Positions 1 to 64,000 of a DNA stretch of 64,000 nucleotides are shown in pieces. A model generated the notes under the pieces. That model was not told the origin of the DNA. It did not search any database and saw nothing but the letters and a program-made list of their open reading frames with translations. Position 1 is the first letter of the stretch. Every line of letters begins with the position of its first letter. Made by a program: the position numbers and the translations under genes. The stretch comes from Saccharopolyspora ipomoeae (GTDB taxonomy: Bacteria > Actinomycetota > Actinomycetes > Mycobacteriales > Pseudonocardiaceae), in contig NZ_JASAOF010000009.1 in assembly GCF_029952525.1 (NCBI RefSeq), forward strand, positions 1-64,000, in the 5' to 3' direction.

Positions 1-89
1 GGGAGGACGCCGCGACGCCGTGTATTGGCATACATCAGGAGTGGCGCCCGGACCCGGAGGGCCGCTGAGGTTCCGCTACTTGCACCGCC
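1..89 (-). repeat. Dispersed palindromic repeat, partial copy at left edge
   Basis: Read on the minus strand this stretch matches the 175-bp repeat found intact at 18962-19136 and 60909-61083. It has the leading GCGGTGC..GTAGCGGAACCT block (complement of 67-89) and the central GCCAATAC block (complement near 21-30). It is more diverged than the full copies, and the element continues past the window edge. It lies directly downstream of the SoxB-like gene, whose stop is at 116. Confidence 0.7.
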
Positions 90-115
90 AAGCAAGATGA
101 GTGTGGAAATAGTGG

Positions 116-1345
116 TCAGTGCGCCACGCCGGCGGCGCCGTGCTCGTCGACGAGGGCGCCGGTGGTGAACCGGTCGAGGCCGAACGGGGCGTTGAGCGGG
201 TGGGGTTCGTCGTGGGCGATGGTGTGGGCGTAGCACCAGCCGACGCCCGGAGTGGCCTTGAAACCGCCTGTGCCCCAACCGCAGTTGATGTAGAGGCCCT
301 CGAACGGGGTGAGACCCATGATCGCCGAGGCGTCCGGGGTCACGTCCACGACACCGGCCCAGGTGCGCAGCACGTGGGCGCGGGCGAACATCGGGAACAG
401 CTCCACGGCGGCGGTCAGCTCGCGCTCGATGGTGTGGAACGAGCCGCGCTGGCCGTAGGAGTTGTAGGAGTCGATGCCGGCGCCGAGGACGAGTTCTCCC
501 TTGTGCGCCTGGGAGACGTAGACGTGCACGGCGTTGGACATGACCACCGTGGGGTGCACGGGTTCGAGCAGTTCGGACACCAGCGCCTGCAGCGGGTGGC
601 TCTGCAGCGGCAGCCGCAACCCGAGCTCGTCGGCCAGCACCGAGGTGTGCCCGGCGGCGGCGAGGGCGACCTTGCCGGTGGCGATGTCGCCGCGCGTGGT
701 CTTCACCCCGACGATCCGGTCGCCGACCCGGTCGAAGCCGGTGACCTGGCAGTTCTGCACCAGGTCGACGCCCATCCGGTCCAGCGCGCGGGCGAACCCC
801 CAGGCGACGTGGTCGTGCTTGGCGATGCCGGCCCGGGGCTGCCAGGTGGCGCCCATGACCGGGTAGCGCAGGTCGGGGGAGGTGTTGAGGATCGGGCAGA
901 TCTCGGCGACCTGCTGCGGGTCGAGCCACTCGGCGTCGACGCCGTTGAGCCGGTTGGCGCCGACGCGGCGGACGCTGTCGCGGACCTCCTGCAGGGAGTG
1001 GGCGAGGTTGAGCACGCCGCGCTGGGAGAACAGCAGCGGGTAGTCGAGCTCCTCCTCCAGGCCCTCCCAGAGCTTGAGCGCGTGCTCGTAGAGCCCGGCG
1101 CTCTCGTCCCAGAGGTAGTTGGAGCGGATGATCGTGGTGTTGCGGGCCATGTTCCCGCCCGCGAGCCACCCGCTCTCCAGCACCGCCATGTTGGTGATGC
1201 CGTGGTTGACCGCCAGGTAGTACGCGGTGGCCAGGCCGTGACCCCCACCCCCGACGATCACCACGTCGTAGGACGGTTTCGGATCGGCCGAACCCCAGAG
1301 CCAGTCCGGGTGCTCGGGCAGATCGGCACCGGGCGTTCGAGGCAT
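116..1345 (-). CDS. soxB: Sarcosine oxidase beta subunit-like flavoprotein
   Basis: A 409-residue FAD oxidoreductase of the heterotetrameric sarcosine oxidase beta-subunit type, about the usual length. The N-terminal dinucleotide fold is seen as [10 protein letters not shown] (residues 28-37). The motif KHDHVAW near residue 177 matches the place where family members bind FMN covalently through histidine. The expected reaction is oxidative demethylation of sarcosine to glycine with transfer of the methyl carbon to tetrahydrofolate. The ATG at 1345 has GGAGGG eight bases upstream. It diverges from the folate-linked oxidase at 1756. The soxD, soxA and soxG genes that normally accompany soxB are not seen: a dispersed repeat follows its stop at once. 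It may therefore be a stand-alone paralogue, or its partners may lie beyond the window. Confidence 0.85.
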
Positions 1346-1410
1346 GGGAGCCCTCCGTTCGAGATGCGGTGGAGCGAGTGCTCAACAGGGGGAGAGGCGC
1401 TGAAAGCCAA

Positions 1411-1459
1411 CTGACATATCAGATGGACACCAAGGTAACAGCCAGCGCCGCCCGGTCAA
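1411..1459 (-). promoter_or_regulatory. Promoter and GntR-type operator of soxB-like gene
   Basis: On the minus strand a -35 TTGACC (1454-1459) and a -10 TACCTT (1432-1437) are 16 bp apart. They are followed by the near-palindrome CTGACATATCAG (1411-1422), centred 15.5 bp past the -10. A repressor bound there would cover the transcription start. The same arrangement recurs at 1571-1620 and 9307-9356. Confidence 0.7.
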
Positions 1460-1570
1460 GCCCTCGCGTCCATCCGGTCGAAAACCCCGGTTTTCGTGCC
1501 GATGAATGTTGCGGTTTTCGGCGGGTCGGGGCGTTCGGTAGCGGGCGCGGGGGAATTTTCGGGTCACGTG

Positions 1571-1620
1571 TTGACCGCGGGGATGTGGGCGCTTACCTTG
1601 ATGCGCAGTTGATATATCAG
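1571..1620 (+). promoter_or_regulatory. Promoter and GntR-type operator of the folate-linked oxidase operon
   Basis: A -35 TTGACC (1571-1576) and -10 TACCTT (1594-1599) with a 17-bp spacer are followed by TTGATATATCAG (1609-1620), whose core TGATATATCA is a perfect palindrome centred 15.5 bp beyond the -10. It mirrors the soxB-side promoter. Repression by the GntR protein encoded at 11155 is inferred. Confidence 0.7.
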
Positions 1621-1746
1621 TCCTCTGTCAGGGGTCGCTGATCGCCTTCGCCTCGTTCCGCCGTCCGGCGGAACTCCTTCTCCTGCAACGCTTCTCCGCC
1701 TCACCGGAGGCGGAACCTCCAGCTTCAGACTCCGCCGCTCCGTTAG

Positions 1747-4221
<2,475 letters not shown>

Positions 4222-4232
4222 GTTCCGGGAGC

Positions 4233-4305
4233 GGGGCGGTTCTTCCTCGAATCACCCATGATCGTGATCCGTTTTGTCCGGTCAATTCGAGGAAGAACCG
4301 TCCCC
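4233..4305 (+). repeat. Conserved-loop hairpin element, copy A
   Basis: A perfect 16-bp stem (4237-4252 with 4285-4300) closes a 32-nt loop that starts CACCCATGATC and ends TTGTCCGGTCA. A GGGG/CCCC extension follows a one-base bulge at 4301. Copy B (31318-31387) has the same loop length and 28 of 32 identical loop bases, but a largely different stem that is again self-complementary. Here the element sits inside an operon, between the oxidase stop and the serine dehydratase start at 4333. Its function is unknown; an RNA processing or attenuation structure or a small mobile element are both possible. Confidence 0.85.
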
Positions 4306-4332
4306 TGCCCCCACCTACCCCCGGGAGCACCC

Positions 4333-5688
4333 ATGACTCTGTCCGTCTTCGACTTGTTCAAGGTCGGCATCGGGCCGTCCAGCTCGCACACCGTCGGGCC
4401 CATGCGAGCGGCGTACCTCTTCGTCGAGCACCTGCGCGCCACCGGGACGATGCCCCGGGTCCGGCGGGTGCGGTGCGAGCTGTTCGGCTCGCTCGGCGCC
4501 ACCGGGCACGGGCACGGCAGCGTCAAGGCCGTGGTGCTCGGGCTGACCGGCGAGCAACCGCACCTGGTCGATCCCGTCGCCGTCGAACCGCACGTCGACG
4601 CGGTGCGGGAGGAGCGCCGGATCAGCCTCGGCGGCGAGCACAAGATCGCCTTCGACCTCGACCACGACGTCGTGCTGCACCGCCGCAAGCGGCTCGACTT
4701 CCACAGCAACGGCATGACCTTCGAAGCCCTCGACGACGACGGCGCCCGTCTGGTCCACCGCGAGTACTACTCCGTCGGGGGTGGTTTCGTGCTCGACGAG
4801 GACGACACCGGACGCCCGGTGCTCGTCGAGGACGCCACCCCCGTCGCCCACCCGTTCGGCACCGGGGCCGAGCTGCTCACCCAGGCGGCCGGCCTCGGCG
4901 GACGGATCAGCGACGTCGTGCTGGCCAACGAGGCGTCCTGGCGGCCCGAGGCCGAGACCCGCGCGCACCTGCTGCACATCTGGCAGGTGATGCGCGAGTG
5001 CGTCGAGCAGGGCGTGCGCACCGGGGGAGTGCTGCCCGGTGGGCTCAAGGTCCGCCGCCGGGCCCGCGACCTGCGCGCGAGCCTCGACGAGCACGCCGAT
5101 CCGATGGAGTGGGTGACCCTCTACGCCCTGGCCGTCAACGAGGAGAACGCCGCGGGAGGCCGGGTCGTCACCGCCCCGACCAACGGCGCGGCCGGGATCG
5201 TGCCCGCGGTCCTGCACTACGCCCACCGGTTCCTGCCCGGCTTCGACGACGACCACGCGGTCCGCTTCCTGCTCACCGCCGGTGCGGTGGGCGTGCTGTT
5301 CAAGGAGAACGCCTCCATCTCCGGCGCCGAGGTCGGCTGCCAGGGAGAGGTCGGCTCGGCCTGCTCGATGGCCGCCGCCGGGCTCGCCGAACTCCTCGGC
5401 GGCACCCCCGAGCAGGTGGAGAACGCCGCCGAGATCGGCATCGAGCACAACCTGGGGCTGACCTGCGATCCCGTCGGCGGGCTGGTGCAGATCCCGTGCA
5501 TCGAGCGCAACGCGGTCGCCGCGATCAAGGCCATCACCGCCGCCCGCATGGCGCTGCGCGGCGACGGCGAGCACCACGTGTCGCTGGACAAGGCCATCAA
5601 GACGATGCGCGAGACCGGCGCCGACATGAAGGACAAGTACAAGGAGACCGCGCGCGGCGGACTCGCGCTCAACATCGTGGAATGCTGA
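4333..5688 (+). CDS. sdaA: L-serine dehydratase, single-chain iron-sulfur type
   Basis: Converts L-serine to pyruvate and ammonia with a [4Fe-4S] cluster. The 451-residue chain joins the beta and alpha domains as in Sda[17 protein letters not shown] near the N terminus is the family signature. Cys336, Cys378 and Cys389 have the 42/11 spacing of the cluster ligands in the Legionella enzyme, and the protein ends in a cysteine (NIVEC), the residue that in that enzyme reaches back into the cluster site. The start at 4333 is chosen because homology begins there and GGGAG lies just upstream; an in-frame upstream ATG at 4258 falls inside the hairpin element and is rejected. It probably drains serine made from glycine and methylene-THF in this methyl-amine pathway. 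Confidence 0.93.
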
Positions 5689-5698
5689 GGAGAATCCC

Positions 5699-6532
5699 GT
5701 GACGTTCACCCTCACCCTGAGCTGCCCCAACCGCACCGGCATCGTCCAGGCCGTCAGCTCGTTCCTGTTCACCCACGGCTGCGACATCGGCGAGTACCGG
5801 CAGTTCGACGACCCGGTGCGCGGCCGCCTGTTCCTGCGCGTGCAGGCCACCGGCGAGGACACCGACCACCTGTCTCGCGAGTTCGCCTCGGTGGCAACCG
5901 ATTTCGAGATGGACTACGCCTTCCACCCGGACCGCCCCGCGCGCGTGCTGGTGATGGTCTCCAAGCTCGGCCACTGCCTCAACGACCTGATCTACCGCTG
6001 GCGGGCGGGCGCGCTGGGCGCCGAGATCGTCGCCGTGGTCTCCAACCACGAGGACCTGCGGCCGATGGCCGAGGCCGCGGGCCTGCCGTTCCACCACGTG
6101 CCGGTCACCGCGGAGACCAAGCCGGAGGCCGAGGCGCAGCTGCTGCGGCTGGTCGACGACCACGCCGCGGACCTGGTCGTGCTCGCCCGCTACATGCAGG
6201 TGCTCTCCGACCAGACCTGCAAGGCGCTGCACGGCCGGGCGATCAACATCCACCACTCGTTCCTGCCCGGTTTCAAGGGCGCCAAGCCCTACCACCAGGC
6301 CTACGACCGGGGCGTCAAGCTCGTCGGCGCCACCGCCCACTACGTCACCCCCGACCTGGACGAGGGGCCGATCATCGAGCAGGAGGTCATCCGGATCGAC
6401 CACACCCACGACCCCAAGGCCCTGCAGACCGTCGGTCGCGACGCCGAAGCGCTCGCCCTGTCGCGGGCGGTGCGCTGGTACTGCGAGCACCGCGTGCTGC
6501 TCAACGGCACCAGCACCGTCGTCTTCCCCTGA
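5699..6532 (+). CDS. purU: Formyltetrahydrofolate deformylase
   Basis: Hydrolyses 10-formyl-THF to formate and free THF. This 277-residue protein has an N-terminal ACT domain (about residues 1-80) followed by a formyltransferase fold. The catalytic region reads INIHHSFLPGFKGAKPYHQA, followed by the TAHYVTPDLDEGPII segment. It begins with GTG at 5699 after AGGAGAA and lies 10 bp behind sdaA, so the two are co-transcribed. In a demethylation pathway PurU returns THF for further methyl-group acceptance, which explains its presence here rather than with purine genes. Confidence 0.93.
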   Translation: MTFTLTLSCPNRTGIVQAVSSFLFTHGCDIGEYRQFDDPVRGRLFLRVQATGEDTDHLSREFASVATDFEMDYAFHPDRPARVLVMVSKLGHCLNDLIYRWRAGALGAEIVAVVSNHEDLRPMAEAAGLPFHHVPVTAETKPEAEAQLLRLVDDHAADLVVLARYMQVLSDQTCKALHGRAINIHHSFLPGFKGAKPYHQAYDRGVKLVGATAHYVTPDLDEGPIIEQEVIRIDHTHDPKALQTVGRDAEALALSRAVRWYCEHRVLLNGTSTVVFP

Positions 6533-6575
6533 AACCGCTTCCTGCGCCCCTGAACCCCTGCGCCGAGGAGAAACG

Positions 6576-7739
6576 ATGACCACCGGTGAGCTCCCGACCA
6601 CCGACCTGTCCGAGCCCGAGCTGACCCAGAACGCCCTGCCCGAGAGCCTGCGCGAGACGCTGCCCGGGCACTACTACACCGACGAGGGGATCTTCCGCCT
6701 GGAGCAGGCGACGATCTTCGAGACCGGCTGGTTCTGCGCGGTTCTCAGCGCCGACCTCGACAAGCCCGGCAAGTTCGAGACCGTCCAGATCGGCCGCGAG
6801 AGCGTGCTGGTCACCCGCAACCGCTCCGGCGAGATCCGCGCGCACCTCAACGTGTGCCGGCATCGCGGCGCGCGGCTGTGCACCGAGGAGTCCGGCGAGG
6901 CGCGCCGCTCCTTCCAGTGCCCGTACCACGCCTGGACCTACTCCTTCGACGGCGACCTGATCGCCGCGCCGAACCTCAACGCGATGGACGACGTGGACCG
7001 CACCCAGTACGGCCTGCACCGCGTCCACGTGCGCGAATGGCTCGGCTACGTGTGGCTGTGCCTGGCCGAGGAGCCGCCGTCGTTCGAGGACACCGTCATC
7101 GGCGACGTCACCGAGCGGCTCGGCACCCCGGACGCGATCGTGGGCTACCAGGTCGCGGACCTGAAGCTGGGCAGGCGCATCGAGTACGACGTGAAGGCGA
7201 ACTGGAAGCAGATCGTCGAGAACTTCATGGAGTGCTACCACTGCGCGACGATCCACCCGGAGCTCACCGAGGTGCTGCCGGAGTTCGCCGACGGGCTGGC
7301 CGCGCAGTACTTCGTCGGGCACGGCGCCGAGTTCGGCGAGGACGTCGAGGGCTTCACCGTCGACGGCTCGGCCGGTCTGGCCAAGCTGCCGGGCGTGAGC
7401 GAGGAGCAGGACCGCCGGTACTACGCGATCACGGTCCGCCCGCAGGTGTTCATCAACCTGGTTCCCGACCACGTGGTGTTCCACCGCATGTTCCCGCTCG
7501 CCCCCGACCGGACGCTGGTGCGCTGCGACTGGCTGTACCTGCCGGAGGTGGTCGATTCGGGCGCCGACATCGACCGCTCGGTGGAGCTGTTCCACCGCGT
7601 CAACCAGCAGGACTTCGACGCCTGCGAGCGCTGCCAGCTGGCGATGGACTCCCGCTCCTACGCCTCCGGCGGCGTGCTGGTGCCCAGCGAGCACCACATC
7701 GCCGAGTTCCACGACTGGGTCCGCGAGCGCACCGGCTGA
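6576..7739 (+). CDS. gbcA: Rieske oxygenase, glycine betaine monooxygenase-like large subunit
   Basis: A 387-residue aromatic-ring-hydroxylase-type Rieske oxygenase. Cys94-x-His96 and Cys115-x2-His118 bind the [2Fe-2S] centre. The mononuclear iron site is in MECYHCATIHPEL (His222, His227), with an acidic ligand expected in the later QQDFDACE segment. Proteins of this subgroup N-demethylate quaternary amines. With dimethylglycine/sarcosine oxidases, serine dehydratase and PurU beside it, glycine betaine is the best candidate substrate; proline betaine or carnitine are alternatives. GAGGAG precedes the ATG at 6576. Electron partners are probably the Rieske ferredoxin and reductase at 9557-11067. 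A strong bidirectional terminator follows. Confidence 0.82.
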   Translation: MTTGELPTTDLSEPELTQNALPESLRETLPGHYYTDEGIFRLEQATIFETGWFCAVLSADLDKPGKFETVQIGRESVLVTRNRSGEIRAHLNVCRHRGARLCTEESGEARRSFQCPYHAWTYSFDGDLIAAPNLNAMDDVDRTQYGLHRVHVREWLGYVWLCLAEEPPSFEDTVIGDVTERLGTPDAIVGYQVADLKLGRRIEYDVKANWKQIVENFMECYHCATIHPELTEVLPEFADGLAAQYFVGHGAEFGEDVEGFTVDGSAGLAKLPGVSEEQDRRYYAITVRPQVFINLVPDHVVFHRMFPLAPDRTLVRCDWLYLPEVVDSGADIDRSVELFHRVNQQDFDACERCQLAMDSRSYASGGVLVPSEHHIAEFHDWVRERTG

Positions 7740-7750
7740 CCGCACCCACG

Positions 7751-7789
7751 ACGAGGGCCCCGCACCTGATCCAGGTGCGGGGCCCTCGT
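7751..7789. terminator. Bidirectional intrinsic-type terminator
   Basis: A perfect 18-bp stem (7751-7768 with 7772-7789, core GAGGGCCCCGCACCT) closes a 3-nt loop between two convergent genes, the Rieske oxygenase ending at 7739 and the transporter ending at 7798. It lacks a long T tract, as is usual in high-G+C actinomycetes. Confidence 0.9.
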
Positions 7790-7797
7790 TCTCGTGC

Positions 7798-9228
7798 TCA
7801 GCGGGGGAGTTCCAGCGGCACGCCGTCGTCGGACAGCGGGGGAGGCGGCAGCTCGGCGCTGGAGGTCAGCGGGGCGGCCCCGTCCAGGGGCTTGCCGGCG
7901 TGCTCGCGCAGGAAGTGCGTGGCGGCGATGCCGATGACCCCGGCGCCGATGAGGTAGTAGCCGGGCCAGTCCAGGTTGCCGGTCGCCGTCACCGCGGCCT
8001 CGATGATGGTCGGCGCGGTACCGGCGAACAGCGACACCGAGAGGTTGAAGATCACCGCGAGGCTGCTGTATCGGATCATCGTCGGGAACAGCGCGGGCAG
8101 CGTGGACGGCGAGACGGCCGCGAAGCACATCAGGCACAGACCGATGATGAGCAGCCCCAGCAGCTGGCCCGCCGCGCCCTCGCGCAGCAGCCACACCGCG
8201 GGCAGTCCCAGCAGCACCAGTCCGACGCTGCCGGTCATGAGCACGGGTTTGCGGCCGATGCGGTCGCTGAGCCTGCCCACGCCGACGATGGCGCACAGCA
8301 TCACCAGCATGACCGCGACCTGCATCCCGGTGGCCACGGCGCCGGACGTGGCGACCTCGCCGTGCCGCTGCAGGGTGCTGGTCAGGTAGGTCGGCGCGTA
8401 GTTGGTGAGCACGTAGTTGGTGACGTTCCAGGCCACGACGATCCCGGCCGCGACCAGCGCGGGCGTGCGGTAGTGGCGGCGCACGATCTGCACGGCGCGT
8501 CGCGTCGACATCGTGGCCAGCACGGGGGAGCGCTCCATGAGCTGCCGGAACGCCGGGGTGTCCTCCAACCGGATCCGCAGGTAGAGCCCCACGATCCCCA
8601 GCGGCAGGGCCAGCATGAACGGGATCCGCCAGCCCCAGGCGAGGAGGTCGGAGGTGGGCAGCAGCGCGATGACGGCCCCGCAGGTGCCCGCGCCGAGGGC
8701 GTAGCCGGTGAGCGTGCTGAACTCCAGCCAGCTGCCGAAGAACCCGCGCCGCCGGTCCGGCGCGTACTCGGCGATGAGCGTCAGCGCGCCGGTGTACTCG
8801 CCGCCGGCGGAGAAGCCCTGCAGCATCCGCACGAGCAGCACCAGCAGCGGGGCCAGCAGCCCGATGGCGCCGTGGCCGGGGACGAGGCCGAGCAGCACGG
8901 TGGCACCGGCCATCATGAGCACGGTCGCCGAGAGCACCTTGGTGCGCCCGTAGCGGTCGCCGAGACGTCCGAAGACGAACCCGCCGAGCGGGCGCATCAC
9001 GAACGCGGCGGCGAAGGCGCCGAGCGTGTAGACCGCGGACCACGGGCCGAAGGCGGGGAAGAACACCTGGTCGAGCACTCCGGCCGCCAGGTAGGAGTAG
9101 ATGCCGAAGTCGTACCACTCGGCGACGTTGCCCACGGAGGCCGCTGCGACCGCCCGGTGGACCGTGCGTTCCTCTTGCACGACAGGCGGTCTCAGGCCTC
9201 GCCGAGGCCGTCTGGGGCGATCGGTCAT
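7798..9228 (-). CDS. MHS-family MFS transporter, probable betaine/methylamine uptake
   Basis: A 476-residue major facilitator of the metabolite:H+ symporter (ProP-like) branch. GNVAEWYDFGIYSYLA opens helix 1, and RPLGGFVFGRLGDRYGR is the loop 2-3 signature. About twelve hydrophobic helices can be followed. The start is taken at 9228 (MTDRPRR), behind GGGAGAG. A longer reading to 9345 would run through the promoter and operator and is rejected. It shares the CTGANATATCAG-type operator with both oxidase promoters, so its cargo is probably the betaine or methylated amine that they consume. Substrate identity is inferred from regulation only. Confidence 0.83.
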   Translation of the reverse strand: MTDRPRRPRRGLRPPVVQEERTVHRAVAAASVGNVAEWYDFGIYSYLAAGVLDQVFFPAFGPWSAVYTLGAFAAAFVMRPLGGFVFGRLGDRYGRTKVLSATVLMMAGATVLLGLVPGHGAIGLLAPLLVLLVRMLQGFSAGGEYTGALTLIAEYAPDRRRGFFGSWLEFSTLTGYALGAGTCGAVIALLPTSDLLAWGWRIPFMLALPLGIVGLYLRIRLEDTPAFRQLMERSPVLATMSTRRAVQIVRRHYRTPALVAAGIVVAWNVTNYVLTNYAPTYLTSTLQRHGEVATSGAVATGMQVAVMLVMLCAIVGVGRLSDRIGRKPVLMTGSVGLVLLGLPAVWLLREGAAGQLLGLLIIGLCLMCFAAVSPSTLPALFPTMIRYSSLAVIFNLSVSLFAGTAPTIIEAAVTATGNLDWPGYYLIGAGVIGIAATHFLREHAGKPLDGAAPLTSSAELPPPPLSDDGVPLELPR

Positions 9229-9306
9229 GGGGCTCTCCCGGGTGCGACGCAGCGCTGGGGGCCGCGAGTCCTCGTGGCGGCGTCGCGGTTGTGACCGCGA
9301 TCGACT

Positions 9307-9356
9307 ACTGATATATCTGTTGGCGAGAAGGTAAACCCTCGGCATCGCCGAATCAA
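9307..9356 (-). promoter_or_regulatory. Promoter and GntR-type operator of the MHS transporter
   Basis: Minus-strand -35 TTGATT (9351-9356) and -10 TACCTT (9328-9333) are 17 bp apart. ACTGATATATCTGT (9307-9320) is centred about 14.5 bp beyond the -10. This is the third promoter with this layout in the window. Confidence 0.68.
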
Positions 9357-9509
9357 GGCCTCAACCCCTCCGCTGGTCCGTACCCGGGGTCGCGACGCTG
9401 TTGTCCGCGGTCCCGCGATGAGGTGTGCCCATCGGCTTCCACCTGGGAAAACCGCATGTTTCCGTCCGGATTTCCCCATTGACGAGCGGGCCGCGGACCC
9501 CCATCCTGT

Positions 9510-9547
9510 TGTTGCGCATAGCACGCGGTGTTCCGCTATCTGCAACA
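9510..9547 (+). promoter_or_regulatory. Inverted repeat in the leader of the Rieske ferredoxin gene
   Basis: TGTTGC-gc-ATAG (9510-9521) pairs with CTAT-ct-GCAACA (9536-9547); the last arm base is the first base of the AGGAGG ribosome site (9547-9552). It could be an operator or an RNA hairpin controlling translation start. The rest of the 9229-9556 gap holds the transporter promoter and an imperfect GGAAA..TTTCC inverted repeat near 9446-9463. No further gene is seen there. Confidence 0.5.
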
Positions 9548-9556
9548 GGAGGCGTC

Positions 9557-9904
9557 ATGATCTTGGTTGGTGAGCTGGTCGACCTGCCGCCGGGGGAGTC
9601 GGTTCGCGTGCACGGCGACGTGGCGATCGCGGTGTTCAACGTCGACGGCGAGCTCTACGCCATCGACGACACCTGCTCGCACCAGGACGCGTCGTTGTCC
9701 GACGGCTGGCTCGAAGGCTGCGCCGTCGAATGTCCGCTGCACGCGGCCTGTTTCGACCTCAAGACCGGTATGCCCAGCGGTCCGCCCGCCAAGAAGCCCG
9801 TCCGCACGCACGCGGTGACCGTCGAGGACGGCGTCATCTACGTCCACGAGACCACGCGCGTCGAGGCTCCCGCCCAGGGGGCGCCCGCGGAGGAGGTCGT
9901 CTGA
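9557..9904 (+). CDS. Rieske-type [2Fe-2S] ferredoxin
   Basis: A 115-residue soluble electron carrier. Cys40-x-His42 and Cys59-x2-His62 are the cluster ligands. The body is the normal about 105-residue Rieske ferredoxin, followed by a short Ala/Pro/Glu tail. The ATG at 9557 is chosen because AGGAGG stands four bases upstream and the fold begins there; an in-frame start further upstream is not supported. Its stop overlaps the start of the reductase gene (TGATG), so the two are made together. It most likely feeds electrons to the Rieske oxygenase at 6576, though it is encoded on the far side of the transporter and could serve another oxygenase. Confidence 0.92.
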   Translation: MILVGELVDLPPGESVRVHGDVAIAVFNVDGELYAIDDTCSHQDASLSDGWLEGCAVECPLHAACFDLKTGMPSGPPAKKPVRTHAVTVEDGVIYVHETTRVEAPAQGAPAEEVV

Positions 9905-11067
9905 TGCGGCACATCACCGTGGTCGGCGCCTCGCTGGCCGGTCTGTCGGCGATCCGCGCGCTGCGCGAGCAGGGCTTCGACGGCCGGATCACGGCCGTCG
10001 GCGACGAGGTGCACGCACCCTACGACCGCCCGCCGCTGTCCAAGGAGTTCCTCGCCGGGACCGCGAGCGAGGACGACATCCGGCTCACCGACTCCGACGA
10101 CGACGCGCTGGAGGTGGACTGGCGGCTCGGGCACCTCGCAAGCGAGCTGGACACCACCGATCGCGCCGTCGTGCTGTCCGACGGCACCCGCATCGGCACC
10201 GACGGCGTCGTGCTGGCCACCGGCGCGCGGGCGCGCTCCCTGCCCGGCGGCGACCTGGCCGGGGTGCACGTGCTGCGCAGCCTCGACGACGCGCTCGCGC
10301 TGCGCGCCGAGCTGGTTCCCGGGGCGCGCGTGGTGATCGTCGGCGCCGGCTTCATCGGGGCCGAGGTCGCCTCGACCGCCGTCGGTCTCGGCTGCGAGGT
10401 CGACGTCGTCGACAACGGGCCGGTGCCGCTGCGGCGCGCGCTCGGTCCCGAGATGGGCGAGATCTGCGGACGCCTGCACGCCCGCAACGGCGTCCGGGTG
10501 CACCCGCTGGCGGGCATCGCCGAGCTGATCGGCGAGTCGCGGGTGAGCGGCGTGAAGCTCACCGACGGGCGCGAGCTGCCCGCCGACGTCGTCGTGGTCG
10601 GCATCGGCGCGGAACCCAACACCGAGTGGCTGGCCGGGTCGGGGCTCGACGTCGACCACGGCGTGCGCACCGACGCCGACGGCCGGACCGCGCTGCCGGA
10701 GGTCGTGGCGGCGGGCGACTGCGCCCACTCCTACCGCGACTACACCGCGCGCCCGATGCGGCTGGAGCACTGGACCAACGCCTTGCAGCAACCCGCTGCG
10801 GCGGCCGCGGCGCTGCTCGGCCGGGAGCACTCCGCGCCCGCGCACCACGCGGTGCCCTACTTCTGGTCCGATCAGTACGGGCACAAGATCCAGTTCGCCG
10901 GTCACCGCACCGACGACTGCACGGTCCAGATCGAGGAGGGCGACCCGGAGTCCGGCGACTTCCTGGCCCTCTACCTCGACGCCGCCGAAGAACCCGTCGG
11001 CGTCCTCGCGGTGGATCGGGCCCGCCCCTTCGGACAATGGCGCCGCAAGCTGGCGAAGCGCTTGTAG
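9904..11067 (+). CDS. NAD(P)H:ferredoxin oxidoreductase, FAD-dependent
   Basis: A 387-residue reductase of the glutathione-reductase-like class found in three-component dioxygenases (BphA4/rubredoxin-reductase type). The FAD site ITVVGASLAGLSA (residues 4-16), the NAD site VVIVGAGFIGAEVAS (about 140-155) and the second FAD motif VVAAGDCA are all present, followed by the C-terminal reductase domain with the YFWSDQYG segment. It transfers electrons from NAD(P)H to the Rieske ferredoxin encoded just upstream. A terminator-like hairpin separates it from the convergent GntR gene. Confidence 0.92.
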   Translation: MRHITVVGASLAGLSAIRALREQGFDGRITAVGDEVHAPYDRPPLSKEFLAGTASEDDIRLTDSDDDALEVDWRLGHLASELDTTDRAVVLSDGTRIGTDGVVLATGARARSLPGGDLAGVHVLRSLDDALALRAELVPGARVVIVGAGFIGAEVASTAVGLGCEVDVVDNGPVPLRRALGPEMGEICGRLHARNGVRVHPLAGIAELIGESRVSGVKLTDGRELPADVVVVGIGAEPNTEWLAGSGLDVDHGVRTDADGRTALPEVVAAGDCAHSYRDYTARPMRLEHWTNALQQPAAAAAALLGREHSAPAHHAVPYFWSDQYGHKIQFAGHRTDDCTVQIEEGDPESGDFLALYLDAAEEPVGVLAVDRARPFGQWRRKLAKRL

Positions 11068-11075
11068 GAGGTCGC

Positions 11076-11129
11076 CGGGGGTGCGGCGGTAGCCGCTGCT
11101 TCAGGTGTGGGACTCAGCCCGCACCCCCG
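11076..11129. terminator. Terminator-like inverted repeat between convergent genes
   Basis: Eleven-base arms (11076-11086, CGGGGGTGCGG, and 11119-11129) enclose a loop of about 32 nt between the reductase stop at 11067 and the GntR stop at 11155. It could stop transcription from both sides. Confidence 0.65.
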
Positions 11130-11154
11130 AGGCGCTGTGGTGCTCCGACAGCTC

Positions 11155-11814
11155 TCAGACCAGGGAGCGCATCGCCTTGTCGAAGTTGAGGACGTGCTCC
11201 CTGGCCAGCTGCTCCGCCTTGTCGGGCTTCTCCGAGGCGATGGCGCGCAGCAGGGCCGAGTGCTCCATGACGTGGCTGTCGAAGTCCTGCATGCGGTCGA
11301 GGAAGACGCAGAAGATCCGGGTGGCGAGGTTGTCGTAGCGGATCAGGGTGTCCTCGAGGTGCGGGTTGCCGGCCGCGTGGTAGATCGTGCGGTGCACGTG
11401 CAGGTCCCAGCGCATGATCTCGTCGCGCTCCATCGACCGGAAGTCCAGGCCGTCGAGGTGGTCGACGAGCTCGCCGATCTCCTCCAGCTCCGCTTCACCG
11501 GCGACCTCGGCGGCCCGTCGCGCGGCCAGCGGCTCCAGGTTCATCCGGATGTCGGAGATGTAGGCGAGGTCGGTGATGTCCACGGCCGTGGCGAACGTGC
11601 CGCGACGCGGGTAGGACACGACCAGCCGGTCGATCTCCAGCCGCTTGAGCGCCTCGCGCACGGGCGTGCGGCCGATGTCGAGCGAGCGGGCCAGCGCCGC
11701 GTCGTCGATGGCGGTCATCGGTGGGATGTCCAGCATGATCAGCCGGTCCCGGATCGCCAGGTAGGCCTTCTCGGCCATGGACAGGGCCGGGTGCTCCTCG
11801 CTCGCAGTCATCAT
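11155..11814 (-). CDS. GntR/FCD-family repressor of the methylated-amine regulon
   Basis: A GntR regulator with an N-terminal winged helix (ALARSLDIGRTPVREALKRLEIDRLV) and a C-terminal FCD ligand-binding domain with conserved acidic and histidine residues (LHVHRTIYHAAGN). From the ATG at 11814 it has 219 residues, normal for the family. That start has GAGG upstream. The frame stays open to 11958, but this would translate through a CTGGTACATCAG operator-like site and a TATACT -10 element, so the shorter form is preferred. Its position at the end of the cluster and the matching sites at its own promoter and three others suggest that it represses these genes until a pathway intermediate binds. 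That role is inferred. Confidence 0.83.
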   Translation of the reverse strand: MMTASEEHPALSMAEKAYLAIRDRLIMLDIPPMTAIDDAALARSLDIGRTPVREALKRLEIDRLVVSYPRRGTFATAVDITDLAYISDIRMNLEPLAARRAAEVAGEAELEEIGELVDHLDGLDFRSMERDEIMRWDLHVHRTIYHAAGNPHLEDTLIRYDNLATRIFCVFLDRMQDFDSHVMEHSALLRAIASEKPDKAEQLAREHVLNFDKAMRSLV

Positions 11815-11856
11815 CGCCTCGACCTCAACAGAACGCAGTTCTGGCGCATCGAAATT

Positions 11857-11875
11857 CTGGTACATCAGTAGTATA
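11857..11875 (-). promoter_or_regulatory. Probable autoregulatory operator and -10 of the GntR gene
   Basis: CTGGTACATCAG (11857-11868) resembles the CTGANATATCAG sites of the other promoters and lies just downstream of a minus-strand TATACT (11870-11875). No convincing -35 was found. The remainder of 11815-11985 shows nothing else identifiable. Confidence 0.5.
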
Positions 11876-11985
11876 GCAGAAAGCGGGATCGGTTCATTCA
11901 AATGATTTGGATCGTGCGGTGAAATCATTTTGAATTGTGATTTTACGGTGCTCGACACCGCGATTCGGCGATTCCCGCGAGGTCG

Positions 11986-12579
11986 TCAGGCACCCCGGAT
12001 GGACAGCCAGCCGAGGGCCTCCTCGGCCGCCGTGGCGGCGCGGTCGTGGGAGGCGGTCTCGCTCCAGGCGACGAGGGCCGCGAAGGTCGCGGCCTGGTAG
12101 CCGCTGGCCAGGGCCGTGGCCGCGGCAGGGGTGATGCCCGGGACGCGGCGGGCGATGAAATCGGCGAGTTCGTCGATCCACGGCCGGTAGGCGGTGGGGG
12201 CGGTGCCGGCGAGCTCGGGTTCGGTGCACACCAGGCGGATCCAGTCCGGGCCGGCCGGGGACATCGGATCGTCCGACATGGACGCGACGACCCCGCGGCG
12301 GACGGCCTCGTCGACCGGGACGTCCTCGGGCATCTCCGCCAGCGCCTCGCGCAGTCGTCGGGTGGCGGCCGGCACGCCGACCCAGGCGATGTCGGACTTG
12401 CGCGCGAAGTGGCGGACCAGCGTGCGGACGCTGACGCCGGTGGCCTCGGAGATCTCCTTCCACCCGACGGCGGCGTAGCCGCGTCGGCTCCAGAGGCGGA
12501 ACGTGGCGGTGGCGATGGCGGCGCGGTCGAGCACGGTCGGGCGCCCGCGCTGCGGCGCGGAGGCGTCGCTGTGGGTCAC
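11986..12579 (-). CDS. TetR-family transcriptional regulator
   Basis: A 197-residue TetR protein starting with GTG at 12579. Residues 14-60 form the helix-turn-helix (AAIATATFRLWSRRGYAAVG, then ISEATGVSVRTLVRHF). The C-terminal ligand domain is not diagnostic. It diverges from the flavin reductase gene at 12696, and an inverted repeat TTTTGGC-N7-GCCAAAA lies between them, the usual arrangement for a TetR repressor of its neighbour. The ligand is unknown; an acyl-CoA or an enone substrate would suit the genes that follow. Confidence 0.88.
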   Translation of the reverse strand: MTHSDASAPQRGRPTVLDRAAIATATFRLWSRRGYAAVGWKEISEATGVSVRTLVRHFARKSDIAWVGVPAATRRLREALAEMPEDVPVDEAVRRGVVASMSDDPMSPAGPDWIRLVCTEPELAGTAPTAYRPWIDELADFIARRVPGITPAAATALASGYQAATFAALVAWSETASHDRAATAAEEALGWLSIRGA

Positions 12580-12630
12580 GCGCCCGAGCCTAGTCGATCC
12601 CGGTGCTGGTCAACCGCTCTGGCCGACAAA

Positions 12631-12651
12631 TTTTGGCCAAGTGCGCCAAAA
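12631..12651. promoter_or_regulatory. Probable TetR operator
   Basis: A perfect inverted repeat TTTTGGC (12631-12637) and GCCAAAA (12645-12651) with a 7-bp spacer, midway in the 116-bp divergent promoter region of the TetR and flavin reductase genes. Confidence 0.65.
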
Positions 12652-12695
12652 CTCTGGTAGCGTCAGCCCGCGCAACGCCGCGGGAGGAGAATGCG

Positions 12696-13883
12696 ATGCG
12701 CGACAAGGCCGTTCCCGACGTCCTCGCCCCTGCGAAGCTCGGCCCGGTGCGGCTGCGCAACCGGATCCTCAAGGCCGCGACCTACGAGAAGCGCGCGCGG
12801 CGGGGCCTGGTCACCGACGAGCTCATCGACTTCCACGTCCGGCACGCCGCCGGGGGAGTCGGCATGACCACCGTCGCCTACTGCGCCGTGGCGCCCGAGG
12901 GACGCACCGACGGCCACCAGATCGTGTGGCGCGACGAGGCGGTCCCGGGGCTGCGGCGGCTGACCGAGGCCGTGCACGCCGAGGGCGCGGCGATCTCCGC
13001 GCAGGTCGGCCACGCCGGTCCGGTCGCGGACCCGACCAAGACCAAGCTGCCCGCGCTCGGCCCGAGCCGGTCGCTGAGCCTGCAATCGCTGCGGCAGGTC
13101 AAACCGGCCACCCTCGCCGACATCGACCGGGTCGTGCGCGCGCACGGCGAGGCCGCGAAGATGGCGGTGGCAACGGGTTTCGACGCGGTGGAAGTCCACT
13201 TGGGACACAACTACCTCACCAGCTCGTTCCTGAGCCCGAAGCTCAACAAGCGCACCGACGACTACGGCGGTGACCTCGCCAACCGCGCCCGGCTCGCGCT
13301 GCGGGTCATGCGCGCGGTGCGGGAGGCCGTGGGGGACCGGATCGCGATCCTGGCCAAGCTCAACATGGATGACGGTGTGCCGGGCGGGTTCTGGCTCGAC
13401 GAGGCGATCACCGTCGCGCAGTGGCTGGAGGCCGAGGGCACGGTCGACGCACTGGAGATGACCGCCGGCAGTTCCCTGCTCAACCCGATGTACCTGTTCA
13501 AGGGCGACGCCCCGGTCCGCGAGTTCGCCGAGGTGATGCGCGAACCGATCCGCACCGGCGTCAAGCTCGTCGGCAGCAGGTTCCTCCGCGAATACCCCTA
13601 CCAGGACGGCTATCTCCTCGACGACGCCCGCCAGATCCGCGCCGCCGTCGACCTCCCGATGGTCCTCCTCGGCGGGGTCACGAACCGGCAGGTCATGGAC
13701 ACGGCCATGCACGAGGGCTTCGAGTTCGTGGCGATGGCCCGGGCGCTCCTCCGAGAGCCCGACCTCGTCAACCGCATCGCCGCCGACTCCTCGACCCGCT
13801 CCCTCTGCAACCACAACAACCGCTGCATGGTCACCATCTTCACCGGCTCCCGCTGCGTCCTGGCCCCGGAAACCCCGTCCTGA
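12696..13883 (+). CDS. Old yellow enzyme-family NADH:flavin oxidoreductase
   Basis: A 395-residue TIM-barrel flavin enzyme. VRLRNRILKAATYEKRA at the N terminus, AVEVHLGHNYLTSSFLSP in the middle (the usual HxxHGYL region, here HLGHNYL) and the YGGDLANR segment mark the OYE / 2,4-dienoyl-CoA reductase superfamily. It lacks the C-terminal iron-sulfur and FAD domains of long dienoyl-CoA reductases. Its C-terminal part contains Cys-rich CNHNNRC, a remnant-like segment of the cluster region. GGGAGGAG precedes the ATG at 12696. It probably reduces an activated C=C bond, perhaps in the acyl-CoA pathway formed with the next four genes. The substrate is not known. Confidence 0.85.
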   Translation: MRDKAVPDVLAPAKLGPVRLRNRILKAATYEKRARRGLVTDELIDFHVRHAAGGVGMTTVAYCAVAPEGRTDGHQIVWRDEAVPGLRRLTEAVHAEGAAISAQVGHAGPVADPTKTKLPALGPSRSLSLQSLRQVKPATLADIDRVVRAHGEAAKMAVATGFDAVEVHLGHNYLTSSFLSPKLNKRTDDYGGDLANRARLALRVMRAVREAVGDRIAILAKLNMDDGVPGGFWLDEAITVAQWLEAEGTVDALEMTAGSSLLNPMYLFKGDAPVREFAEVMREPIRTGVKLVGSRFLREYPYQDGYLLDDARQIRAAVDLPMVLLGGVTNRQVMDTAMHEGFEFVAMARALLREPDLVNRIAADSSTRSLCNHNNRCMVTIFTGSRCVLAPETPS

Positions 13884-13897
13884 AACCGGGGTTTCAG
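13880..13897. terminator. Hairpin spanning both stop codons of convergent genes
   Basis: CTGAAACC (13880-13887) and GGTTTCAG (13890-13897) form a perfect palindrome that contains the TGA of the flavin reductase (13881-13883) and the complementary stop of the enoyl-CoA hydratase (13894-13896). A short bidirectional terminator is possible. Confidence 0.5.
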
Positions 13898-14694
13898 CGG
13901 CCTCGGTAGGTCGCGGAGCGCTTGTTCAGGACGGCGTCCATGGCTTCGGCGTGGTCCTCGGTGTGGTGGGAGAGGGCCTGCATGGTGGCGGAGAGTTCGA
14001 GGACGTGGCGGAGGTCGTTGGTGCGGGACTCCTTCAGGAGGCGCTTGGCCATGCGGGTGGCGTGAGGCGGGTTCTTGGCGACTCGGGCCGCGAGGGCGCG
14101 GGCTTCGTCGAGGAGGTCCTCGGGTTCGGTGACGTGGGCGACCATGCCCCAGTCCAGGGCCTTCCGGGCGTCGACCCGGTCTCCGGTGAGGGCCATCTCG
14201 GCCGCCTTCTGCGGGCCGATGGCCTGGGTGAGGAACCAGGCGCCGCCGTCGCCGGGGATGATGCCGAGCTGGACGAAGGACTCGGCGAACCAGGCGTTGG
14301 CGGAGGCCACGCGCAGGTCGCACATCATGGCCAGGTCGCATCCGGCGCCGACGGCGGGGCCGTTGACCGCGGCGACCATCGGGACCTCGCACTCGGACAG
14401 GGCCAGCGGGATGCGCTGGATGCCGTCGCGGTAGCCGTTGCGCATCTCCCACGGGCTGCCGCTGAACATCCCGGCCTTCTCCCGCATGTCGTTGACGTTG
14501 CCGCCCGCGGAGAACGCCTTGCCCGCGCCGGTGAGCACCACGCACCGCACGTCGAGGTCCTGCTGGACGCGGCGGGCGTGGGTCTCGAACGCCTCGATCA
14601 CGTCCGCGCCGGAGATCGGGTTGCGCTGGTCGGGCAGGTTGATCGTCCAGGTCTCCACGTGATCGGCGCGCTCGACCAGCAGCACATCGGACAT
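13894..14694 (-). CDS. Enoyl-CoA hydratase/isomerase family protein
   Basis: A 266-residue crotonase-fold protein. The first oxyanion-hole region is GAGKAFSAGGNVNDM and the second is NGPAVGAGCDLAMMCDLRVAS. The catalytic loop AESFVQLGIIPGDGG has the usual glycine-rich part. The start at 14694 (MSDVLL) is chosen because GGGAGG lies ten bases upstream; the ATG three codons earlier is almost touching that site. It faces the flavin reductase and diverges from the acyl-CoA dehydrogenases, so it probably acts in the same acyl-CoA breakdown route, hydrating or isomerising an enoyl-CoA. Confidence 0.88.
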   Translation of the reverse strand: MSDVLLVERADHVETWTINLPDQRNPISGADVIEAFETHARRVQQDLDVRCVVLTGAGKAFSAGGNVNDMREKAGMFSGSPWEMRNGYRDGIQRIPLALSECEVPMVAAVNGPAVGAGCDLAMMCDLRVASANAWFAESFVQLGIIPGDGGAWFLTQAIGPQKAAEMALTGDRVDARKALDWGMVAHVTEPEDLLDEARALAARVAKNPPHATRMAKRLLKESRTNDLRHVLELSATMQALSHHTEDHAEAMDAVLNKRSATYRGR

Positions 14695-14838
14695 GAGTGG
14701 CATTCCTCCCAGCGTGCGGGCACGGTTCGGCGACACCCTACGTGCGCGGACGCGTCCCGGTCATCAGGAAGGTCCGTTGACCGGGAACGTGCGTACCGGT
14801 TACGTGGGAGGCACCCGTCGGAAGCACAGGAGTGATCG

Positions 14839-15957
14839 ATGCCGTCGCTGATGCCGCCACCGGTCCAGGAGGACGCCGCACTGCTGTCGTTGCGCAGGCA
14901 GGTGCGGGAGTTCCTCGCCGAGCAGGTCACCTCGGGCGGCTTCACGCCGACCGTCGACAGCTGGCTCAGCGGCTGGGACCTGGAGTTCACCCGCGCGCTG
15001 GCCCGGCGCGGCTGGCTCGGGATGACGGTGCCGGTCGAGTACGGCGGGCACGGCCGCACGTTCCTGGAGCGGTTCGTGGTCACCGAGGAGCTGCTCGCCG
15101 CAGGGGCGCCGGTCGCCGCGCACTGGATCGCGGATCGGCAGGTCGCGCCGAACCTGCTGCGCTTCGGCAGCGAGGACCTCAAGCGCACCTACCTGCCGCG
15201 CATCGTGGCTGGTGAGGCGTTCTTCGCGATCGGGATGAGCGAACCGGATTCGGGCTCGGACCTGGCCAGCGTCCGCACCCGCGCCGAGCGGGACGACGGC
15301 GGGTGGCGGGTGCGCGGCACGAAGCTGTGGACCTCCGGCGCGCACGTCGCCGACGCCTTCATCGTCCTGGTCCGCACCTCGCCGCCGGGCGAGGACCGGC
15401 ACGGCGGCCTGAGCCAGCTGCTGGTGCGGCTGGACTCGCCGGGGCTGACGGTCCGGCCGGTGATCTCGGCCAACGGCACGCACCACTTCAACGAGGTGCA
15501 CCTCGACGGCGTGTTCGTCGCCGACGATCACGTGGTCGGCGAGATCGGGGCCGGGTGGCAGCAGGTCACCTCGGAGCTGTCGTTCGAGCGGTCCGGTCCG
15601 GAGCGGTTCCTGTCCACCTACCAGCTCGCGAAATCCCTGGTGAACAGCCTGGATCCGGCCGAGGCCGGGCGGATCACCGGCAGGCTCGCCGGGTTGCACC
15701 AGATGTCGCTGTCGGTCGCGGCGGCCCTGCAGCGCGGCGAGCGCGCCGACGTGCCCGCCGCGCTGGTGAAGGTGCTCGGCACGACGCTGGAAGGCGACAT
15801 CGCCGACATCGCCGACCTGGACACGCCGACCGGCGCCGCCGACGACGTCGCCGGACTGACCCGGCGGGCCGTGCAGCAGCGGCCGGGATTCACCTTGCGC
15901 GGCGGGACGAACGAGATCCTGCGCGGCGTCATCGCACGCGGATTGGGGATGCGCTGA
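14839..15957 (+). CDS. Acyl-CoA dehydrogenase (first of a pair)
   Basis: A 372-residue FAD acyl-CoA dehydrogenase. The flavin/substrate loop FAIGMSEPDSGSDLASVRTRA is intact, the middle beta domain reads GTKLWTSGAHVADAFIVLVRT, and the C-terminal FTLRGGTNEILRGVIARGLGM segment is typical. It is coupled to the second dehydrogenase by TGATGA. Actinomycete acyl-CoA dehydrogenases encoded as such tandem pairs often work as alpha2beta2 heteromers on bulky or branched CoA esters, for example in steroid side-chain or ring breakdown. Heteromer formation here is inferred from the pairing. Confidence 0.9.
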   Translation: MPSLMPPPVQEDAALLSLRRQVREFLAEQVTSGGFTPTVDSWLSGWDLEFTRALARRGWLGMTVPVEYGGHGRTFLERFVVTEELLAAGAPVAAHWIADRQVAPNLLRFGSEDLKRTYLPRIVAGEAFFAIGMSEPDSGSDLASVRTRAERDDGGWRVRGTKLWTSGAHVADAFIVLVRTSPPGEDRHGGLSQLLVRLDSPGLTVRPVISANGTHHFNEVHLDGVFVADDHVVGEIGAGWQQVTSELSFERSGPERFLSTYQLAKSLVNSLDPAEAGRITGRLAGLHQMSLSVAAALQRGERADVPAALVKVLGTTLEGDIADIADLDTPTGAADDVAGLTRRAVQQRPGFTLRGGTNEILRGVIARGLGMR

Positions 15958-17126
15958 TGAGCACGGACCACGACCTGCGCGAGGTGCTGCGCGACGTCCT
16001 CGCGGGCGAGATCACCGAGCGCCTCGACCAGGCCGAGACCGGTGTCGGGTTCGACGCCGAGCTGTGGGCGAAGCTGAGCGACCTCGGCTTCACCGCTCTG
16101 ACCGCCCCCGAGGACCGCGGAGGTTCCGGCGCCGGGTGGCCGGAGGCCGCCGCGCTGCTGACCGAGAGCGCGGCGGCGGCCCGCCACCTCCCGTTCGCCG
16201 AGAGCGACCTGCTCGCCCACTGGCTCCTCCGCACAGCCGGAGTCCCGGCCGCGGACCCGACGACCCCGCTCACCATCGCCCTCGTCGACCCCGACGGAAC
16301 CGCCCGATCCGTGCCCTGGCTCGGCCACGTCCCCGCAGTCCTCGTCATCCCCCGCCCCGACGGCACGTGGTCCGTCCGACCCCCGGATTACGCCCGCGAT
16401 CAGCCCCCGGAAAACGCCCGTAATCAGCTCCCGGAAAACTGGAGTAATCGGGTCCCGGAAAACTGGAGTAATCGGGTCCCGGAAAACTGGAGTAATCGGG
16501 TGCCGGAAAACTGGAGTAATCGGGTTACCCACTCGGGAGTGCCGCGTGGGGATCTGTTCGGGGTGGAAGCTGTCGACGGGGATGCCGTCGTCGGGGATGC
16601 CGTCGTCGGGGGTGAGGTGGTGGATCGGCTGGTGCTGCGGGCGGCTCTGGCCCGGGCCGTGCAGGTGGTGGGGGCGTTGGACCGGGCCGTGGAGCTGTGC
16701 GTGGAGCACGCGAGGACCCGGGTGCAGTTCGGGCGGCCGCTGGCGAAGTTCCAGGCGGTGCAGCACCTGGTGGCCGACGCCGCTGCGGAGGCCGCGCTGG
16801 CGCGGGCGGCGGTGGACGCCGCCGTGCTCGACGCCGCCGAGACCGACCTGGCCGGTCCGGCGTCGGCGACGAAGGTCGCCGCGGCGCGGTCCTGCGCCGG
16901 GCACGCCGCCTCGGTCGTCGTGCGCAACGCCCACCAGGTCCACGGCGCCATCGGCACCACCCGGGAACACCCGTTGCAGCTGGTCACGCTGCCCGCGCTG
17001 GACTGGCGCGGCGAGTTCGGCACCACCCGCGACTGGGACCGCTTCCTCGGCAGGAGCGGACCGCTGTGGGACGTGGTTCTCGGCGCCCCCGCAGAGCACC
17101 CGCCGATCCCGGGAGGCCACCGATGA
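15957..17126 (+). CDS. Acyl-CoA dehydrogenase-like protein with internal octapeptide repeats
   Basis: A 389-residue partner of the upstream dehydrogenase. The N-terminal helical domain (about 1-110) and the C-terminal domain with VQFGRPLAKFQAVQHLVAD and NAHQVHGAIGTTREHP are recognisable. The middle beta domain is short and is interrupted at about residues 142-190 by six 24-bp units encoding (P)PENWSNRV-type octapeptides, the last three near-identical. The frame is kept, so the gene should be translated. It overlaps the CoA transferase start by four bases. It is probably the non-catalytic or half-site subunit of a heteromer; the repeat would lie in a surface linker or could disable the fold. 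Confidence 0.82.
   Translation: MSTDHDLREVLRDVLAGEITERLDQAETGVGFDAELWAKLSDLGFTALTAPEDRGGSGAGWPEAAALLTESAAAARHLPFAESDLLAHWLLRTAGVPAADPTTPLTIALVDPDGTARSVPWLGHVPAVLVIPRPDGTWSVRPPDYARDQPPENARNQLPENWSNRVPENWSNRVPENWSNRVPENWSNRVTHSGVPRGDLFGVEAVDGDAVVGDAVVGGEVVDRLVLRAALARAVQVVGALDRAVELCVEHARTRVQFGRPLAKFQAVQHLVADAAAEAALARAAVDAAVLDAAETDLAGPASATKVAAARSCAGHAASVVVRNAHQVHGAIGTTREHPLQLVTLPALDWRGEFGTTRDWDRFLGRSGPLWDVVLGAPAEHPPIPGGHR
16382..16525 (+). repeat. Six-unit 24-bp tandem repeat inside acyl-CoA dehydrogenase gene
   Basis: Units begin at 16382, 16406, 16430, 16454, 16478 and 16502. Units 3-6 follow CCCGGAAAACTGGAGTAATC closely (the sixth starts GCC), and units 1-2 are diverged. The repeat is much richer in A and T than the surrounding coding sequence. 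A unit length divisible by three keeps the frame whatever the copy number. Confidence 0.95.
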
Positions 17127-18316
17127 GCGGCGACCTGCTCACCGGGGTGCGGGTGCTCGACCTGTCCACGGTGTTCATGGGCCCCTACGCCGCGCAGGTG
17201 CTCGCCGAGTGGGGCGCGGACGTGATCAAGGTCGAGTCGCTGCGCGGCGACCAGGTGCGCGGCATCGGCGACGTCACCGGCAACGGCGTCGGTCCGATCT
17301 TCGTCAACGCCAACCGGGGCAAGCGCTCGGTGGCGATCGACCTGAAGAGCCCAGAGACCCGCGAGGTGCTGCGCGCCCTGGTGCGCGGCGCCGACGTGCT
17401 GCTGCACAACATCCGCCCGCCCGCGGCGGCGCGCCTGGGCCTGACCTGGGATGAGCTGCGCGAGATCAACCCGGGTCTGGTGCTGTGCGCGTTCCGGGGC
17501 TACGGGAAGGACGGGCCGCACGCCGACCGGCCCGCCTACGACGACGTGATCCAGGCGGCCTCCGGCATCGCCGCGGCCCAGGGCGCGGCCGGCGGTGAAC
17601 CCGAGTACTGGCGCTCGGCGGCCTCGGACAAGATCCTCGGCCTCTACGGCGCCGCCGCCACCTGCGCGGCTCTGCGCGCGAAGGAGGCCGACGGCCGGGG
17701 GCGCTCGGTGGAGGTGCCGATGTTCGAGGGGATGGCCTCGTTCATGCTCCTGGACCGCCAGGGCGGGTGGCTCATCGACCCGCCGTCGGGCCCCACCGGC
17801 TACCCGAGGACCGATTCACCCCACCGCAGGCCGTACGCCACCAAGGACGGGCACCTGGCGGTGATGATGTACGCCGACAAGCACTGGACGGTGTTCTTCG
17901 ACCTCATCGGCCGCCCGGAGCTGGCCGAGGACCCGCGGTTCCGCGACATCGGCGCGCGCACCAGCCACATCGACGAGCTCTACGCGCTGCTGGCCGAGGA
18001 GATGGTCACCCGCACCTCGGCGGAGTGGAGCGAGGCGTTCGAGCGCGCCGACATCCCGCACGGCCCCGTCCACGACGTCGAGGACCTGTTCACCGACCCG
18101 CACCTGAGCGCCACCGGCTTCTTCCAGACCGTCGAGCAGCCGGGCGTGGGCCCGGTGCGGCTCGCGCGCAGGCCGGTCGACTTCGGCGAGCCCGCGCCGC
18201 CGCCCCGCCCGGCCCCGCTGCTGGGCCAGCACTCCCGGGAAGTGCTGGCGGAGGCCGGGATTCCGGAGGACGACGTGCAGCGGCTGCTCGACTCCGGTGC
18301 GCTCAGCCAGCGCTGA
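17123..18316 (+). CDS. Family III CoA transferase (CaiB/BaiF type)
   Basis: A 397-residue class III CoA transferase. GVRVLDLSTVFMGPYAAQVLAEWGADVIKVE is the N-terminal family signature and Asp169 (SAASDKILG) is the conserved aspartate that carries CoA as an acyl anhydride/thioester, at the same residue number as in formyl-CoA transferase. It moves CoA from a donor thioester to a free carboxylic acid. It closes an operon with the two acyl-CoA dehydrogenases (ATGA overlap), so it probably activates the acid that they oxidise. The convergent methyltransferase gene overlaps its 3' end by 14 bp. Confidence 0.92.
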   Translation: MSGDLLTGVRVLDLSTVFMGPYAAQVLAEWGADVIKVESLRGDQVRGIGDVTGNGVGPIFVNANRGKRSVAIDLKSPETREVLRALVRGADVLLHNIRPPAAARLGLTWDELREINPGLVLCAFRGYGKDGPHADRPAYDDVIQAASGIAAAQGAAGGEPEYWRSAASDKILGLYGAAATCAALRAKEADGRGRSVEVPMFEGMASFMLLDRQGGWLIDPPSGPTGYPRTDSPHRRPYATKDGHLAVMMYADKHWTVFFDLIGRPELAEDPRFRDIGARTSHIDELYALLAEEMVTRTSAEWSEAFERADIPHGPVHDVEDLFTDPHLSATGFFQTVEQPGVGPVRLARRPVDFGEPAPPPRPAPLLGQHSREVLAEAGIPEDDVQRLLDSGALSQR

Positions 18317-18318
18317 GC
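18301..18318. terminator. Hairpin spanning both stop codons of convergent genes
   Basis: GCTCAGC (18301-18307) and GCTGAGC (18312-18318) form a 7-bp stem with a CAGC loop. The two arms contain the stop of the methyltransferase (18303-18305) and that of the CoA transferase (18314-18316). Confidence 0.5.
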
Positions 18319-18908
18319 ACGGCGACGAGGAAGTCGGAGTCCTCGCGGAACGGGCGCAGGTCCCAGGTGCTCAGCGCCAGGTCGGTCCGCAGCCCGGCCT
18401 TCTCGACGTCGGCGAAGAACTCGTCGGGCTCGTAGCCCCGGCCGGTGCCGAAGCCAACCGCCACCCGGCCCTCGGGGGACAGGTGCTCGCGGAACCGCTT
18501 GAGCACCGCGCCGCGGGTGCTGGGCGCGAGGAACGTCATCACGTTCCCGGCGCACACGATCAGGTCGAACGGCTCGGTGATGCCGTGCGCGGCCAGGTCG
18601 AGTTCGGCGAGGTCGCCGACGACCCAGCGCGGCCCCGGGTGGTCCTCCTTCGCCGCCTCGATCAGCGCCGGGTCGACGTCGACGCCGACGACGTCGTGTC
18701 CCACCGAGGCCAGCCAGCCGCCGACCCGGCCCGGGCCGCACCCGGCGTCGAGGACGCGGGACCCGCGCTCGGCCATCGCGTCGATCATCCGGGCCTCCCC
18801 GGCGAGGTCGGTGCCCGCCTCGGCCAGGCCGCGCATCCTGTTGATGTACCAGGAGGAGTGTCCCGGATCCGCGGCCACCTTCTGCATCCAGATGCTCTGC
18901 TCGACCAT
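18303..18908 (-). CDS. SAM-dependent class I methyltransferase
   Basis: A 201-residue methyltransferase. VLDAGCGPGRVGGWLASVG is the SAM-binding motif I, VVGVDVDPALIEAA carries the acidic ribose-binding residue, and FDLIVCAGNVM is motif IV. The start at 18908 follows a run of G residues. A much longer reading frame extends upstream through the dispersed repeat and is not credible. The substrate cannot be told. It is a single gene between the CoA transferase (convergent) and a repeat element. Confidence 0.83.
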   Translation of the reverse strand: MVEQSIWMQKVAADPGHSSWYINRMRGLAEAGTDLAGEARMIDAMAERGSRVLDAGCGPGRVGGWLASVGHDVVGVDVDPALIEAAKEDHPGPRWVVGDLAELDLAAHGITEPFDLIVCAGNVMTFLAPSTRGAVLKRFREHLSPEGRVAVGFGTGRGYEPDEFFADVEKAGLRTDLALSTWDLRPFREDSDFLVAVLSAG

Positions 18909-18961
18909 GCCCCCATTGTGCGCTGCGCACGATAAGGCCTGTTGAGCGGTCCTCTTGCTCA

Positions 18962-19136
18962 GCGGTGCGGGTGGCGGAACCTGAGCGCCTCCGTGGACTC
19001 CGTGCGCCGCTCCTTGAGCATGCCAATACGCGGCGTCCCGGCGCACTCGCCACGAAGGCGCTCAGGTTCCCCCAGAGGAGACAACACAGCGGTGCCAGTG
19101 TCTCGGGTGGTGGAAGAGGATGCGGCTCCGCCGCAT
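18962..19136 (+). repeat. Dispersed 175-bp palindromic repeat, full copy 1
   Basis: About 93% identical by eye to copy 2 (60909-61083). Outer arms GGAACCTGAGCGCC.. (18976-18996) and ..GGCGCTCAGGTTCC (19050-19070) are 21 bp long with one mismatch. The tail carries the hairpin ATGCGGC-TCC-GCCGCAT (19120-19136). It lies just beyond the PaaX-type gene's stop and upstream of the methyltransferase. Short open frames across it are shared with copy 2 but are probably not genes. Confidence 0.9.
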
Positions 19137-19159
19137 GCCGCAACAGCGCCTCGACGGGC

Positions 19160-19987
19160 TCAGAGCTCGATCTGGTCGATGGTCCGTTCCGCCAGGTCGG
19201 CTGTGGTGGCGTGGTAGTGGTGGGCGAGGTGCCGGAACAGGGTCTCGGCGCGGATGGCGGGCCAGTCGGCGTCGAGCAGGTCGGCGGGCAGGTGCGGGTC
19301 CTGGCGGACCAGCTGCAGCCAGTCGGTGTGCAGCACGAGCTGGCGGGCGAGGTCGTCGGGCGCCGAGGGCAGCGGGTCGGGGCTGTCCCACCGGGTGAGG
19401 AACGCGCGGTAGCGGGCGGCGATGGCGTCGAGGTCGAAGGCCTTGCGGACGAGGTCGGCCGACTCGGTGGGCTTGCTCTGCTGCGCGGTGAAGGCGGTGA
19501 CGTTGTCGTTGAGCCCGAGCTCGTCGACGATCGCGGTGACGTCCTGAGCTCCGGGCGCGATCCACAGCCCGTTCTGCAGCAGGCCGAACCCGGCCCAGAT
19601 CAGCTGGGAGCGCAGGTCGTGCCGGTCGCTGCGCCGGGTGTCGGGCAGCGAGAAGGCCACCAGCGTCCAGGTCCCGTCCCAGTCGCGGTTGACCGCGCCG
19701 GTGTCCCAGATCCGCCGCTCGCCGTCTTCGAGGACCTGCTCGGCGTGCTCGGTGAGTCCGAAGTAGACGCGACGGCCCCGCCGGTGGCGGGTGAGCAGGC
19801 CGCGGTGGACCATCCGGCTCAGCGTCGAGCGCACCGCCTCCTCGGAGATCTCGATCCGGCCGAAGACGTCGATGATGCTGCCCGAGTACGCGGCCGAGTC
19901 GCGCCCGAGCACGTGCAGCCCCAGGAAGCTCAGCATGAGCGACTGCGGTCGGGCCGAGTAGGTCAGCGCGTCGTCGGCGGAGGTCAC
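19160..19987 (-). CDS. PaaX-family transcriptional regulator
   Basis: A regulator of about 275 residues with an N-terminal winged helix (SLMLSFLGLHVLGR, then EEAVRSTLSRMVHRGLL) and the PaaX central and C-terminal domains (WDGTWTLVAFSLPDTRRSDRHDLRSQLIWAGFGLLQNGLWIAP is typical in pattern). PaaX proteins repress aromatic or fatty acyl-CoA catabolism and respond to acyl-CoA esters. The GTG start at 19987 is preferred over an ATG at 20038 because the tandem CAANGTTG sites at 20008-20027 would otherwise be coding; this start is uncertain. It diverges from the transporter and acyl-CoA ligase at 20183-22986, its probable targets. Confidence 0.8.
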   Translation of the reverse strand: MTSADDALTYSARPQSLMLSFLGLHVLGRDSAAYSGSIIDVFGRIEISEEAVRSTLSRMVHRGLLTRHRRGRRVYFGLTEHAEQVLEDGERRIWDTGAVNRDWDGTWTLVAFSLPDTRRSDRHDLRSQLIWAGFGLLQNGLWIAPGAQDVTAIVDELGLNDNVTAFTAQQSKPTESADLVRKAFDLDAIAARYRAFLTRWDSPDPLPSAPDDLARQLVLHTDWLQLVRQDPHLPADLLDADWPAIRAETLFRHLAHHYHATTADLAERTIDQIEL

Positions 19988-20007
19988 GATGACCAGCGTA
20001 GTCGCTC

Positions 20008-20027
20008 CAATGTTGGGCACAACGTTG
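20008..20027. promoter_or_regulatory. Tandem CAAYGTTG sites, probable PaaX-type operator
   Basis: CAATGTTG (20008-20015) and the perfect palindrome CAACGTTG (20020-20027) are 12 bp apart centre to centre, in the divergent region between the PaaX-type gene and the transporter. Confidence 0.5.
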
Positions 20028-20182
20028 ACGGCCGTCACTGCGGCGCCGTACGTTTTGCCGGGTCGGCACGCTCATCCACCGAGGGGCTCTCGATGCAGCC
20101 GCACGACCCAGCCGAGTGATCCGGACCGTCTGATGTGGATGGTCATCCTGTTCCGCACCCGCCAACGACGAGGGCGATCGGC

Positions 20183-21484
20183 ATGACAGATTCGGTCACA
20201 CCCGAGAGGCAGCTCAGACGCGCGGTCGCGTCCAGCTTCCTGGGCAGCGTCATCGAGTACTACGACTTCCTGCTCTACGCCACGGCCTCGGCGGTGGTCT
20301 TCAGCCAGGTCTTCTTCAGCAACCTCGACCCGCTGGTGGCCACCGTCGCCAGCTTCGGCACCTTCGCCACCGGCTACCTCGCGCGCCCGCTCGGCGGGCT
20401 GGTGTTCGGCCACTTCGGCGACCGGCTCGGCCGCAAGCGGATGCTGGTGCTCACGATGCTGCTCATGGGCATCGCCAGCTCGCTGATCGGCCTGCTGCCC
20501 ACCTACGAGCAGATCGGCGCGTGGGCGCCGCTGGGACTGGTGCTGCTGCGCGTCGTCCAAGGCGTGGCCGTCGGCGGCGAGTGGGGCGGGGCGGTGCTCA
20601 TCTCCGCCGAGCACGCGCGTTCGCGGCGCGGGCTGTGGGCGAGCTTCACCAACGCCGGAGCGCCCTGCGGCATGGTGCTGTCCACCGCCGTGCTCACCGG
20701 CACCGCCGCCGTCCTCGGCGAGGAGGCGTTCCTCGGGTGGGGTTGGCGCATCCCGTTCCTGCTCAGCGTCGCGCTGCTGGTCCTCGGGCTGTTCGTGCGG
20801 CTCAAGGTCGCCGAACCCCGCCTGTTCCGGGAATCCCGGCGCAGCGCGCGGGCACCGCTGGTGGAGGTGCTGCGGAACCGGCCGCGGCAGCTCGCGCTCG
20901 GCGTCGGCGTCGGGCTCGCCGCGTTCGTCGCCCAGTCGACGCTGACCACGTTCGTGCTGGCCTACGGCGTGCAGGCGGGGTTCAGCAGGCAGACCGTGCT
21001 CAACGCCATCACGCTGTCCTCGGTGACCGCCGTGGTGGGCATCATCGCCTGGTCGGGGCTGTCCGACCGGCTCGGCCGGCGCCCGATCGTGCTGGTAGGG
21101 GCGCTGGCGATGGCCACCTACAGCTTCGCGCTGTTCCCGATGGTCGACAGCGGCAGCGCCGCGCTGCTCGTCGTCGCGCTGGTGCTCGGCCAGGGCGTCA
21201 TCCACCCGATGATGTACGGGCCGCTGGCCGCGCTCTACACGGAGCTGTTCAGCACCGAGAGCCGCTACACCGGCGCGTCGCTGGGCTACCAGCTGGCCGG
21301 GCTCGGCGGGGGACTCGCACCGGTGCTGTTCGCGCAGCTGCAGAGCAGCGGAGCCGGGACCACCGCGATCTCGGGCACCATCACCGCGTTCTGCGCGCTG
21401 ACCGTCGCCTGCGTGCTCGCGCTGCGCGAGACCAGCGGGCAGGTACTCGGCACCCCCGAGGGCGCACGGGAAGGAGCCCGCTGA
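20183..21484 (+). CDS. MHS-family MFS transporter
   Basis: A 433-residue metabolite:H+ symporter. SFLGSVIEYYDFLLYATASA in helix 1, RPLGGLVFGHFGDRLGRKRM between helices 2 and 3, and VQGVAVGGEWGGAVLISAEH in helix 4 are hallmark segments of the MHS/ShiA-like branch. Twelve helices are expected. The ATG at 20183 follows GAGGG. The gene is translationally coupled (TGATG) to an acyl-CoA ligase, so it probably imports the carboxylic acid that the ligase activates, under control of the divergent PaaX-type regulator. Confidence 0.88.
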   Translation: MTDSVTPERQLRRAVASSFLGSVIEYYDFLLYATASAVVFSQVFFSNLDPLVATVASFGTFATGYLARPLGGLVFGHFGDRLGRKRMLVLTMLLMGIASSLIGLLPTYEQIGAWAPLGLVLLRVVQGVAVGGEWGGAVLISAEHARSRRGLWASFTNAGAPCGMVLSTAVLTGTAAVLGEEAFLGWGWRIPFLLSVALLVLGLFVRLKVAEPRLFRESRRSARAPLVEVLRNRPRQLALGVGVGLAAFVAQSTLTTFVLAYGVQAGFSRQTVLNAITLSSVTAVVGIIAWSGLSDRLGRRPIVLVGALAMATYSFALFPMVDSGSAALLVVALVLGQGVIHPMMYGPLAALYTELFSTESRYTGASLGYQLAGLGGGLAPVLFAQLQSSGAGTTAISGTITAFCALTVACVLALRETSGQVLGTPEGAREGAR

Positions 21485-22986
21485 TGCACGACCTCGGCCT
21501 GGGCGGCTGGCCCGCCCGGCGAGCCCTGATGACCCCGGACCGCACCGCGTTCGTCTTCGGCGAGGACGCGGTGACCTACGCCGAGTTCGCCGAGCGCACC
21601 GCCACCGCCGCCCAGCGGTTGCGCGCCGACGGCGTGGGCCGCGGCGACCGGGTCGCCTACCTGGGGCCCAACCACCTCGCGTTCGTCGAGACGATGTTCG
21701 CCGCGCACCGGATCGGCGCGGTGTTCGTCCCGCTGAACTTCCGGCTCGCCGCACCCGAGATCGACTACGTGCTCGCCGATTCCGAGCCCGAGGTGCTGGT
21801 CTACGCGCCCGAGTGCGCGGGAACCGTCGGGGCCCTGGAGAACCGCCCGCGCCGGATCGTGGCGCTCACCGACCCGCAGCCGGGCGAGCAGGAGTACGAA
21901 ACCTGGCTCGCCGCAGCTGGTCCCGATCCGATCGAGGAGCGGGTGGGCTTCGACGAGACCGCGCTGATCCTCTACACCTCCGGCACCACCGGCCGGCCCA
22001 AGGGGGCGATGCTCACCCACGGAAACCTGGTGTGGAACACCGTCAACCTGCTGGTCGGCGTCGACGTCGTCAGCGACGACGTCGCGCTGATCACCGCGCC
22101 GCTGTTCCACGTGGCCGCCCTCGACCAGACGCTGCTGCCGACGTTCATCAAGGGCGCCTGCTCGGTGATCGCCCCGGGCTGGGACGTCGACGCCTGCTAC
22201 GACCGCATCGAGCGCAACGGGATCACCTGGATGTTCGGCGTCACCACCATGTTCGCCGAGCTGGCCGCCTCGCCGCGCTGGGCCGAGGCCGACCTGTCGT
22301 CGCTGCGGATCGTGATGAGCGGCGGCGCGGCCGTCCCCGAAGCGCTGATCCGCACCTACCAGGAGCGCGGTCTGGTGTTCTGCCAGGGCTACGGCATGAC
22401 CGAGACCGCGCCGGGCGCCACGTTCCTGGAAGCGGGGGAGAGCGTGCGCAAGGTCGGCTCGGCCGGGGTGCCGGTGTTCTTCACCGGCGTCCGGGTGGTC
22501 CGGCCCGACGGCACCGACGCCGATCCGGGGGAGCCGGGGGAGGTGCTCGTCAAGGGCCCCAACGTCAGCCCCGGCTACTGGCGCAACCCCCAGGCCACCG
22601 ACGCGGCGTTCGAGGACGGCTGGTTCCGCTCCGGCGACCTGGCGTCGTTCGACGACGAGGGCCACCTGCACGTGGTGGACCGGGTCAAGGACATGTTCAT
22701 CTCCGGCGGGGAGAACGTGTACCCGGCCGAGGTGGAGAACGCCCTGTTCGAACACCCGGCCGTGGCCGAAGCCGCGGTCGTCGGCGTCCCGGACGAGCGA
22801 TGGGGCGAGGTCGGCCGCGCCTTCGTCGTCTGCCACCCCGGCAGCGCACCGACCGGCGACGAGCTGCGGGAATTCCTGCGCACCCGGCTCGCCCGCTACA
22901 AGGTCCCGGTGCACGTCGACCTCGTCGACAGCCTGCCGCGCACCGGCTCCGGCAAGATCCAGAAATCCGAGCTGCGGAAGCGCTAG
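21484..22986 (+). CDS. Acyl-CoA synthetase (AMP-forming)
   Basis: A 500-residue ANL-superfamily ligase forming acyl-CoA from acid, ATP and CoA. ILYTSGTTGRPKGAMLTHGN is the P-loop-like A3 motif, QGYGMTETAPG the A5 motif, WFRSGDLASFDDEG the A7 motif, and the catalytic lysine lies in TGSGKIQKSELRKR. There is no carrier domain and no FAAL-type character. Its partner transporter and PaaX-type control suggest a medium-chain or aromatic acid. The last four bases overlap the convergent universal stress gene. Confidence 0.9.
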   Translation: MHDLGLGGWPARRALMTPDRTAFVFGEDAVTYAEFAERTATAAQRLRADGVGRGDRVAYLGPNHLAFVETMFAAHRIGAVFVPLNFRLAAPEIDYVLADSEPEVLVYAPECAGTVGALENRPRRIVALTDPQPGEQEYETWLAAAGPDPIEERVGFDETALILYTSGTTGRPKGAMLTHGNLVWNTVNLLVGVDVVSDDVALITAPLFHVAALDQTLLPTFIKGACSVIAPGWDVDACYDRIERNGITWMFGVTTMFAELAASPRWAEADLSSLRIVMSGGAAVPEALIRTYQERGLVFCQGYGMTETAPGATFLEAGESVRKVGSAGVPVFFTGVRVVRPDGTDADPGEPGEVLVKGPNVSPGYWRNPQATDAAFEDGWFRSGDLASFDDEGHLHVVDRVKDMFISGGENVYPAEVENALFEHPAVAEAAVVGVPDERWGEVGRAFVVCHPGSAPTGDELREFLRTRLARYKVPVHVDLVDSLPRTGSGKIQKSELRKR

Positions 22987-23849
22987 CCCTGCGGGCGGAC
23001 GACGAGGACCGTGCACCGCGCGTGGTTCAGCAGCGCTTGGCTGGTGGAGCCCAGGAGCATGCCGAGGAACCCGCCCCGGCCGCGGCTGCCGACCACCAGG
23101 AGCTGGGCGCGGGTGCTCCAGTCCAGCAGCGCGTCCCGGGGGCGCTCGTTGGCGGTCACGCGTTCGACCTGCACGTCCGGGTGCTTCTCCTGCAGACCGG
23201 CCAGCGCCTCGGCCAGCAGGCGCTCGCTGGTGGCCATCTCCGGTTCGAGGTGGCCCAGCCCGACCTCGCGGATCGAGGGCTCGCGGGAGGCGTGCACCGC
23301 CACCAGCCCGACCCCGCGCCACGCCGCCTCGGCGAAGGCCGCGGCCAGCGCCTCCGCGCTGTTGTCGCTGCCGTCGACACCGGCGACCACCGGCCCGTCC
23401 GGCGCGGCCGGTTCGCGCACCACCGCCACCGGGCAGGCCGCGTGCGCGGCGGCTGAGGCGGCCGTCGACCCCAGCAGCATGCCGCCGAAACCGCCACGCC
23501 CGGACGCGCCGAGAGCGAGCATCCGGGCGTCCTCGGCCATCCGCAGCAGCAGCGCGACCGGCTGCTCCTGCACGTACTCGGTGGTGAACTCCAGCCCGGA
23601 GGCGACCGAGTTGACCCGATCTGCGGCGTCGCCCAGCTGGGTGCGCGCCAGCTGGTCGATCTCGGCGAACGCGTCGGGCGGCACCGGCATCCCGGACCCG
23701 TAGAAGCCGCGGAAGTAGGGCTCGGTCGAGGTCACCAGGTACAGCGACAGCTTGCGGGCCGAGGCCACCGACGCGGCCCACGCCGCCGCGCTCAGCGCCT
23801 GCTCCGATCCGTCGATCCCGACCACGATCGTGTTGCTGAGGTCAGTCAT
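22983..23849 (-). CDS. Tandem-domain universal stress protein
   Basis: A 288-residue protein of two UspA domains (about 1-145 and 150-288). Each ends with the ATP-binding loop: GASGRGGFGGMLLGSTAAS in the first and GSRGRGGFLGMLLGSTSQA in the second, fitting the G-x2-G-x9-G-S/T pattern of ATP-binding members. GGGGAG precedes the ATG at 23849. Such proteins in actinomycetes accompany hypoxia or stationary-phase responses. A LuxR-type regulator gene follows upstream on the same strand. Confidence 0.92.
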   Translation of the reverse strand: MTDLSNTIVVGIDGSEQALSAAAWAASVASARKLSLYLVTSTEPYFRGFYGSGMPVPPDAFAEIDQLARTQLGDAADRVNSVASGLEFTTEYVQEQPVALLLRMAEDARMLALGASGRGGFGGMLLGSTAASAAAHAACPVAVVREPAAPDGPVVAGVDGSDNSAEALAAAFAEAAWRGVGLVAVHASREPSIREVGLGHLEPEMATSERLLAEALAGLQEKHPDVQVERVTANERPRDALLDWSTRAQLLVVGSRGRGGFLGMLLGSTSQALLNHARCTVLVVRPQG

Positions 23850-23937
23850 CGTCGCTCCCCTCGATCCGCCCCGAACCGACCATGCCGGACGTGAGCGTTC
23901 CGCGCCCGATGACCTCGCTCAACGCGAGCCGCGTTCG

Positions 23938-24312
23938 CTAGTCGTGGTGCCCTAAGAGCTTGACCACCGCCGAGGTCCGGTCGCTCACGTGCAGCTTCGT
24001 GAAGATGTTGCGGAGGTGGTTCTTGACCGTGCGCTCGGAGATGCCGAGCGCACGGCCGATCTGGCGGTTGGACCAGCCGCGAGCCAGGTGGTCGAGGACC
24101 TCCTTCTCGCGCTTGGTCAGCGATGAGAGCACTTCGGCGATCGCGTCGTCGGAAGGGTTTTCGTGTTCTTCGTCCGAGATCGCGTTGATGCGCGCCGACG
24201 CGAGCTGGCCGACCTGGTTGAGGACCTGGCGCATCGCGCGCGAGTGCTCGACGGCCTCGTGCAGCAACGCGGTGATCGCCCGATCGAGCGCCCGGTCTGA
24301 GGAACGGGCCAT
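23938..24312 (-). CDS. Small LuxR-type (GerE) DNA-binding regulator
   Basis: A 124-residue protein. Residues about 62-122 form a complete GerE helix-turn-helix (LTKREKEVLDHLARGWSNRQIGRALGISERTVKNHLRNIF in pattern). The first 60 residues are helical and do not resemble a receiver domain, so it is not a classical phosphorylated response regulator. GGAGG lies upstream of the ATG at 24312. It may co-regulate the adjacent universal stress gene, which lies 88 bp downstream on the same strand. Confidence 0.87.
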   Translation of the reverse strand: MARSSDRALDRAITALLHEAVEHSRAMRQVLNQVGQLASARINAISDEEHENPSDDAIAEVLSSLTKREKEVLDHLARGWSNRQIGRALGISERTVKNHLRNIFTKLHVSDRTSAVVKLLGHHD

Positions 24313-24645
24313 GAAGCGCCTCCACTCGGGCGGTTCGTTCCGGGCCGCCCGACACCCGTGGATTCCTACTCTTCATTTCGCCACTGCATTTCGCTCTTAT
24401 TACGACCCAGCCGCCGAATCCCCCGGTAGGGACGGGATATACCCCATGTGGACCAGTGCGAGGAACGTGCTGTGGTCCTCGTGCGCGGCGGTGCGGGTGG
24501 CGGAACCCGAGCGCGTTCGCGATCGCCGTGCGCCGCCCACGACCTAGTGCGGAAGGTATAGGGCGAATTGTTCATGGTGCTCGGGTCCACAGCGGACCTA
24601 GCGTTGATCGTGTTCAGCACATCAACAGAACAGGAGCTCTCGACG
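24313..24645. repeat. Intergenic region with a truncated dispersed-repeat copy
   Basis: The 333-bp gap between the LuxR-type gene and the decarboxylase contains, at 24488-24536, the first third of the 175-bp dispersed repeat (GCGGTGCGGGTGGCGGAACC onward, degrading after the GTGCGCCGC block). The palindromic arm partner and tail are missing. The rest is relatively A/T-rich and should hold the promoters of both flanking genes, though no confident -35/-10 pair was found. Confidence 0.65.
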
Positions 24646-25923
24646 ATGGCTGCTTTACCGGAGGCGTGCGAGGCAAGGTCGGTTCCCTCGACGCAACTTC
24701 GGGGCGGGATACCACTTTTCGGAATGGACGCGGACACGGCGCTCGACGTGGTCACGGGCAGGCTGGGGCTTGGCTGCCCGCCGGAGCGCAACCTCGCGAC
24801 ATTCCTCACCACGTCGATCGAGCCGGAGGCGCAGCGGCTCTACCGCACCTACCTCAACCACAACCTCGTCGATCGGGAGCAGTACCCGGCCATCGACGCG
24901 ATGCTGCGGGAGTGCGTCGGCATCATCGGTTCGCTGTGGCACGGCGAACCGCACCGGGTCGCGGGCAGCGCGACCACGGGGTCCAGCGAGGCGGCGCTGC
25001 TGGCCGGGGCCTCGCTGCTGCGCAACTGGCAGGAGCGAGGCGCAACGCGCCGGCCGAACCTGGTGATGGGGGCCGGTGCGCACGCCTGCTGGGCCAAGTT
25101 CTGCCGCCACTGGGACGTCGAAGCGCGCGTGGCTCCCGCGCGCGGCGACTCCCCGTCGCTGGACCCGGACGAGGTCGAGGAGCTCTGCGACGGGGGAACC
25201 ATCGGCGTCGTCGGCATCCTGGGGTCCACTCTGGACGGACGGTACGAGCCGATCGCCGCGATCGCCGACGCCTTGGACCGGCTCCAGGAACGCACCGGGC
25301 TCGACATCCCGATGCACGTCGACGCCGCCTCCGGGGGCTTCCTCGCGCCGTTCCTCGATCCCGACCTGGCCTGGGACTTCCGCATCCCGCGGGTGGTGTC
25401 GATCAACGCCTCGGGGCACAAGTCGGGCATGGTGCCGCCCGGCCTGGGCTGGGTGCTCTGGCGCGGCGAGGGCGACCGGAACCAGGGCCTGGGGGTCCGG
25501 GTCAACTACCTCGGCGGGGACGACGCGCACCACGAGCTCACCTTCTCCCGCTCGGCGGCCCCGGTGGTGCTCCAGTACTACAACTTCGTGCGCTACGGCT
25601 TCGCCGGGTTCCACGCCGTGCACGCGAGATCCCGCGGTCTCGCGCGGCGGCTCGCCGAGCGGATGCGCGCGACCGGGCGGCTCCGGCTGCTCGGCGACGG
25701 CGGGGAGCTGCCCGTCGTCGCCGTCACCGCCAGGCCCCCGGTGGCGCTGCGGGAGCTGGCCGCGCACCTGGCCGAACGCGGCTGGGCGGTGCCGGTCTAC
25801 ACCCTGCCGCCGCACCTCGAACACGTCGAGGTGATGCGCGTGGTCGTGCGGAGCGACCTCACCCCCGCGTCGGTCGAGGAGCTGGCGACGACCGTCGAGG
25901 AGTTCGTCGCCGGCGCCCGATGA
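24646..25923 (+). CDS. Glutamate decarboxylase-like PLP enzyme
   Basis: A 425-residue group II PLP decarboxylase. SINASGHKSG carries the Schiff-base lysine (Lys259), preceded by IPMHVDAASGGFLAPF with the PLP-nitrogen aspartate. GSATTGSSEAALLAG binds the cofactor phosphate. Overall similarity is closest to bacterial glutamate decarboxylase (GadB), somewhat shorter at both ends. AGGAG precedes the ATG at 24646. It would convert glutamate, or a related amino acid, to the amine plus CO2. It sits beside a nitrilase-family amidase and the 5-oxoprolinase genes, which release glutamate. No glutamate/GABA antiporter is seen, so acid resistance is less likely than a catabolic role. Confidence 0.85.
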   Translation: MAALPEACEARSVPSTQLRGGIPLFGMDADTALDVVTGRLGLGCPPERNLATFLTTSIEPEAQRLYRTYLNHNLVDREQYPAIDAMLRECVGIIGSLWHGEPHRVAGSATTGSSEAALLAGASLLRNWQERGATRRPNLVMGAGAHACWAKFCRHWDVEARVAPARGDSPSLDPDEVEELCDGGTIGVVGILGSTLDGRYEPIAAIADALDRLQERTGLDIPMHVDAASGGFLAPFLDPDLAWDFRIPRVVSINASGHKSGMVPPGLGWVLWRGEGDRNQGLGVRVNYLGGDDAHHELTFSRSAAPVVLQYYNFVRYGFAGFHAVHARSRGLARRLAERMRATGRLRLLGDGGELPVVAVTARPPVALRELAAHLAERGWAVPVYTLPPHLEHVEVMRVVVRSDLTPASVEELATTVEEFVAGAR

Positions 25924-25970
25924 GATCGACCCGATGAAATCCGTGCAGTGAACCGAGAGGAGCAACATCC

Positions 25971-26903
25971 ATGCGTCCCATCCGCATCGTCAGCCGGTTG
26001 ACCGACCGAGAGCCCCCGGAGCGGGGGAGCGGGGTCCGCCTCGCCCTCTTCCAAGGTGAGAACCCCTCGGGAACTCCGGCTGCGGTCGCCGAGAACCTCG
26101 CCAGGATGGAGCAGGTGCTGGCGCTGGCCGCGAGCTACGGCAGCCAGCTGTGCGCGTTCCCGGAGTGCTTCAACACCGGGTACGCGCTCGACCGCCAGCA
26201 GTGCGAGCAGCTCGCCGAACCCAGCGACGGCACCACCGTCGAACTCGCCCGCAAGCTCTCCAGCCGCCACGACATCGGCGTGGTGCTGCCCTACGTGGAA
26301 CGCGCCGCCGACGGGGCGCTGCACGACTCGGTGGCGCTGGTCGCCGAGGGGGAGCTGGTCGCCAACTACCGCAAGACCCACCTCTACGGCGCCGCCGAGC
26401 GCGCGAACTTCACGCCCGGGCACGACCTCCCGCCGGTCGTGGAGATCAACGGGTTCCCGGTCGGGCTGCTCAACTGCTACGAGTGCGAGTTCCCACCGCT
26501 GTACCAGAACCTGGTCGGCAGGGGAGCGCGGCTCATCGTCGGGCCGACGGCCGCCGACCGGCACTTCACGCTGCAGAGCGGGGAGCCGACGCTGGTGGCC
26601 TACCCCGACGCGACCGAGCACATCATCCCCGCGATGGCCGCCGTGTGGCGGGTCTTCGTCGCCTACGCCAACCGGCGGGGCTGGGAGACGTCCGAGCGCG
26701 GCCAGTGGGAGTACCGGGGCAACTCGGGCATCTGGGCGCCCGACGGCACCGCCGTGGTCAGCGCCGGACCCGAGGAGCGGGCGGTGGACTCGCTGCTGCT
26801 CGGCGACTGCCTGCCCGGCGCGGTTCCCCCGTTCAGCCCCGAGGGGGACCACCGCAGCGATTCCCGCATCGCCGCTGCCGACGGGCTGCTGCCGGCCGGG
26901 TGA
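25971..26903 (+). CDS. Carbon-nitrogen hydrolase (nitrilase superfamily amidase)
   Basis: A 310-residue nitrilase-fold enzyme with the full triad: Glu65 (FPECFNTGY), Lys135 (NYRKTHLYG) and Cys169 (LLNCYECEFP). It hydrolyses a C-N bond, most often an omega-amide, carbamoyl or aliphatic amide. GAGAGGAG lies before the ATG at 25971, 47 bp after the decarboxylase stop, so the two are probably one operon. Its stop nearly touches that of convergent pxpA. An amide of glutamate or of a polyamine/GABA derivative would fit the neighbours, but the substrate is not determined. Confidence 0.88.
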   Translation: MRPIRIVSRLTDREPPERGSGVRLALFQGENPSGTPAAVAENLARMEQVLALAASYGSQLCAFPECFNTGYALDRQQCEQLAEPSDGTTVELARKLSSRHDIGVVLPYVERAADGALHDSVALVAEGELVANYRKTHLYGAAERANFTPGHDLPPVVEINGFPVGLLNCYECEFPPLYQNLVGRGARLIVGPTAADRHFTLQSGEPTLVAYPDATEHIIPAMAAVWRVFVAYANRRGWETSERGQWEYRGNSGIWAPDGTAVVSAGPEERAVDSLLLGDCLPGAVPPFSPEGDHRSDSRIAAADGLLPAG

Positions 26904-26904
26904 C

Positions 26905-27675
26905 TCACCTCCGGGAGTCAGCGACCTCGGCCATCGGCGCGAGGCGCACACCGGCGGAGGCGAACCGGGAGCGGATCGCCTCCGCGATCTCGACGGCGTT
27001 CGGCCGATCCCCGTGCAGGCAGATCGTGTCCGCGTCGACCTGCACGGGCGCGCCGTTCACCGAGCGCACCTCGCCGCGCAGCACCGCCTCGGCCTGATCC
27101 GCGCAGGTCTCCGGGGGCTTGGGGAGCGGTTGCGGCTCGATGATGATGTGCCCGTTGTCGTCGTAGTCGAGATCGGCGAAAGCCTCGCGGACCACGGGAA
27201 AACCGCGCTCGGCGAGGCGTTCCGAGACCGGACCCGCCAGCAGCACCACCCGCACGCCCGGCGAGGCCGTCGCGAAGGCCGACACGATGGCCTCGGCGAC
27301 GGCCTCGTCGCGGATCGTCAGCCCGTAGAACGCGCCGTGCGGTTTGACGTGGGCGATCGTCGCGCCCTGGTGCGCGGCGATCGCCTGCAGCGCCCCGAAC
27401 TGGTACAGACATGCCTGGGCCGCCTCGGCGGGGCTCAACGACATGGCGCGCCTGCCGAATCCGGTCAGATCGGGGAAACCCGGGTGCGCGCCGACGGCGG
27501 TCTGCCCGTCGCGCGCGAGTTCGACCGAACGGCTCATCGTGGCCGGGTCGCCCGCGTGCCAGCCGCACGCGATGTTCACCGAGGTCACGAGCGGGATGAG
27601 ACGGGCGTCGTCACCCAGTTGCCAACGTCCGAAGCTCTCCCCGGCATCGGCGTTGAGATCGACGAGAGTGCGCAC
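26905..27675 (-). CDS. pxpA: 5-oxoprolinase subunit A (LamB/YcsF family)
   Basis: A 256-residue LamB/YcsF protein beginning with GTG at 27675 behind GGAGGTGAT. The N-terminal VDLNADAGESFG, the VNIACGWHAGDPATM segment and AHVKPHGAFYG are family signatures. With PxpB and PxpC it forms the ATP-dependent 5-oxoprolinase that opens pyroglutamate to glutamate. Unusually it is on the opposite strand, diverging from pxpB and pxpC across a 169-bp promoter region; PxpABC genes are more often in one operon. Confidence 0.92.
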   Translation of the reverse strand: MRTLVDLNADAGESFGRWQLGDDARLIPLVTSVNIACGWHAGDPATMSRSVELARDGQTAVGAHPGFPDLTGFGRRAMSLSPAEAAQACLYQFGALQAIAAHQGATIAHVKPHGAFYGLTIRDEAVAEAIVSAFATASPGVRVVLLAGPVSERLAERGFPVVREAFADLDYDDNGHIIIEPQPLPKPPETCADQAEAVLRGEVRSVNGAPVQVDADTICLHGDRPNAVEIAEAIRSRFASAGVRLAPMAEVADSRR

Positions 27676-27844
27676 GGATCACCTCCAGATCGGGCGTCCA
27701 CCATAGTTTTCGGTGTTTGCGCACGCAGATCACGCAGCCTACCCTCTCACTCGAAGGTGGTCGATTGGTGACCGACGCGCTGCGTCGAACCGTCCCGCAG
27801 CGCATTCTCGACGAACACTCGTCGGTGGGCTGCGGAGGTGCGCC

Positions 27845-28747
27845 GTGACCGTGATGGAGGTTCAGCTACCGCCCGCGCGGTACGAATTCGGCGGCGACGA
27901 GTTCGTCTTCGTCGAGATCGACCGGGAGATGAGCCTGCAGGCCAATCTCAAGGCGATGGCGATCACCGGCGCGCTGCGCCGCGAGAACATCGAGGGCGTC
28001 GTCGACATCTGCCCGTCGAACGCCTCCTACCTGGTGCGCCTGGACCCGGAGCGGCTGCACCCGGTCGAGCTCGTCGACGAGCTGCGGCGACTGGAGCGCA
28101 CGGCCGGTGAGCTCAGCGCCGACGACGTCGTGCCGACCCGGATCGTCGACGTGCCGGTGCTCTTCGACGACCCGTGGACGCGCGAGACGCTGCTGAGGTT
28201 CCGCGACCGGCACCAGGACCCGGAGGTCACCGACCTCGAATACGCCGCGCGGATCAACGGTTTCGCCGACGTCCCCTCGCTGATCGAGGCGATCACCTCG
28301 GCTCCGTTCCTGGTCACCATGCTCGGTTTCGTGCCCGGGCTGCCGTTCTGCTACCAGATGGTGACGCGCGAGAAGCAGATCGAGGTGCCCAAGTACGTGC
28401 GCCCGCGCACCGACACCCCGGAGCGCGCCTTCGGCTACGGCGGCGCGTTCTCGGTGGTCTACCCGGTGCGCGGAGCCGGCGGCTACCAGCTGTTCGGGAT
28501 CGCGCCCGCGCCGGTGTTCGATCTCGCCCAGCGGCTGCCGGACTTCGCCGACGACATCGCGTTCCCGCGCCCCAGCGACGTGCTGCGCTACCGGGCGATC
28601 GATCGCGACGAGTACGACCGGACCCGCGCCGAGGTGGAGGCCGGAACGTTCCGCTACCGGATCCGGGAAGCGGAACTCGTTCCCGCCGAACTGCTCGCCG
28701 ACCCCGACGCGGTCAACGCGCGGCTGCTGGAGGTGCTGTACCGGTGA
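27845..28747 (+). CDS. pxpB: 5-oxoprolinase subunit B (KipI-like)
   Basis: A 300-residue KipI/PxpB protein (cyclophilin-like carboxyltransferase domain 1). FVPGLPFCYQMV and RAGAGGYQLFGIAPAPVFD-like segments are typical, although the N-terminal 80 residues are longer than in short KipI proteins. The GTG at 27845 has GGAGG six bases upstream. The stop overlaps the start of pxpC (GTGA). It acts with PxpA and PxpC on 5-oxoproline. The homology to allophanate-hydrolase and urea-carboxylase domains explains why it is often labelled a biotin-dependent carboxyltransferase subunit. Confidence 0.88.
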   Translation: MTVMEVQLPPARYEFGGDEFVFVEIDREMSLQANLKAMAITGALRRENIEGVVDICPSNASYLVRLDPERLHPVELVDELRRLERTAGELSADDVVPTRIVDVPVLFDDPWTRETLLRFRDRHQDPEVTDLEYAARINGFADVPSLIEAITSAPFLVTMLGFVPGLPFCYQMVTREKQIEVPKYVRPRTDTPERAFGYGGAFSVVYPVRGAGGYQLFGIAPAPVFDLAQRLPDFADDIAFPRPSDVLRYRAIDRDEYDRTRAEVEAGTFRYRIREAELVPAELLADPDAVNARLLEVLYR

Positions 28748-29724
28748 ACACCCTGATCGTGCGCAAGGGCGGGCTGTCGACGACCGTCCAGGACTCGGGC
28801 CGCGACGGCCGCTACGCCATCGGCATGCCGCCCTCCGGGGCCATGGACCAGTACTCGGCCCTGGTGGCGAACATGCTCGTCGGCAATCCCGACGGCGCGG
28901 CGGTGCTGGAGGCGACCTACGTCGGTCCCGAACTGGAGTTCACCGACTCCCGCACCGTGGCCGTCACCGGCGCCGACACCGCCGTGGCGCTCAACGGCGA
29001 ACCCGTGCCGACCTGGCAGGCCGTGCCGGTGGCGGCCGGGGACGTGCTCGCCGTGCAGGCGGTGCGCACCGGCGCCCGGCCCTACGTCGCCGTCGGCGGC
29101 GGGATCGACGTGCCGCTCTACCTCGGTTCCCGCTCGACGTACATGCTCACCGGCATCGGCGGTTTCGAGGGCCGCGCTCTCGCGGACGGCGACCGGCTCC
29201 CGCTGGGCGAGGCGCCGCCCGCGCCCGCCTCGGGAACCGAGGTGCCGGAGGAACTGCGCCCGGAGCTGCCCGCGACGACGACGCTGCGGCTGGTCGTCGG
29301 GCTCTGCGCCTACCGGCTCACCGACCGGGGGCTGGCGTCGTTCCTGGGCACCGAGTGGAAGGTGACCAAGGACGCCGACCGCATCGGGTACCGGCTGCGC
29401 GGCGGCGACCTGGAGTTCATCGAGCGCGAGCAGCCGTTCGGCGCGGGCAGCGACCAGGCCAACGTCGTCGACCTCGGCTACCCGATCGGATCGGTGCAGA
29501 TCCCCGGCGGCGACGAGCCGATCGTGCTGCTCAACGACGCGGTCACCGGTGGCGGGTACGCCACGATCGGGACCGTGATCTCGGTGGATCGCGACCGGAT
29601 GGCCCAGGCCAGGACCGGCGGCAAGGTGGGTTTCGAGCAGGTCGACGTCGAGACCGCCGTGGCGGCCAGGCAAGAGCGGCGCGCACGGCTGGAGAAGGTG
29701 CGGGCGGCGGTCGCGACCGCCTAG
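28744..29724 (+). CDS. pxpC: 5-oxoprolinase subunit C (KipA-like, carboxyltransferase domain 2)
   Basis: A 326-residue KipA/PxpC protein. LSTTVQDSGRDGRYAIGMPPSGAMD at the N terminus, AVGGGIDVPLYLGSRSTYM in the middle and GSVQIPGGDEPIVLLNDAVTGGGYATIG near the C terminus are diagnostic in pattern. It starts with GTG overlapping the pxpB stop. A biotin carrier protein and biotin carboxylase follow within 13 bp, suggesting that this 5-oxoprolinase variant works with, or evolved beside, a biotin-dependent carboxylation step. Confidence 0.9.
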   Translation: MNTLIVRKGGLSTTVQDSGRDGRYAIGMPPSGAMDQYSALVANMLVGNPDGAAVLEATYVGPELEFTDSRTVAVTGADTAVALNGEPVPTWQAVPVAAGDVLAVQAVRTGARPYVAVGGGIDVPLYLGSRSTYMLTGIGGFEGRALADGDRLPLGEAPPAPASGTEVPEELRPELPATTTLRLVVGLCAYRLTDRGLASFLGTEWKVTKDADRIGYRLRGGDLEFIEREQPFGAGSDQANVVDLGYPIGSVQIPGGDEPIVLLNDAVTGGGYATIGTVISVDRDRMAQARTGGKVGFEQVDVETAVAARQERRARLEKVRAAVATA

Positions 29725-29737
29725 GAGGGGAGATCCG

Positions 29738-29977
29738 ATGTCCACTGTGGATGCTCAGATGCCCGGGGTGTTCTACCGGCGCCCGTCGCCGGAATCCGAT
29801 CCCTACATCGAACCGGGCAGCGTCGTCCAGCCCGGCCAGACGATCGGGCTCATCGAGGTCATGAAGACCTTCAACGAGATCAAGGCCGACAAGCCGTGCC
29901 GCGTCGCGAAGATCCTGCTCGACGACGGCGACGAGGTCGACATCGGCCAGTCGATGTTCGAGGTCGACGAGCCATGA
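29738..29977 (+). CDS. Biotin carboxyl carrier protein (short)
   Basis: A 79-residue carrier made only of the biotinyl domain. EVMKTF holds the biotin-accepting Lys43 in the classical E-x-M-K setting. Ordinary AccB proteins are about twice as long because of an N-terminal region that is absent here. It overlaps accC by four bases. It should shuttle carboxybiotin between the biotin carboxylase and an acceptor enzyme; the nearest candidates are the PxpB/PxpC proteins rather than an acetyl-CoA carboxyltransferase, none being encoded nearby. Confidence 0.9.
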   Translation: MSTVDAQMPGVFYRRPSPESDPYIEPGSVVQPGQTIGLIEVMKTFNEIKADKPCRVAKILLDDGDEVDIGQSMFEVDEP

Positions 29978-31317
29978 GCGGGCTGCGCAGGGTCCTGGTC
30001 GCCAACCGGGGCGAGATCGCCGTCCGGATCATCCGCGCGTGCCACGCGGCGGGCCTCGAAGCGGTGGCGGTGTACTCCGACGCCGACGAGCACTCGCGCT
30101 GGGTGGCCCTGGCCGACGACGCCGCGCACATCGGGCGGTCGGCGGCGCAGAAGTCCTACCTCGACCCGGACGCGCTGCTCAAGGCCGCGCGCACGACCGA
30201 CGCCGACGCCGTGCACCCGGGCTACGGGTTCCTGTCCGAGAACGGCGGTTTCGCGCGGTCGATCGAGGAGGCGGGGCTGGTGTTCATCGGCCCGCGCCCG
30301 TCGGTGCTGGAGCGGATGGGAGACAAGGCCGCCGCGCGCAGCGCCGCCGTCGCCGCCGGGGTGCCGGTGGTGCCCGGCACCGACCCCATCGCCGAGCCCG
30401 AGGACGTGGCGCGGCTCGCCGACGAGATCGGATTCCCGCTGCTGCTCAAGGCCGCCGCGGGCGGGGGCGGTCGGGGCATCCGGCCGGTCGGCTCGATCGA
30501 GGAGCTGCGGGACGCGCTGCCCGCGGCTCAGGCGGAGGCGCGTTCGGCGTTCGGCGACCCCGCGATCTACCTGGAGAAGGCCGTCCCGCGGGCCCGGCAC
30601 GTGGAGGTGCAGGTCCTCGCCGACGACCACGGCGGCGTGGTGCACCTCTTCGAGCGGGACTGCTCGGTGCAGCGGCGCAGGCAGAAGCTCATCGAGGAGG
30701 CCCCGGCGCCCGGGCTGCGGGAGGAGACCCGGCAGGCGATCACGGCGGCGGCCGTGCGGCTGGCCGAGCACGTCGGCTACCGGGGTGCCGGGACGGTGGA
30801 GTTCCTGGTGGACGGCTCGGGGGAGTTCTACTTCATCGAGATGAACGCGCGGGTCCAGGTCGAGCACCCGATCACCGAGATGATCACCGGTGTCGACGTC
30901 GTCGCCGAGCAGCTGCGCATCGCCGGCGGTGCGCCGCTCTCGGTGGATCAGGGCTCGATCGAGCGCCGGGGTGCGGCGGTCGAGTTCCGGATCAACGCCG
31001 AGGACCCGGAGCGCGACTTCGCCCCGACTCCAGGCGGGATCGAGGCGCTGCGGCTGCCGGGCGGTCCCGGCGTGCGGGTCGACACCGGCATCACGCAGGG
31101 GGACCGGATCAGCCCGTTCTACGACTCGCTGATCGCCAAGCTCGTCTGCTGGGGCGAGGACCGCGAGCAGGCCTACGCCCGCGCGCGGCAGGCTCTCGCG
31201 GAGTTCCACGTCGAAGGCGTGGCGAGCACGGCGGGCCTCCACCGCCGCCTCACGGCGGACCCGGAGCTCATGGCGGGGCCCGTGCACACCACCTGGCTGG
31301 AGGAGCGCCTCACCTGA
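29974..31317 (+). CDS. accC: Biotin carboxylase
   Basis: A 447-residue stand-alone biotin carboxylase. VLVANRGEIAVRIIRACHAAG is the N-terminal signature, the glycine-rich ATP loop is AAAGGGGRGIRPV, and the catalytic segment is FIEMNARVQVEHPITEMITG. It makes carboxybiotin from bicarbonate and ATP. It is the last gene of the pxpBC operon and is immediately followed by hairpin element B. No carboxyltransferase beta/alpha pair is in the operon, so its acceptor is uncertain; a role with 5-oxoprolinase is inferred from linkage. Confidence 0.92.
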   Translation: MSGLRRVLVANRGEIAVRIIRACHAAGLEAVAVYSDADEHSRWVALADDAAHIGRSAAQKSYLDPDALLKAARTTDADAVHPGYGFLSENGGFARSIEEAGLVFIGPRPSVLERMGDKAAARSAAVAAGVPVVPGTDPIAEPEDVARLADEIGFPLLLKAAAGGGGRGIRPVGSIEELRDALPAAQAEARSAFGDPAIYLEKAVPRARHVEVQVLADDHGGVVHLFERDCSVQRRRQKLIEEAPAPGLREETRQAITAAAVRLAEHVGYRGAGTVEFLVDGSGEFYFIEMNARVQVEHPITEMITGVDVVAEQLRIAGGAPLSVDQGSIERRGAAVEFRINAEDPERDFAPTPGGIEALRLPGGPGVRVDTGITQGDRISPFYDSLIAKLVCWGEDREQAYARARQALAEFHVEGVASTAGLHRRLTADPELMAGPVHTTWLEERLT

Positions 31318-31387
31318 GGACAGTTTTAGCCATAATCACCCATGATCAACATCCGTCTTGTCCGGTCAATTACGGCTAAAACTGTCC
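31318..31387 (+). repeat. Conserved-loop hairpin element, copy B
   Basis: A 19-bp stem (31318-31336 with 31369-31387, one A:C mismatch that becomes G:U in a minus-strand RNA) encloses a 32-nt loop starting CACCCATGATC and ending TTGTCCGGTCA. The stem begins directly after the accC stop. Compared with copy A (4233-4305), seven of sixteen aligned left-arm bases differ and six of these are compensated on the right arm. It lies between two convergent genes and could act as a terminator here, but the conserved loop argues for something more specific. Confidence 0.85.
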
Positions 31388-31410
31388 CCTGCCAACGACC
31401 GTTGACACCG

Positions 31411-32088
31411 TTACCCGCCGACGGCTCCGGTGTTGAAGAAGTCGAGCGCGGCGGTTTTGAAGGTGCGGCTGGAGACTGCGTTGAGGTGGTTCCGGCGGCC
31501 CAGGGAGATGTGCGGGGCGTCCAGGGATTCGGCGAAAGATCGGGCTTCCGGGGCTATTTCGTCCTGGTCTCCGGAAGCGAAGAGGACCGGGGCCGGGGGT
31601 GGTGGGGTGAGGTGGTGGCCTGCCACGGCGTCGATGCAGGGGGTGAGGTCTTCGGCGGTGAGGGCTCGTTGGACTTCCAGCATCGTGGTGCGGTCGACGG
31701 GCCGGCCGTCGAGGCCGCCGAGGGCCATCGCGCGGACTCGGTCGGGTGCCAGGGCGGCCAGGGTCCAGGCCACGAGACCGCCCATCGAGTAGGCGACCAC
31801 GTCGGCCTGCCGCACCTCGGCCGCGTCGAGGACCGCCAGGACGTCCCGGGCGAGGTCCTCCGGGGTGTAGCCGGTGTCGGGGCGGTCGCTGCGGCCGTGC
31901 CCCCGGAGGTCGGTGACGACGTGACCCCGGTCGGCGACGGCGCGGAGCCAGCCGGTGCGCTCCCACGTGAGTTCCGCGTCGGAGGCGAAACCGTGCAGGA
32001 GCAGCACCGGGCTCGTGCCGGGGACGCCTTCCACCGGGAGGACGGCGTCGTACCAGAGCTTGACGCCGTCGCGTTCGGTGAACGCCAT
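31411..32088 (-). CDS. Alpha/beta hydrolase next to lipoyl protein (AcoC-like half?)
   Basis: A 225-residue alpha/beta hydrolase. LLLHGFASDAELTW gives the oxyanion region, AYSMGG the nucleophilic serine, SGDQDEIAP the acid and RRNHLNAVS the histidine. It starts three bases after the stop of the lipoyl-domain gene and is the last gene of the E1alpha-E1beta-lipoyl operon. In AcoC-type acetoin dehydrogenase E2 proteins a lipoyl domain and an alpha/beta hydrolase domain are fused in this order, so the two genes look like a split version. That equivalence is an inference; an independent thioesterase role is possible. Confidence 0.82.
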   Translation of the reverse strand: MAFTERDGVKLWYDAVLPVEGVPGTSPVLLLHGFASDAELTWERTGWLRAVADRGHVVTDLRGHGRSDRPDTGYTPEDLARDVLAVLDAAEVRQADVVAYSMGGLVAWTLAALAPDRVRAMALGGLDGRPVDRTTMLEVQRALTAEDLTPCIDAVAGHHLTPPPPAPVLFASGDQDEIAPEARSFAESLDAPHISLGRRNHLNAVSSRTFKTAALDFFNTGAVGG

Positions 32089-32091
32089 CGG

Positions 32092-32412
32092 TCAGTCCTC
32101 CGGCGGGGTCAGGCGGACGCGGCGCTGCGGTGCGCGCTCCTCGGGGACCGTGCCGACGATGCCGGCCTGGTCGGCGACGGTGAACGTCACCAGCGGGGCG
32201 CCGACTTCGAGCTCCTCGTCCTCGCCGACGTGCAGCCGCGACACGCGGCCGGTCTGCGGCGACGGGATCTCCACCGCCGACTTGGTGGTCTCCAGCTCCA
32301 CCAGCGGCGCGTTGCGCTCCACCCAGTCGCCCTCGGCGACGAGCCATTCCAGGATCCGGGCGCTGATCAGGCCCTCGCCGAGATCCGGCAGCGGGAAGGT
32401 CACCTCAGCCAC
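32092..32412 (-). CDS. Stand-alone lipoyl-domain protein of a 2-oxoacid dehydrogenase
   Basis: A 106-residue protein that is only a biotinyl/lipoyl domain plus a short basic tail. FPLPDLGEGLISARILEW opens the domain and the lipoylated Lys44 lies in ETTKSAVEIPSP. There is no peripheral-subunit-binding domain and no acyltransferase domain, whereas a usual E2 has more than 400 residues. It begins with GTG at 32412 and overlaps E1beta by eight bases. It would accept the acyl group from E1 and pass it either to an E2 core encoded elsewhere or to the downstream hydrolase-fold protein. Confidence 0.9.
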   Translation of the reverse strand: MAEVTFPLPDLGEGLISARILEWLVAEGDWVERNAPLVELETTKSAVEIPSPQTGRVSRLHVGEDEELEVGAPLVTFTVADQAGIVGTVPEERAPQRRVRLTPPED

Positions 32413-33394
32413 GGCGGTACTCCAATGCGGTCTGCACGGCGGTCAGGATCCGGTCGACGCTGGGCAGGTACTCGTCCTCCAGCGCCCCCGACGGGTAGGG
32501 CACGTCGAAGCCGGCCACCCGCTGCACGGGCGCGCGCAGGTCGCCGAAGCAGCGCTCGGTGATCAGCGACGACACCTCCCCGCCGAGCCCGGCGGTCAGC
32601 GGCGCTTCGTGGACGACGACGGCGCGGCGGGTGCGCGACACCGACTCGGCGAGCCCGTCGGCGTCGATCGGCTTGAGCCAGCGCAGGTCCAGCACCTCCA
32701 GCTCGACGCCGTCCTCGGCGGCCAGTTCGGCGACCTGCCGGCAGCGCGCCACCATCGCGCCCCAGGCCACCAGCGTCGCGTGCCTGCCCCGCCGCACGAC
32801 GCGGCTGCTGCCGATCGGCGGCGGTTCGACGGGCTCGGCCGGGTCGAAGTCCTCCCGCTGCCAGTAGCGGGACTTGGGTTCCATGAACACCACCGGGTCC
32901 GGATCGGCGATCGCCTGCCGCAGCAGGTGGTAGCCCTCCGACGGCCCCGACGGGGCGACGACCTTGAGGCCCGGCACGTGCGCGAACAGCGACTCCAGGC
33001 TCTCGCCGTGGTGCTCCGGCGCCCGGATGCCGCCGAAGCTGGGCAGCCGCAACGTGATCGGCATTCCCAGCGACCCGCGACTGCGGTAGTGCATCCGGGC
33101 GACCTGGTTGACGATCTGGTCGATCGCGGGATAGCTGAACCCGTCGAACTGGATCTCCGGCACCGGCCGCCACCCGGCCATCGCCAGGCCCACCGACAGG
33201 CCCATGATCGCCGACTCGGCCAGCGGCGTGTCGAAGACCCGCTGCGCGCCGAACTTGTCCTGCAGGCCGTCGGTCACCCGGAACACGCCGCCGAGCTCTC
33301 CCACGTCCTCACCGAAGATCAGCACCCGGTCGTCGTCCTCGCACGCGTGGCGCAGCGCGGTGTTGAGCGCTTGCTGCAGCGACAGCTCAGGCAT
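32405..33394 (-). CDS. 2-oxoacid dehydrogenase E1 beta subunit
   Basis: A 329-residue transketolase-like pyrimidine-binding protein. LIFGEDVGELGGVFRVT and VFDTPLAESAIMGLSVGLAMAG are the conserved E1beta segments, and the C-terminal domain reads LRWLKPIDADGLAESVSRT. With E1alpha it decarboxylates a 2-oxoacid using thiamine diphosphate and acylates the lipoyl protein encoded next. Pyruvate, branched-chain 2-oxoacids or acetoin are possible substrates. The neighbouring amino-acid oxidoreductase on the other side of the PucR gene would favour an amino-acid-derived 2-oxoacid. Confidence 0.93.
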   Translation of the reverse strand: MPELSLQQALNTALRHACEDDDRVLIFGEDVGELGGVFRVTDGLQDKFGAQRVFDTPLAESAIMGLSVGLAMAGWRPVPEIQFDGFSYPAIDQIVNQVARMHYRSRGSLGMPITLRLPSFGGIRAPEHHGESLESLFAHVPGLKVVAPSGPSEGYHLLRQAIADPDPVVFMEPKSRYWQREDFDPAEPVEPPPIGSSRVVRRGRHATLVAWGAMVARCRQVAELAAEDGVELEVLDLRWLKPIDADGLAESVSRTRRAVVVHEAPLTAGLGGEVSSLITERCFGDLRAPVQRVAGFDVPYPSGALEDEYLPSVDRILTAVQTALEYRRG

Positions 33395-34376
33395 CCTGCG
33401 ACTCCTTCCAGGCGCGGTGCTGGGCGAGCAGAGCGGCGGTCGGTTCCCGGTGGACGAAGCGGAACATGTCGTCCCCCGGAGGGGTTTTCAGCGCGCGCAG
33501 CCCCTCGGTGGTGCGGGTGACGACGCTCGCCGCGTGCTCCTCGGCGTCGGCGACGTCCTCGGCGGTCAGCGCCGCCATCCCGGTGGTGATCGGGTCGTGC
33601 TCGGCGCGGGCGCGCTCCTCGTCGGCGCTGCGGTAGCGGGAGGGATCGTCCGATGTGGAGTGCGGGCCGAGGCGGTAGGTCATCGCCTCGACGATCGTCG
33701 GTCCGCCGCCGGAGCGGGCGTGGTCGAGCGCCTTCCGGGTCGCCTCGAACACCGCGGTCGCGTCGTTGCCGTCGACCCGCACGCCCTCGAAGCCGTACCC
33801 GGCGGCGCGGGCCGCCACCGAGCCGCCCGCGACCTGCCGGGCGGTGGGCAGCGAGATCGCCCAGCCGTTGTTCTGGCAGAAGAACACCACCGGGAGCCGG
33901 TACACCCCGGCGAAGTTCATCGCCTCGTGGATGTCGCCCTGCGAACTGGCGCCGTCGCCGAAGTAGGTCAGCGCGGCCCCGCCGGTGCCGTCCAGCTGCG
34001 CGCCCATCGCCCAGCCGACGGCGTGCAGCACGGGACCGCCGACCACGGCGTTCGGCGGTGACAGGCGGGAGGTGCTCGCGTCGTAGAGGCCGCCGTGCCA
34101 GATGTTGAGGTGCATCGCCAGGTAGGCGACGGGGTCGACGCCCATCGCCACCGCCGCGCCCAGCTCGCGGTAGGTGGGGAAGGCGAAGTCGCGGGAGAGG
34201 TCCAGGGCCGCCGCGCTGCCGACCTGCGCGGCCTCCTGACCTCGAACGGGGGCGTAGGCGGGCAGCACGCCCTGGCGTTGCAACGCGATGGCCTCCTCGT
34301 CGAGGCGCCGCGTCACCAGCATGAGGCGGAAGAGCTCGCGGAACTCTGCGTCGTCCATGAGCGGAAGCGTGCGCAT
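33387..34376 (-). CDS. 2-oxoacid dehydrogenase E1 alpha subunit
   Basis: A protein of about 329 residues carrying the thiamine diphosphate motif GDGASSQGDIHEAMNFAGVY..QNN (a GDG-x-NN pattern) and the substrate segment PTYRELGAA. The chain ends with the MFRFVHREPTA region. The start at 34376 (MRTLPLMDDAEF) is tentative: no strong ribosome site stands before it, and an in-frame ATG at 34460 would run through the promoter palindrome. It diverges from the PucR gene across about 170 bp and overlaps E1beta by eight bases. Confidence 0.9.
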   Translation of the reverse strand: MRTLPLMDDAEFRELFRLMLVTRRLDEEAIALQRQGVLPAYAPVRGQEAAQVGSAAALDLSRDFAFPTYRELGAAVAMGVDPVAYLAMHLNIWHGGLYDASTSRLSPPNAVVGGPVLHAVGWAMGAQLDGTGGAALTYFGDGASSQGDIHEAMNFAGVYRLPVVFFCQNNGWAISLPTARQVAGGSVAARAAGYGFEGVRVDGNDATAVFEATRKALDHARSGGGPTIVEAMTYRLGPHSTSDDPSRYRSADEERARAEHDPITTGMAALTAEDVADAEEHAASVVTRTTEGLRALKTPPGDDMFRFVHREPTAALLAQHRAWKESQDA

Positions 34377-34381
34377 CAGGA

Positions 34382-34396
34382 GTTGCCTCGTGCAAC
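34382..34396. promoter_or_regulatory. Palindrome GTTGC-N5-GCAAC, possible PucR operator
   Basis: A perfect 5-bp inverted repeat with 5-bp spacing lies just upstream of the E1alpha start in the region that diverges toward the PucR gene. TTGC/GCAA half-sites recur loosely further on (near 34419 and 34456). Confidence 0.45.
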
Positions 34397-34543
34397 AGTG
34401 CAGTTCTCGACTGCTCAGGTTGTTCGCTCTGCCTGCCGCATCCGAGTCCGAGCTGTGCAAGTTGTCCAGCCGGGATCAACCGGTACTCCGTTCGCGTGGC
34501 CCCTGCTGCGCGGCCCTCGGGAGGTCTGGTCGACGATGTCGGC

Positions 34544-36061
34544 ATGGTCAAGCTGGACCGACTGATCAACGTCCTCGGCGGCTACGGGGCGCGGCTGGTG
34601 TGCGCGCCGCGCAGCCGGTCGACCGAGCTGCGCGCGGTCGCGCTGCACGACCCCGGCGAGCAGGTGCCGAGCGGCGACGAGGTGCTGCTCGCGGTCGGCC
34701 TCGACCGGCGCGACGCCGCCGAGCTGCTGGCCCGCACCCGCGCGGTCGTCGTCGTGTTCCGGCTCGACGAGCTCGACGCCGAGGCCCTGGAGCTCGCCCG
34801 GGAGCGGGAGGTCGCGGTGCTGCTGGTCGACCCCGCCGTGTCGTGGGGCCAGCTCGCCGGGGTGATCTACGGGCTCGTGCTGGAGGGGCGCGAGACCGAG
34901 GCCGGGCGCGGGCCCACGGACCTGTTCGCGCTGGCCGACGCCCTGGCCGAGTCGGTGGGCGGCCCGGTCACCATCGAGGACCACCGCTCCGGCGTGCTCG
35001 CCTACTCGCAGCGCCAGGAGAGCGCCGACCAGGCCCGGCTGGAGACCATCCTGGGCAGGCGCGTGCCGGAGGGCATCCGCCGGGAACTCGTCGAGCGCGG
35101 CGTGTTCCGGCACCTCGCGGCCTCCGACGAGCCGCTGTTCGTCGAGCCCTCCGGCGCCCGCCAGGGCCGGGCCGTGGTGGCGGTGCGGGCGGGCAAGGCG
35201 CTGCTCGGGTCGATCTGGGTGGGCACCTCCGCGCCGCTGGACGCCGAGCGGCAGGCCGCGCTGGTGCAGGCGTCCCGCACGGCGGCGGCGCACCTGCTGC
35301 GCACCCGCGCGAGCGCCGACCTGGAGCGGCAGGTCGAATCGGACCTGGTGATCGGCCTGGTCGAGGGCCACCCCGACGTCGCGACCGCGGTGAGCCGCCT
35401 CGGTTTCCGCGGCGAGACGTTCCGCGTGGTGGCCGTGCAGGCGCACAACCGGGGCGAGCACGACTCGGCGGCGCTGCTGGTCTTCGAACTGGCCACGGTG
35501 GGTTTCGGCTGGTCGCGGCCGGGACGCAGCGCCCTGTTCGCCAACACCGTCTACACGATCCTGCCGCACGACGACGGTGCTGCGGCGCGCGAGTGGGTGC
35601 GCTCGCTGGCGCGCGAGATGCCCGGTGGGGTCGAGGTCTTCGCCGGGATCGGCGGCCCGGCCGGGCCCGACGGGCTCGTCGACAGCCGCCGCGAGGCCGA
35701 CGAGAGCCTGGCGGTGCACGCCGCGAAACCGGCCGGCTCGGCGGCGGTCGTCTACGACGAGTCCTGGCACGAGATCCTGCTGCGCCGCCTCCAGCACGTC
35801 GCCGCGAGCGGCCGCGCACCCGAGCGCGGTCCGGTGGCGCGGCTGCGGGAGCACGACCGGGAGCAGGGCAGCAGGCTGGTCGCGACGCTGCGGGCCTGGC
35901 TGGAGGTGCAGGGAGACCTCGGCGCCGCCGCCGCGCGCCTGGAGATCCACCCCAACACCGTCCGCAACCGGATGCGCAAGGTCGCCGAGGTCGGTGCGCT
36001 GGACCTCGACGAACCGGACACCCGGCTCGCGCTGATCATCGCCCTGGCCGCCGAGCCGTAG
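34544..36061 (+). CDS. PucR-family transcriptional regulator
   Basis: A 505-residue regulator. The N-terminal PucR domain (about 1-120; LDRLINVLGGYGARLVCAP opens it) senses a small molecule, a GAF/CdaR-like middle follows, and the C-terminal helix-turn-helix (LEIHPNTVRNRMRKVAE) binds DNA. Known relatives activate alanine, proline, GABA or purine catabolic genes in response to the substrate. It lies between the 2-oxoacid dehydrogenase operon and the DadA-type gene (99 bp downstream), so it probably controls both. The ATG at 34544 has no close ribosome site; the start is moderately certain. Confidence 0.9.
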   Translation: MVKLDRLINVLGGYGARLVCAPRSRSTELRAVALHDPGEQVPSGDEVLLAVGLDRRDAAELLARTRAVVVVFRLDELDAEALELAREREVAVLLVDPAVSWGQLAGVIYGLVLEGRETEAGRGPTDLFALADALAESVGGPVTIEDHRSGVLAYSQRQESADQARLETILGRRVPEGIRRELVERGVFRHLAASDEPLFVEPSGARQGRAVVAVRAGKALLGSIWVGTSAPLDAERQAALVQASRTAAAHLLRTRASADLERQVESDLVIGLVEGHPDVATAVSRLGFRGETFRVVAVQAHNRGEHDSAALLVFELATVGFGWSRPGRSALFANTVYTILPHDDGAAAREWVRSLAREMPGGVEVFAGIGGPAGPDGLVDSRREADESLAVHAAKPAGSAAVVYDESWHEILLRRLQHVAASGRAPERGPVARLREHDREQGSRLVATLRAWLEVQGDLGAAAARLEIHPNTVRNRMRKVAEVGALDLDEPDTRLALIIALAAEP

Positions 36062-36159
36062 TGGGTTCGGCACAACCGCGGTCGACTCGGTTGTGCCGAA
36101 TCCACAGCGCTCCGGGCGCCGTCGTCGCGCATGCTTCGAGGCGACGAACAGGAGTGAGC

Positions 36160-37392
36160 ATGGGTTCTGCAGCGGGCGCGCCGCGCACGGCCGTGGTGGT
36201 GGGTGCGGGCGCGGTCGGGCTGTCGACGGCCTGGTTCCTGCAGGAACGCGGCGTCGAGGTGACGGTGGTGGACCGGCGCGGGGTCGCGGCCGGGGCGTCG
36301 TGGGGCAACGCGGGCTACCTGGCCCCGGCGTTCTGCGTCCCGCTGCCCGAACCGGAGGTGCTGCGCTACGGCCTGCGCTCGCTGTTCGACCCCGCCGCGC
36401 CGCTGTTCGTGCCCAAGACCGTCGACACCGGGCTGTGGCGGTTCCTGGCGGGTTTCGCGCGCCGGTGCACGCGCGGTCGGTGGCAGCGGTCGATGCGGGC
36501 GCTGGTCGGGCTCAACGCCGACTGCCTGGACGCCTTCGACGAGCTGGCCCGGGGCGGCGTGGACGTCCGGACGCGGGAAGGCCCGGTCGTGGCGGCGTTC
36601 GAGGACCCCGCCCAGTCCGGCGTGCTGCGCGACGAGTTCGAACGCACCGGCCAGGGGACCCGGTACCTGGAATCCGACCGCAGCGAGGTGCCGCAGCTGT
36701 CGTCCCGGGTGCGCACGGTGCTGCGCATCGAGGACCAGCGCCACGTCGACCCCGGCGAGTTCACCCGCGCGCTGGCGGCGGCCGTGGAGGAGCGCGGCGG
36801 GAAGATCCACACCGGGTTCACCGCCCGGGACGTGGTCCGCGACGGCGGTCGGGTGCTGGTGCGCTCCGACCGGGGCGACCAGGTCTCGGGGTCGGTCGTC
36901 GTGCTGGCCACCGGGGCGTGGCTGCCGGAGCTGGCGGCCTCGGTCGGCGTGCGGCGGGACGTCCGCGCGGGGCGCGGGTACTCGTTCACGGTCCCGACCG
37001 AGGAGGCCGTGCCGTGCCCGATCTACCTGCCCGCCGCGCGCGTGGCCTGCACTCCCTACCAGGGGGCGCTGCGGGTGGCGGGCACGATGGAGTTCCGCTC
37101 CCCGGACGCCGCGCTGGACCGCGCGCGGATCGAGGCGATCGTGCGCTCGGCGAGCCCGCTGCTGCGCGGCGTCGACTGGGAGAACCGGCGCGACGAGTGG
37201 GTCGGGCCCCGGCCGGTCACGGTCGACGGGCTGCCGCTGATCGGTGCCTCGGCGATGCCGGGCGTGCACGTCGCCGGAGGTCACGGCATGTGGGGGCTCA
37301 CGCTCGGGCCGATCACCGGGCGGTTGCTGTCCGAGCAGATCGTCACCGGCGAGCGCCCCTCGGCGCTGCTGCCTTTCAACCCCCTGCGATGA
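36160..37392 (+). CDS. DadA-type FAD-dependent amino acid oxidoreductase
   Basis: A 410-residue DAO-fold flavoprotein. VVVGAGAVGLSTAWFLQERG is the FAD site, AAGASWGNAGYLAP the second conserved stretch typical of D-amino acid dehydrogenase (DadA), and GGHGMWGLTLGPITGRLL the C-terminal FAD contact. It oxidises an amino or imino acid to a 2-oxoacid and ammonia. AGGAG precedes the ATG at 36160. The divergent 2-oxoacid dehydrogenase could take over the product, giving a route from amino acid to acyl-CoA under PucR control. The true substrate (D-alanine, a bulky D-amino acid, or hydroxyproline) is not determinable. Confidence 0.87.
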   Translation: MGSAAGAPRTAVVVGAGAVGLSTAWFLQERGVEVTVVDRRGVAAGASWGNAGYLAPAFCVPLPEPEVLRYGLRSLFDPAAPLFVPKTVDTGLWRFLAGFARRCTRGRWQRSMRALVGLNADCLDAFDELARGGVDVRTREGPVVAAFEDPAQSGVLRDEFERTGQGTRYLESDRSEVPQLSSRVRTVLRIEDQRHVDPGEFTRALAAAVEERGGKIHTGFTARDVVRDGGRVLVRSDRGDQVSGSVVVLATGAWLPELAASVGVRRDVRAGRGYSFTVPTEEAVPCPIYLPAARVACTPYQGALRVAGTMEFRSPDAALDRARIEAIVRSASPLLRGVDWENRRDEWVGPRPVTVDGLPLIGASAMPGVHVAGGHGMWGLTLGPITGRLLSEQIVTGERPSALLPFNPLR

Positions 37393-37550
37393 CGGGCGGG
37401 CTGTCGGAGTCCGAGCGCGGTGAACTCGACCGGTTGCGCAAGGAGAACCGGTTGCTGCGCGTGGAGAAGGAGATGCTGCTGCGGATCGCCCGGGAGTACG
37501 CCCTGGAGCGAATCCCGCTGCCCGATCAGGAGAACGGGAGGTTCCCATGA
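37389..37550 (+). CDS. 53-residue coiled-coil microprotein, IS3 OrfA tail-like
   Basis: The ATG overlaps the dadA-like stop (ATGA) and the stop overlaps the next start (ATGA), so it is embedded in an operon. The residues SESERGELDRLRKENRLLRV and on form an amphipathic leucine-zipper helix strongly resembling the C-terminal zipper of IS3-family OrfA transposases (..EELxRLRxENxxLRxExEIL..). No helix-turn-helix, OrfB or IS ends are near. It is either a domesticated fragment used as a dimerisation microprotein or a convergent coiled coil. Confidence 0.6.
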   Translation: MTGGLSESERGELDRLRKENRLLRVEKEMLLRIAREYALERIPLPDQENGRFP

Positions 37551-37651
37551 TGGAGTGGTGCCAGTTCGGTCTGGCCGTGTGCGCTTTCGGCCTGCTGGGG
37601 CTGAACCACTGGCTGACCCGGCGCGCCCACGGCCTGCGCGAACGCCGCTGA
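37547..37651 (+). CDS. 34-residue single-span membrane microprotein
   Basis: A very short frame with GGGAGG six bases before its ATG, coupled to the preceding microprotein by ATGA. It encodes a hydrophobic segment (WCQFGLAVCAFGLLGLNHWL) followed by a basic end (TRRAHGLRERR), which predicts one membrane helix with the C terminus inside. No family is recognised. Its tight coupling to the DadA-type gene suggests a membrane anchor or a small subunit of a transporter or dehydrogenase complex. Support is the ribosome site, coupling and composition. Confidence 0.6.
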   Translation: MMEWCQFGLAVCAFGLLGLNHWLTRRAHGLRERR

Positions 37652-37703
37652 CGCGCGCCCGGTTCGTCGGGTCTGGAGCCGGGGCCGCTGCGCGACGTGC
37701 TAA

Positions 37704-37734
37704 CTTGGACTAAGTCGCATGACTTAAATCCAAG
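37704..37734. promoter_or_regulatory. Extended inverted repeat upstream of the BVMO gene
   Basis: CTTGGACTAAGTC (37704-37716) and GACTTAAATCCAAG (37721-37734) flank a GCAT centre; the inner arms TAAGTC/GACTTA and outer arms CTTGG/CCAAG are perfect. It looks like a TetR- or MarR-type operator 44 bp before the gene, but no regulator of these classes is adjacent. Confidence 0.65.
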
Positions 37735-37778
37735 GCGACGCGCTGCCCCGGGGTGGGCGCGCAGCGAGAAAGGCCGCG

Positions 37779-39575
37779 ATGTCGACTCCTCCGATCCCCG
37801 AGTTCTCCGACGCCGAGGTCGCCGAGCTGCGCGAGCGCTACCGCGCGGAGCGCGAGCGCCGCGTCCGGCCCGACGGCGCCGCGCAGTACCGGCGGGCGGA
37901 GGGCGGCTTCGGCTACTACGCCGAGGACCCGTACGCGGAGGAGATCACCCGGGAACCGCTCGACGACCGGGTCGACGCGATCGTGCTCGGCGGCGGGTTC
38001 GGCGGCCTGTGCGCGGCGGCGCGGCTGCGCCAGCGCGGAGTCGAGCGGATCCGGATCGTCGAGAAGGGCGGCGATTTCGGCGGCACCTGGTACTGGAACC
38101 GCTACCCGGGCATCCACTGCGACATCGAGTCCTACGTGTACCTCCCGCTGCTGGAGGAGGTCGGGTACGTGCCGCGGTGGAAGTACTCGCCGGGCGAGGA
38201 GATCCGGCAGCACGCGAGGGCGATCGGGCGCACCTTCGACCTCTACTGCGACGCCTGCTTCCAGACCGGCGTCACCGAGCTCCGCTGGGACGACGGCGAG
38301 TGGGTCGTGCGCACCGACCGCGGCGACGCGATGCGGGCGACCTACGTGGTGGTCTCCAACGGCACCCTGGACCACCCGAAACTGCCCGGGATTCCCGGGA
38401 TCGAGACCTTCCGGGGGCACACGTTCCACACCAGCCGGTGGGACTACGGCTACACCGGGGGAGGACCGGACGGCGGTCTGACCGGGCTGGCCGACAAGCG
38501 GGTCGCGATCATCGGCACCGGGGCCACGGCGATCCAGGTCGTGCCGCACGTCGCGCGAGATGCCCGGGAACTCCTGGTGTTCCAGCGCACGCCGTCCTCC
38601 GTGGACGTCCGCGACAACCGCCCGACCGATCCGGAGTGGGCCGCCTCGCTGCAGCCCGGCTGGCACGCGCGGCGGCGGGAGAACTTCCAGGCCGCGGTGA
38701 CCGGGCAGCCGGTGGAGGACGACCTGGTCGACGACGCGTGGACGGCCAGTGCCCCCGTGCTCGGCAAGATCATCTCGACCGACGCCCGCGCCGACCGGGA
38801 CGCCGACGAGTGGGAGCGGGCCGAGGAGCTGCTGGACTTCGCCAAGATGAACCGGCTGCGCGCTCGCGTCGAGCAGGTCGTGGACGATCCGGCCACCGCC
38901 GAGCTGCTCAAGCCCTGGTACCGCTACGGCTGCAAGCGGCCCACCTTCAGCGACGAGTACCTGACGGCGTTCAACCGGGACACCGTCACCCTCGTCGACA
39001 CCGCCGATTCCGGTGGCGTGGAGCGGTTCACCGAGACCGGCCTGGTCGTCGGCGGCCGGGAGTACGAAGTGGACTGCGTGATCTTCGCGACCGGATTCGA
39101 GGTCGGCAAGTCCGACGTCATGACCGGACGGCTGCCGGTTCACGGCCGCGACGGCACGCGGTTGCTCGACGTCTGGCGCGACCGCGGCGTCCGCACGCTG
39201 CACGGGTTCACCAGCAACGGGTTCCCGAACCTGTTCCACCTGGGGCCGCTGCAGAACGCGCCGTCGGTGAACTACGCGCACGTCCTCGACGAGCAGGCGA
39301 TCCACGTCGCCGAGGTCGTCGCCGAAGCCCGCAGGCGCGGTGTGAAGACGGTGGAACCCACCGCTGACGCCGAGATCGAATGGGTGGAGACGATCACGGC
39401 GTCCTCCCCGGACCGAGCCTGGTTCGACGCCGAGTGCACCCCCGGCTACTACAACAACGAGGGATCGGCTCGCCCCCGGATCACCTTCGCCGCGGGACCG
39501 GCCGCGTTCCAGCGGCTCCTGCGCGAGTGGCGATCCGGGGACGGCATCAACGACGTCCTCGGCGACGCGGGCTGA
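37779..39575 (+). CDS. Baeyer-Villiger monooxygenase
   Basis: A 598-residue type I BVMO that inserts oxygen beside a ketone using FAD and NADPH. GGGFGGLCAAARLRQ (about residue 70) binds FAD, the BVMO fingerprint F-x-G-x3-H-x3-W-D occurs as FRGHTFHTSRWDY (residues 211-223), and GTGATA is the NADPH Rossmann turn. The N-terminal extension of about 65 residues before the FAD motif resembles that of larger cyclic-ketone and steroid BVMOs. It is a single gene with its own operator-like inverted repeat. The substrate is unknown; cyclic or long-chain ketones are usual. It ends one base from the convergent amidohydrolase stop. Confidence 0.92.
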   Translation: MSTPPIPEFSDAEVAELRERYRAERERRVRPDGAAQYRRAEGGFGYYAEDPYAEEITREPLDDRVDAIVLGGGFGGLCAAARLRQRGVERIRIVEKGGDFGGTWYWNRYPGIHCDIESYVYLPLLEEVGYVPRWKYSPGEEIRQHARAIGRTFDLYCDACFQTGVTELRWDDGEWVVRTDRGDAMRATYVVVSNGTLDHPKLPGIPGIETFRGHTFHTSRWDYGYTGGGPDGGLTGLADKRVAIIGTGATAIQVVPHVARDARELLVFQRTPSSVDVRDNRPTDPEWAASLQPGWHARRRENFQAAVTGQPVEDDLVDDAWTASAPVLGKIISTDARADRDADEWERAEELLDFAKMNRLRARVEQVVDDPATAELLKPWYRYGCKRPTFSDEYLTAFNRDTVTLVDTADSGGVERFTETGLVVGGREYEVDCVIFATGFEVGKSDVMTGRLPVHGRDGTRLLDVWRDRGVRTLHGFTSNGFPNLFHLGPLQNAPSVNYAHVLDEQAIHVAEVVAEARRRGVKTVEPTADAEIEWVETITASSPDRAWFDAECTPGYYNNEGSARPRITFAAGPAAFQRLLREWRSGDGINDVLGDAG

Positions 39576-39576
39576 T

Positions 39577-40755
39577 TCAGCGCACCTCGCCGTCGCGCGC
39601 CACGACGCGGCCGGCGTGCACGACCACGTCCGGCCGAGGCGTGTCCACCACGATCTGCGGGAGGCATTCGCCGCGCACCAGCAGGAAATCGGCCGGCGAA
39701 CCCGGTGTGAAGTCGACGCGGGGCAGGTTCATGACGTCCGCGCTGTCGTCGGCCGCCACGCGGTAGCAGTCGGCCAGCTCCTCGTCGGTGCGGGCGCCGG
39801 TGATCCAGCCCAGCTGGTGGACCCGGTGGAGCATGTCGGCGTCGCCGAACGGGCTCCACGCGTCGCGGACCCCGTCGGTGCCCAGGCCCACCCGCACGCC
39901 GTGCTCGCGCAGCCGGGCGACCGGCAGCACCCGCGTCTCGGAGGGCGCCACCGTCGTCAGCGAGATGTCGAGATCGACCATCGCGGAGGCGATCTCGTCG
40001 AACTCGCGGTCCGGGAGCCCGGGCAGGCCGAAGACGTGGCTGACGGTGACCTTGCCCCGCAACGCCAGTGCGCGGGTGCGGTCGATGACGGCGCGCAGCG
40101 TCGTCGTCCCGGCCTCCCCGCGATCGTGCAGGTGCAGGTCGACGCCCACCGCGTGCCGATCGGCGAGGTCGAAGACGAGGTCCAGCTGCTCGTCGAGGGC
40201 GTGGTCGAAGCCGACCGGGTCGATGCCGCCGACCACGTCGATCGCACCCGTGCGCGCGGCTTCCTCCAGCAGTTCCCGGGTGCCGGGAGCGCGCAGGACG
40301 CCGTGCTGGGGGAACGCCACGATCTCGACGTCGAGCGCGTGCCGCAGCCGGTCGCGGGCCTGCGCGACGCCGTCGAGGCAGGCCAGGTCGTAGGCCGGTG
40401 CCACGTCGGCGTGCGCCCGCATCGCGCGGGTGCCGCGTGTGACGGCGTGGGTCATCAGGCCGAGGGACCGCTCGGCGACCGCGCGGGGCTGGCTGCGGAA
40501 GAGCTCGGCGTCCTGCTCGCAGTGGTCGGCGATGCCCTTGGCGGGCCTGCGCGACACCCACGGCCCGCCCCAGGTGGTCTTGTCGGGGTGGATGTGGGCG
40601 TTGACCAGCGCCGGGAGCGCGATCCGGCCGTCGGCGTCGACGACCTCGGCATCGGCGGGGACGGGGCCGTCGGTGAACCGGCCGTCGACGACGGCGAGGT
40701 CCGTGGGCGAGTCCGCCCCGGAGGGGCGGACGTTGCGGACGACGAGGGAGTGCAT
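39577..40755 (-). CDS. Cytosine deaminase-like amidohydrolase
   Basis: A 392-residue metal-dependent hydrolase of the CodA-like branch. NAHIHPDKTTWGGPW holds the HxH ligands, LHLHDRGEAG and SHVFGLPG the following histidine and glutamate region, and GTDGVRDAWSPFG the metal/catalytic aspartate. These enzymes deaminate cytosine, isoguanine or related heterocycles or cyclic ureas. GGAGG precedes the ATG at 40755. It is 20 bp behind the exported amidohydrolase gene, so the two form an operon: the exported protein may liberate a molecule that this cytoplasmic enzyme processes. Confidence 0.87.
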   Translation of the reverse strand: MHSLVVRNVRPSGADSPTDLAVVDGRFTDGPVPADAEVVDADGRIALPALVNAHIHPDKTTWGGPWVSRRPAKGIADHCEQDAELFRSQPRAVAERSLGLMTHAVTRGTRAMRAHADVAPAYDLACLDGVAQARDRLRHALDVEIVAFPQHGVLRAPGTRELLEEAARTGAIDVVGGIDPVGFDHALDEQLDLVFDLADRHAVGVDLHLHDRGEAGTTTLRAVIDRTRALALRGKVTVSHVFGLPGLPDREFDEIASAMVDLDISLTTVAPSETRVLPVARLREHGVRVGLGTDGVRDAWSPFGDADMLHRVHQLGWITGARTDEELADCYRVAADDSADVMNLPRVDFTPGSPADFLLVRGECLPQIVVDTPRPDVVVHAGRVVARDGEVR

Positions 40756-40775
40756 CGGGTACCTCCGTTCCGGCG

Positions 40776-42038
40776 TCAGATCGCGACGCCCGTGCGCACG
40801 ACGAGCGACGGCGTCTTCAGCGCGGACACGTCGGCGAGCGGGTCGGCGTCGAGGACGATCGCGTCACCGGCGTAGCCGGGGCGCAGGCGGCCGACCTGCT
40901 TCTCCAGGCCGAGCAGGCGGGCTGCGGAGGTGGTGGCGGTGCGGATCGCGTCGAGCGCGGGCAGCCCGGCTTCGCGCATCAGCTCGACCTCGCGGCCGAC
41001 GGGGTCGACGGTCCCGCCCGAGGAGTCCGTGCCGGCGGCGAGCGGCACCCCGGTCGCGTGGGCCGCGAGCACCGCCTGCTTGAGGATCGGCAGGTAGGTG
41101 CGGCCGCGCTCGGCGAGCACGGGGTCGGGGGAGTCGATCATCCCGGCGATCGCGGTCAGCGTCGGCGTGAAGTACGTGTCGCGCCTGCGCATCTCGTGCA
41201 GGGTGCGCTCGCCGACGAACACGCCGTGCTCCAGCGAGCGGATCCCGGCCGTGACGGCGTCGTGGCAGCCCTGCTCGCTGTAGCTGTGGCAGAGCACGCC
41301 CCTGCCGCCGCGCCGGGCTGCGGCGACGATCTCGGCCAGCTGCTCGTGGGAGTAGACCTGGGTGCGCGGGTCCTGGTCGGGCTTGCCCGCGCGCTCGTTG
41401 ACCCGGGTCTTGATCACGTCGGCGCCCCGCCGGAGGTTGACCTCGACGACCTTGCGCAGCGCCTCGGGCGAGCGCACCCCGTCGTGCAGGCGGGCCAGCG
41501 GCGCGAGGTCCGGATCGGCCAGGACGGTCTCGGCGAGATCCGGGGTGACGAACACGCCCGCCGCCTTCAGGCGCGGGGTGAGCTCGGGCGCCTGCTCGGC
41601 GAGCTCCCGGAGGGCGATGTCCTGGTAGAAGCTGGTCGAGCCGCTGCGGACCGTCGTGACTCCGGCGCGCAGCGCGGCACCGGCCTCGTCGAGGGTGGTC
41701 AGGTGCATGTGCGCGTCGACCAGGCCCGGCATCACCCACTTGCCGGGCACGTCGAGCACCTGCGCGCCCTCGGGAACCCGGACGTCGGCCCCGGCCGCGC
41801 GGACCGCGCCGCCGGTGATGACGACGGTCGCGTTCTCGGTGACCTCCCCGGTCTGCGGGTCGAGCAGGGTGCCGCCTCGGAGGACCAGGTCACCGCCGCG
41901 CGAGGGGGCCGGGCGCTGCGCTGCCGCGGCCGGGGTCGTGAGAGCCGCGCCGCCCACGCCGGCGAGCATCGCCGCACCCGCGAGCACGCCTCGGCGGCTC
42001 AGGCGGTTCGACGGCGGTGGCACGTGGTCGAGGCACAT
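40776..42038 (-). CDS. Tat-exported amidohydrolase (imidazolonepropionase/prolidase-like)
   Basis: A 420-residue secreted metal hydrolase. The N-terminal NRLSRRGVLAGAAMLAGVGG followed by Ala-rich AAAAQ is a twin-arginine signal peptide. The mature protein shows DAHMHL (metal His pair), VIKTRVNERA (candidate carboxylated lysine), CHSYSEQG, LEHGVFVG and GTDSSGG, the ordered ligands of this amidohydrolase branch. Cofactor loading before export fits Tat use. The start at 42038 has AAGGAG upstream; a longer reading would pass through the TTGTATACCAAA operator. The family includes prolidases and carboxypeptidase-like enzymes; the substrate is unknown. Confidence 0.87.
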   Translation of the reverse strand: MCLDHVPPPSNRLSRRGVLAGAAMLAGVGGAALTTPAAAAQRPAPSRGGDLVLRGGTLLDPQTGEVTENATVVITGGAVRAAGADVRVPEGAQVLDVPGKWVMPGLVDAHMHLTTLDEAGAALRAGVTTVRSGSTSFYQDIALRELAEQAPELTPRLKAAGVFVTPDLAETVLADPDLAPLARLHDGVRSPEALRKVVEVNLRRGADVIKTRVNERAGKPDQDPRTQVYSHEQLAEIVAAARRGGRGVLCHSYSEQGCHDAVTAGIRSLEHGVFVGERTLHEMRRRDTYFTPTLTAIAGMIDSPDPVLAERGRTYLPILKQAVLAAHATGVPLAAGTDSSGGTVDPVGREVELMREAGLPALDAIRTATTSAARLLGLEKQVGRLRPGYAGDAIVLDADPLADVSALKTPSLVVRTGVAI

Positions 42039-42070
42039 GCGGGCTCCTTCGGAAGCAGGGAGGTAGGACG

Positions 42071-42094
42071 ACGTGTTTGTATACCAAAGCACGT
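42071..42094. promoter_or_regulatory. GTATAC-centred operator upstream of exported amidohydrolase
   Basis: ACGTG..TTTGTATACCAAA..CACGT is an extended imperfect palindrome around GTATAC (42079-42084), 33 bp upstream of the start at 42038. It resembles GntR/FCD operators (TTGGTATACCAA type), and a GntR gene is next on the same strand. Confidence 0.6.
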
Positions 42095-42167
42095 CGACGC
42101 TGCAATCCTGCTCCGGAAATTGCCGTTGTCATCCCAAAACGGTCGTGGCCGGTGCAGCTGGATCTGT

Positions 42168-42185
42168 CGATTGGTATACCGATCG
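42168..42185. promoter_or_regulatory. Second GTATAC-centred operator, abutting the GntR stop
   Basis: CGATTGGTATACCGATCG has a perfect GGTATACC core (42173-42180) and ends one base before the GntR stop codon at 42186. With the site at 42071 it makes a two-site arrangement about 94 bp apart, in front of the amidohydrolase pair. Confidence 0.6.
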
Positions 42186-42839
42186 TCAGCCGTCCCCGAA
42201 GAGGGAGCGCAGGGCCAGCGACCTGCTGTCGCGCACGTGCAGGAGCGTCGCGGCGGCCGCGGCCTCCTCGTCGCCCGCCGCGATCCGCCGGAACATCTCC
42301 GAGTGCTGAGCCCGCATGTGCGCGGGTTCCTCCCGCATCCCGAACAGCAGCCGCAGCAGCCCGTTGAGCTGCTCCATCGTGCGGGTGAGCAGCGGGTTGC
42401 CCGCCAGATCCACGACGCGTTCGTGGAACGCGGCGTGCGCGGTCACCTCGCGGGCGCCCGCACCGGCCGCGGCCGCGCGCTCGGCGTCGTCCAGGGCCTG
42501 CTCCAGGTCCGCCGCCCGCTCGGGGTCGTCTGCGGTGGCGCGCGCTGCTAGCCGGGACGCCTGCACGGCCAGCGGTTCCCACACCTCGTAGAGGTGGTGC
42601 ACGTCGTCGCGGGTGATCGTGCGGACCCGCACGCCGCTGTTCGGCAGCAGCTCCAGCAGCCCGTCGGCGACCAGCGACCGCAGCGCCTCGCGGACGGGCA
42701 CCCGCGACATGCCCAGCTCCTCGGCCACCTCGCGCTCGACGAGCCGAACTCCCTGCGGGTAGCGGCGGTCGATGATGCGCTCGCGCACGGCTTCCCTCGC
42801 CCGCGCGCTCATCGAGGTGGAGTCGTCGTTCCCGGCCAT
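42186..42839 (-). CDS. GntR/FCD-family regulator
   Basis: A 217-residue regulator. The winged helix reads EREVAEELGMSRVPVREALRSLVADGLLEL; the FCD domain has the metal/ligand histidines in HAAFHERVVDLAGNPLL. It is encoded upstream of, and in line with, the amidohydrolase pair, separated by 147 bp containing two GTATAC palindromes. It is probably a repressor relieved by the amidohydrolase substrate or product. A strong terminator lies 15 bp before its start and protects it from read-through of the lipase gene. Confidence 0.9.
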   Translation of the reverse strand: MAGNDDSTSMSARAREAVRERIIDRRYPQGVRLVEREVAEELGMSRVPVREALRSLVADGLLELLPNSGVRVRTITRDDVHHLYEVWEPLAVQASRLAARATADDPERAADLEQALDDAERAAAAGAGAREVTAHAAFHERVVDLAGNPLLTRTMEQLNGLLRLLFGMREEPAHMRAQHSEMFRRIAAGDEEAAAAATLLHVRDSRSLALRSLFGDG

Positions 42840-42853
42840 CCGCTCAGGATAGG

Positions 42854-42884
42854 CGCGCCGCCCCGGGCGGACCGGGGCGGCGCG
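42854..42884 (-). terminator. Strong G+C-rich terminator after lipase gene
   Basis: A perfect 13-bp stem (CGCGCCGCCCCGG at 42854-42866 with 42872-42884) and a 5-nt loop, placed just past the lipase stop at 42892 on the minus strand. Confidence 0.85.
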
Positions 42885-42891
42885 GCCGCGA

Positions 42892-44118
42892 TCAGCAGTT
42901 CGGTTCGGCAGGTTTGCCCTCGAAGCGGTCGGCGAGGAACCGGCCCGCGTCGGCGTTGCCCGCGAAGATGCCGGCGAGGTGGTCGACCGGGTAGGTCATC
43001 CAGGTCACCGGGACGCCCTGGTCGCAGTAGCGGCGGTGCAGCGCCTCGGCCTGCGGCGTGTTGACGATCTCGTCAACGGCGCCGTGGTACTGGAACACCG
43101 GGACCCGGATCGGCCTGGTTCCCAGCTCGTTCTCCTCGATGCGGGCCTGCCACTGCGGGGTGGGCAGCGGGTCGCGGTCGGTGTAGTCGCTGATCTTCTT
43201 GCCCGGGTACTTCGCCAGCAGCTCGACGACGCAGTCCTGCTGCTTGGCCTCGGCGATGGCCTGCCTGCCGGTGTCGTTGAGGTAGGAGTCCAGGTCCAGC
43301 TCCGGGTAGGCCGCGTCCAGACCGACCGCGGCGAAGGCCAGGAAGCCGAAGCCGACGTAGCCGTTGAGCCCCTCGGCGACCTCGTTGAGGTCGGCGGGAA
43401 CGCCGCCGCCCGCGACAGCGACCAGGTCGAGCTCGGGCGCGTAGGCCGGTTGCTGCTCACCGGCCCACATCGCCGCGCCGCCGCCCTGCGAGTAGCCCTG
43501 GAACGCGACCTTCGCCTCCGGCGAGAGCTTCGCCTGCGGGAAGCGCTGCGCCGCGCGGACCGCGTCGATCAGCGCCGGTCCCTCCGAGCGCCCGGTGATG
43601 TAGGTCGGGGTGGTCTCGGGCGAGTAGCCCTCGTAGTCGGTGACCGCGACCGCGTAGCCCCGGCTGATCAGGTCGTTGACGGCGGGCTGGTCGTAGAGCG
43701 TGCCGCGCTCGATCGCCTTCGACGCCGTGCACTTGAACGCCGGTCCCTGCGTGCCGGGCGCGTAGCCGACGATCGGGGCCTTCGCCGGATCGGCGCCCCT
43801 GGGCACGAGAACCGTTGCGGTGACGGCGTTGCGCTCGCCGAGCGCGTTCGTCGACAGGTACATGACCTGCCACGCGTCGGCGTTGGCCGCGTTGAGCGCG
43901 GGTAACGCCGGGCGCCACCGGATGACGTCGCCCGGCTCGCCCTCGGGCAGCGTTCGCGGTGGCACGTAGAAGGAATCGTCGAACGGACCCGGCTGCTGCT
44001 GCGCGGTGGCCACGCCGGCAGGGCGCTCGCCGACGGCGACGGGCGCCGTGGCTGCGGTGACGCCGAGCGCCGCCACCACCAGCGCCACGAGCCTGGTGCG
44101 ATGTGCGAATTCGGGCAC
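42892..44118 (-). CDS. Secreted lipase (LIP family)
   Basis: A 408-residue exported hydrolase. The first 40 residues form a Sec signal peptide (RTRLVALVVAALGVTAATAP, cleavage near VATAQQ). The mature part carries FQGYSQGGGAAMW with the nucleophilic serine, HGAVDEIV with the aspartate and DHLAGIFAGN with the histidine, the pattern of fungal-type secretory lipases that are common in actinomycetes. GTG at 44118 has GGAGG eight bases upstream. It probably releases fatty acids from triglycerides or cell-surface esters and diverges from the lipid locus that starts at 44348. Confidence 0.9.
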   Translation of the reverse strand: MPEFAHRTRLVALVVAALGVTAATAPVAVGERPAGVATAQQQPGPFDDSFYVPPRTLPEGEPGDVIRWRPALPALNAANADAWQVMYLSTNALGERNAVTATVLVPRGADPAKAPIVGYAPGTQGPAFKCTASKAIERGTLYDQPAVNDLISRGYAVAVTDYEGYSPETTPTYITGRSEGPALIDAVRAAQRFPQAKLSPEAKVAFQGYSQGGGAAMWAGEQQPAYAPELDLVAVAGGGVPADLNEVAEGLNGYVGFGFLAFAAVGLDAAYPELDLDSYLNDTGRQAIAEAKQQDCVVELLAKYPGKKISDYTDRDPLPTPQWQARIEENELGTRPIRVPVFQYHGAVDEIVNTPQAEALHRRYCDQGVPVTWMTYPVDHLAGIFAGNADAGRFLADRFEGKPAEPNC

Positions 44119-44347
44119 GAGCCCACCTCCGTTGTGAGACCTGGTGCGATGGGCGGAGATTAGCCGAACTCGCCGCTTCGTCGAGTCCTTGACCGATTAG
44201 TTGTAGGGCGCATGACAAAAACGAGAAGACGCGTTGTCACCGTGCCTGGAAAGGAAATTCGAGTCCTTGCCCGGTGCCGAATTCCGTGCTTATGGTTCCG
44301 CCCCGTCGCCGGGAGTCGCGAATGGCGAACAACGAAAGGCGGACGCA

Positions 44348-45952
44348 ATGCACAGCCGCAGGACGTTTGTCTCGATGTCGGCGCTGGCCTGCTTGGCGGC
44401 GGCCGCACCCGCCGCGCACGCGGAAACCGGCTTCACCACGCGCTTCGTCGACATCACCGCCGCCGACGGCGTGAAGCTCAAGGCGATGGTGATGGAGCCG
44501 AGGACCCCGGACCCGCACCCGGCCGCCGTGCTGATCAGCGCGTGGGGCGGCGGGTGCACCCAGAACGTGATGCCGGCGCGCGACCTCGCCGCCCGCGGCT
44601 ACGTCGTGGTCGCCTACGGCGCACGGGGTTTCGGCGAATCCGCGGGTGAGGTCGACACCGCCGGGCCGAAGGACGTCGCCGACGTGACGACGGTGCTCGA
44701 CTGGACCACCGCCAACACCGCCACCGATCCCGAGCGGATCGGCGTCGCCGGGGTGTCCTACGGGGCCGGGATCGGCGTGATCGCAGCCGCTTTCGACAAC
44801 CGGATCCGCTCGGTGGTGTCGCTGAGCGGCTGGTTCGACCTGGTGCACTCGCTGTACGGCAACCAGACCCGGCGCGGGCTCGTCGCCCTGGTGCTCTACA
44901 CCTCCGGGTGGGGCCACGGCAGGCTCAGCCCGGAGACCGACTGGATGCTGCGCACCTACTTCGACCCCACACCGGACCCGGTGGACCGGGAGGTCATCAA
45001 CGAGTGGGCACGAGTCCGCTCGCCCAGCCGGTACCTCGACCGGCTCAACGAGAACCGGCCCGCGCTGCTCATCGGGCACACCTGGAGCGAGACGGTGTTC
45101 CCGCCGGACCAGATGGTCGAGCTCTACGAGGACTACACCGGCCCCAAGCGCATCGACCTCGTCCCCGGCGAGCACGCCTCGGCCGAATCCGGTGGCCTGC
45201 TGGGACTTCCCAGCGAGACGTGGGACACCGCGTTGCGCTGGTTCGACGCCACCGTCGCGGGCACCGACACCTCGATCCTCGGCGAGGAGCCGGTCGTGCT
45301 GCGGGCCCGGCCGGGCACCCACGACCCCGAGACCTACCCGGACTGGCGAGCCGCCGAAGGCGAGCCGCAGCACCTGTTCCCGGGTCCCGGGCCGGACGAC
45401 GGGGTGATCGGCGACGCGCCCCGGCCCGGCTGGCGGGTCGAGATCGACGCGAGCCGCGACACGATCGCCACCGGTGGTGTTCCGCTGGCGACCTACAGCT
45501 TCGAAGCTCTCACGGGTGAACCGCCGAGGGCGTGGCTGTCCGGGATCGACCGGGAGCACGGCGCGGTGTGGACCAGCCCGGAGTTCCCGGACGGGCTCCA
45601 GGTGCGCGGCTCCGTCGACCTCCACCTGACGGTGATCCCGCCCGGGGAGACGGGCACGATCGTCGCCTACCTCTACGACGTGGACTCCACCGGCACCGGG
45701 CGGCTGATCAACTACGTGCCGCTGAGCTGGACCGACGCGATCCCCGGCGCGGAGATGCCGGTGGACCTGCGGTTCTCGCCGACGGCCTACGACATCCCCG
45801 CCGACGGCAGGCTGGCGCTGGTGATCGACACCGCGGACCCGCTGTTCATCGACTGGAACTCCGGCGGGGGACAGGTGGTGCTCACCTCGCCGGAGACCGA
45901 TCCGTCCCGCGTGGACGTACCGGTACGACGTGGAGAGGAGTCAGCACGATGA
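44348..45952 (+). CDS. Exported CocE/NonD-type acyl hydrolase (X-Pro dipeptidyl-peptidase fold)
   Basis: A 534-residue S15/CocE-family hydrolase. [23 protein letters not shown] is a signal peptide with a double arginine. The catalytic serine is Ser137 (GVSYGAG) within an alpha/beta fold, and residues from about 380 form the jelly-roll C-terminal domain typical of the family. The acceptor could be an ester, an acylated peptide or an antibiotic. It is coupled (ATGA) to the R2lox gene, which puts it in the same transcript as the lipid locus, where it might deacylate or tailor the exported product. It diverges from the secreted lipase. Confidence 0.87.
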
Positions 45953-46923
45953 CCGGACACGTGATCGACGCTCGTCCGCGCGAGGGCTTCCACTCGCTGC
46001 GCGAGGGCGGCCTGAACTGGGACTCGCTGCCGCTGCGGCTGTTCGACAAGGGCAACGCGCGGTTCTGGAACCCCGCCGAGCTCGACTTCAGCCAGGACGC
46101 CGAGGACTGGGCGTCGCTCGACGAGCAGCAGCGCTTCGCCGGGACCATGCTCTGCGCCCAGTTCCTCGGCGGCGAGGAGGCCGTGGCCCAGGAGATCCAG
46201 CCGTTCCTGGCCGCGATGCGCGCCGAGGGGCGCATCGCCGACGAGATGTACCTGACCCAGTTCTGCTTCGAGGAGGCCAAGCACGCCCAGGTGTTCCGGC
46301 TGTGGCTGGACGCCGTCGGTCTCACCGACGACCTGCACCACCACGTCGCCGACAACCCCGGCTACCGCGCCATCTTCTACGACGCGCTGCCCACCGCCCT
46401 GTGCCGGCTGCACGACGACCCGAGCCCGGAGAACCAGATCCGCGCGTCGGTGACCTACAACCACATCGTCGAAGGGGTGCTGGCGCTGACCGGCTACTTC
46501 GTGTGGAACAAGGCATGCAAGCACGCCGGGATCCTGCCCGGGATGCAGCAGCTCATCCGCCGCATCGGCGACGACGAGCGCAGGCACATGGCCTGGGGCA
46601 CCTTCACCTGCCGGCGCCACGTGGCCGCCGACGACGCGAACTGGGCGGTCGTGCAGGACCAGATGGACGCGCTGCTGCCGCACGTCATGACCCAGATCCA
46701 GCACTCGCTGGACCAGCTCGACGACGACCCGTTCGGCTTCGACCTGGGCGATGTGTTCGGCTACGCCACCGACCGGGCCGCGCGCAGGCTCAGCTCGATC
46801 GAGGCCGCGCGCGGCGCGGAACTCGCCGCCATCGACGTCGACTACAGCCCGGAGCGCCTGGAGGACCAGTTCGGCGCCGAGGACGAGGCGGCGCTGGCCG
46901 AGCACGAGAACGAGGAGGGATGA
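45949..46923 (+). CDS. R2-like ligand-binding oxidase (R2lox)
   Basis: A 324-residue ferritin-fold oxidase of the R2lox branch, not a ribonucleotide reductase. The Mn/Fe ligands align with M. tuberculosis R2lox (Rv0233) at a constant offset of eight: Glu76, Glu109, His112, Glu175, Glu210 and His213. Val79 and Tyr170, the pair that forms the ether cross-link in that protein, are both present, and NrdE is absent nearby. R2lox proteins bind a fatty-acid-like ligand and are thought to oxidise hydrophobic substrates. GAGAGGAG precedes the ATG, which overlaps the upstream stop; its own stop overlaps the exporter start. Linkage to FAAL and PKS genes suggests that it acts on their lipid. Confidence 0.9.
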
Positions 46924-48362
46924 GCGTGCTGCCCGGAAGGATCACCGGCCCGGTCGGCGTCGCGCAGCCCCGAGGCGCGTCCCTGCCGACCCTGGTGATC
47001 ATCGCCCTGGTCGCGTTCGTCACGACGCTGGACAACAACATCGTCGCCGCGGCCGTTCCCTCCATCGGCCGCGAGCTGGCGCTGGGGCTCACCGAGCTGC
47101 AGTGGATCAGCCTCGGCTACATCCTGCCCTTCGCCGGACTGCTGCTGGTCGCGGGCAACCTGGTGGACCGGTGGGGACAGCGCCGCGCGCTGCTGCTGGG
47201 CCTGCTCGTGTTCGGGACCGCCGCGCTGGCCGGGGGTTTCGCCCGCGACGCGGTCACGCTCATCGCGGCCCGGGTGGTGCAGGGCTGCGCCGCCGCCGTC
47301 CTGGTCCCGGCGACGCTGAGCCTGCTGCGCACCAACCTCGACGTCCGGGGACGGGCGATCGGGGCGGGCATCTGGACCGCGGCGCTGGCCGTGGCGATCG
47401 CGGTCGGCCCCGCCACCGGCGGCCTGCTCAGCGAGCACCTGCACTGGAGCTGGATCTTCTTCAGCAACGTGCCCTTCGCGGTCGCAGCGGCCGCCCTGGC
47501 GCCCGCTGCCGCCGTCACCACCGAGCGCTCCGCCCCGGGCCGGGTGGACGTGCGGGGGATGCTGCTGGTGACCGCCTCGATGCTGCTGTTCCTGATGGCG
47601 CTGGTCGGCACCGGCGAGCACGCCCCGGACCTCGCGGGCCGGGTCGTCCCGGCCGGGCTCGGCGTGCTCGCGCTGGTCGGATTCGTGCTGGTGGAACGCC
47701 GTTCGGCGCACCCGCTGCTGCCCCGGGCGCTGGTGGCCGAGCGGGCGTTCCTCGGTGGGGTGTCGGTGCAGCTGCTCTGGGGACTGGGGGTCAGCGGCGT
47801 CTTCTTCTTCACGCCGCTGCTGCACCAGGAGTCGCTGGCGCTGACCCCCACCGAGGCCGGGCTGCCGCTGGTGCTGGTCGCCGTCGCCATCGTCGGCGCG
47901 ACCCCGCTGGTCGCCCCCGCCGTCGAGCGGTGGGGACCCCGCTACACCGTGCTGGTCGGGCTGGTCCTGGTCAGCGCGGGGCTGGTGGCCATCGCGGTCG
48001 TCAACCACGTCCCGGAGGTGCCGCCCCGCATCCCGGGCCTGCTGCTCATCGGCGCGGGCTCGGCGTTCACCACGCCGCTCACGTCGTTCTCGCTGGAGGT
48101 CGTCGCCACCCGCGACGCCGGCATCGCCTCGGGCGTGCTCACCGCCTCCCGCGAGCTGTCCAGCGCGCTCGGCGTCGCGCTGATCGGGCTCGTGCTCACC
48201 GTCCGCCAGAACGCCGAACTGGCCGGGGGCGCGCCCGCTCCGGAAGCGCTGGCGTCCGGGTTCACCGCCGGTCTGATCACCGCCGCGGTGGTGGAACTGC
48301 TGGCGGCGGCGGTGACCTACCGCTGCTTCCGATCGCGCACCCCGGAATCCGCCGTCGACTGA
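46920..48362 (+). CDS. DHA2-type MFS exporter
   Basis: A 480-residue drug/proton antiporter-like membrane protein of the 14-helix (EmrB/QacA) class. [21 protein letters not shown] is the helix 1 signature, [15 protein letters not shown] the loop 2-3 motif and [18 protein letters not shown] the helix 4 region. Members export drugs, lipids or siderophores. Coupling to R2lox (ATGA) and position ahead of the FAAL and PKS genes suggest export of the lipid product or its precursor. Self-resistance to another compound is an alternative. Confidence 0.88.
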
Positions 48363-48367
48363 GAATC

Positions 48368-48449
48368 GCGGGAATTCCCGCCACTGGAATCGCATTTCGC
48401 TGCCGCCGAATGGGAACCGGGACCGAACGCGCCCGGAATCGCATTCCGC
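48368..48449. promoter_or_regulatory. Three GGAAT/ATTCC palindromic sites before the FAAL gene
   Basis: A 14-bp perfect palindrome centred on GGGAATTCCC (48368-48381), GGAATCGCATTTC (48386-48398) and GGAATCGCATTCC (48435-48447; palindromic with a CGC centre) crowd the 105-bp gap between exporter and FAAL. They look like regulator sites controlling the FAAL-PKS-AccD operon. A related CGAATTCCG is at 44278-44286, upstream of the CocE-type gene. Confidence 0.55.
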
Positions 48450-48467
48450 ACGATTGTTGGGAGAACC

Positions 48468-50207
48468 ATGCGAGCGACTGCCGCCGACATGTCCAACGCC
48501 GCGGGTTCGTGGCTGCCCGATGTCGAAGGGGAATCGCTGTCCGCGCTGCTGACGCGGTGCGCGCAGCGCAGCGGGGACCGACTGGCGGTCACCCACCTCG
48601 ACTTCACCGAGAGCCCGGAGGGATTGGCCGCGTCGCTGACGTGGTCCGAGCTGGACCGCAGGGCGGGCTCGGTGGCGAGCGCGCTGCGCCGGTCCGCCCT
48701 GCGCGGGGACCGGGCGGCGATCCTGGTGCCGCAGCGGGCGGACTACCTCGTGGCGTTCCACGGAGCCTGCCGCGCCGGGCTGGTCGCGGTGCCGCTGTTC
48801 GCCCCGGACCTGCCCGGCCACGCCGACCGGCTCGCCGGCGTGCTCGCCGACTGCGCGCCGAGCGTCGTGCTCACCGTCGCCGACAAGCTCGGCGTCGTCC
48901 GGGACTTCCTGCGCGAGCGCGGGGTCGTCGGCGTGGAGGTGCTCGCCGTGGACGAGGTGCCCGACGCCGAGTGCGATCCGGTGGCGCACGACCCCGACGA
49001 GGTCGCGTACCTGCAGTACACCTCGGGTTCGACGAAGGCCCCCGCCGGCGTGATGATCACCCACCGCAACGTGGTCGCCAACGCGGCGCAGGCGATGTCG
49101 GCCTACGAGGCGGTCGGCGGCCGCACCCCGACGGTGAGCTGGCTGCCGCTGTTCCACGACATGGGGCTGATGCTGGCGCTGGCCGCGCCCCTGGTCGCCG
49201 GGACCCGGTCGGTGCTCATCGACCCCGTCGCCTTCCTCGAACGACCCGTGCGCTGGCTGGAAGCCCTGTCGGCGAACCCGGGCGCGATCACCGCCGCGCC
49301 GAACTTCGCCTACGCGTTCTGCGCCGCGCGCGTCGCCGAGGAGGACAAGGCGCGGTTGCGGCTGGACCACGTGCGCGCCCTCATCGACGGCAGCGAACCC
49401 GTGCAGCCGGCCGCGATCGACCGCTTCCACGACGCCTTCGCCGGGTGCGGCCTGCGCCGCAAGGCGCACCGCAGCTCCTACGGCCTGGCCGAGGCGACGG
49501 TGCTGGTCTCGGCGAGCCCGGCCGGGTCGCCGCCGCGCCGCGTCGAGCTCGACCGCGAAGCCCTGGCCGCCGGACGGGCGGAACCCGCCGGCGGTGACGT
49601 GAGCACGCTGGTCTCGGCCGGGCACCCGGTGGACCAGCTGGTGCGCATCGTCGACCAGCACACCGAGCAGGACCTCCCTCCGGACCGGGTCGGCGAGATC
49701 TGGGTGCGCGGCGAGAACGTGGCGCACGGCTACTGGCGCAAGCCCCAGGAGTCGGCGTGCACGTTCGTCCCGGACGCTGCCGGGCACTGGCTGCGCACCG
49801 GCGACCTCGGCGTGATCCACGGCGGCGAGCTGTACGTGACCGGCCGGATCAAGGACCTGATCATCGTCGACGGCCGCAACCACTACCCGCAGGACGTGGA
49901 GGAGACCGTCGAGCAGGCGCACCCGGCCGTGCGCAAGCACTCGGCGGCCGCGTTCGCCGTCCCCACCGACGACGGCGAGGCCGCGGTGGTGGCCGTGGAG
50001 CGGGCCAGCCGCCTCGCCGAACACGAGGTGGACCTCGACGCGCTCGGCCAGGCGGTGCGCGCCGCCGTCGCCGGGCGGCACGGGCTCGCCGTGCACGAGC
50101 TGGTGGTGCTCGGCCCCGGCGAGGTGCCCCGCACCTCCAGCGGCAAGATCTCGCGCTCCGCGGCGCGACAGCACTACCTGACCGGAACTCTGCGAGGGAG
50201 CGCGTGA
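48468..50207 (+). CDS. Fatty acyl-AMP ligase, FadD32-like
   Basis: A 579-residue long-chain FAAL. YLQYTSGSTKAPAGVMITH is the adenylation core, SWLPLFHDMGLMLA is characteristic of FAAL/FadD32-type proteins, SSYGLAEATV is the A5 motif and TSSGKISRSAAR holds the C-terminal lysine. FAALs make acyl-adenylates and hand the acyl chain directly to a carrier protein without CoA. The stop overlaps the PKS start (TGATG). The N-terminal ACP of the PKS is the obvious acceptor, as for FadD32 and Pks13. GGGAG precedes the ATG. Confidence 0.92.
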   Translation: MRATAADMSNAAGSWLPDVEGESLSALLTRCAQRSGDRLAVTHLDFTESPEGLAASLTWSELDRRAGSVASALRRSALRGDRAAILVPQRADYLVAFHGACRAGLVAVPLFAPDLPGHADRLAGVLADCAPSVVLTVADKLGVVRDFLRERGVVGVEVLAVDEVPDAECDPVAHDPDEVAYLQYTSGSTKAPAGVMITHRNVVANAAQAMSAYEAVGGRTPTVSWLPLFHDMGLMLALAAPLVAGTRSVLIDPVAFLERPVRWLEALSANPGAITAAPNFAYAFCAARVAEEDKARLRLDHVRALIDGSEPVQPAAIDRFHDAFAGCGLRRKAHRSSYGLAEATVLVSASPAGSPPRRVELDREALAAGRAEPAGGDVSTLVSAGHPVDQLVRIVDQHTEQDLPPDRVGEIWVRGENVAHGYWRKPQESACTFVPDAAGHWLRTGDLGVIHGGELYVTGRIKDLIIVDGRNHYPQDVEETVEQAHPAVRKHSAAAFAVPTDDGEAAVVAVERASRLAEHEVDLDALGQAVRAAVAGRHGLAVHELVVLGPGEVPRTSSGKISRSAARQHYLTGTLRGSA

Positions 50208-53200
50208 TGGGCGACCCGAACACCTTGGGCGAGAACGAGATCCGGCGGTGGCTGACCGAGCGGTTCGCCGAGACCACCGGACTCGACCGGGTCGACGTCG
50301 AGCGGCCGCTGCACGAGTTCGGCCTGTCCTCCCGGGACGCGGTGGCGCTGGCCGCCGAGCTGGGGGAGCGGCTGGGCAGGCGGCTCTCGCCGACGCTGGT
50401 CTGGCAGAACCCGACGATCGCCGCGCTGGCGGCCCGGCTCTCCGGCGGCGAGGAGATCGACATCCCGCGACCCCGCGCCCGCGGGGACGAGCCGATCGCC
50501 GTCGTCGGCCTGGGCTGCCGCCTGCCGGGCGGGGTGAACTCGCCGGAGCGGTTCTGGGAGCTGCTCGACCGCGGCGACGAGGCGATCCGGGACCTGCCCG
50601 AGGGCAGGTGGGCCGACTTCGCCCCGGCCGAGGACTGGCGCAATCTGCCCGCGCGCGGCGGATTCCTCGACGACGTCGCGGGTTTCGACGCCGCGTTCTT
50701 CGGCATCGCCCCGGTGGAGGCCGCCGCGATGGACCCGCAGCAGCGGCTGCTGCTGGAGGTGACCTGGCAGGCGCTGGAGCACGCCGGCATCCCGCCGAGG
50801 GAGCTGCGCGGCAGCCGCACCGGCGTGTTCGTCGGGATGTCGTCCACCGAGTACGGGTCACTGACGATGGGCGAGCTCGACACCGTCGACGCCTGGACCG
50901 GCACCGGGGCGGCCGCCGCGATCGCCGCGAACCGGCTGTCCTACCTGCTGGACCTGCGCGGCCCCAGCCTCACCACCGATTCGGCGTGCTCGTCGTCGCT
51001 GGTCGCGGTGCACCAGGCGGCCGCGAGCCTGCGCGGCGGCGAGTCGGACCTGGCCGTGGTCGGCGGGGTGAACCTGATGCTCTCGCCGGGCATCACCGCG
51101 AACTTCCACCGGGCGGGCGTGCTCTCGGCCGAGGGCCGCTGCAAGCCCTTCGCCGCCTCCGCCGACGGCATCGTGCGCGGCGAGGGCTGCGGCGTGGTGC
51201 TGCTCAAACGGCTCTCCGACGCCCGGCGCGACGGCGACCGGGTGCTGTCGCTGGTGCGCGGTACCGCCATCAACTCCGACGGGCGCTCCAACGGCATCGT
51301 GGCCCCGAACCCCGACGCGCAGCGCGCTCTGCTGCGCGACGCCTACGCCGCCGCCGACCTCGACCCGGCGGTGGTGGACTACATCGAGGCGCACGGCACC
51401 GGCACGCCGCTGGGCGATCCGATCGAGGCGGAGGCGCTCGGCGAGGTGCTGGGGGCGTCGCGCGCGTCGCGGCGACCGCTGCTGCTGGGCTCGGTGAAGA
51501 GCAACCTCGGGCACCTGGAGGGCGCGGCCGGGCTGGTCGGGTTGATCAAGGTGGTCCTGGCGATGACGCGCGGGCGCATCCCGCCGAGCCTGCACGCGAC
51601 CGAACCCAGCCCGCACATCGACTTCGACGCCACCCGCCTGCGGGTCGCCGACACCGGCGCGGCGTGGCCGCGCTACTCCGGGATCGCCCGCGCGGGCGTG
51701 TCCGCGTTCGGCTTCGGCGGCACCAACGCCCACGTCGTCCTGGAGGAGTGGCCGGAGCCCGACCCCGAACCCGAGCCGGACGGCGCGGTCCCGCACGCGT
51801 TCGCGCTGTCGGCCCGCACCGAGTCGGCGCTGCGGCGCCGCGCCGCCGACCTCGCCGAGGGCCTGGAGGGCGCCCCGCTGGGGGACGTGGCCGCCGCGCT
51901 GGTCACCCGCCGCGACCACCTCGCGCATCGCGCCGCCGTGGTGGCCGCCGACCGCGACGAGCTGGCCGAGAAGCTGCGCAGCTTGGCCGGAGACGGCGTT
52001 CACGTCGGTGAAACGGTGGGCACCGGGCTGGTTTTCGTGTTCTCCGGCTACGGGTCGCAGTGGGCGGGGATGGGTCGGAGGCTGCTGGAGACCGAGCCAT
52101 CGTTCCGGTCCGCTGTGGACGATCTGGACCCGCTGTTCGCGCAGGGTACCGGTTTTTCGCTCCGCGAGGTGCTGGGCGGGGACCTGACCGAGTCGGATCT
52201 GGCGGCGCGGCAGCAGGTCCTGTTCGGCGTCCAGGTCGCGCTCGCGGCGGTGTGGCGGGCGCACGGCGTCGAACCCGACGCGATCGTCGGGCACTCGATG
52301 GGGGAGGTCGCGGCCGCCGTGGTGGCCGGTGCTCTGCCGTTCGCCGACGGGCTGCGGGTGATGGTCACCCGCTCCCGCCTGCTGGCGAACCTCGACTCCG
52401 GAGGCGCCGGGCGGATGGCCGCGGTCGAGCTCTCCGCCGCCGAGTTCGCCGAGCTCGCCGCCGACCACCCCGACGTGTCGATCGCCGTGCACACCTCGCC
52501 GACCCAGTGCACCGTCACCGGCGACGCCGCGCAGGTCGAGGCCCTGGTGGCCCGGGTCGAGGCGCGCGGCCGGATGGCCCGCTCGCTGGACGTGGGCGGG
52601 GCCGGGCACTCCCCGGCGGTGGACCCGGTCCTCGACGAGTTCCGCTCCCGCCTGGGCGAGCTGAACCCGACCGAGCCCGAGATCCGCTGCTACAGCAGCG
52701 TTCTCGACGACCCGACGGGGGTGCCGGAGTTCGACGAGCACTACTGGGCCGCGAACCTGCGCCGACCCGTCCGCTTCACCCAAGCCCTGGCGGCGGCGAT
52801 GGCCGACGGCCACCGCACCTTCCTGGAGATCTCCCCGCACCCGATCGCCCGCTTCGCCGTCGAGGGCACCGCCGGAGCAGCGCGGGTCGCCGCGCTGCCG
52901 ACGCTGGTCCGCGACGCCGACGACCAGCGGAGCCTGCTCGGGGCGATGGCCGCGCTGCACGTCGCCGGCCACGAGACCGCGCTGCGCACCCGCTACCCGC
53001 GCGGCCCGGTCGTCGACCTGCCCGGCCCGGTCTGGGAGCACCAGCGGCACTGGACGCGACCCCGCCGCCGCAGGGCCTCCGGCGAGCACCCGCTGCTGGG
53101 CACGCACGTCGAGGTCCCGGACGCCGACCTGCACGTCTGGCGCGGGGAGGTGGGCACCGACGGGCAGCCGTGGCTGGCCGACCACGTCGTGCACGACGTG

Positions 53201-56200
53201 CCGGTGCTGCCCGCCACCGGCTACCTCGACGCGGCGCTGTCGGCCGCTGCGGTCGCGTTCGGGCCGGACCGGCCGGTGCGGGTGCGGGATCTCGAACTGC
53301 GCCAACCCCTTCCGCTGACCACCGGCACCACGGTGCACACCTCGCTGCGCACGACCGGCACCGACACCGCCCAGGTCGCCGTGCACGCCCGCTCCGCCAC
53401 CGGACGCTGGGTGCGGCACGCGGTGGCGACGGTCCGGGTCGAGTCCCCCGACCGACCCGGACCCGAGCCGCTGGGCGAGCTCCCGGACGGACGCCCCGTC
53501 GACGTCTACCGGGAGCTCGCCGAGCTCGGGCAGCACTACGGCCCGGCGTTCCGCGGTCTGCGCACCGCGCGGGCCGGGCGAGGCCGGGCTTCGGCGGGCA
53601 TCTCGCTGCCCGCGGCCGCCCCGCAGAGCCGGCACCACGTGCTGCACCCGGCGCTCGCCGACTCCTGCCTGCACGCCCTGGCCGCCGCGGCGGCCGACCG
53701 GGTCGCCGAGGATCCGGGCCTGTACCTGCCGATGTCGTTGGGCTCGGTGCGGGTGCTCGGCGACCCGGGCGACGGGGTCCGCTGCGACGCGGCGCTCGAC
53801 CCCGCCGACGAGCACGGCGACGGCCTGGTCGGCACGGTGCAGCTCGTCGACGGCTCGGGCCGCGTCCTCGTCGAGATGGCCGAGGTCTACCTGCGCCGCC
53901 TGCGCACGCCGATGCCGGTTCCGCTGGCGGACAAGACGTTCGAACTCCGCTGGGCCCGCGCGGACCGCGAACCGGTCGAGCGCCCGCGGCGGCGGTGGCT
54001 GCTGCTCGCCGACGACCCGTCCGGCCCTGAGATCGCCCGGGCCTCCGCTGACCTCGCCGGATCCGGCGACGAGACCGCGTCCCTGTCCACATCGGACATC
54101 GACGGGCTGGGGAGTCGGAAAGCGGGCTGCGACGGCGTTCTCCTCGTCGCGGGCGCACCCGAGCGCTACGACGAACCCGACGAGGCCCGGCGGCTGCTGC
54201 TGACCGCCGCCGCAGCCGCCAACGAGCTCACCGACGGCCGGTTGTGGCTGGTCACCCGCGACTCGGTCGCGATCGGTGACGAACCCGGTGCTCCCGGTCT
54301 CGCGTTCCTGCGCGGCCTGGTGCGGGTGCTGGCCTTCGAGCACCCCGAGCTGCGGGTCACCCACCTCGACCTCGACGAGCGCAGCCCGGGTGCGCTGGTC
54401 TCCGAGCTGGCGGGGGCGGCGGCCGACGACGAGGTCGCCTGGCGCGACGGCACCCGGTTCGCCGCGCGCCTGGAGCGCGTCGAGATCCCCGAACGCCCTG
54501 TGCTCCCCGCGGTGCGCGACGGAGCCTACGTCCTCACCGGCGGTCTCGGCGGGCTCGGTCTGCTGGTCGCGCGGTGGCTCGCCGAGCGCGGCGCGACCCG
54601 GATCGTGCTGTGCGGGCGCAGCGCCCCGTCCGGCCCGGCGTCGCAGGTGCTCGACGAGCTGCGCGGGCACGGCGCCGACGTGCGGGTCGTGCTGGGCGAC
54701 ATCGCCGAGGACGGCACCGCCGAGCAGCTGATCCGCGAGGCGGGCGCCGACGACGTCCCGGTGCGGGGTGTGCTGCACGCGGCCGGTGTCCTCGCCGACG
54801 CCACGGTCAGCACCCTGACCGAAGCCGACGTCGCGCGGGTGTGGCGGCCGAAGGTCGTCGGCGCTCGCAGGCTGCACGAGGCCACCGCCGGGCTCGACCT
54901 GGACTGGTGGCTGGTGTTCTCCTCGACCGCCGCGCTGTTCGGCTCACCCGGCCAGACCGCCTACGCCACCGCCAACGCCTGGCTGGACGCGTTCGTGCGG
55001 TGGCGCCGCAGCGGCGGTCTGCCTGCGGCGACGATCGAGTGGGGACCGTGGGACGAGCTCGGCGGAGCCGTCGGCCGCGACAACGCGGTGCTGCGGCCGC
55101 TCACCCCGGGCGAAGGGCTGGAAGCCCTCGAAGCCGTGCTGGCCTCCGGGCGCACCGCCACCGGCGTCACCCGCCTGGACGTGACGGGAACCCTGGAGCT
55201 GTTCCCGGAGCTGGCGCGCCGCCCGATGTTCGCGGCCCTGGCCGCCGAAACCGAGCCGACCGAACCGGAGGGCGGCGGGCCCGACGTCGAGGCGCTGCGC
55301 TCGGCGGAACCCGCGCAGGCCCACCAGGCGATCCTGGACGCGCTGGTGTCCCGCATCAGCGGCCTCGCCGGCCTGGACCCCGGCGCCCTCGACGTGACGG
55401 CTCCGCTGACCCGGCTCGGGCTGGACTCGCTGATGGCGATGCGGGCCCGCACGGCCTTCGAGCGCGACTTCGGCATGACCGTGCCGATCCCGATGCTGCT
55501 CCGGGGCGCCAGCCTGGAGGAGGTCGCCGCCCACGTCGCCGCCGAGCTCGGCCTGCACCCCGTCGAGCCCGGCGCCGCACGACCGGTGCTGGAACCGCGC
55601 GAGCAGGTCGAGCGCTGGATCGCCGCGCTGTGGCGGGAGGTCCTCGACGTCGAAGTCCTCGACGTGCACGACGACTTCTTCGCCCTCGGCGGCGACGACG
55701 TCCTGGCCGAGCGGGTGCGGGCCCGGGTCGCCGACCGCTTCCCGGACGCGCCCGAGCGGGCGAGGCTGTTCGCCCGGCCCACCATCGCCGAGATGGCCGA
55801 CCTGGTCCGGCCCTGGTTCGACGCCGCGGCCGAACCGGTCCTCGCGCTGCGCGAGACCGGCGAGCGGGCACCGCTGTTCCTGTTCCACCCGGCGGGCGGC
55901 TCGACGGGCGTCTACCGGCCGCTGGTGGAGCTGCTCTCCGACGACCAGCCCTGCCACGGCTTCGAGCGGCTCGACGACGCGCGGTCGGTCGAGGACAGCG
56001 CGGCCCGCTACATCGCCACGCTGCGCGAGATCCAGGGCAGCGGGCCGTACCGGCTGGCCGGCTGGTCGTTCGGCGGTTGCCTGGCCTACGAGGTCGCCCG
56101 GCAGCTCACCGAGCTCGGCCAGCAGGTCGACCTCGTGGCCATGATCGACTCGATCCTGCCGCTGCCCGCACCGGAATCCGCCCAGCAGGACCTGCTGCTG

Positions 56201-56662
56201 AACCGCTACGGCCGGTTCCTCGACTACGTCGAGCAGACCTACGGCACCAGCCTGGGCATCGGCGTCGAGGACCTGGCCGGGTTGCCGGAGGACGAGCAGA
56301 TCCGCTTCGTCATGGACCGCATCGCCGACCGGGTTCCGGACATGGGCGAGGCGGTGCTGCACCACCAGTACACCTCGTACGTCGACGCCCGCATCGCCGA
56401 GCGGTACCGGCCGCGCCCCTACCCGGGCCGCGTGCTGCTGTTCCGCTCCAGCGAACCGCACCCGCTGACGACCTCGCTGGACCCGCGCTACCTGCGCACC
56501 GACGACTCGCTGGGCTGGGACGAGTTCTGCTCCGACCTGCGGATCGTGCGGGTGCCCGGCGACCACGTCTCGATGATCGACCCGCCGCACGTCTCGGTGA
56601 TCGCCGACCACCTGGAAGGAGAACTGGCATGCTCGATCGCACGAGCACCGCGGATCGGCTAG
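50207..56662 (+). CDS. Type I polyketide synthase, Pks13-like ends: ACP-KS-AT-DH-KR-ACP-(dead carrier)-TE
   Basis: A single 2151-residue PKS. The N-terminal ACP carries Ser42 (FGLSSRDAV). The KS (about 95-520) has Cys261 in DSACSSS, His396 in EAHGTGT and His436 in SNLGHLEG. The AT (about 605-910) has Ser697 in GHSMGE and His801 preceded by Gly-Ala-Gly instead of the usual YAS or HAF. The DH (about 955-1200) has His993 and Asp1152. The KR has TGGLGGLG near 1445 and Ser1573/Tyr1586. A second ACP has Ser1741 (GLDSL). A third carrier-like domain has Asp1831 where serine is needed (LGGDDV). The TE has Ser1954 (GWSFGG) and His2120. There is no ER or methyltransferase. The FAAL upstream should load ACP1, AccD should supply a carboxyacyl extender, and the TE releases or transfers a long-chain product, as in mycolate condensation but with built-in reduction. 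Confidence 0.92.
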
Positions 56663-58194
56663 GCGACCTCAACGCCCGCCACGAGGAGGTCACCAGGGTC
56701 GCCGAGAAGCGCGCGCGGGACCGCCAGCACGCCAAGGGCAAGCTCACCGCGCGCGAGCGCATCGAGGAGCTGCTCGACGCCGACTCGTTCGTCGAGCTCG
56801 ACGAGTTCGCCCGGCATCGCTGCACCGACTTCGGGATGGACCGCCACCGGCCCTACGGCGACGGCGTGGTCACCGGGCACGGCACCGTCGACGGCCGGCC
56901 GGTGTGCGTGTTCTCGCAGGACTTCACCGTGTTCGGCGGCAGCATGGGGGAGACCTTCGGGCGCAAGGTGCTCAAGGTGATGGAGCTGGCGATGGACATC
57001 GGCTGCCCGGTCGTGGGCATCAACGACTCCGGAGGTGCCCGCATCCAGGAGGGCGTGGAGTCGCTGGCCTACTACGCCGAGCTCGGCAGGCTCAACACCC
57101 ACGCCTCGGGCGTGATCCCGCAGCTGTCCATGATCACCGGCCCGTGCGCGGGAGGAGCGGTGTACTCCCCGGCCATCACCGACTTCACCGTCATGGTGGA
57201 GGGCACCTCGCACATGTTCGTCACCGGGCCCGACGTCGTCCAGGCCGTCTCCGGCGAGCGGCCGGACGTCGCCGAGCTGGGCGGGCCCGCCACCAACGGT
57301 TCCGTGTCGGGCAACGCCCACTACGTGGCGCCTGACGAGCAGGACGCGTTCTCCTGGGTGCGCGCCCTGCTCGGCTACCTGCCCGCCAACAACCTGGAGC
57401 AACCACCGATCTACGAGCCGGAGGAACCCCTCGCGCGGCAGGAGGAGCTCGACGAGATCGTCCCCGACTCGGAGAACCAGGGCTACGACATGTACGACGT
57501 GATCGAGCGCCTGGTGGACGGGGGCGAGTTCCTGGAGGTCCACGACCGGTTCGCGCCCAACATGATCTGCGCGTTCGCCCGGATCGAGGGGCGCACCGTC
57601 GGCGTGGTGGCCAACCAGCCGCAGCACCTCGCCGGGGTGATCGACATCGACGCCTCGGAGAAGGCCGCGCGGTTCGTGCGGTTCTGCGACGCCTTCAACG
57701 TCCCGCTGCTGACCCTGGCCGACGTGCCGGGGTACCTGCCCAGCGTGGCGCAGGAGCGCGGCGGCATCATCCGGCGCGGCGCGAAGCTCATCTACGCCTA
57801 CGCGGAGGCCACGGTGCCGAAGGTGACCGTGGTGGTGCGCAAGGCCTACGGCGGTGGCTACGCGGTGATGGGCTCCAAGCACCTGGGCGCGGACGTGAAC
57901 ATCGCCTGGCCGACCGCGGAGATCGCGGTGATGGGAGCGCCTGGTGCCGCGGCGATCCTGCACCGCAAGCGCCTGGCCGAGACCGACGAGCCGCAGCGCG
58001 CCGCCTTGCACGCGCGGCTCACCGCCGAGTACGCCGAGGCATTCGCCACCCCCTACCGGGCGGCCGAGCGCGGCCACGTGGACATGGTCGTGCAGCCGTC
58101 CCGCACCCGCCACCAGATCGCGCGGGCGCTGCGGGTGCTGCGCACCAAGCGCAGGACCCTGCCAGCCAAGAAGCACGGGAACATCCCGCTGTGA
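56629..58194 (+). CDS. Acyl-CoA carboxylase carboxyltransferase subunit (AccD4/PccB-like)
   Basis: A 521-residue carboxyltransferase. GKLTARERIEELLDADSFVE opens it, the crotonase-type halves have VVGINDSGGARIQEGVESLA and VPGYLPSVAQERGGIIRRGAK, and KAYGGGYAVMGSKHLGAD is the second oxyanion region. It carboxylates an acyl-CoA using biotin carboxylated by an AccA3-type partner encoded elsewhere. AAGGAG precedes the ATG at 56629, so it overlaps the PKS end by 34 nt. Its place directly after a Pks13-like gene matches accD4 of mycobacteria, which carboxylates the long alpha branch; here it probably makes the PKS extender. Propionyl-CoA cannot be excluded as substrate. Confidence 0.93.
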   Translation: MLDRTSTADRLGDLNARHEEVTRVAEKRARDRQHAKGKLTARERIEELLDADSFVELDEFARHRCTDFGMDRHRPYGDGVVTGHGTVDGRPVCVFSQDFTVFGGSMGETFGRKVLKVMELAMDIGCPVVGINDSGGARIQEGVESLAYYAELGRLNTHASGVIPQLSMITGPCAGGAVYSPAITDFTVMVEGTSHMFVTGPDVVQAVSGERPDVAELGGPATNGSVSGNAHYVAPDEQDAFSWVRALLGYLPANNLEQPPIYEPEEPLARQEELDEIVPDSENQGYDMYDVIERLVDGGEFLEVHDRFAPNMICAFARIEGRTVGVVANQPQHLAGVIDIDASEKAARFVRFCDAFNVPLLTLADVPGYLPSVAQERGGIIRRGAKLIYAYAEATVPKVTVVVRKAYGGGYAVMGSKHLGADVNIAWPTAEIAVMGAPGAAAILHRKRLAETDEPQRAALHARLTAEYAEAFATPYRAAERGHVDMVVQPSRTRHQIARALRVLRTKRRTLPAKKHGNIPL

Positions 58195-59180
58195 GCGGGG
58201 GAGCCCGCGTCCTCGCGGCGATGATCGCGCTGCTGCTGGCAGTGGCGGCCGCTCCGGCCTCGGCGGTGCCGGGACCGGCTGCCGACGACGGCGCCCGGGT
58301 GATCCGGGAGTCCAGAGTGGACGAACGCGAGGTGGACCTGGAGATCGCCTCCCCGGCGCTGGGCGGGGCCGCGGTGGTCCGGCTGCTGCTGCCCACCCGC
58401 TGGGCGGAGCGGCCGGACCGGACCTGGCCGGTGCTGTACCTGCTGCACGGCTGCTGCGAGACGGCCGACTACCAGGGCTGGACCTGGTTCACCGACGTCG
58501 AGGAGTTCACCGCCGACCAGGACGTGCTGGTGGTGATGCCCAGCGGGGGACCGGCCGGGATGTACTCGCCGTGGTGGAACTTCGGCGCGCGCGGGGCGCC
58601 GGACTGGGAGCGGTTCCACGTCACCGAGCTGCGCCAGATCCTGGAGCGCGGCTACCGGGCCGGGAGCTCCCGGGCGGTGGCGGGAGTGTCGATGGGCGGC
58701 TACGGCGCCCTGGCCTACGCCTACCGGAACCCGGGGACGTTCGGTGCGGCCGCGTCGTTCAGCGGCATCCCGAACACGCTGTTCCCGGGTGCTCCGGCGG
58801 TGATCAAGGGTCTGCTGGTGCGGGAGGGGTACAACCCGTACGCGCTGTGGGGGGACGAGGTGCTCGACCACCGGATCTGGGCGGCGCACAACCCGTTCGA
58901 CCACGTGGACCGGCTGCGCGGCGTCGGGCTGTACGTCTCGGCGGGGAACGGGCTCACCGGGCCGCTGGACCGGCCGGGTGCGGTGGATCCGTTGGAACCG
59001 GCGTCGCTGGCGAGCTCGAAGAGCTTCACCGACCGGCTCGCGGAGCGGGGAATTGCGGTGACCGCGCACTTCTACGCCAGCGGAACGCACGATTGGCCCT
59101 ACTGGCAACGGGAACTGCGCGCGGCGTGGCCGGTCCTTTCGGCAGCGCTCGGGTTGGAACCCGGCAAATCCGGCGCCTAG
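58191..59180 (+). CDS. Secreted antigen 85-like esterase/acyltransferase
   Basis: A 329-residue exported alpha/beta hydrolase starting with GTG overlapping the accD stop. Residues 1-26 are a signal peptide (VLAAMIALLLAVAAAPASA). YLLHGCCETADYQGW gives the oxyanion region, AGVSMGGYGALAYAY contains Ser167, and His300 is in GTHDWPYWQRELRAAWPVL, very like the GTHSWEYWG end of mycobacterial antigen 85. Antigen 85 proteins transfer mycolic acids between trehalose and the wall. Here the enzyme probably moves or hydrolyses the lipid made by the PKS. Acyltransferase versus plain esterase cannot be decided from sequence. Confidence 0.88.
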   Translation: MSGGARVLAAMIALLLAVAAAPASAVPGPAADDGARVIRESRVDEREVDLEIASPALGGAAVVRLLLPTRWAERPDRTWPVLYLLHGCCETADYQGWTWFTDVEEFTADQDVLVVMPSGGPAGMYSPWWNFGARGAPDWERFHVTELRQILERGYRAGSSRAVAGVSMGGYGALAYAYRNPGTFGAAASFSGIPNTLFPGAPAVIKGLLVREGYNPYALWGDEVLDHRIWAAHNPFDHVDRLRGVGLYVSAGNGLTGPLDRPGAVDPLEPASLASSKSFTDRLAERGIAVTAHFYASGTHDWPYWQRELRAAWPVLSAALGLEPGKSGA

Positions 59181-59473
59181 CGGGAATCGGGTCGACCTCG
59201 TGGAAAAACCGACGATGTGGCCGGGTTCGTCGCATCGAATGGTTTTTCTCGCGCCGAGAGGGGAAATATGGGAAAGATGGTGATGTGAAGCTTCTTCGCA
59301 ATTCCCAGGTCATGATGGTTCACTGGGTGCGCGGAGGGGCGAGCGGCGCGTGCGGAACGGGTTTTTGTCATCGCGGCACAACCGCGAATCGCAAAATTAG
59401 CACCCGCCGGAAGAACCACCACTCGAATAGCCGAAAGCGCCGGTTGCTTCCGCAAAGTCGGAGTGGGGTGCGT

Positions 59474-59502
59474 TTGACAGTTCCCGCTGCCGTCCATATG
59501 TT
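59474..59502 (+). promoter_or_regulatory. Consensus-like promoter of the PucR-type gene
   Basis: TTGACA (59474-59479), a 17-bp spacer and TATGTT (59497-59502) form the best sigma-70-type promoter in the window, about 65 bp before the start at 59567. The rest of the 386-bp gap 59181-59566 is comparatively A/T-rich and shows no convincing gene. Confidence 0.7.
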
Positions 59503-59566
59503 TTCGTGATTGCACGCGTGTTGCCGAATGATTCACCGCCCCGAAATTGCTGCGACTGGGGGAGAG

Positions 59567-60883
59567 ATGGCGATCGACGTCGGATCCGGATCCGTCCGCG
59601 AAGGAGGGCCGCGCGAAGGAACCCAGTTCGGAGTCGGCCGGCGGACCGATCCCCGACGCCGGATCTCCGCCCCGCACAACGAGAGGAGCGCTCCCCAGGT
59701 CGAGAAGGGCTGCGCCAGGCAGTTGTTCACCGCGCTGCCCAAGGAGATCGCCGACGGGTTCCGCCCCTACGTCACCCCGCTGGCCAAGGCGATCGTGCGC
59801 GAGATCCAGGGCGTGGTCCCGGAGTACGCGCAACCGCTGGACACCGCGTTCGGCGTGTACTTCACCCGGGGCATCGAGCAGGCGATCCTCCAGCCGCTCA
59901 ACAACATCCGGGAAGAGGAGGACGGTGCCGACGACTGGTCGGAGTACTTCCGCCTGATGGGCAAGCTGGAGTTCGCCGCCGGTCGCGGTCTGCAGAGCCT
60001 GCAGACGGCCTACCGGGTGGGCGGGCGCGTCGCCTGGCGGCACTTCGCCGAGTTCGGCAAGAAGCTCGACGTGCAGGTGGACCTGATGTGCCTGTGCGCC
60101 GAGGCGATCTTCGCCTACGTCGACGACCTCTCGAAGCTGTCGTTCGAGGGCTACTCCACCGCCCAGGAACGCGCCGTGGGCACCCTGGCCCGGCGCAGGC
60201 GACGGCTGCTCGAACTGCTGCTGGCCGAACCGCCCGCCTCACCGCAGTCCGTCGGCGACCTCGCCGACAGCGCCCGGTGGGACGTGCCGGAGTGGGTCAC
60301 CCTGGTCGCGCTGGAACCGGTCTCCGACGACCCGGACGACCCGCGTCTGGACGACGACGTGCTGGTCAACCTCGAAGGCGCGACGCCCTGCCTGCTGATC
60401 CCCGACGAGCCGCGCGACCCGGCGGGCCTGGTCGCCGAGCTCGGCGGCCGGCGCGCGGCGATGGCCCCCAAGGTCCGGATCGGCGACGCCGCCCGGTCGC
60501 TGCGCTGGGCGCGGCACGCGATCGACCTGGTGCAGCGCGGCGTGCTCCCGAACCGCGCGCTGACCCGCTGCGCCGACCACCTCACCACGCTCTGGCTGCT
60601 CAGCGACGAGTTCCTGGTCACCCAGATCGGCGCCCGCTGCCTCACCCCGCTCGACGAGCTCACCGTCAAGCAGCGCGCCCGCCTCAGCGAAACCCTGCTG
60701 GTCTGGCTGCAATCCCGAGGCAGCGCCCGGGAACTCGCCGAACGCCTCGGCATCCACCCGCAAACCGTCCGCTACCGCATGAACAAGCTGGAACAGCTCT
60801 TCGGCGACCGCCTCACCGACCCCGACGACCGCCTCGACATGGAGCTCGCCCTCCGCGCCGAAACCCTCCTGATGCGCGGTTGA
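59567..60883 (+). CDS. PucR-type helix-turn-helix regulator
   Basis: A 438-residue regulator. The C-terminal PucR helix-turn-helix (ARELAERLGIHPQTVRYRMNKLEQLFG) is clear. The preceding part (about 70-390) resembles the CdaR/GGDEF-like sensor region of actinomycete PucR proteins (YRVGGRVAWRHFAEFGKKLD), with no N-terminal PucR domain. The ATG at 59567 follows GGGGGAG. An in-frame ATG upstream at 59510 lies at the expected transcription start and is not used. Its strong promoter suggests independent expression. It could control the adjacent lipid locus, but this is only positional. Confidence 0.85.
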   Translation: MAIDVGSGSVREGGPREGTQFGVGRRTDPRRRISAPHNERSAPQVEKGCARQLFTALPKEIADGFRPYVTPLAKAIVREIQGVVPEYAQPLDTAFGVYFTRGIEQAILQPLNNIREEEDGADDWSEYFRLMGKLEFAAGRGLQSLQTAYRVGGRVAWRHFAEFGKKLDVQVDLMCLCAEAIFAYVDDLSKLSFEGYSTAQERAVGTLARRRRRLLELLLAEPPASPQSVGDLADSARWDVPEWVTLVALEPVSDDPDDPRLDDDVLVNLEGATPCLLIPDEPRDPAGLVAELGGRRAAMAPKVRIGDAARSLRWARHAIDLVQRGVLPNRALTRCADHLTTLWLLSDEFLVTQIGARCLTPLDELTVKQRARLSETLLVWLQSRGSARELAERLGIHPQTVRYRMNKLEQLFGDRLTDPDDRLDMELALRAETLLMRG

Positions 60884-60908
60884 GAACGGTTTCCGCTCAC
60901 TTTGCATG

Positions 60909-61083
60909 GCGGTGCGGGTAGCGGAACCTGAGCGCCTTCGTGGACTCCGTGCGCCGCTCCTTGAGTATTCGAATACGCGGCGTCCCGGCGTACTCGCCAC
61001 GAAGGCGCTCAGGTTCCCCCGGAGGAGACAACGCGGCGGTGCCAGTGCCTCAGGTGGTGGAAGAGAATGCGGCTCCGCCGCAT
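60909..61083 (+). repeat. Dispersed 175-bp palindromic repeat, full copy 2
   Basis: The outer arms, 60923-60943 (GGAACCTGAGCGCC..) and 60997-61017, are a perfect 21-bp inverted repeat around a 53-nt centre that itself contains the palindrome GTATTCGAATAC (60965-60976). The tail has ATGCGGC-TCC-GCCGCAT (61067-61083). It fills the gap between the PucR-type gene (stop 60883) and the convergent GntR gene (stop 61093), where it may end transcription. It differs from copy 1 at about a dozen positions. Confidence 0.92.
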
Positions 61084-61092
61084 GGGCAAGAA

Positions 61093-61803
61093 TTAGCCCT
61101 CACCGGGGAGTTCGCGGCCTTCGAGGATGTCGATGGGCTTGCGGGCCCGGACGGGTCCGAACAGCAGGGCCTGGGCCGCGCCGACCATGTGGTCCTGGAT
61201 GATCGTCTGCGTCTTGACCGGGTCGCCGGACTCGATCGCGGTGACGATCTCCAGGTGCCGTTCGGCGCTCATGTTCGACACCGCCCGCTCCTGGCCCCGG
61301 TACATGATGCACATCCGCATCGGGCCCTCCAGGAGCTTCCACGAGCGCAGCAGCGCGTCGTTGCCGGTGAGCTCGCACAGCATCTCGTGGAAGCCCAGGT
61401 CGGCCACGATCTGGGCCTCCAGCGAGACCCGCGCGGCCGCCGCCATCTCGTCGACGGCGGCCCGCAGGCTCGCGCAGTGCTGGTCGCGGTAGTGGCTCGC
61501 GGCCAGCGTCTCGCCCGCGACGCCTTCGAGCGCGGCGCGGACGGTGAAGGTGTTGATGATGTCCTTCTCGTCGATGTCGCGGACCGCGACGCGCCCCCGC
61601 TCGCCGTACTCGACGAGGCCCTCCTGCTGGAGCTCGCGCAGCGCCTCGCGCAGCGTGCCGCGGCTGATGCCGAGCTGCTCGGACACCTGGACCTCGCCGA
61701 GGTGGGTGCCGGGAGGGAACGTGCCGGTGGTGATGGCCTTGCGCAGCGAGTCCACGGCCTGCTGCCGCAGATTGCGACCGTCCTTGCTACCACGGCTCGC
61801 CAC
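61093..61803 (-). CDS. GntR/FCD-family regulator of the tetrose/triose operon
   Basis: A 236-residue regulator started at the GTG at 61803, which has GAGGAGG upstream; a longer reading to 61917 would enter the 3' end of the isomerase gene. The winged helix is VQVSEQLGISRGTLREALRELQQEGLVEY and the FCD domain contains FHEMLCELTGNDALLRSW. It is the third gene of a minus-strand operon behind the dihydroxyacetone-kinase-like gene and the RpiB-like gene, so it probably regulates them. Confidence 0.88.
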   Translation of the reverse strand: MASRGSKDGRNLRQQAVDSLRKAITTGTFPPGTHLGEVQVSEQLGISRGTLREALRELQQEGLVEYGERGRVAVRDIDEKDIINTFTVRAALEGVAGETLAASHYRDQHCASLRAAVDEMAAAARVSLEAQIVADLGFHEMLCELTGNDALLRSWKLLEGPMRMCIMYRGQERAVSNMSAERHLEIVTAIESGDPVKTQTIIQDHMVGAAQALLFGPVRARKPIDILEGRELPGEG

Positions 61804-61838
61804 TCGCGTCCTCCTCGGTCGCCCGCCCTCGGCGGGTG

Positions 61839-62303
61839 TCAGCACCGCTCGTACTCGGCAATCAACTCTACCTTCGCCGCGCTGGCGGACTGGTGGTCGA
61901 ACTCGAAACCGAGCCATTCGGCCACCAGGCGGCGTGCGAGTTCGAGACCGACGACGCGCTGGCCGAACGTCACGACCTGGCAGTTGTTGGACAGCACCGA
62001 GCGCTCCACGGAGTAGGAGTCGTGGGCGGTGGTGGCCCGCACCCCGGCGACCTTGTTGGCCGACAGCGCCATGCCGATGCCGGTGCCGCAGATCAGCACC
62101 GCCCGGTCGGCGCGCCCGTCGCGGATCGCCTCGCCCGCCGCGAGCCCGATCTCCGGGTAGGGGCGGTGCACGTCCTCGGCGCCCCGGTGCACGCCGAGGT
62201 CGATGACCTCGCCGACCCGGGGGTCGGCGCGCAGGTCCTCGGCGATGCGCTCCTTGTAGTCGAGTCCGGCGTCGTCGCAGCCGACCACGATCCGGTAGGT
62301 CAT
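61839..62303 (-). CDS. RpiB/LacAB-family sugar-phosphate isomerase
   Basis: A 154-residue RpiB-fold isomerase. IVVGCDDAGLDYKERI replaces the common GsDHAG motif with CDDAG, ICGTGIGMALSANKV is the phosphate/anion-hole region and ATTAHDSYSVERSVLSNNCQV is the second half of the site. True ribose-5-phosphate isomerases keep DHAG; the DDAG variant is typical of the erythrulose-4-phosphate isomerase-like group used in tetritol breakdown. It overlaps the kinase gene by four bases. Substrate assignment is inferred from linkage and this motif. Confidence 0.85.
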   Translation of the reverse strand: MTYRIVVGCDDAGLDYKERIAEDLRADPRVGEVIDLGVHRGAEDVHRPYPEIGLAAGEAIRDGRADRAVLICGTGIGMALSANKVAGVRATTAHDSYSVERSVLSNNCQVVTFGQRVVGLELARRLVAEWLGFEFDHQSASAAKVELIAEYERC

Positions 62304-64000
62304 GTGCTCGCTCCCGTCAGGTAGTCGCCGATCACCTTCGTGATCAGCGCGAAGGACACCGCCCCCGGGTCGGGGGTTCCGACGCTGCGCTCGGCCAGCG
62401 GCCGCGCCCGGCCCTTGCGGGGCACCAGCCGTGCGCTGTCCCGAGCGGCCCGGTCGGCGGCGGTCGCCGCCTCGCCCCAGGCCTCGACCAGCGAGGACGT
62501 GGTCGCCGAGAGCAGCGCCGCGCGGAACGGTTCGAGCGCGTCGACGAGGGTCTTGTCGCCGACCTCGGCACCGCCCAGCTCGCGGATCCGGGTGGCCAGC
62601 GCGTCGACGGCCTTGGCGGCGATCTCGGCGTCCCCGGCGTGCTCGCCGAGCACCTCGCCCGCCGCGCGCAGCCCGGCTCCCCACAGCACGCCGGAGGTGC
62701 CGCCCGCGCGGTCGGCCCAGCCGTCCCCGGCCGCGGCCAGGCAGTCGCCCGCCCCGGCCCCGGCGAGCTGCGCGCGCTCGGCCGCCTCGACGGCGGCGGA
62801 GACCCCGCGCACCATGCCCCGGCCGTGGTCGCCGTCGCCCGCGACGGTGTCGATCGCGCCCAGCTCGTCCTCGGCGTCGCGCACCGCGGTCTCGACCCGG
62901 CGCAGCGCGGCCACGACGTGCTCGGCCAGCCGCCGCGAGGAATCCGCGGCCGGTGCGTAGCCGACGGTCTCGGCCTCCGGTTCGTCGACGGTCTCCTCAC
63001 CGCGGACCTCGGTGATGTGCCCGCGCCGGAACGCCGGGGTCCAGGCCGGTGCGGTCCAGAGGCGTTCGAGCTCGTCGTCCAGCCAGGTCAGGGTGAGCGA
63101 CACCCCGGCCATGTCGAGGCTGGTCACGAGCTCGCCGACCTCCGGCAGCACCGGCACGTGCCCGGAGTCGCGCAGCCGCGCGGCCACGTGCCGCCAGAGC
63201 ACCAGCAGCTCCTCGTGCTTGACCGCGCCGAGACCGTTGAGCAGCACCGCCACCCGGCCCCCGGCGCCGTCGGGTTTCTCGGCCAGCACCCGGGCCACGA
63301 AGTCCTCGGCCAGCTCGGCCGCCGAAGGCAGCGGCACGTCGCGCAAACCCGGCTCGCCGTGGATGCCCAGCCCCAGGCCCATGTGCCCGTCCGGCACCTG
63401 GAAGAGCGGCTCGGCCGCGCCGGGGAACGAGCAGCCCGCGAAGGCGGTGCCGATGGTGCGGGTGCGGCCGTTGGTCTTCCGCCCGATCCGCACCACCTCG
63501 GCCAGCTCCGCGCCCTCCTCGGCGGCCGCGCCCATCAGCTTGAACACGGTGAAGTCGCCCGCGATGCCGCGCCGCCGCTCGGACTCCTCGGCGGGGGCGC
63601 TGGCGATGTCGTCGGTGACCACGACGTGCTCGACCTCGACGCCCTCGGAGCGCAGCCGGTCGGCGGCCAGGCCGAAGTTCATCACGTCACCGGCGTAGTT
63701 GCCGTAGCTGAACACCACCCCGGCACCGGAGTGCGCGGCCCGGGCCACCGAGCACGCGTCCTGGGCGGACGGGGAGGTGAACAGGTTGCCGCTGACCGCG
63801 CCGTCGGCCAGGCCGGGCCCGATCACGCCGTAGAAGGCGGGGTAGTGGCCGGATCCGCCGCCGGGCAGCACCGCGACCTTCGGCCGCTCGGGCCTGCCGC
63901 GCCGGACCGCTCCGCCGGGAACCTGGCGCACGAGGTCGGCGTGCAGCTCGCAGAAGCCGGTCAGCGCGTCGTCGGCGAAGTTCGCCGGGTCGTCCCACAG
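62300..64000 (-). CDS. Dihydroxyacetone kinase-family protein, DhaK-DhaL fusion (5' end beyond window)
   Basis: The visible 566 residues lack only the N terminus, which runs past the right edge. VLPGGGSGHYPAFYG is the DhaK nucleotide/substrate start, GLGLGIHGEPG contains the histidine that forms a hemiaminal with the ketose, and TVAGDGDHGRGMVRGVS in the C-terminal DhaL half binds Mg-ATP. Single-chain ATP-dependent kinases of this kind phosphorylate dihydroxyacetone or erythrulose. With an RpiB-like isomerase and a GntR regulator, L- or D-erythrulose kinase of a threitol/erythritol pathway is likely. A GTG at 63931 is not the true start, since conserved sequence continues upstream of it. Confidence 0.9.
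   Translation of the reverse strand: MWDDPANFADDALTGFCELHADLVRQVPGGAVRRGRPERPKVAVLPGGGSGHYPAFYGVIGPGLADGAVSGNLFTSPSAQDACSVARAAHSGAGVVFSYGNYAGDVMNFGLAADRLRSEGVEVEHVVVTDDIASAPAEESERRRGIAGDFTVFKLMGAAAEEGAELAEVVRIGRKTNGRTRTIGTAFAGCSFPGAAEPLFQVPDGHMGLGLGIHGEPGLRDVPLPSAAELAEDFVARVLAEKPDGAGGRVAVLLNGLGAVKHEELLVLWRHVAARLRDSGHVPVLPEVGELVTSLDMAGVSLTLTWLDDELERLWTAPAWTPAFRRGHITEVRGEETVDEPEAETVGYAPAADSSRRLAEHVVAALRRVETAVRDAEDELGAIDTVAGDGDHGRGMVRGVSAAVEAAERAQLAGAGAGDCLAAAGDGWADRAGGTSGVLWGAGLRAAGEVLGEHAGDAEIAAKAVDALATRIRELGGAEVGDKTLVDALEPFRAALLSATTSSLVEAWGEAATAADRAARDSARLVPRKGRARPLAERSVGTPDPGAVSFALITKVIGDYLTGAST

Follow-up and report, generated by a model that had tools for sequence, protein, structure and literature searches.

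The question raised by this locus is why two hairpins within one stretch of the Saccharopolyspora ipomoeae genome (the whole 64,000 nucleotides analysed here, further called the window) have kept their loop while their stems have been remade, a combination that a sequence-only reading of the window took as the signature of a structured RNA or of single-stranded DNA to which a protein binds specifically. Both hairpins, copies A and B (Table 1), indeed exist. Their loops are both 32 nt long and identical at 28 of the 32 positions, while the stems match at 9 of the 16 loop-proximal positions and, by eye, six of the seven changes are complemented on the other arm; the remaining change leaves copy B with an A-C mismatch, where the ortholog of Saccharopolyspora flava has a normal pair. 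Copy A begins 11 bases past the upstream stop (4221), and 28 bases separate its end from the ATG at 4333, also as previously described. With up to three mismatches allowed, the loop pattern is found at two places in the window and is absent from each of 100 shuffles, and for each copy either strand folds better than all of 200 shuffles (z of -7.6, -5.6, -7.9, and -7.5). The remark that no named element carries such a loop agrees with our Rfam search, in which no family reached its gathering score in the window; four other loci gave six sub-threshold, chance-like matches only, five of them to microRNA hairpins at elements. Judging from the sequence, a T run is absent 3' of either copy. The L-serine dehydratase gene behind copy A is followed by a gene with a formyl-transferase domain and a Rieske oxygenase gene. 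Two other strong hairpins in the window (36061-36105 and 7751-7789) lie directly 3' of genes and are likely ordinary terminators; the former has a counterpart in S. flava (C18 of genome G006).

Table 1. Coordinates of the two hairpin copies and of the genes next to them in the window.
Feature	Position	Strand	Basis
Copy A, full unit with outer stem	4225-4312	+	sequence, fold, covariance model (88.6 bits)
Copy A, hairpin (66-nt core 4236-4301)	4233-4304	+	
Copy A, loop (32 nt)	4253-4284	+	pattern match
Copy B, full unit with outer stem	31309-31396	+	sequence, fold, covariance model (88.0 bits)
Copy B, hairpin (66-nt core 31320-31385)	31318-31387	+	
Copy B, loop (32 nt)	31337-31368	+	pattern match
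FAD oxidoreductase fused to aminomethyltransferase (GcvT-like) domain, upstream of copy A	1756-4221	+	gene caller; Pfam DAO, FAO_M, GCV_T, GCV_T_C
L-serine dehydratase, downstream of copy A	4333-5688	+	gene caller; Pfam SDH_alpha, SDH_beta
Biotin carboxylase, upstream of copy B	29974-31317	+	gene caller; Pfam Biotin_carb_N, CPSase_L_D2, Biotin_carb_C
Alpha/beta hydrolase, convergent, beyond copy B	31411-32088	-	gene caller; Pfam Abhydrolase_1

The two copies are members of a large family. In the 6.63-Mb genome the loop pattern (≤3 mismatches) occurs at 73 places and its reversed version at none, and a covariance model built from 30 copies picked by this pattern returned at least 150 copies at E ≤ 0.1, a lower bound because it equals the number of candidates scored (150 out of 1570). 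A covariance-model search of related genomes had been proposed from the sequence alone; with this model, matches were obtained in 7 of the 22 genomes of the genus: 150 in the own genome (G000), 150 in S. flava DSM 44771 (G006), 141 in G003, 34 in G005, 27 in G002, 11 in G010, and 1 in G008, counts that come from a model favouring the element type of the own genome. A family-level search with stricter filters matched 7 of 297 genomes, i.e., six of the genus and, weakly, one outside it (G069, locus L096, E 1e-4), where the stem is different and the loop only partial. The exact arm pattern CAGTTTT-N45-75-AAAACTG was found 101 times in the own genome, 177 times in S. flava, 162 times in G003, 13 times in G010, four times in G008, twice in G009, and once each in G013 and G019, and in none of 39 genomes outside Saccharopolyspora; its backwards control occurred 25 times in S. 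flava, once in G028, and nowhere else. As far as searched, these sequences indicate a repeat family confined to part of the genus Saccharopolyspora. The loop-core pattern with one mismatch was also searched in 394 genomes of the class and matched 18 of them, the own genome included. The 18 places in the 17 other genomes were rejected as members, since nine have a common upstream TTTGTGAACGCGTGCACAAAGAT (family f21) and represent one unrelated locus, and the other nine are, by eye, not flanked by inverted arms. In the f21 genomes (L119-L138), TGTCCGTTTTGTCCGGTCA is present as a single conserved site behind TTGTGAACGCGTGCACAAAG at nine loci, which looks like one conserved promoter/operator region unrelated to the hairpins.

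The length of the unit is nearly fixed. From arm to arm it measures exactly 66 nt in 132 of 136 cases in the examined sequence of the own genome, although one of these 132 belongs to another palindrome family, and in 67 of 79 cases in the examined sequence of S. flava. A basal arm, (R)C(R)GTTYT, is followed by a nine-base distal arm, the loop, and then the inverse; similar basal arms are found across several species and the types of distal arm are few (AGCCATAAT, TCCTCGAAT, AGTGAGAAC, AGTCCAAA, and variants). Over the family as a whole the pairing of the arms reaches ~10 bp further outward before falling to background, and the full unit therefore comprises ~88 bp, with a stem of ~19-28 bp and a loop of 32 nt. 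Eight or more uninterrupted outer pairs occur in 14 of 129 copies; in 300 shuffles there were 5.2 such copies on average and never more than 12. Full pairing of the stem is common but is not required for spread; a hybrid TCCTCGAAT/GTTCTCACT distal stem forms only three of its nine pairs, yet it is present in 12 exact copies and two close variants. The constancy of the loop, as claimed from the sequence alone, holds for a part of it. Among 48 plus-strand copies listed from the 162 in G003, inspected by eye, CCGAAATGTC, or in two cases CCGTTTTGTC, stands behind the 5' half, but this 5' half, which is of the GATC type in 31 copies, is replaced by a variable GC-rich sequence in 17.

Other palindromes occur in the same genome. 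A second family, AGTTTTCATGAAAACT, often paired ~23 nt apart, has 19 exact copies in 400 kb of contig C11 (1-400000, L099-L118; e.g., at 6403, 154531, 228770, and 326319), five in C47 (e.g., at 73995), and none in the window; some of its copies share their outer arms, GGACAGTTTT/AAAACTGTCC, with the hairpins studied here. A third family, built around GAAAACC-GGTTTTC, has one match in the window (at 1480) and 11 in the 400 kb of C11, including those at 23645, 204739, and 278536.

Genes were called by a simple codon-based method, relative to which 137 of the 150 copies could be placed; 13 were left out. None of the 137 lies inside a called gene and nine overlap with the end of one. Convergent genes flank 67 copies, tandem genes 60, and divergent genes eight, with two at contig edges, whereas intergenic length predicts 20.8, 74.0, and 40.2, respectively. 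Of the copies between tandem genes, 49 out of 60 are nearer to the upstream stop, and their loops are oriented in the sense direction in 32 cases and in the antisense direction in 28. The copies therefore collect behind genes, and the transcribed strand is irrelevant.

Individual sites were compared with those of Saccharopolyspora flava, whose sequence shows 94% identity to the window near both hairpins and 90-94% identity to contig C47 in most of the longer aligned stretches. Both flanks were located in the examined S. flava sequence for 43 copies, a set in which the presence of the element is biased because much of this sequence was drawn from around S. flava elements. In contiguous S. flava sequence, 10 of 12 testable sites carry the element and the surroundings of the other two are rearranged; no clean empty site was found among these 12. 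Two further S. flava copies were followed in the opposite direction; in the own genome one site is element-free and lies next to another gene than in S. flava, and the second region is missing. Beside one S. flava element (C16 of G006, L064; compared with C7 of the own genome, L056) there are ~75 extra bases, a short tandem array of units of roughly the GCCTTCGCG type, and another element (C18, near L218) is situated at a synteny break, its flanks matching positions ~60870 and 75338 of C47 in the own genome, 14 kb apart.

The position of most tested sites is thus shared, while the content of some has changed in place. In the 41 pairs analysed (two of the 43 had a block of a length other than 88 nt and were left out), six loops are inverted and five stem types are replaced as a unit. 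Inverted loops are accompanied by an unchanged or nearly unchanged stem at C24:43083, C11:176828, C12:94518, and C33:278864 and by a replaced stem at C33:113893 and C22:227550; at C6:97291, C5:154931, and C3:45139 the stem type is replaced and the loop kept. Two more pairs have a partial stem replacement; at C33:231268 and C4:73895, to which the script had given the label 'same', 6 of 18 distal arm positions differ by eye. For C26:51282 the scripted inversion label was a tie, and this pair, which by eye has the same orientation, was counted as not inverted. Rates of divergence were determined for 30 pairs, i.e., the 31 with the script label 'same' minus C33:231268, with C26:51282 also left out. 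They amount to 39/960 positions for the loop, 21/600 for the basal stem, 32/540 for the distal stem, 60/540 for the outer stem, and 278/2940 for the flanks. The rates for the loop and the basal stem are each below half that of the flanks (Fisher p of 2e-8 and 3e-7, respectively); for the distal stem the p value is 0.007.

In more distant species the picture is more varied. The site of copy A is occupied in G005, by an element with that species' own stem type, and is empty in G003, G002, and G016, where 47-54 bp separate the genes; copy B is absent from G016 and from G003, where there is another hairpin. The sizes of these element-free gaps do not give the exact ends of an insertion. Out of 22 elements of G002, G003, and G005, 11 have both flanks in the examined sequence of the own genome or S. 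flava. Contiguous sequence allowed six of these to be tested; the corresponding gap contains an element for four of them, and for two it is a gap of 1.0-1.3 kb without arms. In the four shared gaps, as judged by eye, the flanks can no longer be aligned, while the loop can still be recognised and each species has its own type of stem.

In our opinion these hairpins are probably a non-coding, REPIN-like interspersed palindromic repeat of ~88 bp with a near-fixed 66-nt core, which is remodelled at the level of the DNA. It is the even orientation, the flipping of loops, and the unit-wise exchange of stems that point to DNA. A mobile past is likely in view of the copy number, the near-fixed length, and the existence of subfamilies; the family may have been spread in an ancestor by an enzyme and would now mostly stay in place. 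The pattern of changes suggests that the match between the arms is kept largely by DNA-level events such as template switching from one arm to the other, to which flipping of the loop within its pair of inverted arms and exchange among copies may be added. The lower divergence of the loop and basal arm suggests recognition of these parts by some protein, either in the past or still today. This low divergence, together with the survival of loops where flanks can no longer be aligned, would be expected under selection on a function, and these are the strongest points in favour of one. When transcribed, a copy would form a strong hairpin behind the upstream gene, whichever its orientation. REP elements are known to alter the balance between genes or to protect the upstream message. 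For copy A, in its probable operon, the most likely effect would accordingly be of this kind, a changed balance of the two genes or protection of the upstream message.

How do the other explanations compare? If the hairpins were a structured RNA, a protein or another RNA would recognise the transcribed loop, and selection on pairing would keep the stem. This is partly supported. Of 570 inner pairs (few with gaps), 10 have changed on both sides where ~1.3 would be expected from the single-site rates, and eight of these 10 still pair, while two have lost pairing; of the one-sided changes, 12 kept a pair, 11 broke one, eight made one, and two left positions unpaired as before. Copy A itself has two fully compensated changes. 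In the 30 copies of the model, 83.9% of the cells pair compared with 74.8% after shuffling, and over the nine distal positions the arms are paired at 0.907 in the own genome (0.739 shuffled) and at 0.934 in S. flava (0.778 shuffled). With the strong folds and the low divergence of the loop, these results uphold the first half of the sequence-only reading, a real multi-copy family with a conserved loop and largely compensated stem changes. Its second half, the step to a structured RNA, is not supported. There is no strand preference between tandem genes (32 versus 28), six of the 41 loops are inverted and five of the 41 stems replaced, a subfamily with three of nine distal pairs has multiplied, and in the 48 plus-strand copies of G003 no covariation of the arms was found (0.889 paired versus 0.904 shuffled). 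Correction at the DNA level yields the same signal as a covarying stem, and the excess of two-sided changes fits what template switching predicts. We therefore regard a structured RNA as unlikely; recognition by a protein, e.g., of single-stranded DNA, is possible.

Slightly less likely still, in our judgement, is that these are ordinary bidirectional terminators that share their sequence by chance. Their position behind genes and between convergent genes would suit terminators, and the hairpin is strong in both strands, but chance hardly accounts for identity, loop included, across at least 150 sites, and neither window copy is followed by a T run. Copy A, moreover, lies between genes of the same direction that are 47-54 bp apart in three other species. 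The copies apparently do not replace terminators either, since a second hairpin is about equally frequent in convergent gaps with the element (11 of 23) and without it (63 of 135), groups that differ in median gap length (210 versus 85). Loop inversion and unit-wise stem replacement between unchanged outer flanks, the near-fixed length, and the similarity of basal arms in several species could instead be ascribed to a recombination system, in which the basal arms or the kernel of the loop are enzyme sites and loops are flipped and stem cassettes exchanged without any movement of the element. This we consider the least probable of the three, because no candidate enzyme was found, because arms only ~50 bp apart are close for the inversion of double-stranded DNA, and because in plastid DNA hairpin loops flip without a dedicated enzyme. 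There is a small chance that a present-day enzyme reads the basal arms or the loop kernel as folded single-stranded DNA and rewrites the hairpins in place, flipping loops and copying stem cassettes between hundreds of sites while the element itself does not move. If so, in-place rewriting would preserve the similarity of the scattered copies although none of them changes its site.

An argument against the REPIN-like repeat that we prefer is that no mobilising enzyme, parent element, or target duplication was found in the genomes searched. The Y1_Tnp transposase has no match in the own genome, S. flava, G003, G002, and G008 and one match each in G005 and G010, and at 20 Y1 loci there is no match to the basal arm, three incidental short matches of other parts of the pattern apart. 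A Y1 transposase gene directly behind the serine dehydratase gene at the copy A locus of G005 (L313, G005:C29, ~536085-536414) was considered and rejected; together with the following gene it reads, by eye, as an ordinary unit of the IS200/IS605 type. A GTAG foot is present in the expected orientation in 7 of 129 copies and in the opposite one in 2 of 129 (background 0.058 per 25-mer), and CGTC/GACG is mildly enriched at the outer ends (25 and 33 of 129, compared with ~16 expected at 0.121 per 16-mer). Membership of the REP/RAYT system was rejected on the lack of a Y1 transposase in the three copy-richest genomes and of a GTAG foot or target duplication. Direct repeats of 3-5 bases at offsets of 0-15 are not in excess around 129 copies, although old insertions could have lost them, and 1.66 Mb of contiguous sequence from two genomes contains no orphan arms in inverted orientation at a spacing of 0.4-4 kb, as expected of a larger parent. 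A search with one copy in plasmids and phages, and with an exact 30-base pattern in viral contigs, gave no match.

A conserved loop on a covarying stem is usually read as evidence of function at the RNA level, and here it is found together with loop inversion and exchange of stem types at chromosomal sites that are shared between species. The family thus offers a natural test, with events that can be counted, of the extent to which template switching and recombination of DNA mimic selection on RNA. For Saccharopolyspora, a genus of antibiotic producers, it adds an intergenic repeat family that may influence the expression of operons. No description of such a family in this genus was found in the open-licence literature searched, so it may have been described elsewhere.

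Short, non-coding, palindromic, and intergenic repeats in many copies are well known in the form of MITEs, BOX, RUP, and ERIC elements, and the family described here shares all of these properties; unlike MITEs, it shows no target duplication and no parent transposon was found. The resemblance to REPINs is closer. Like these, the hairpins are short, extragenic, and numerous, with two conserved inverted ends around a spacer that form a long hairpin, and have a unit length of the same order; compensatory changes, which are common here, are also common in REPINs in the passages of PMC3116915 that deal with their inverted ends and hairpins. The REPIN feature present here is the inverted doublet of a conserved end that forms a hairpin in many extragenic copies. 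Unlike in REPINs, however, the loop is conserved better than most other parts, loops invert, and stem types are swapped at shared sites. CGTC-tagged REPs, which are likewise palindromic and without a known transposase and carry the tag that is mildly enriched at the outer ends here, differ in their dimensions, with stems of 8-9 bp and loops of 4-5 nt in the part of PMC3733652 that describes them, compared with ~19-28 bp and 32 nt here; the words Saccharopolyspora and Actinobacteria are absent from the main text of that paper. Gyrase, IHF, and Pol I are named as proteins that bind REP elements in PMC2817692, a paper in which the word Actinobacteria does not occur. Template switching at inverted repeats, finally, can rewrite one arm from the other in a single event and so produce apparent compensatory changes, as set out in part of PMC8794818; there it is described for the hairpins of RNA genes, whereas the hairpins of Saccharopolyspora are a dispersed bacterial repeat in which the loop inverts as well.
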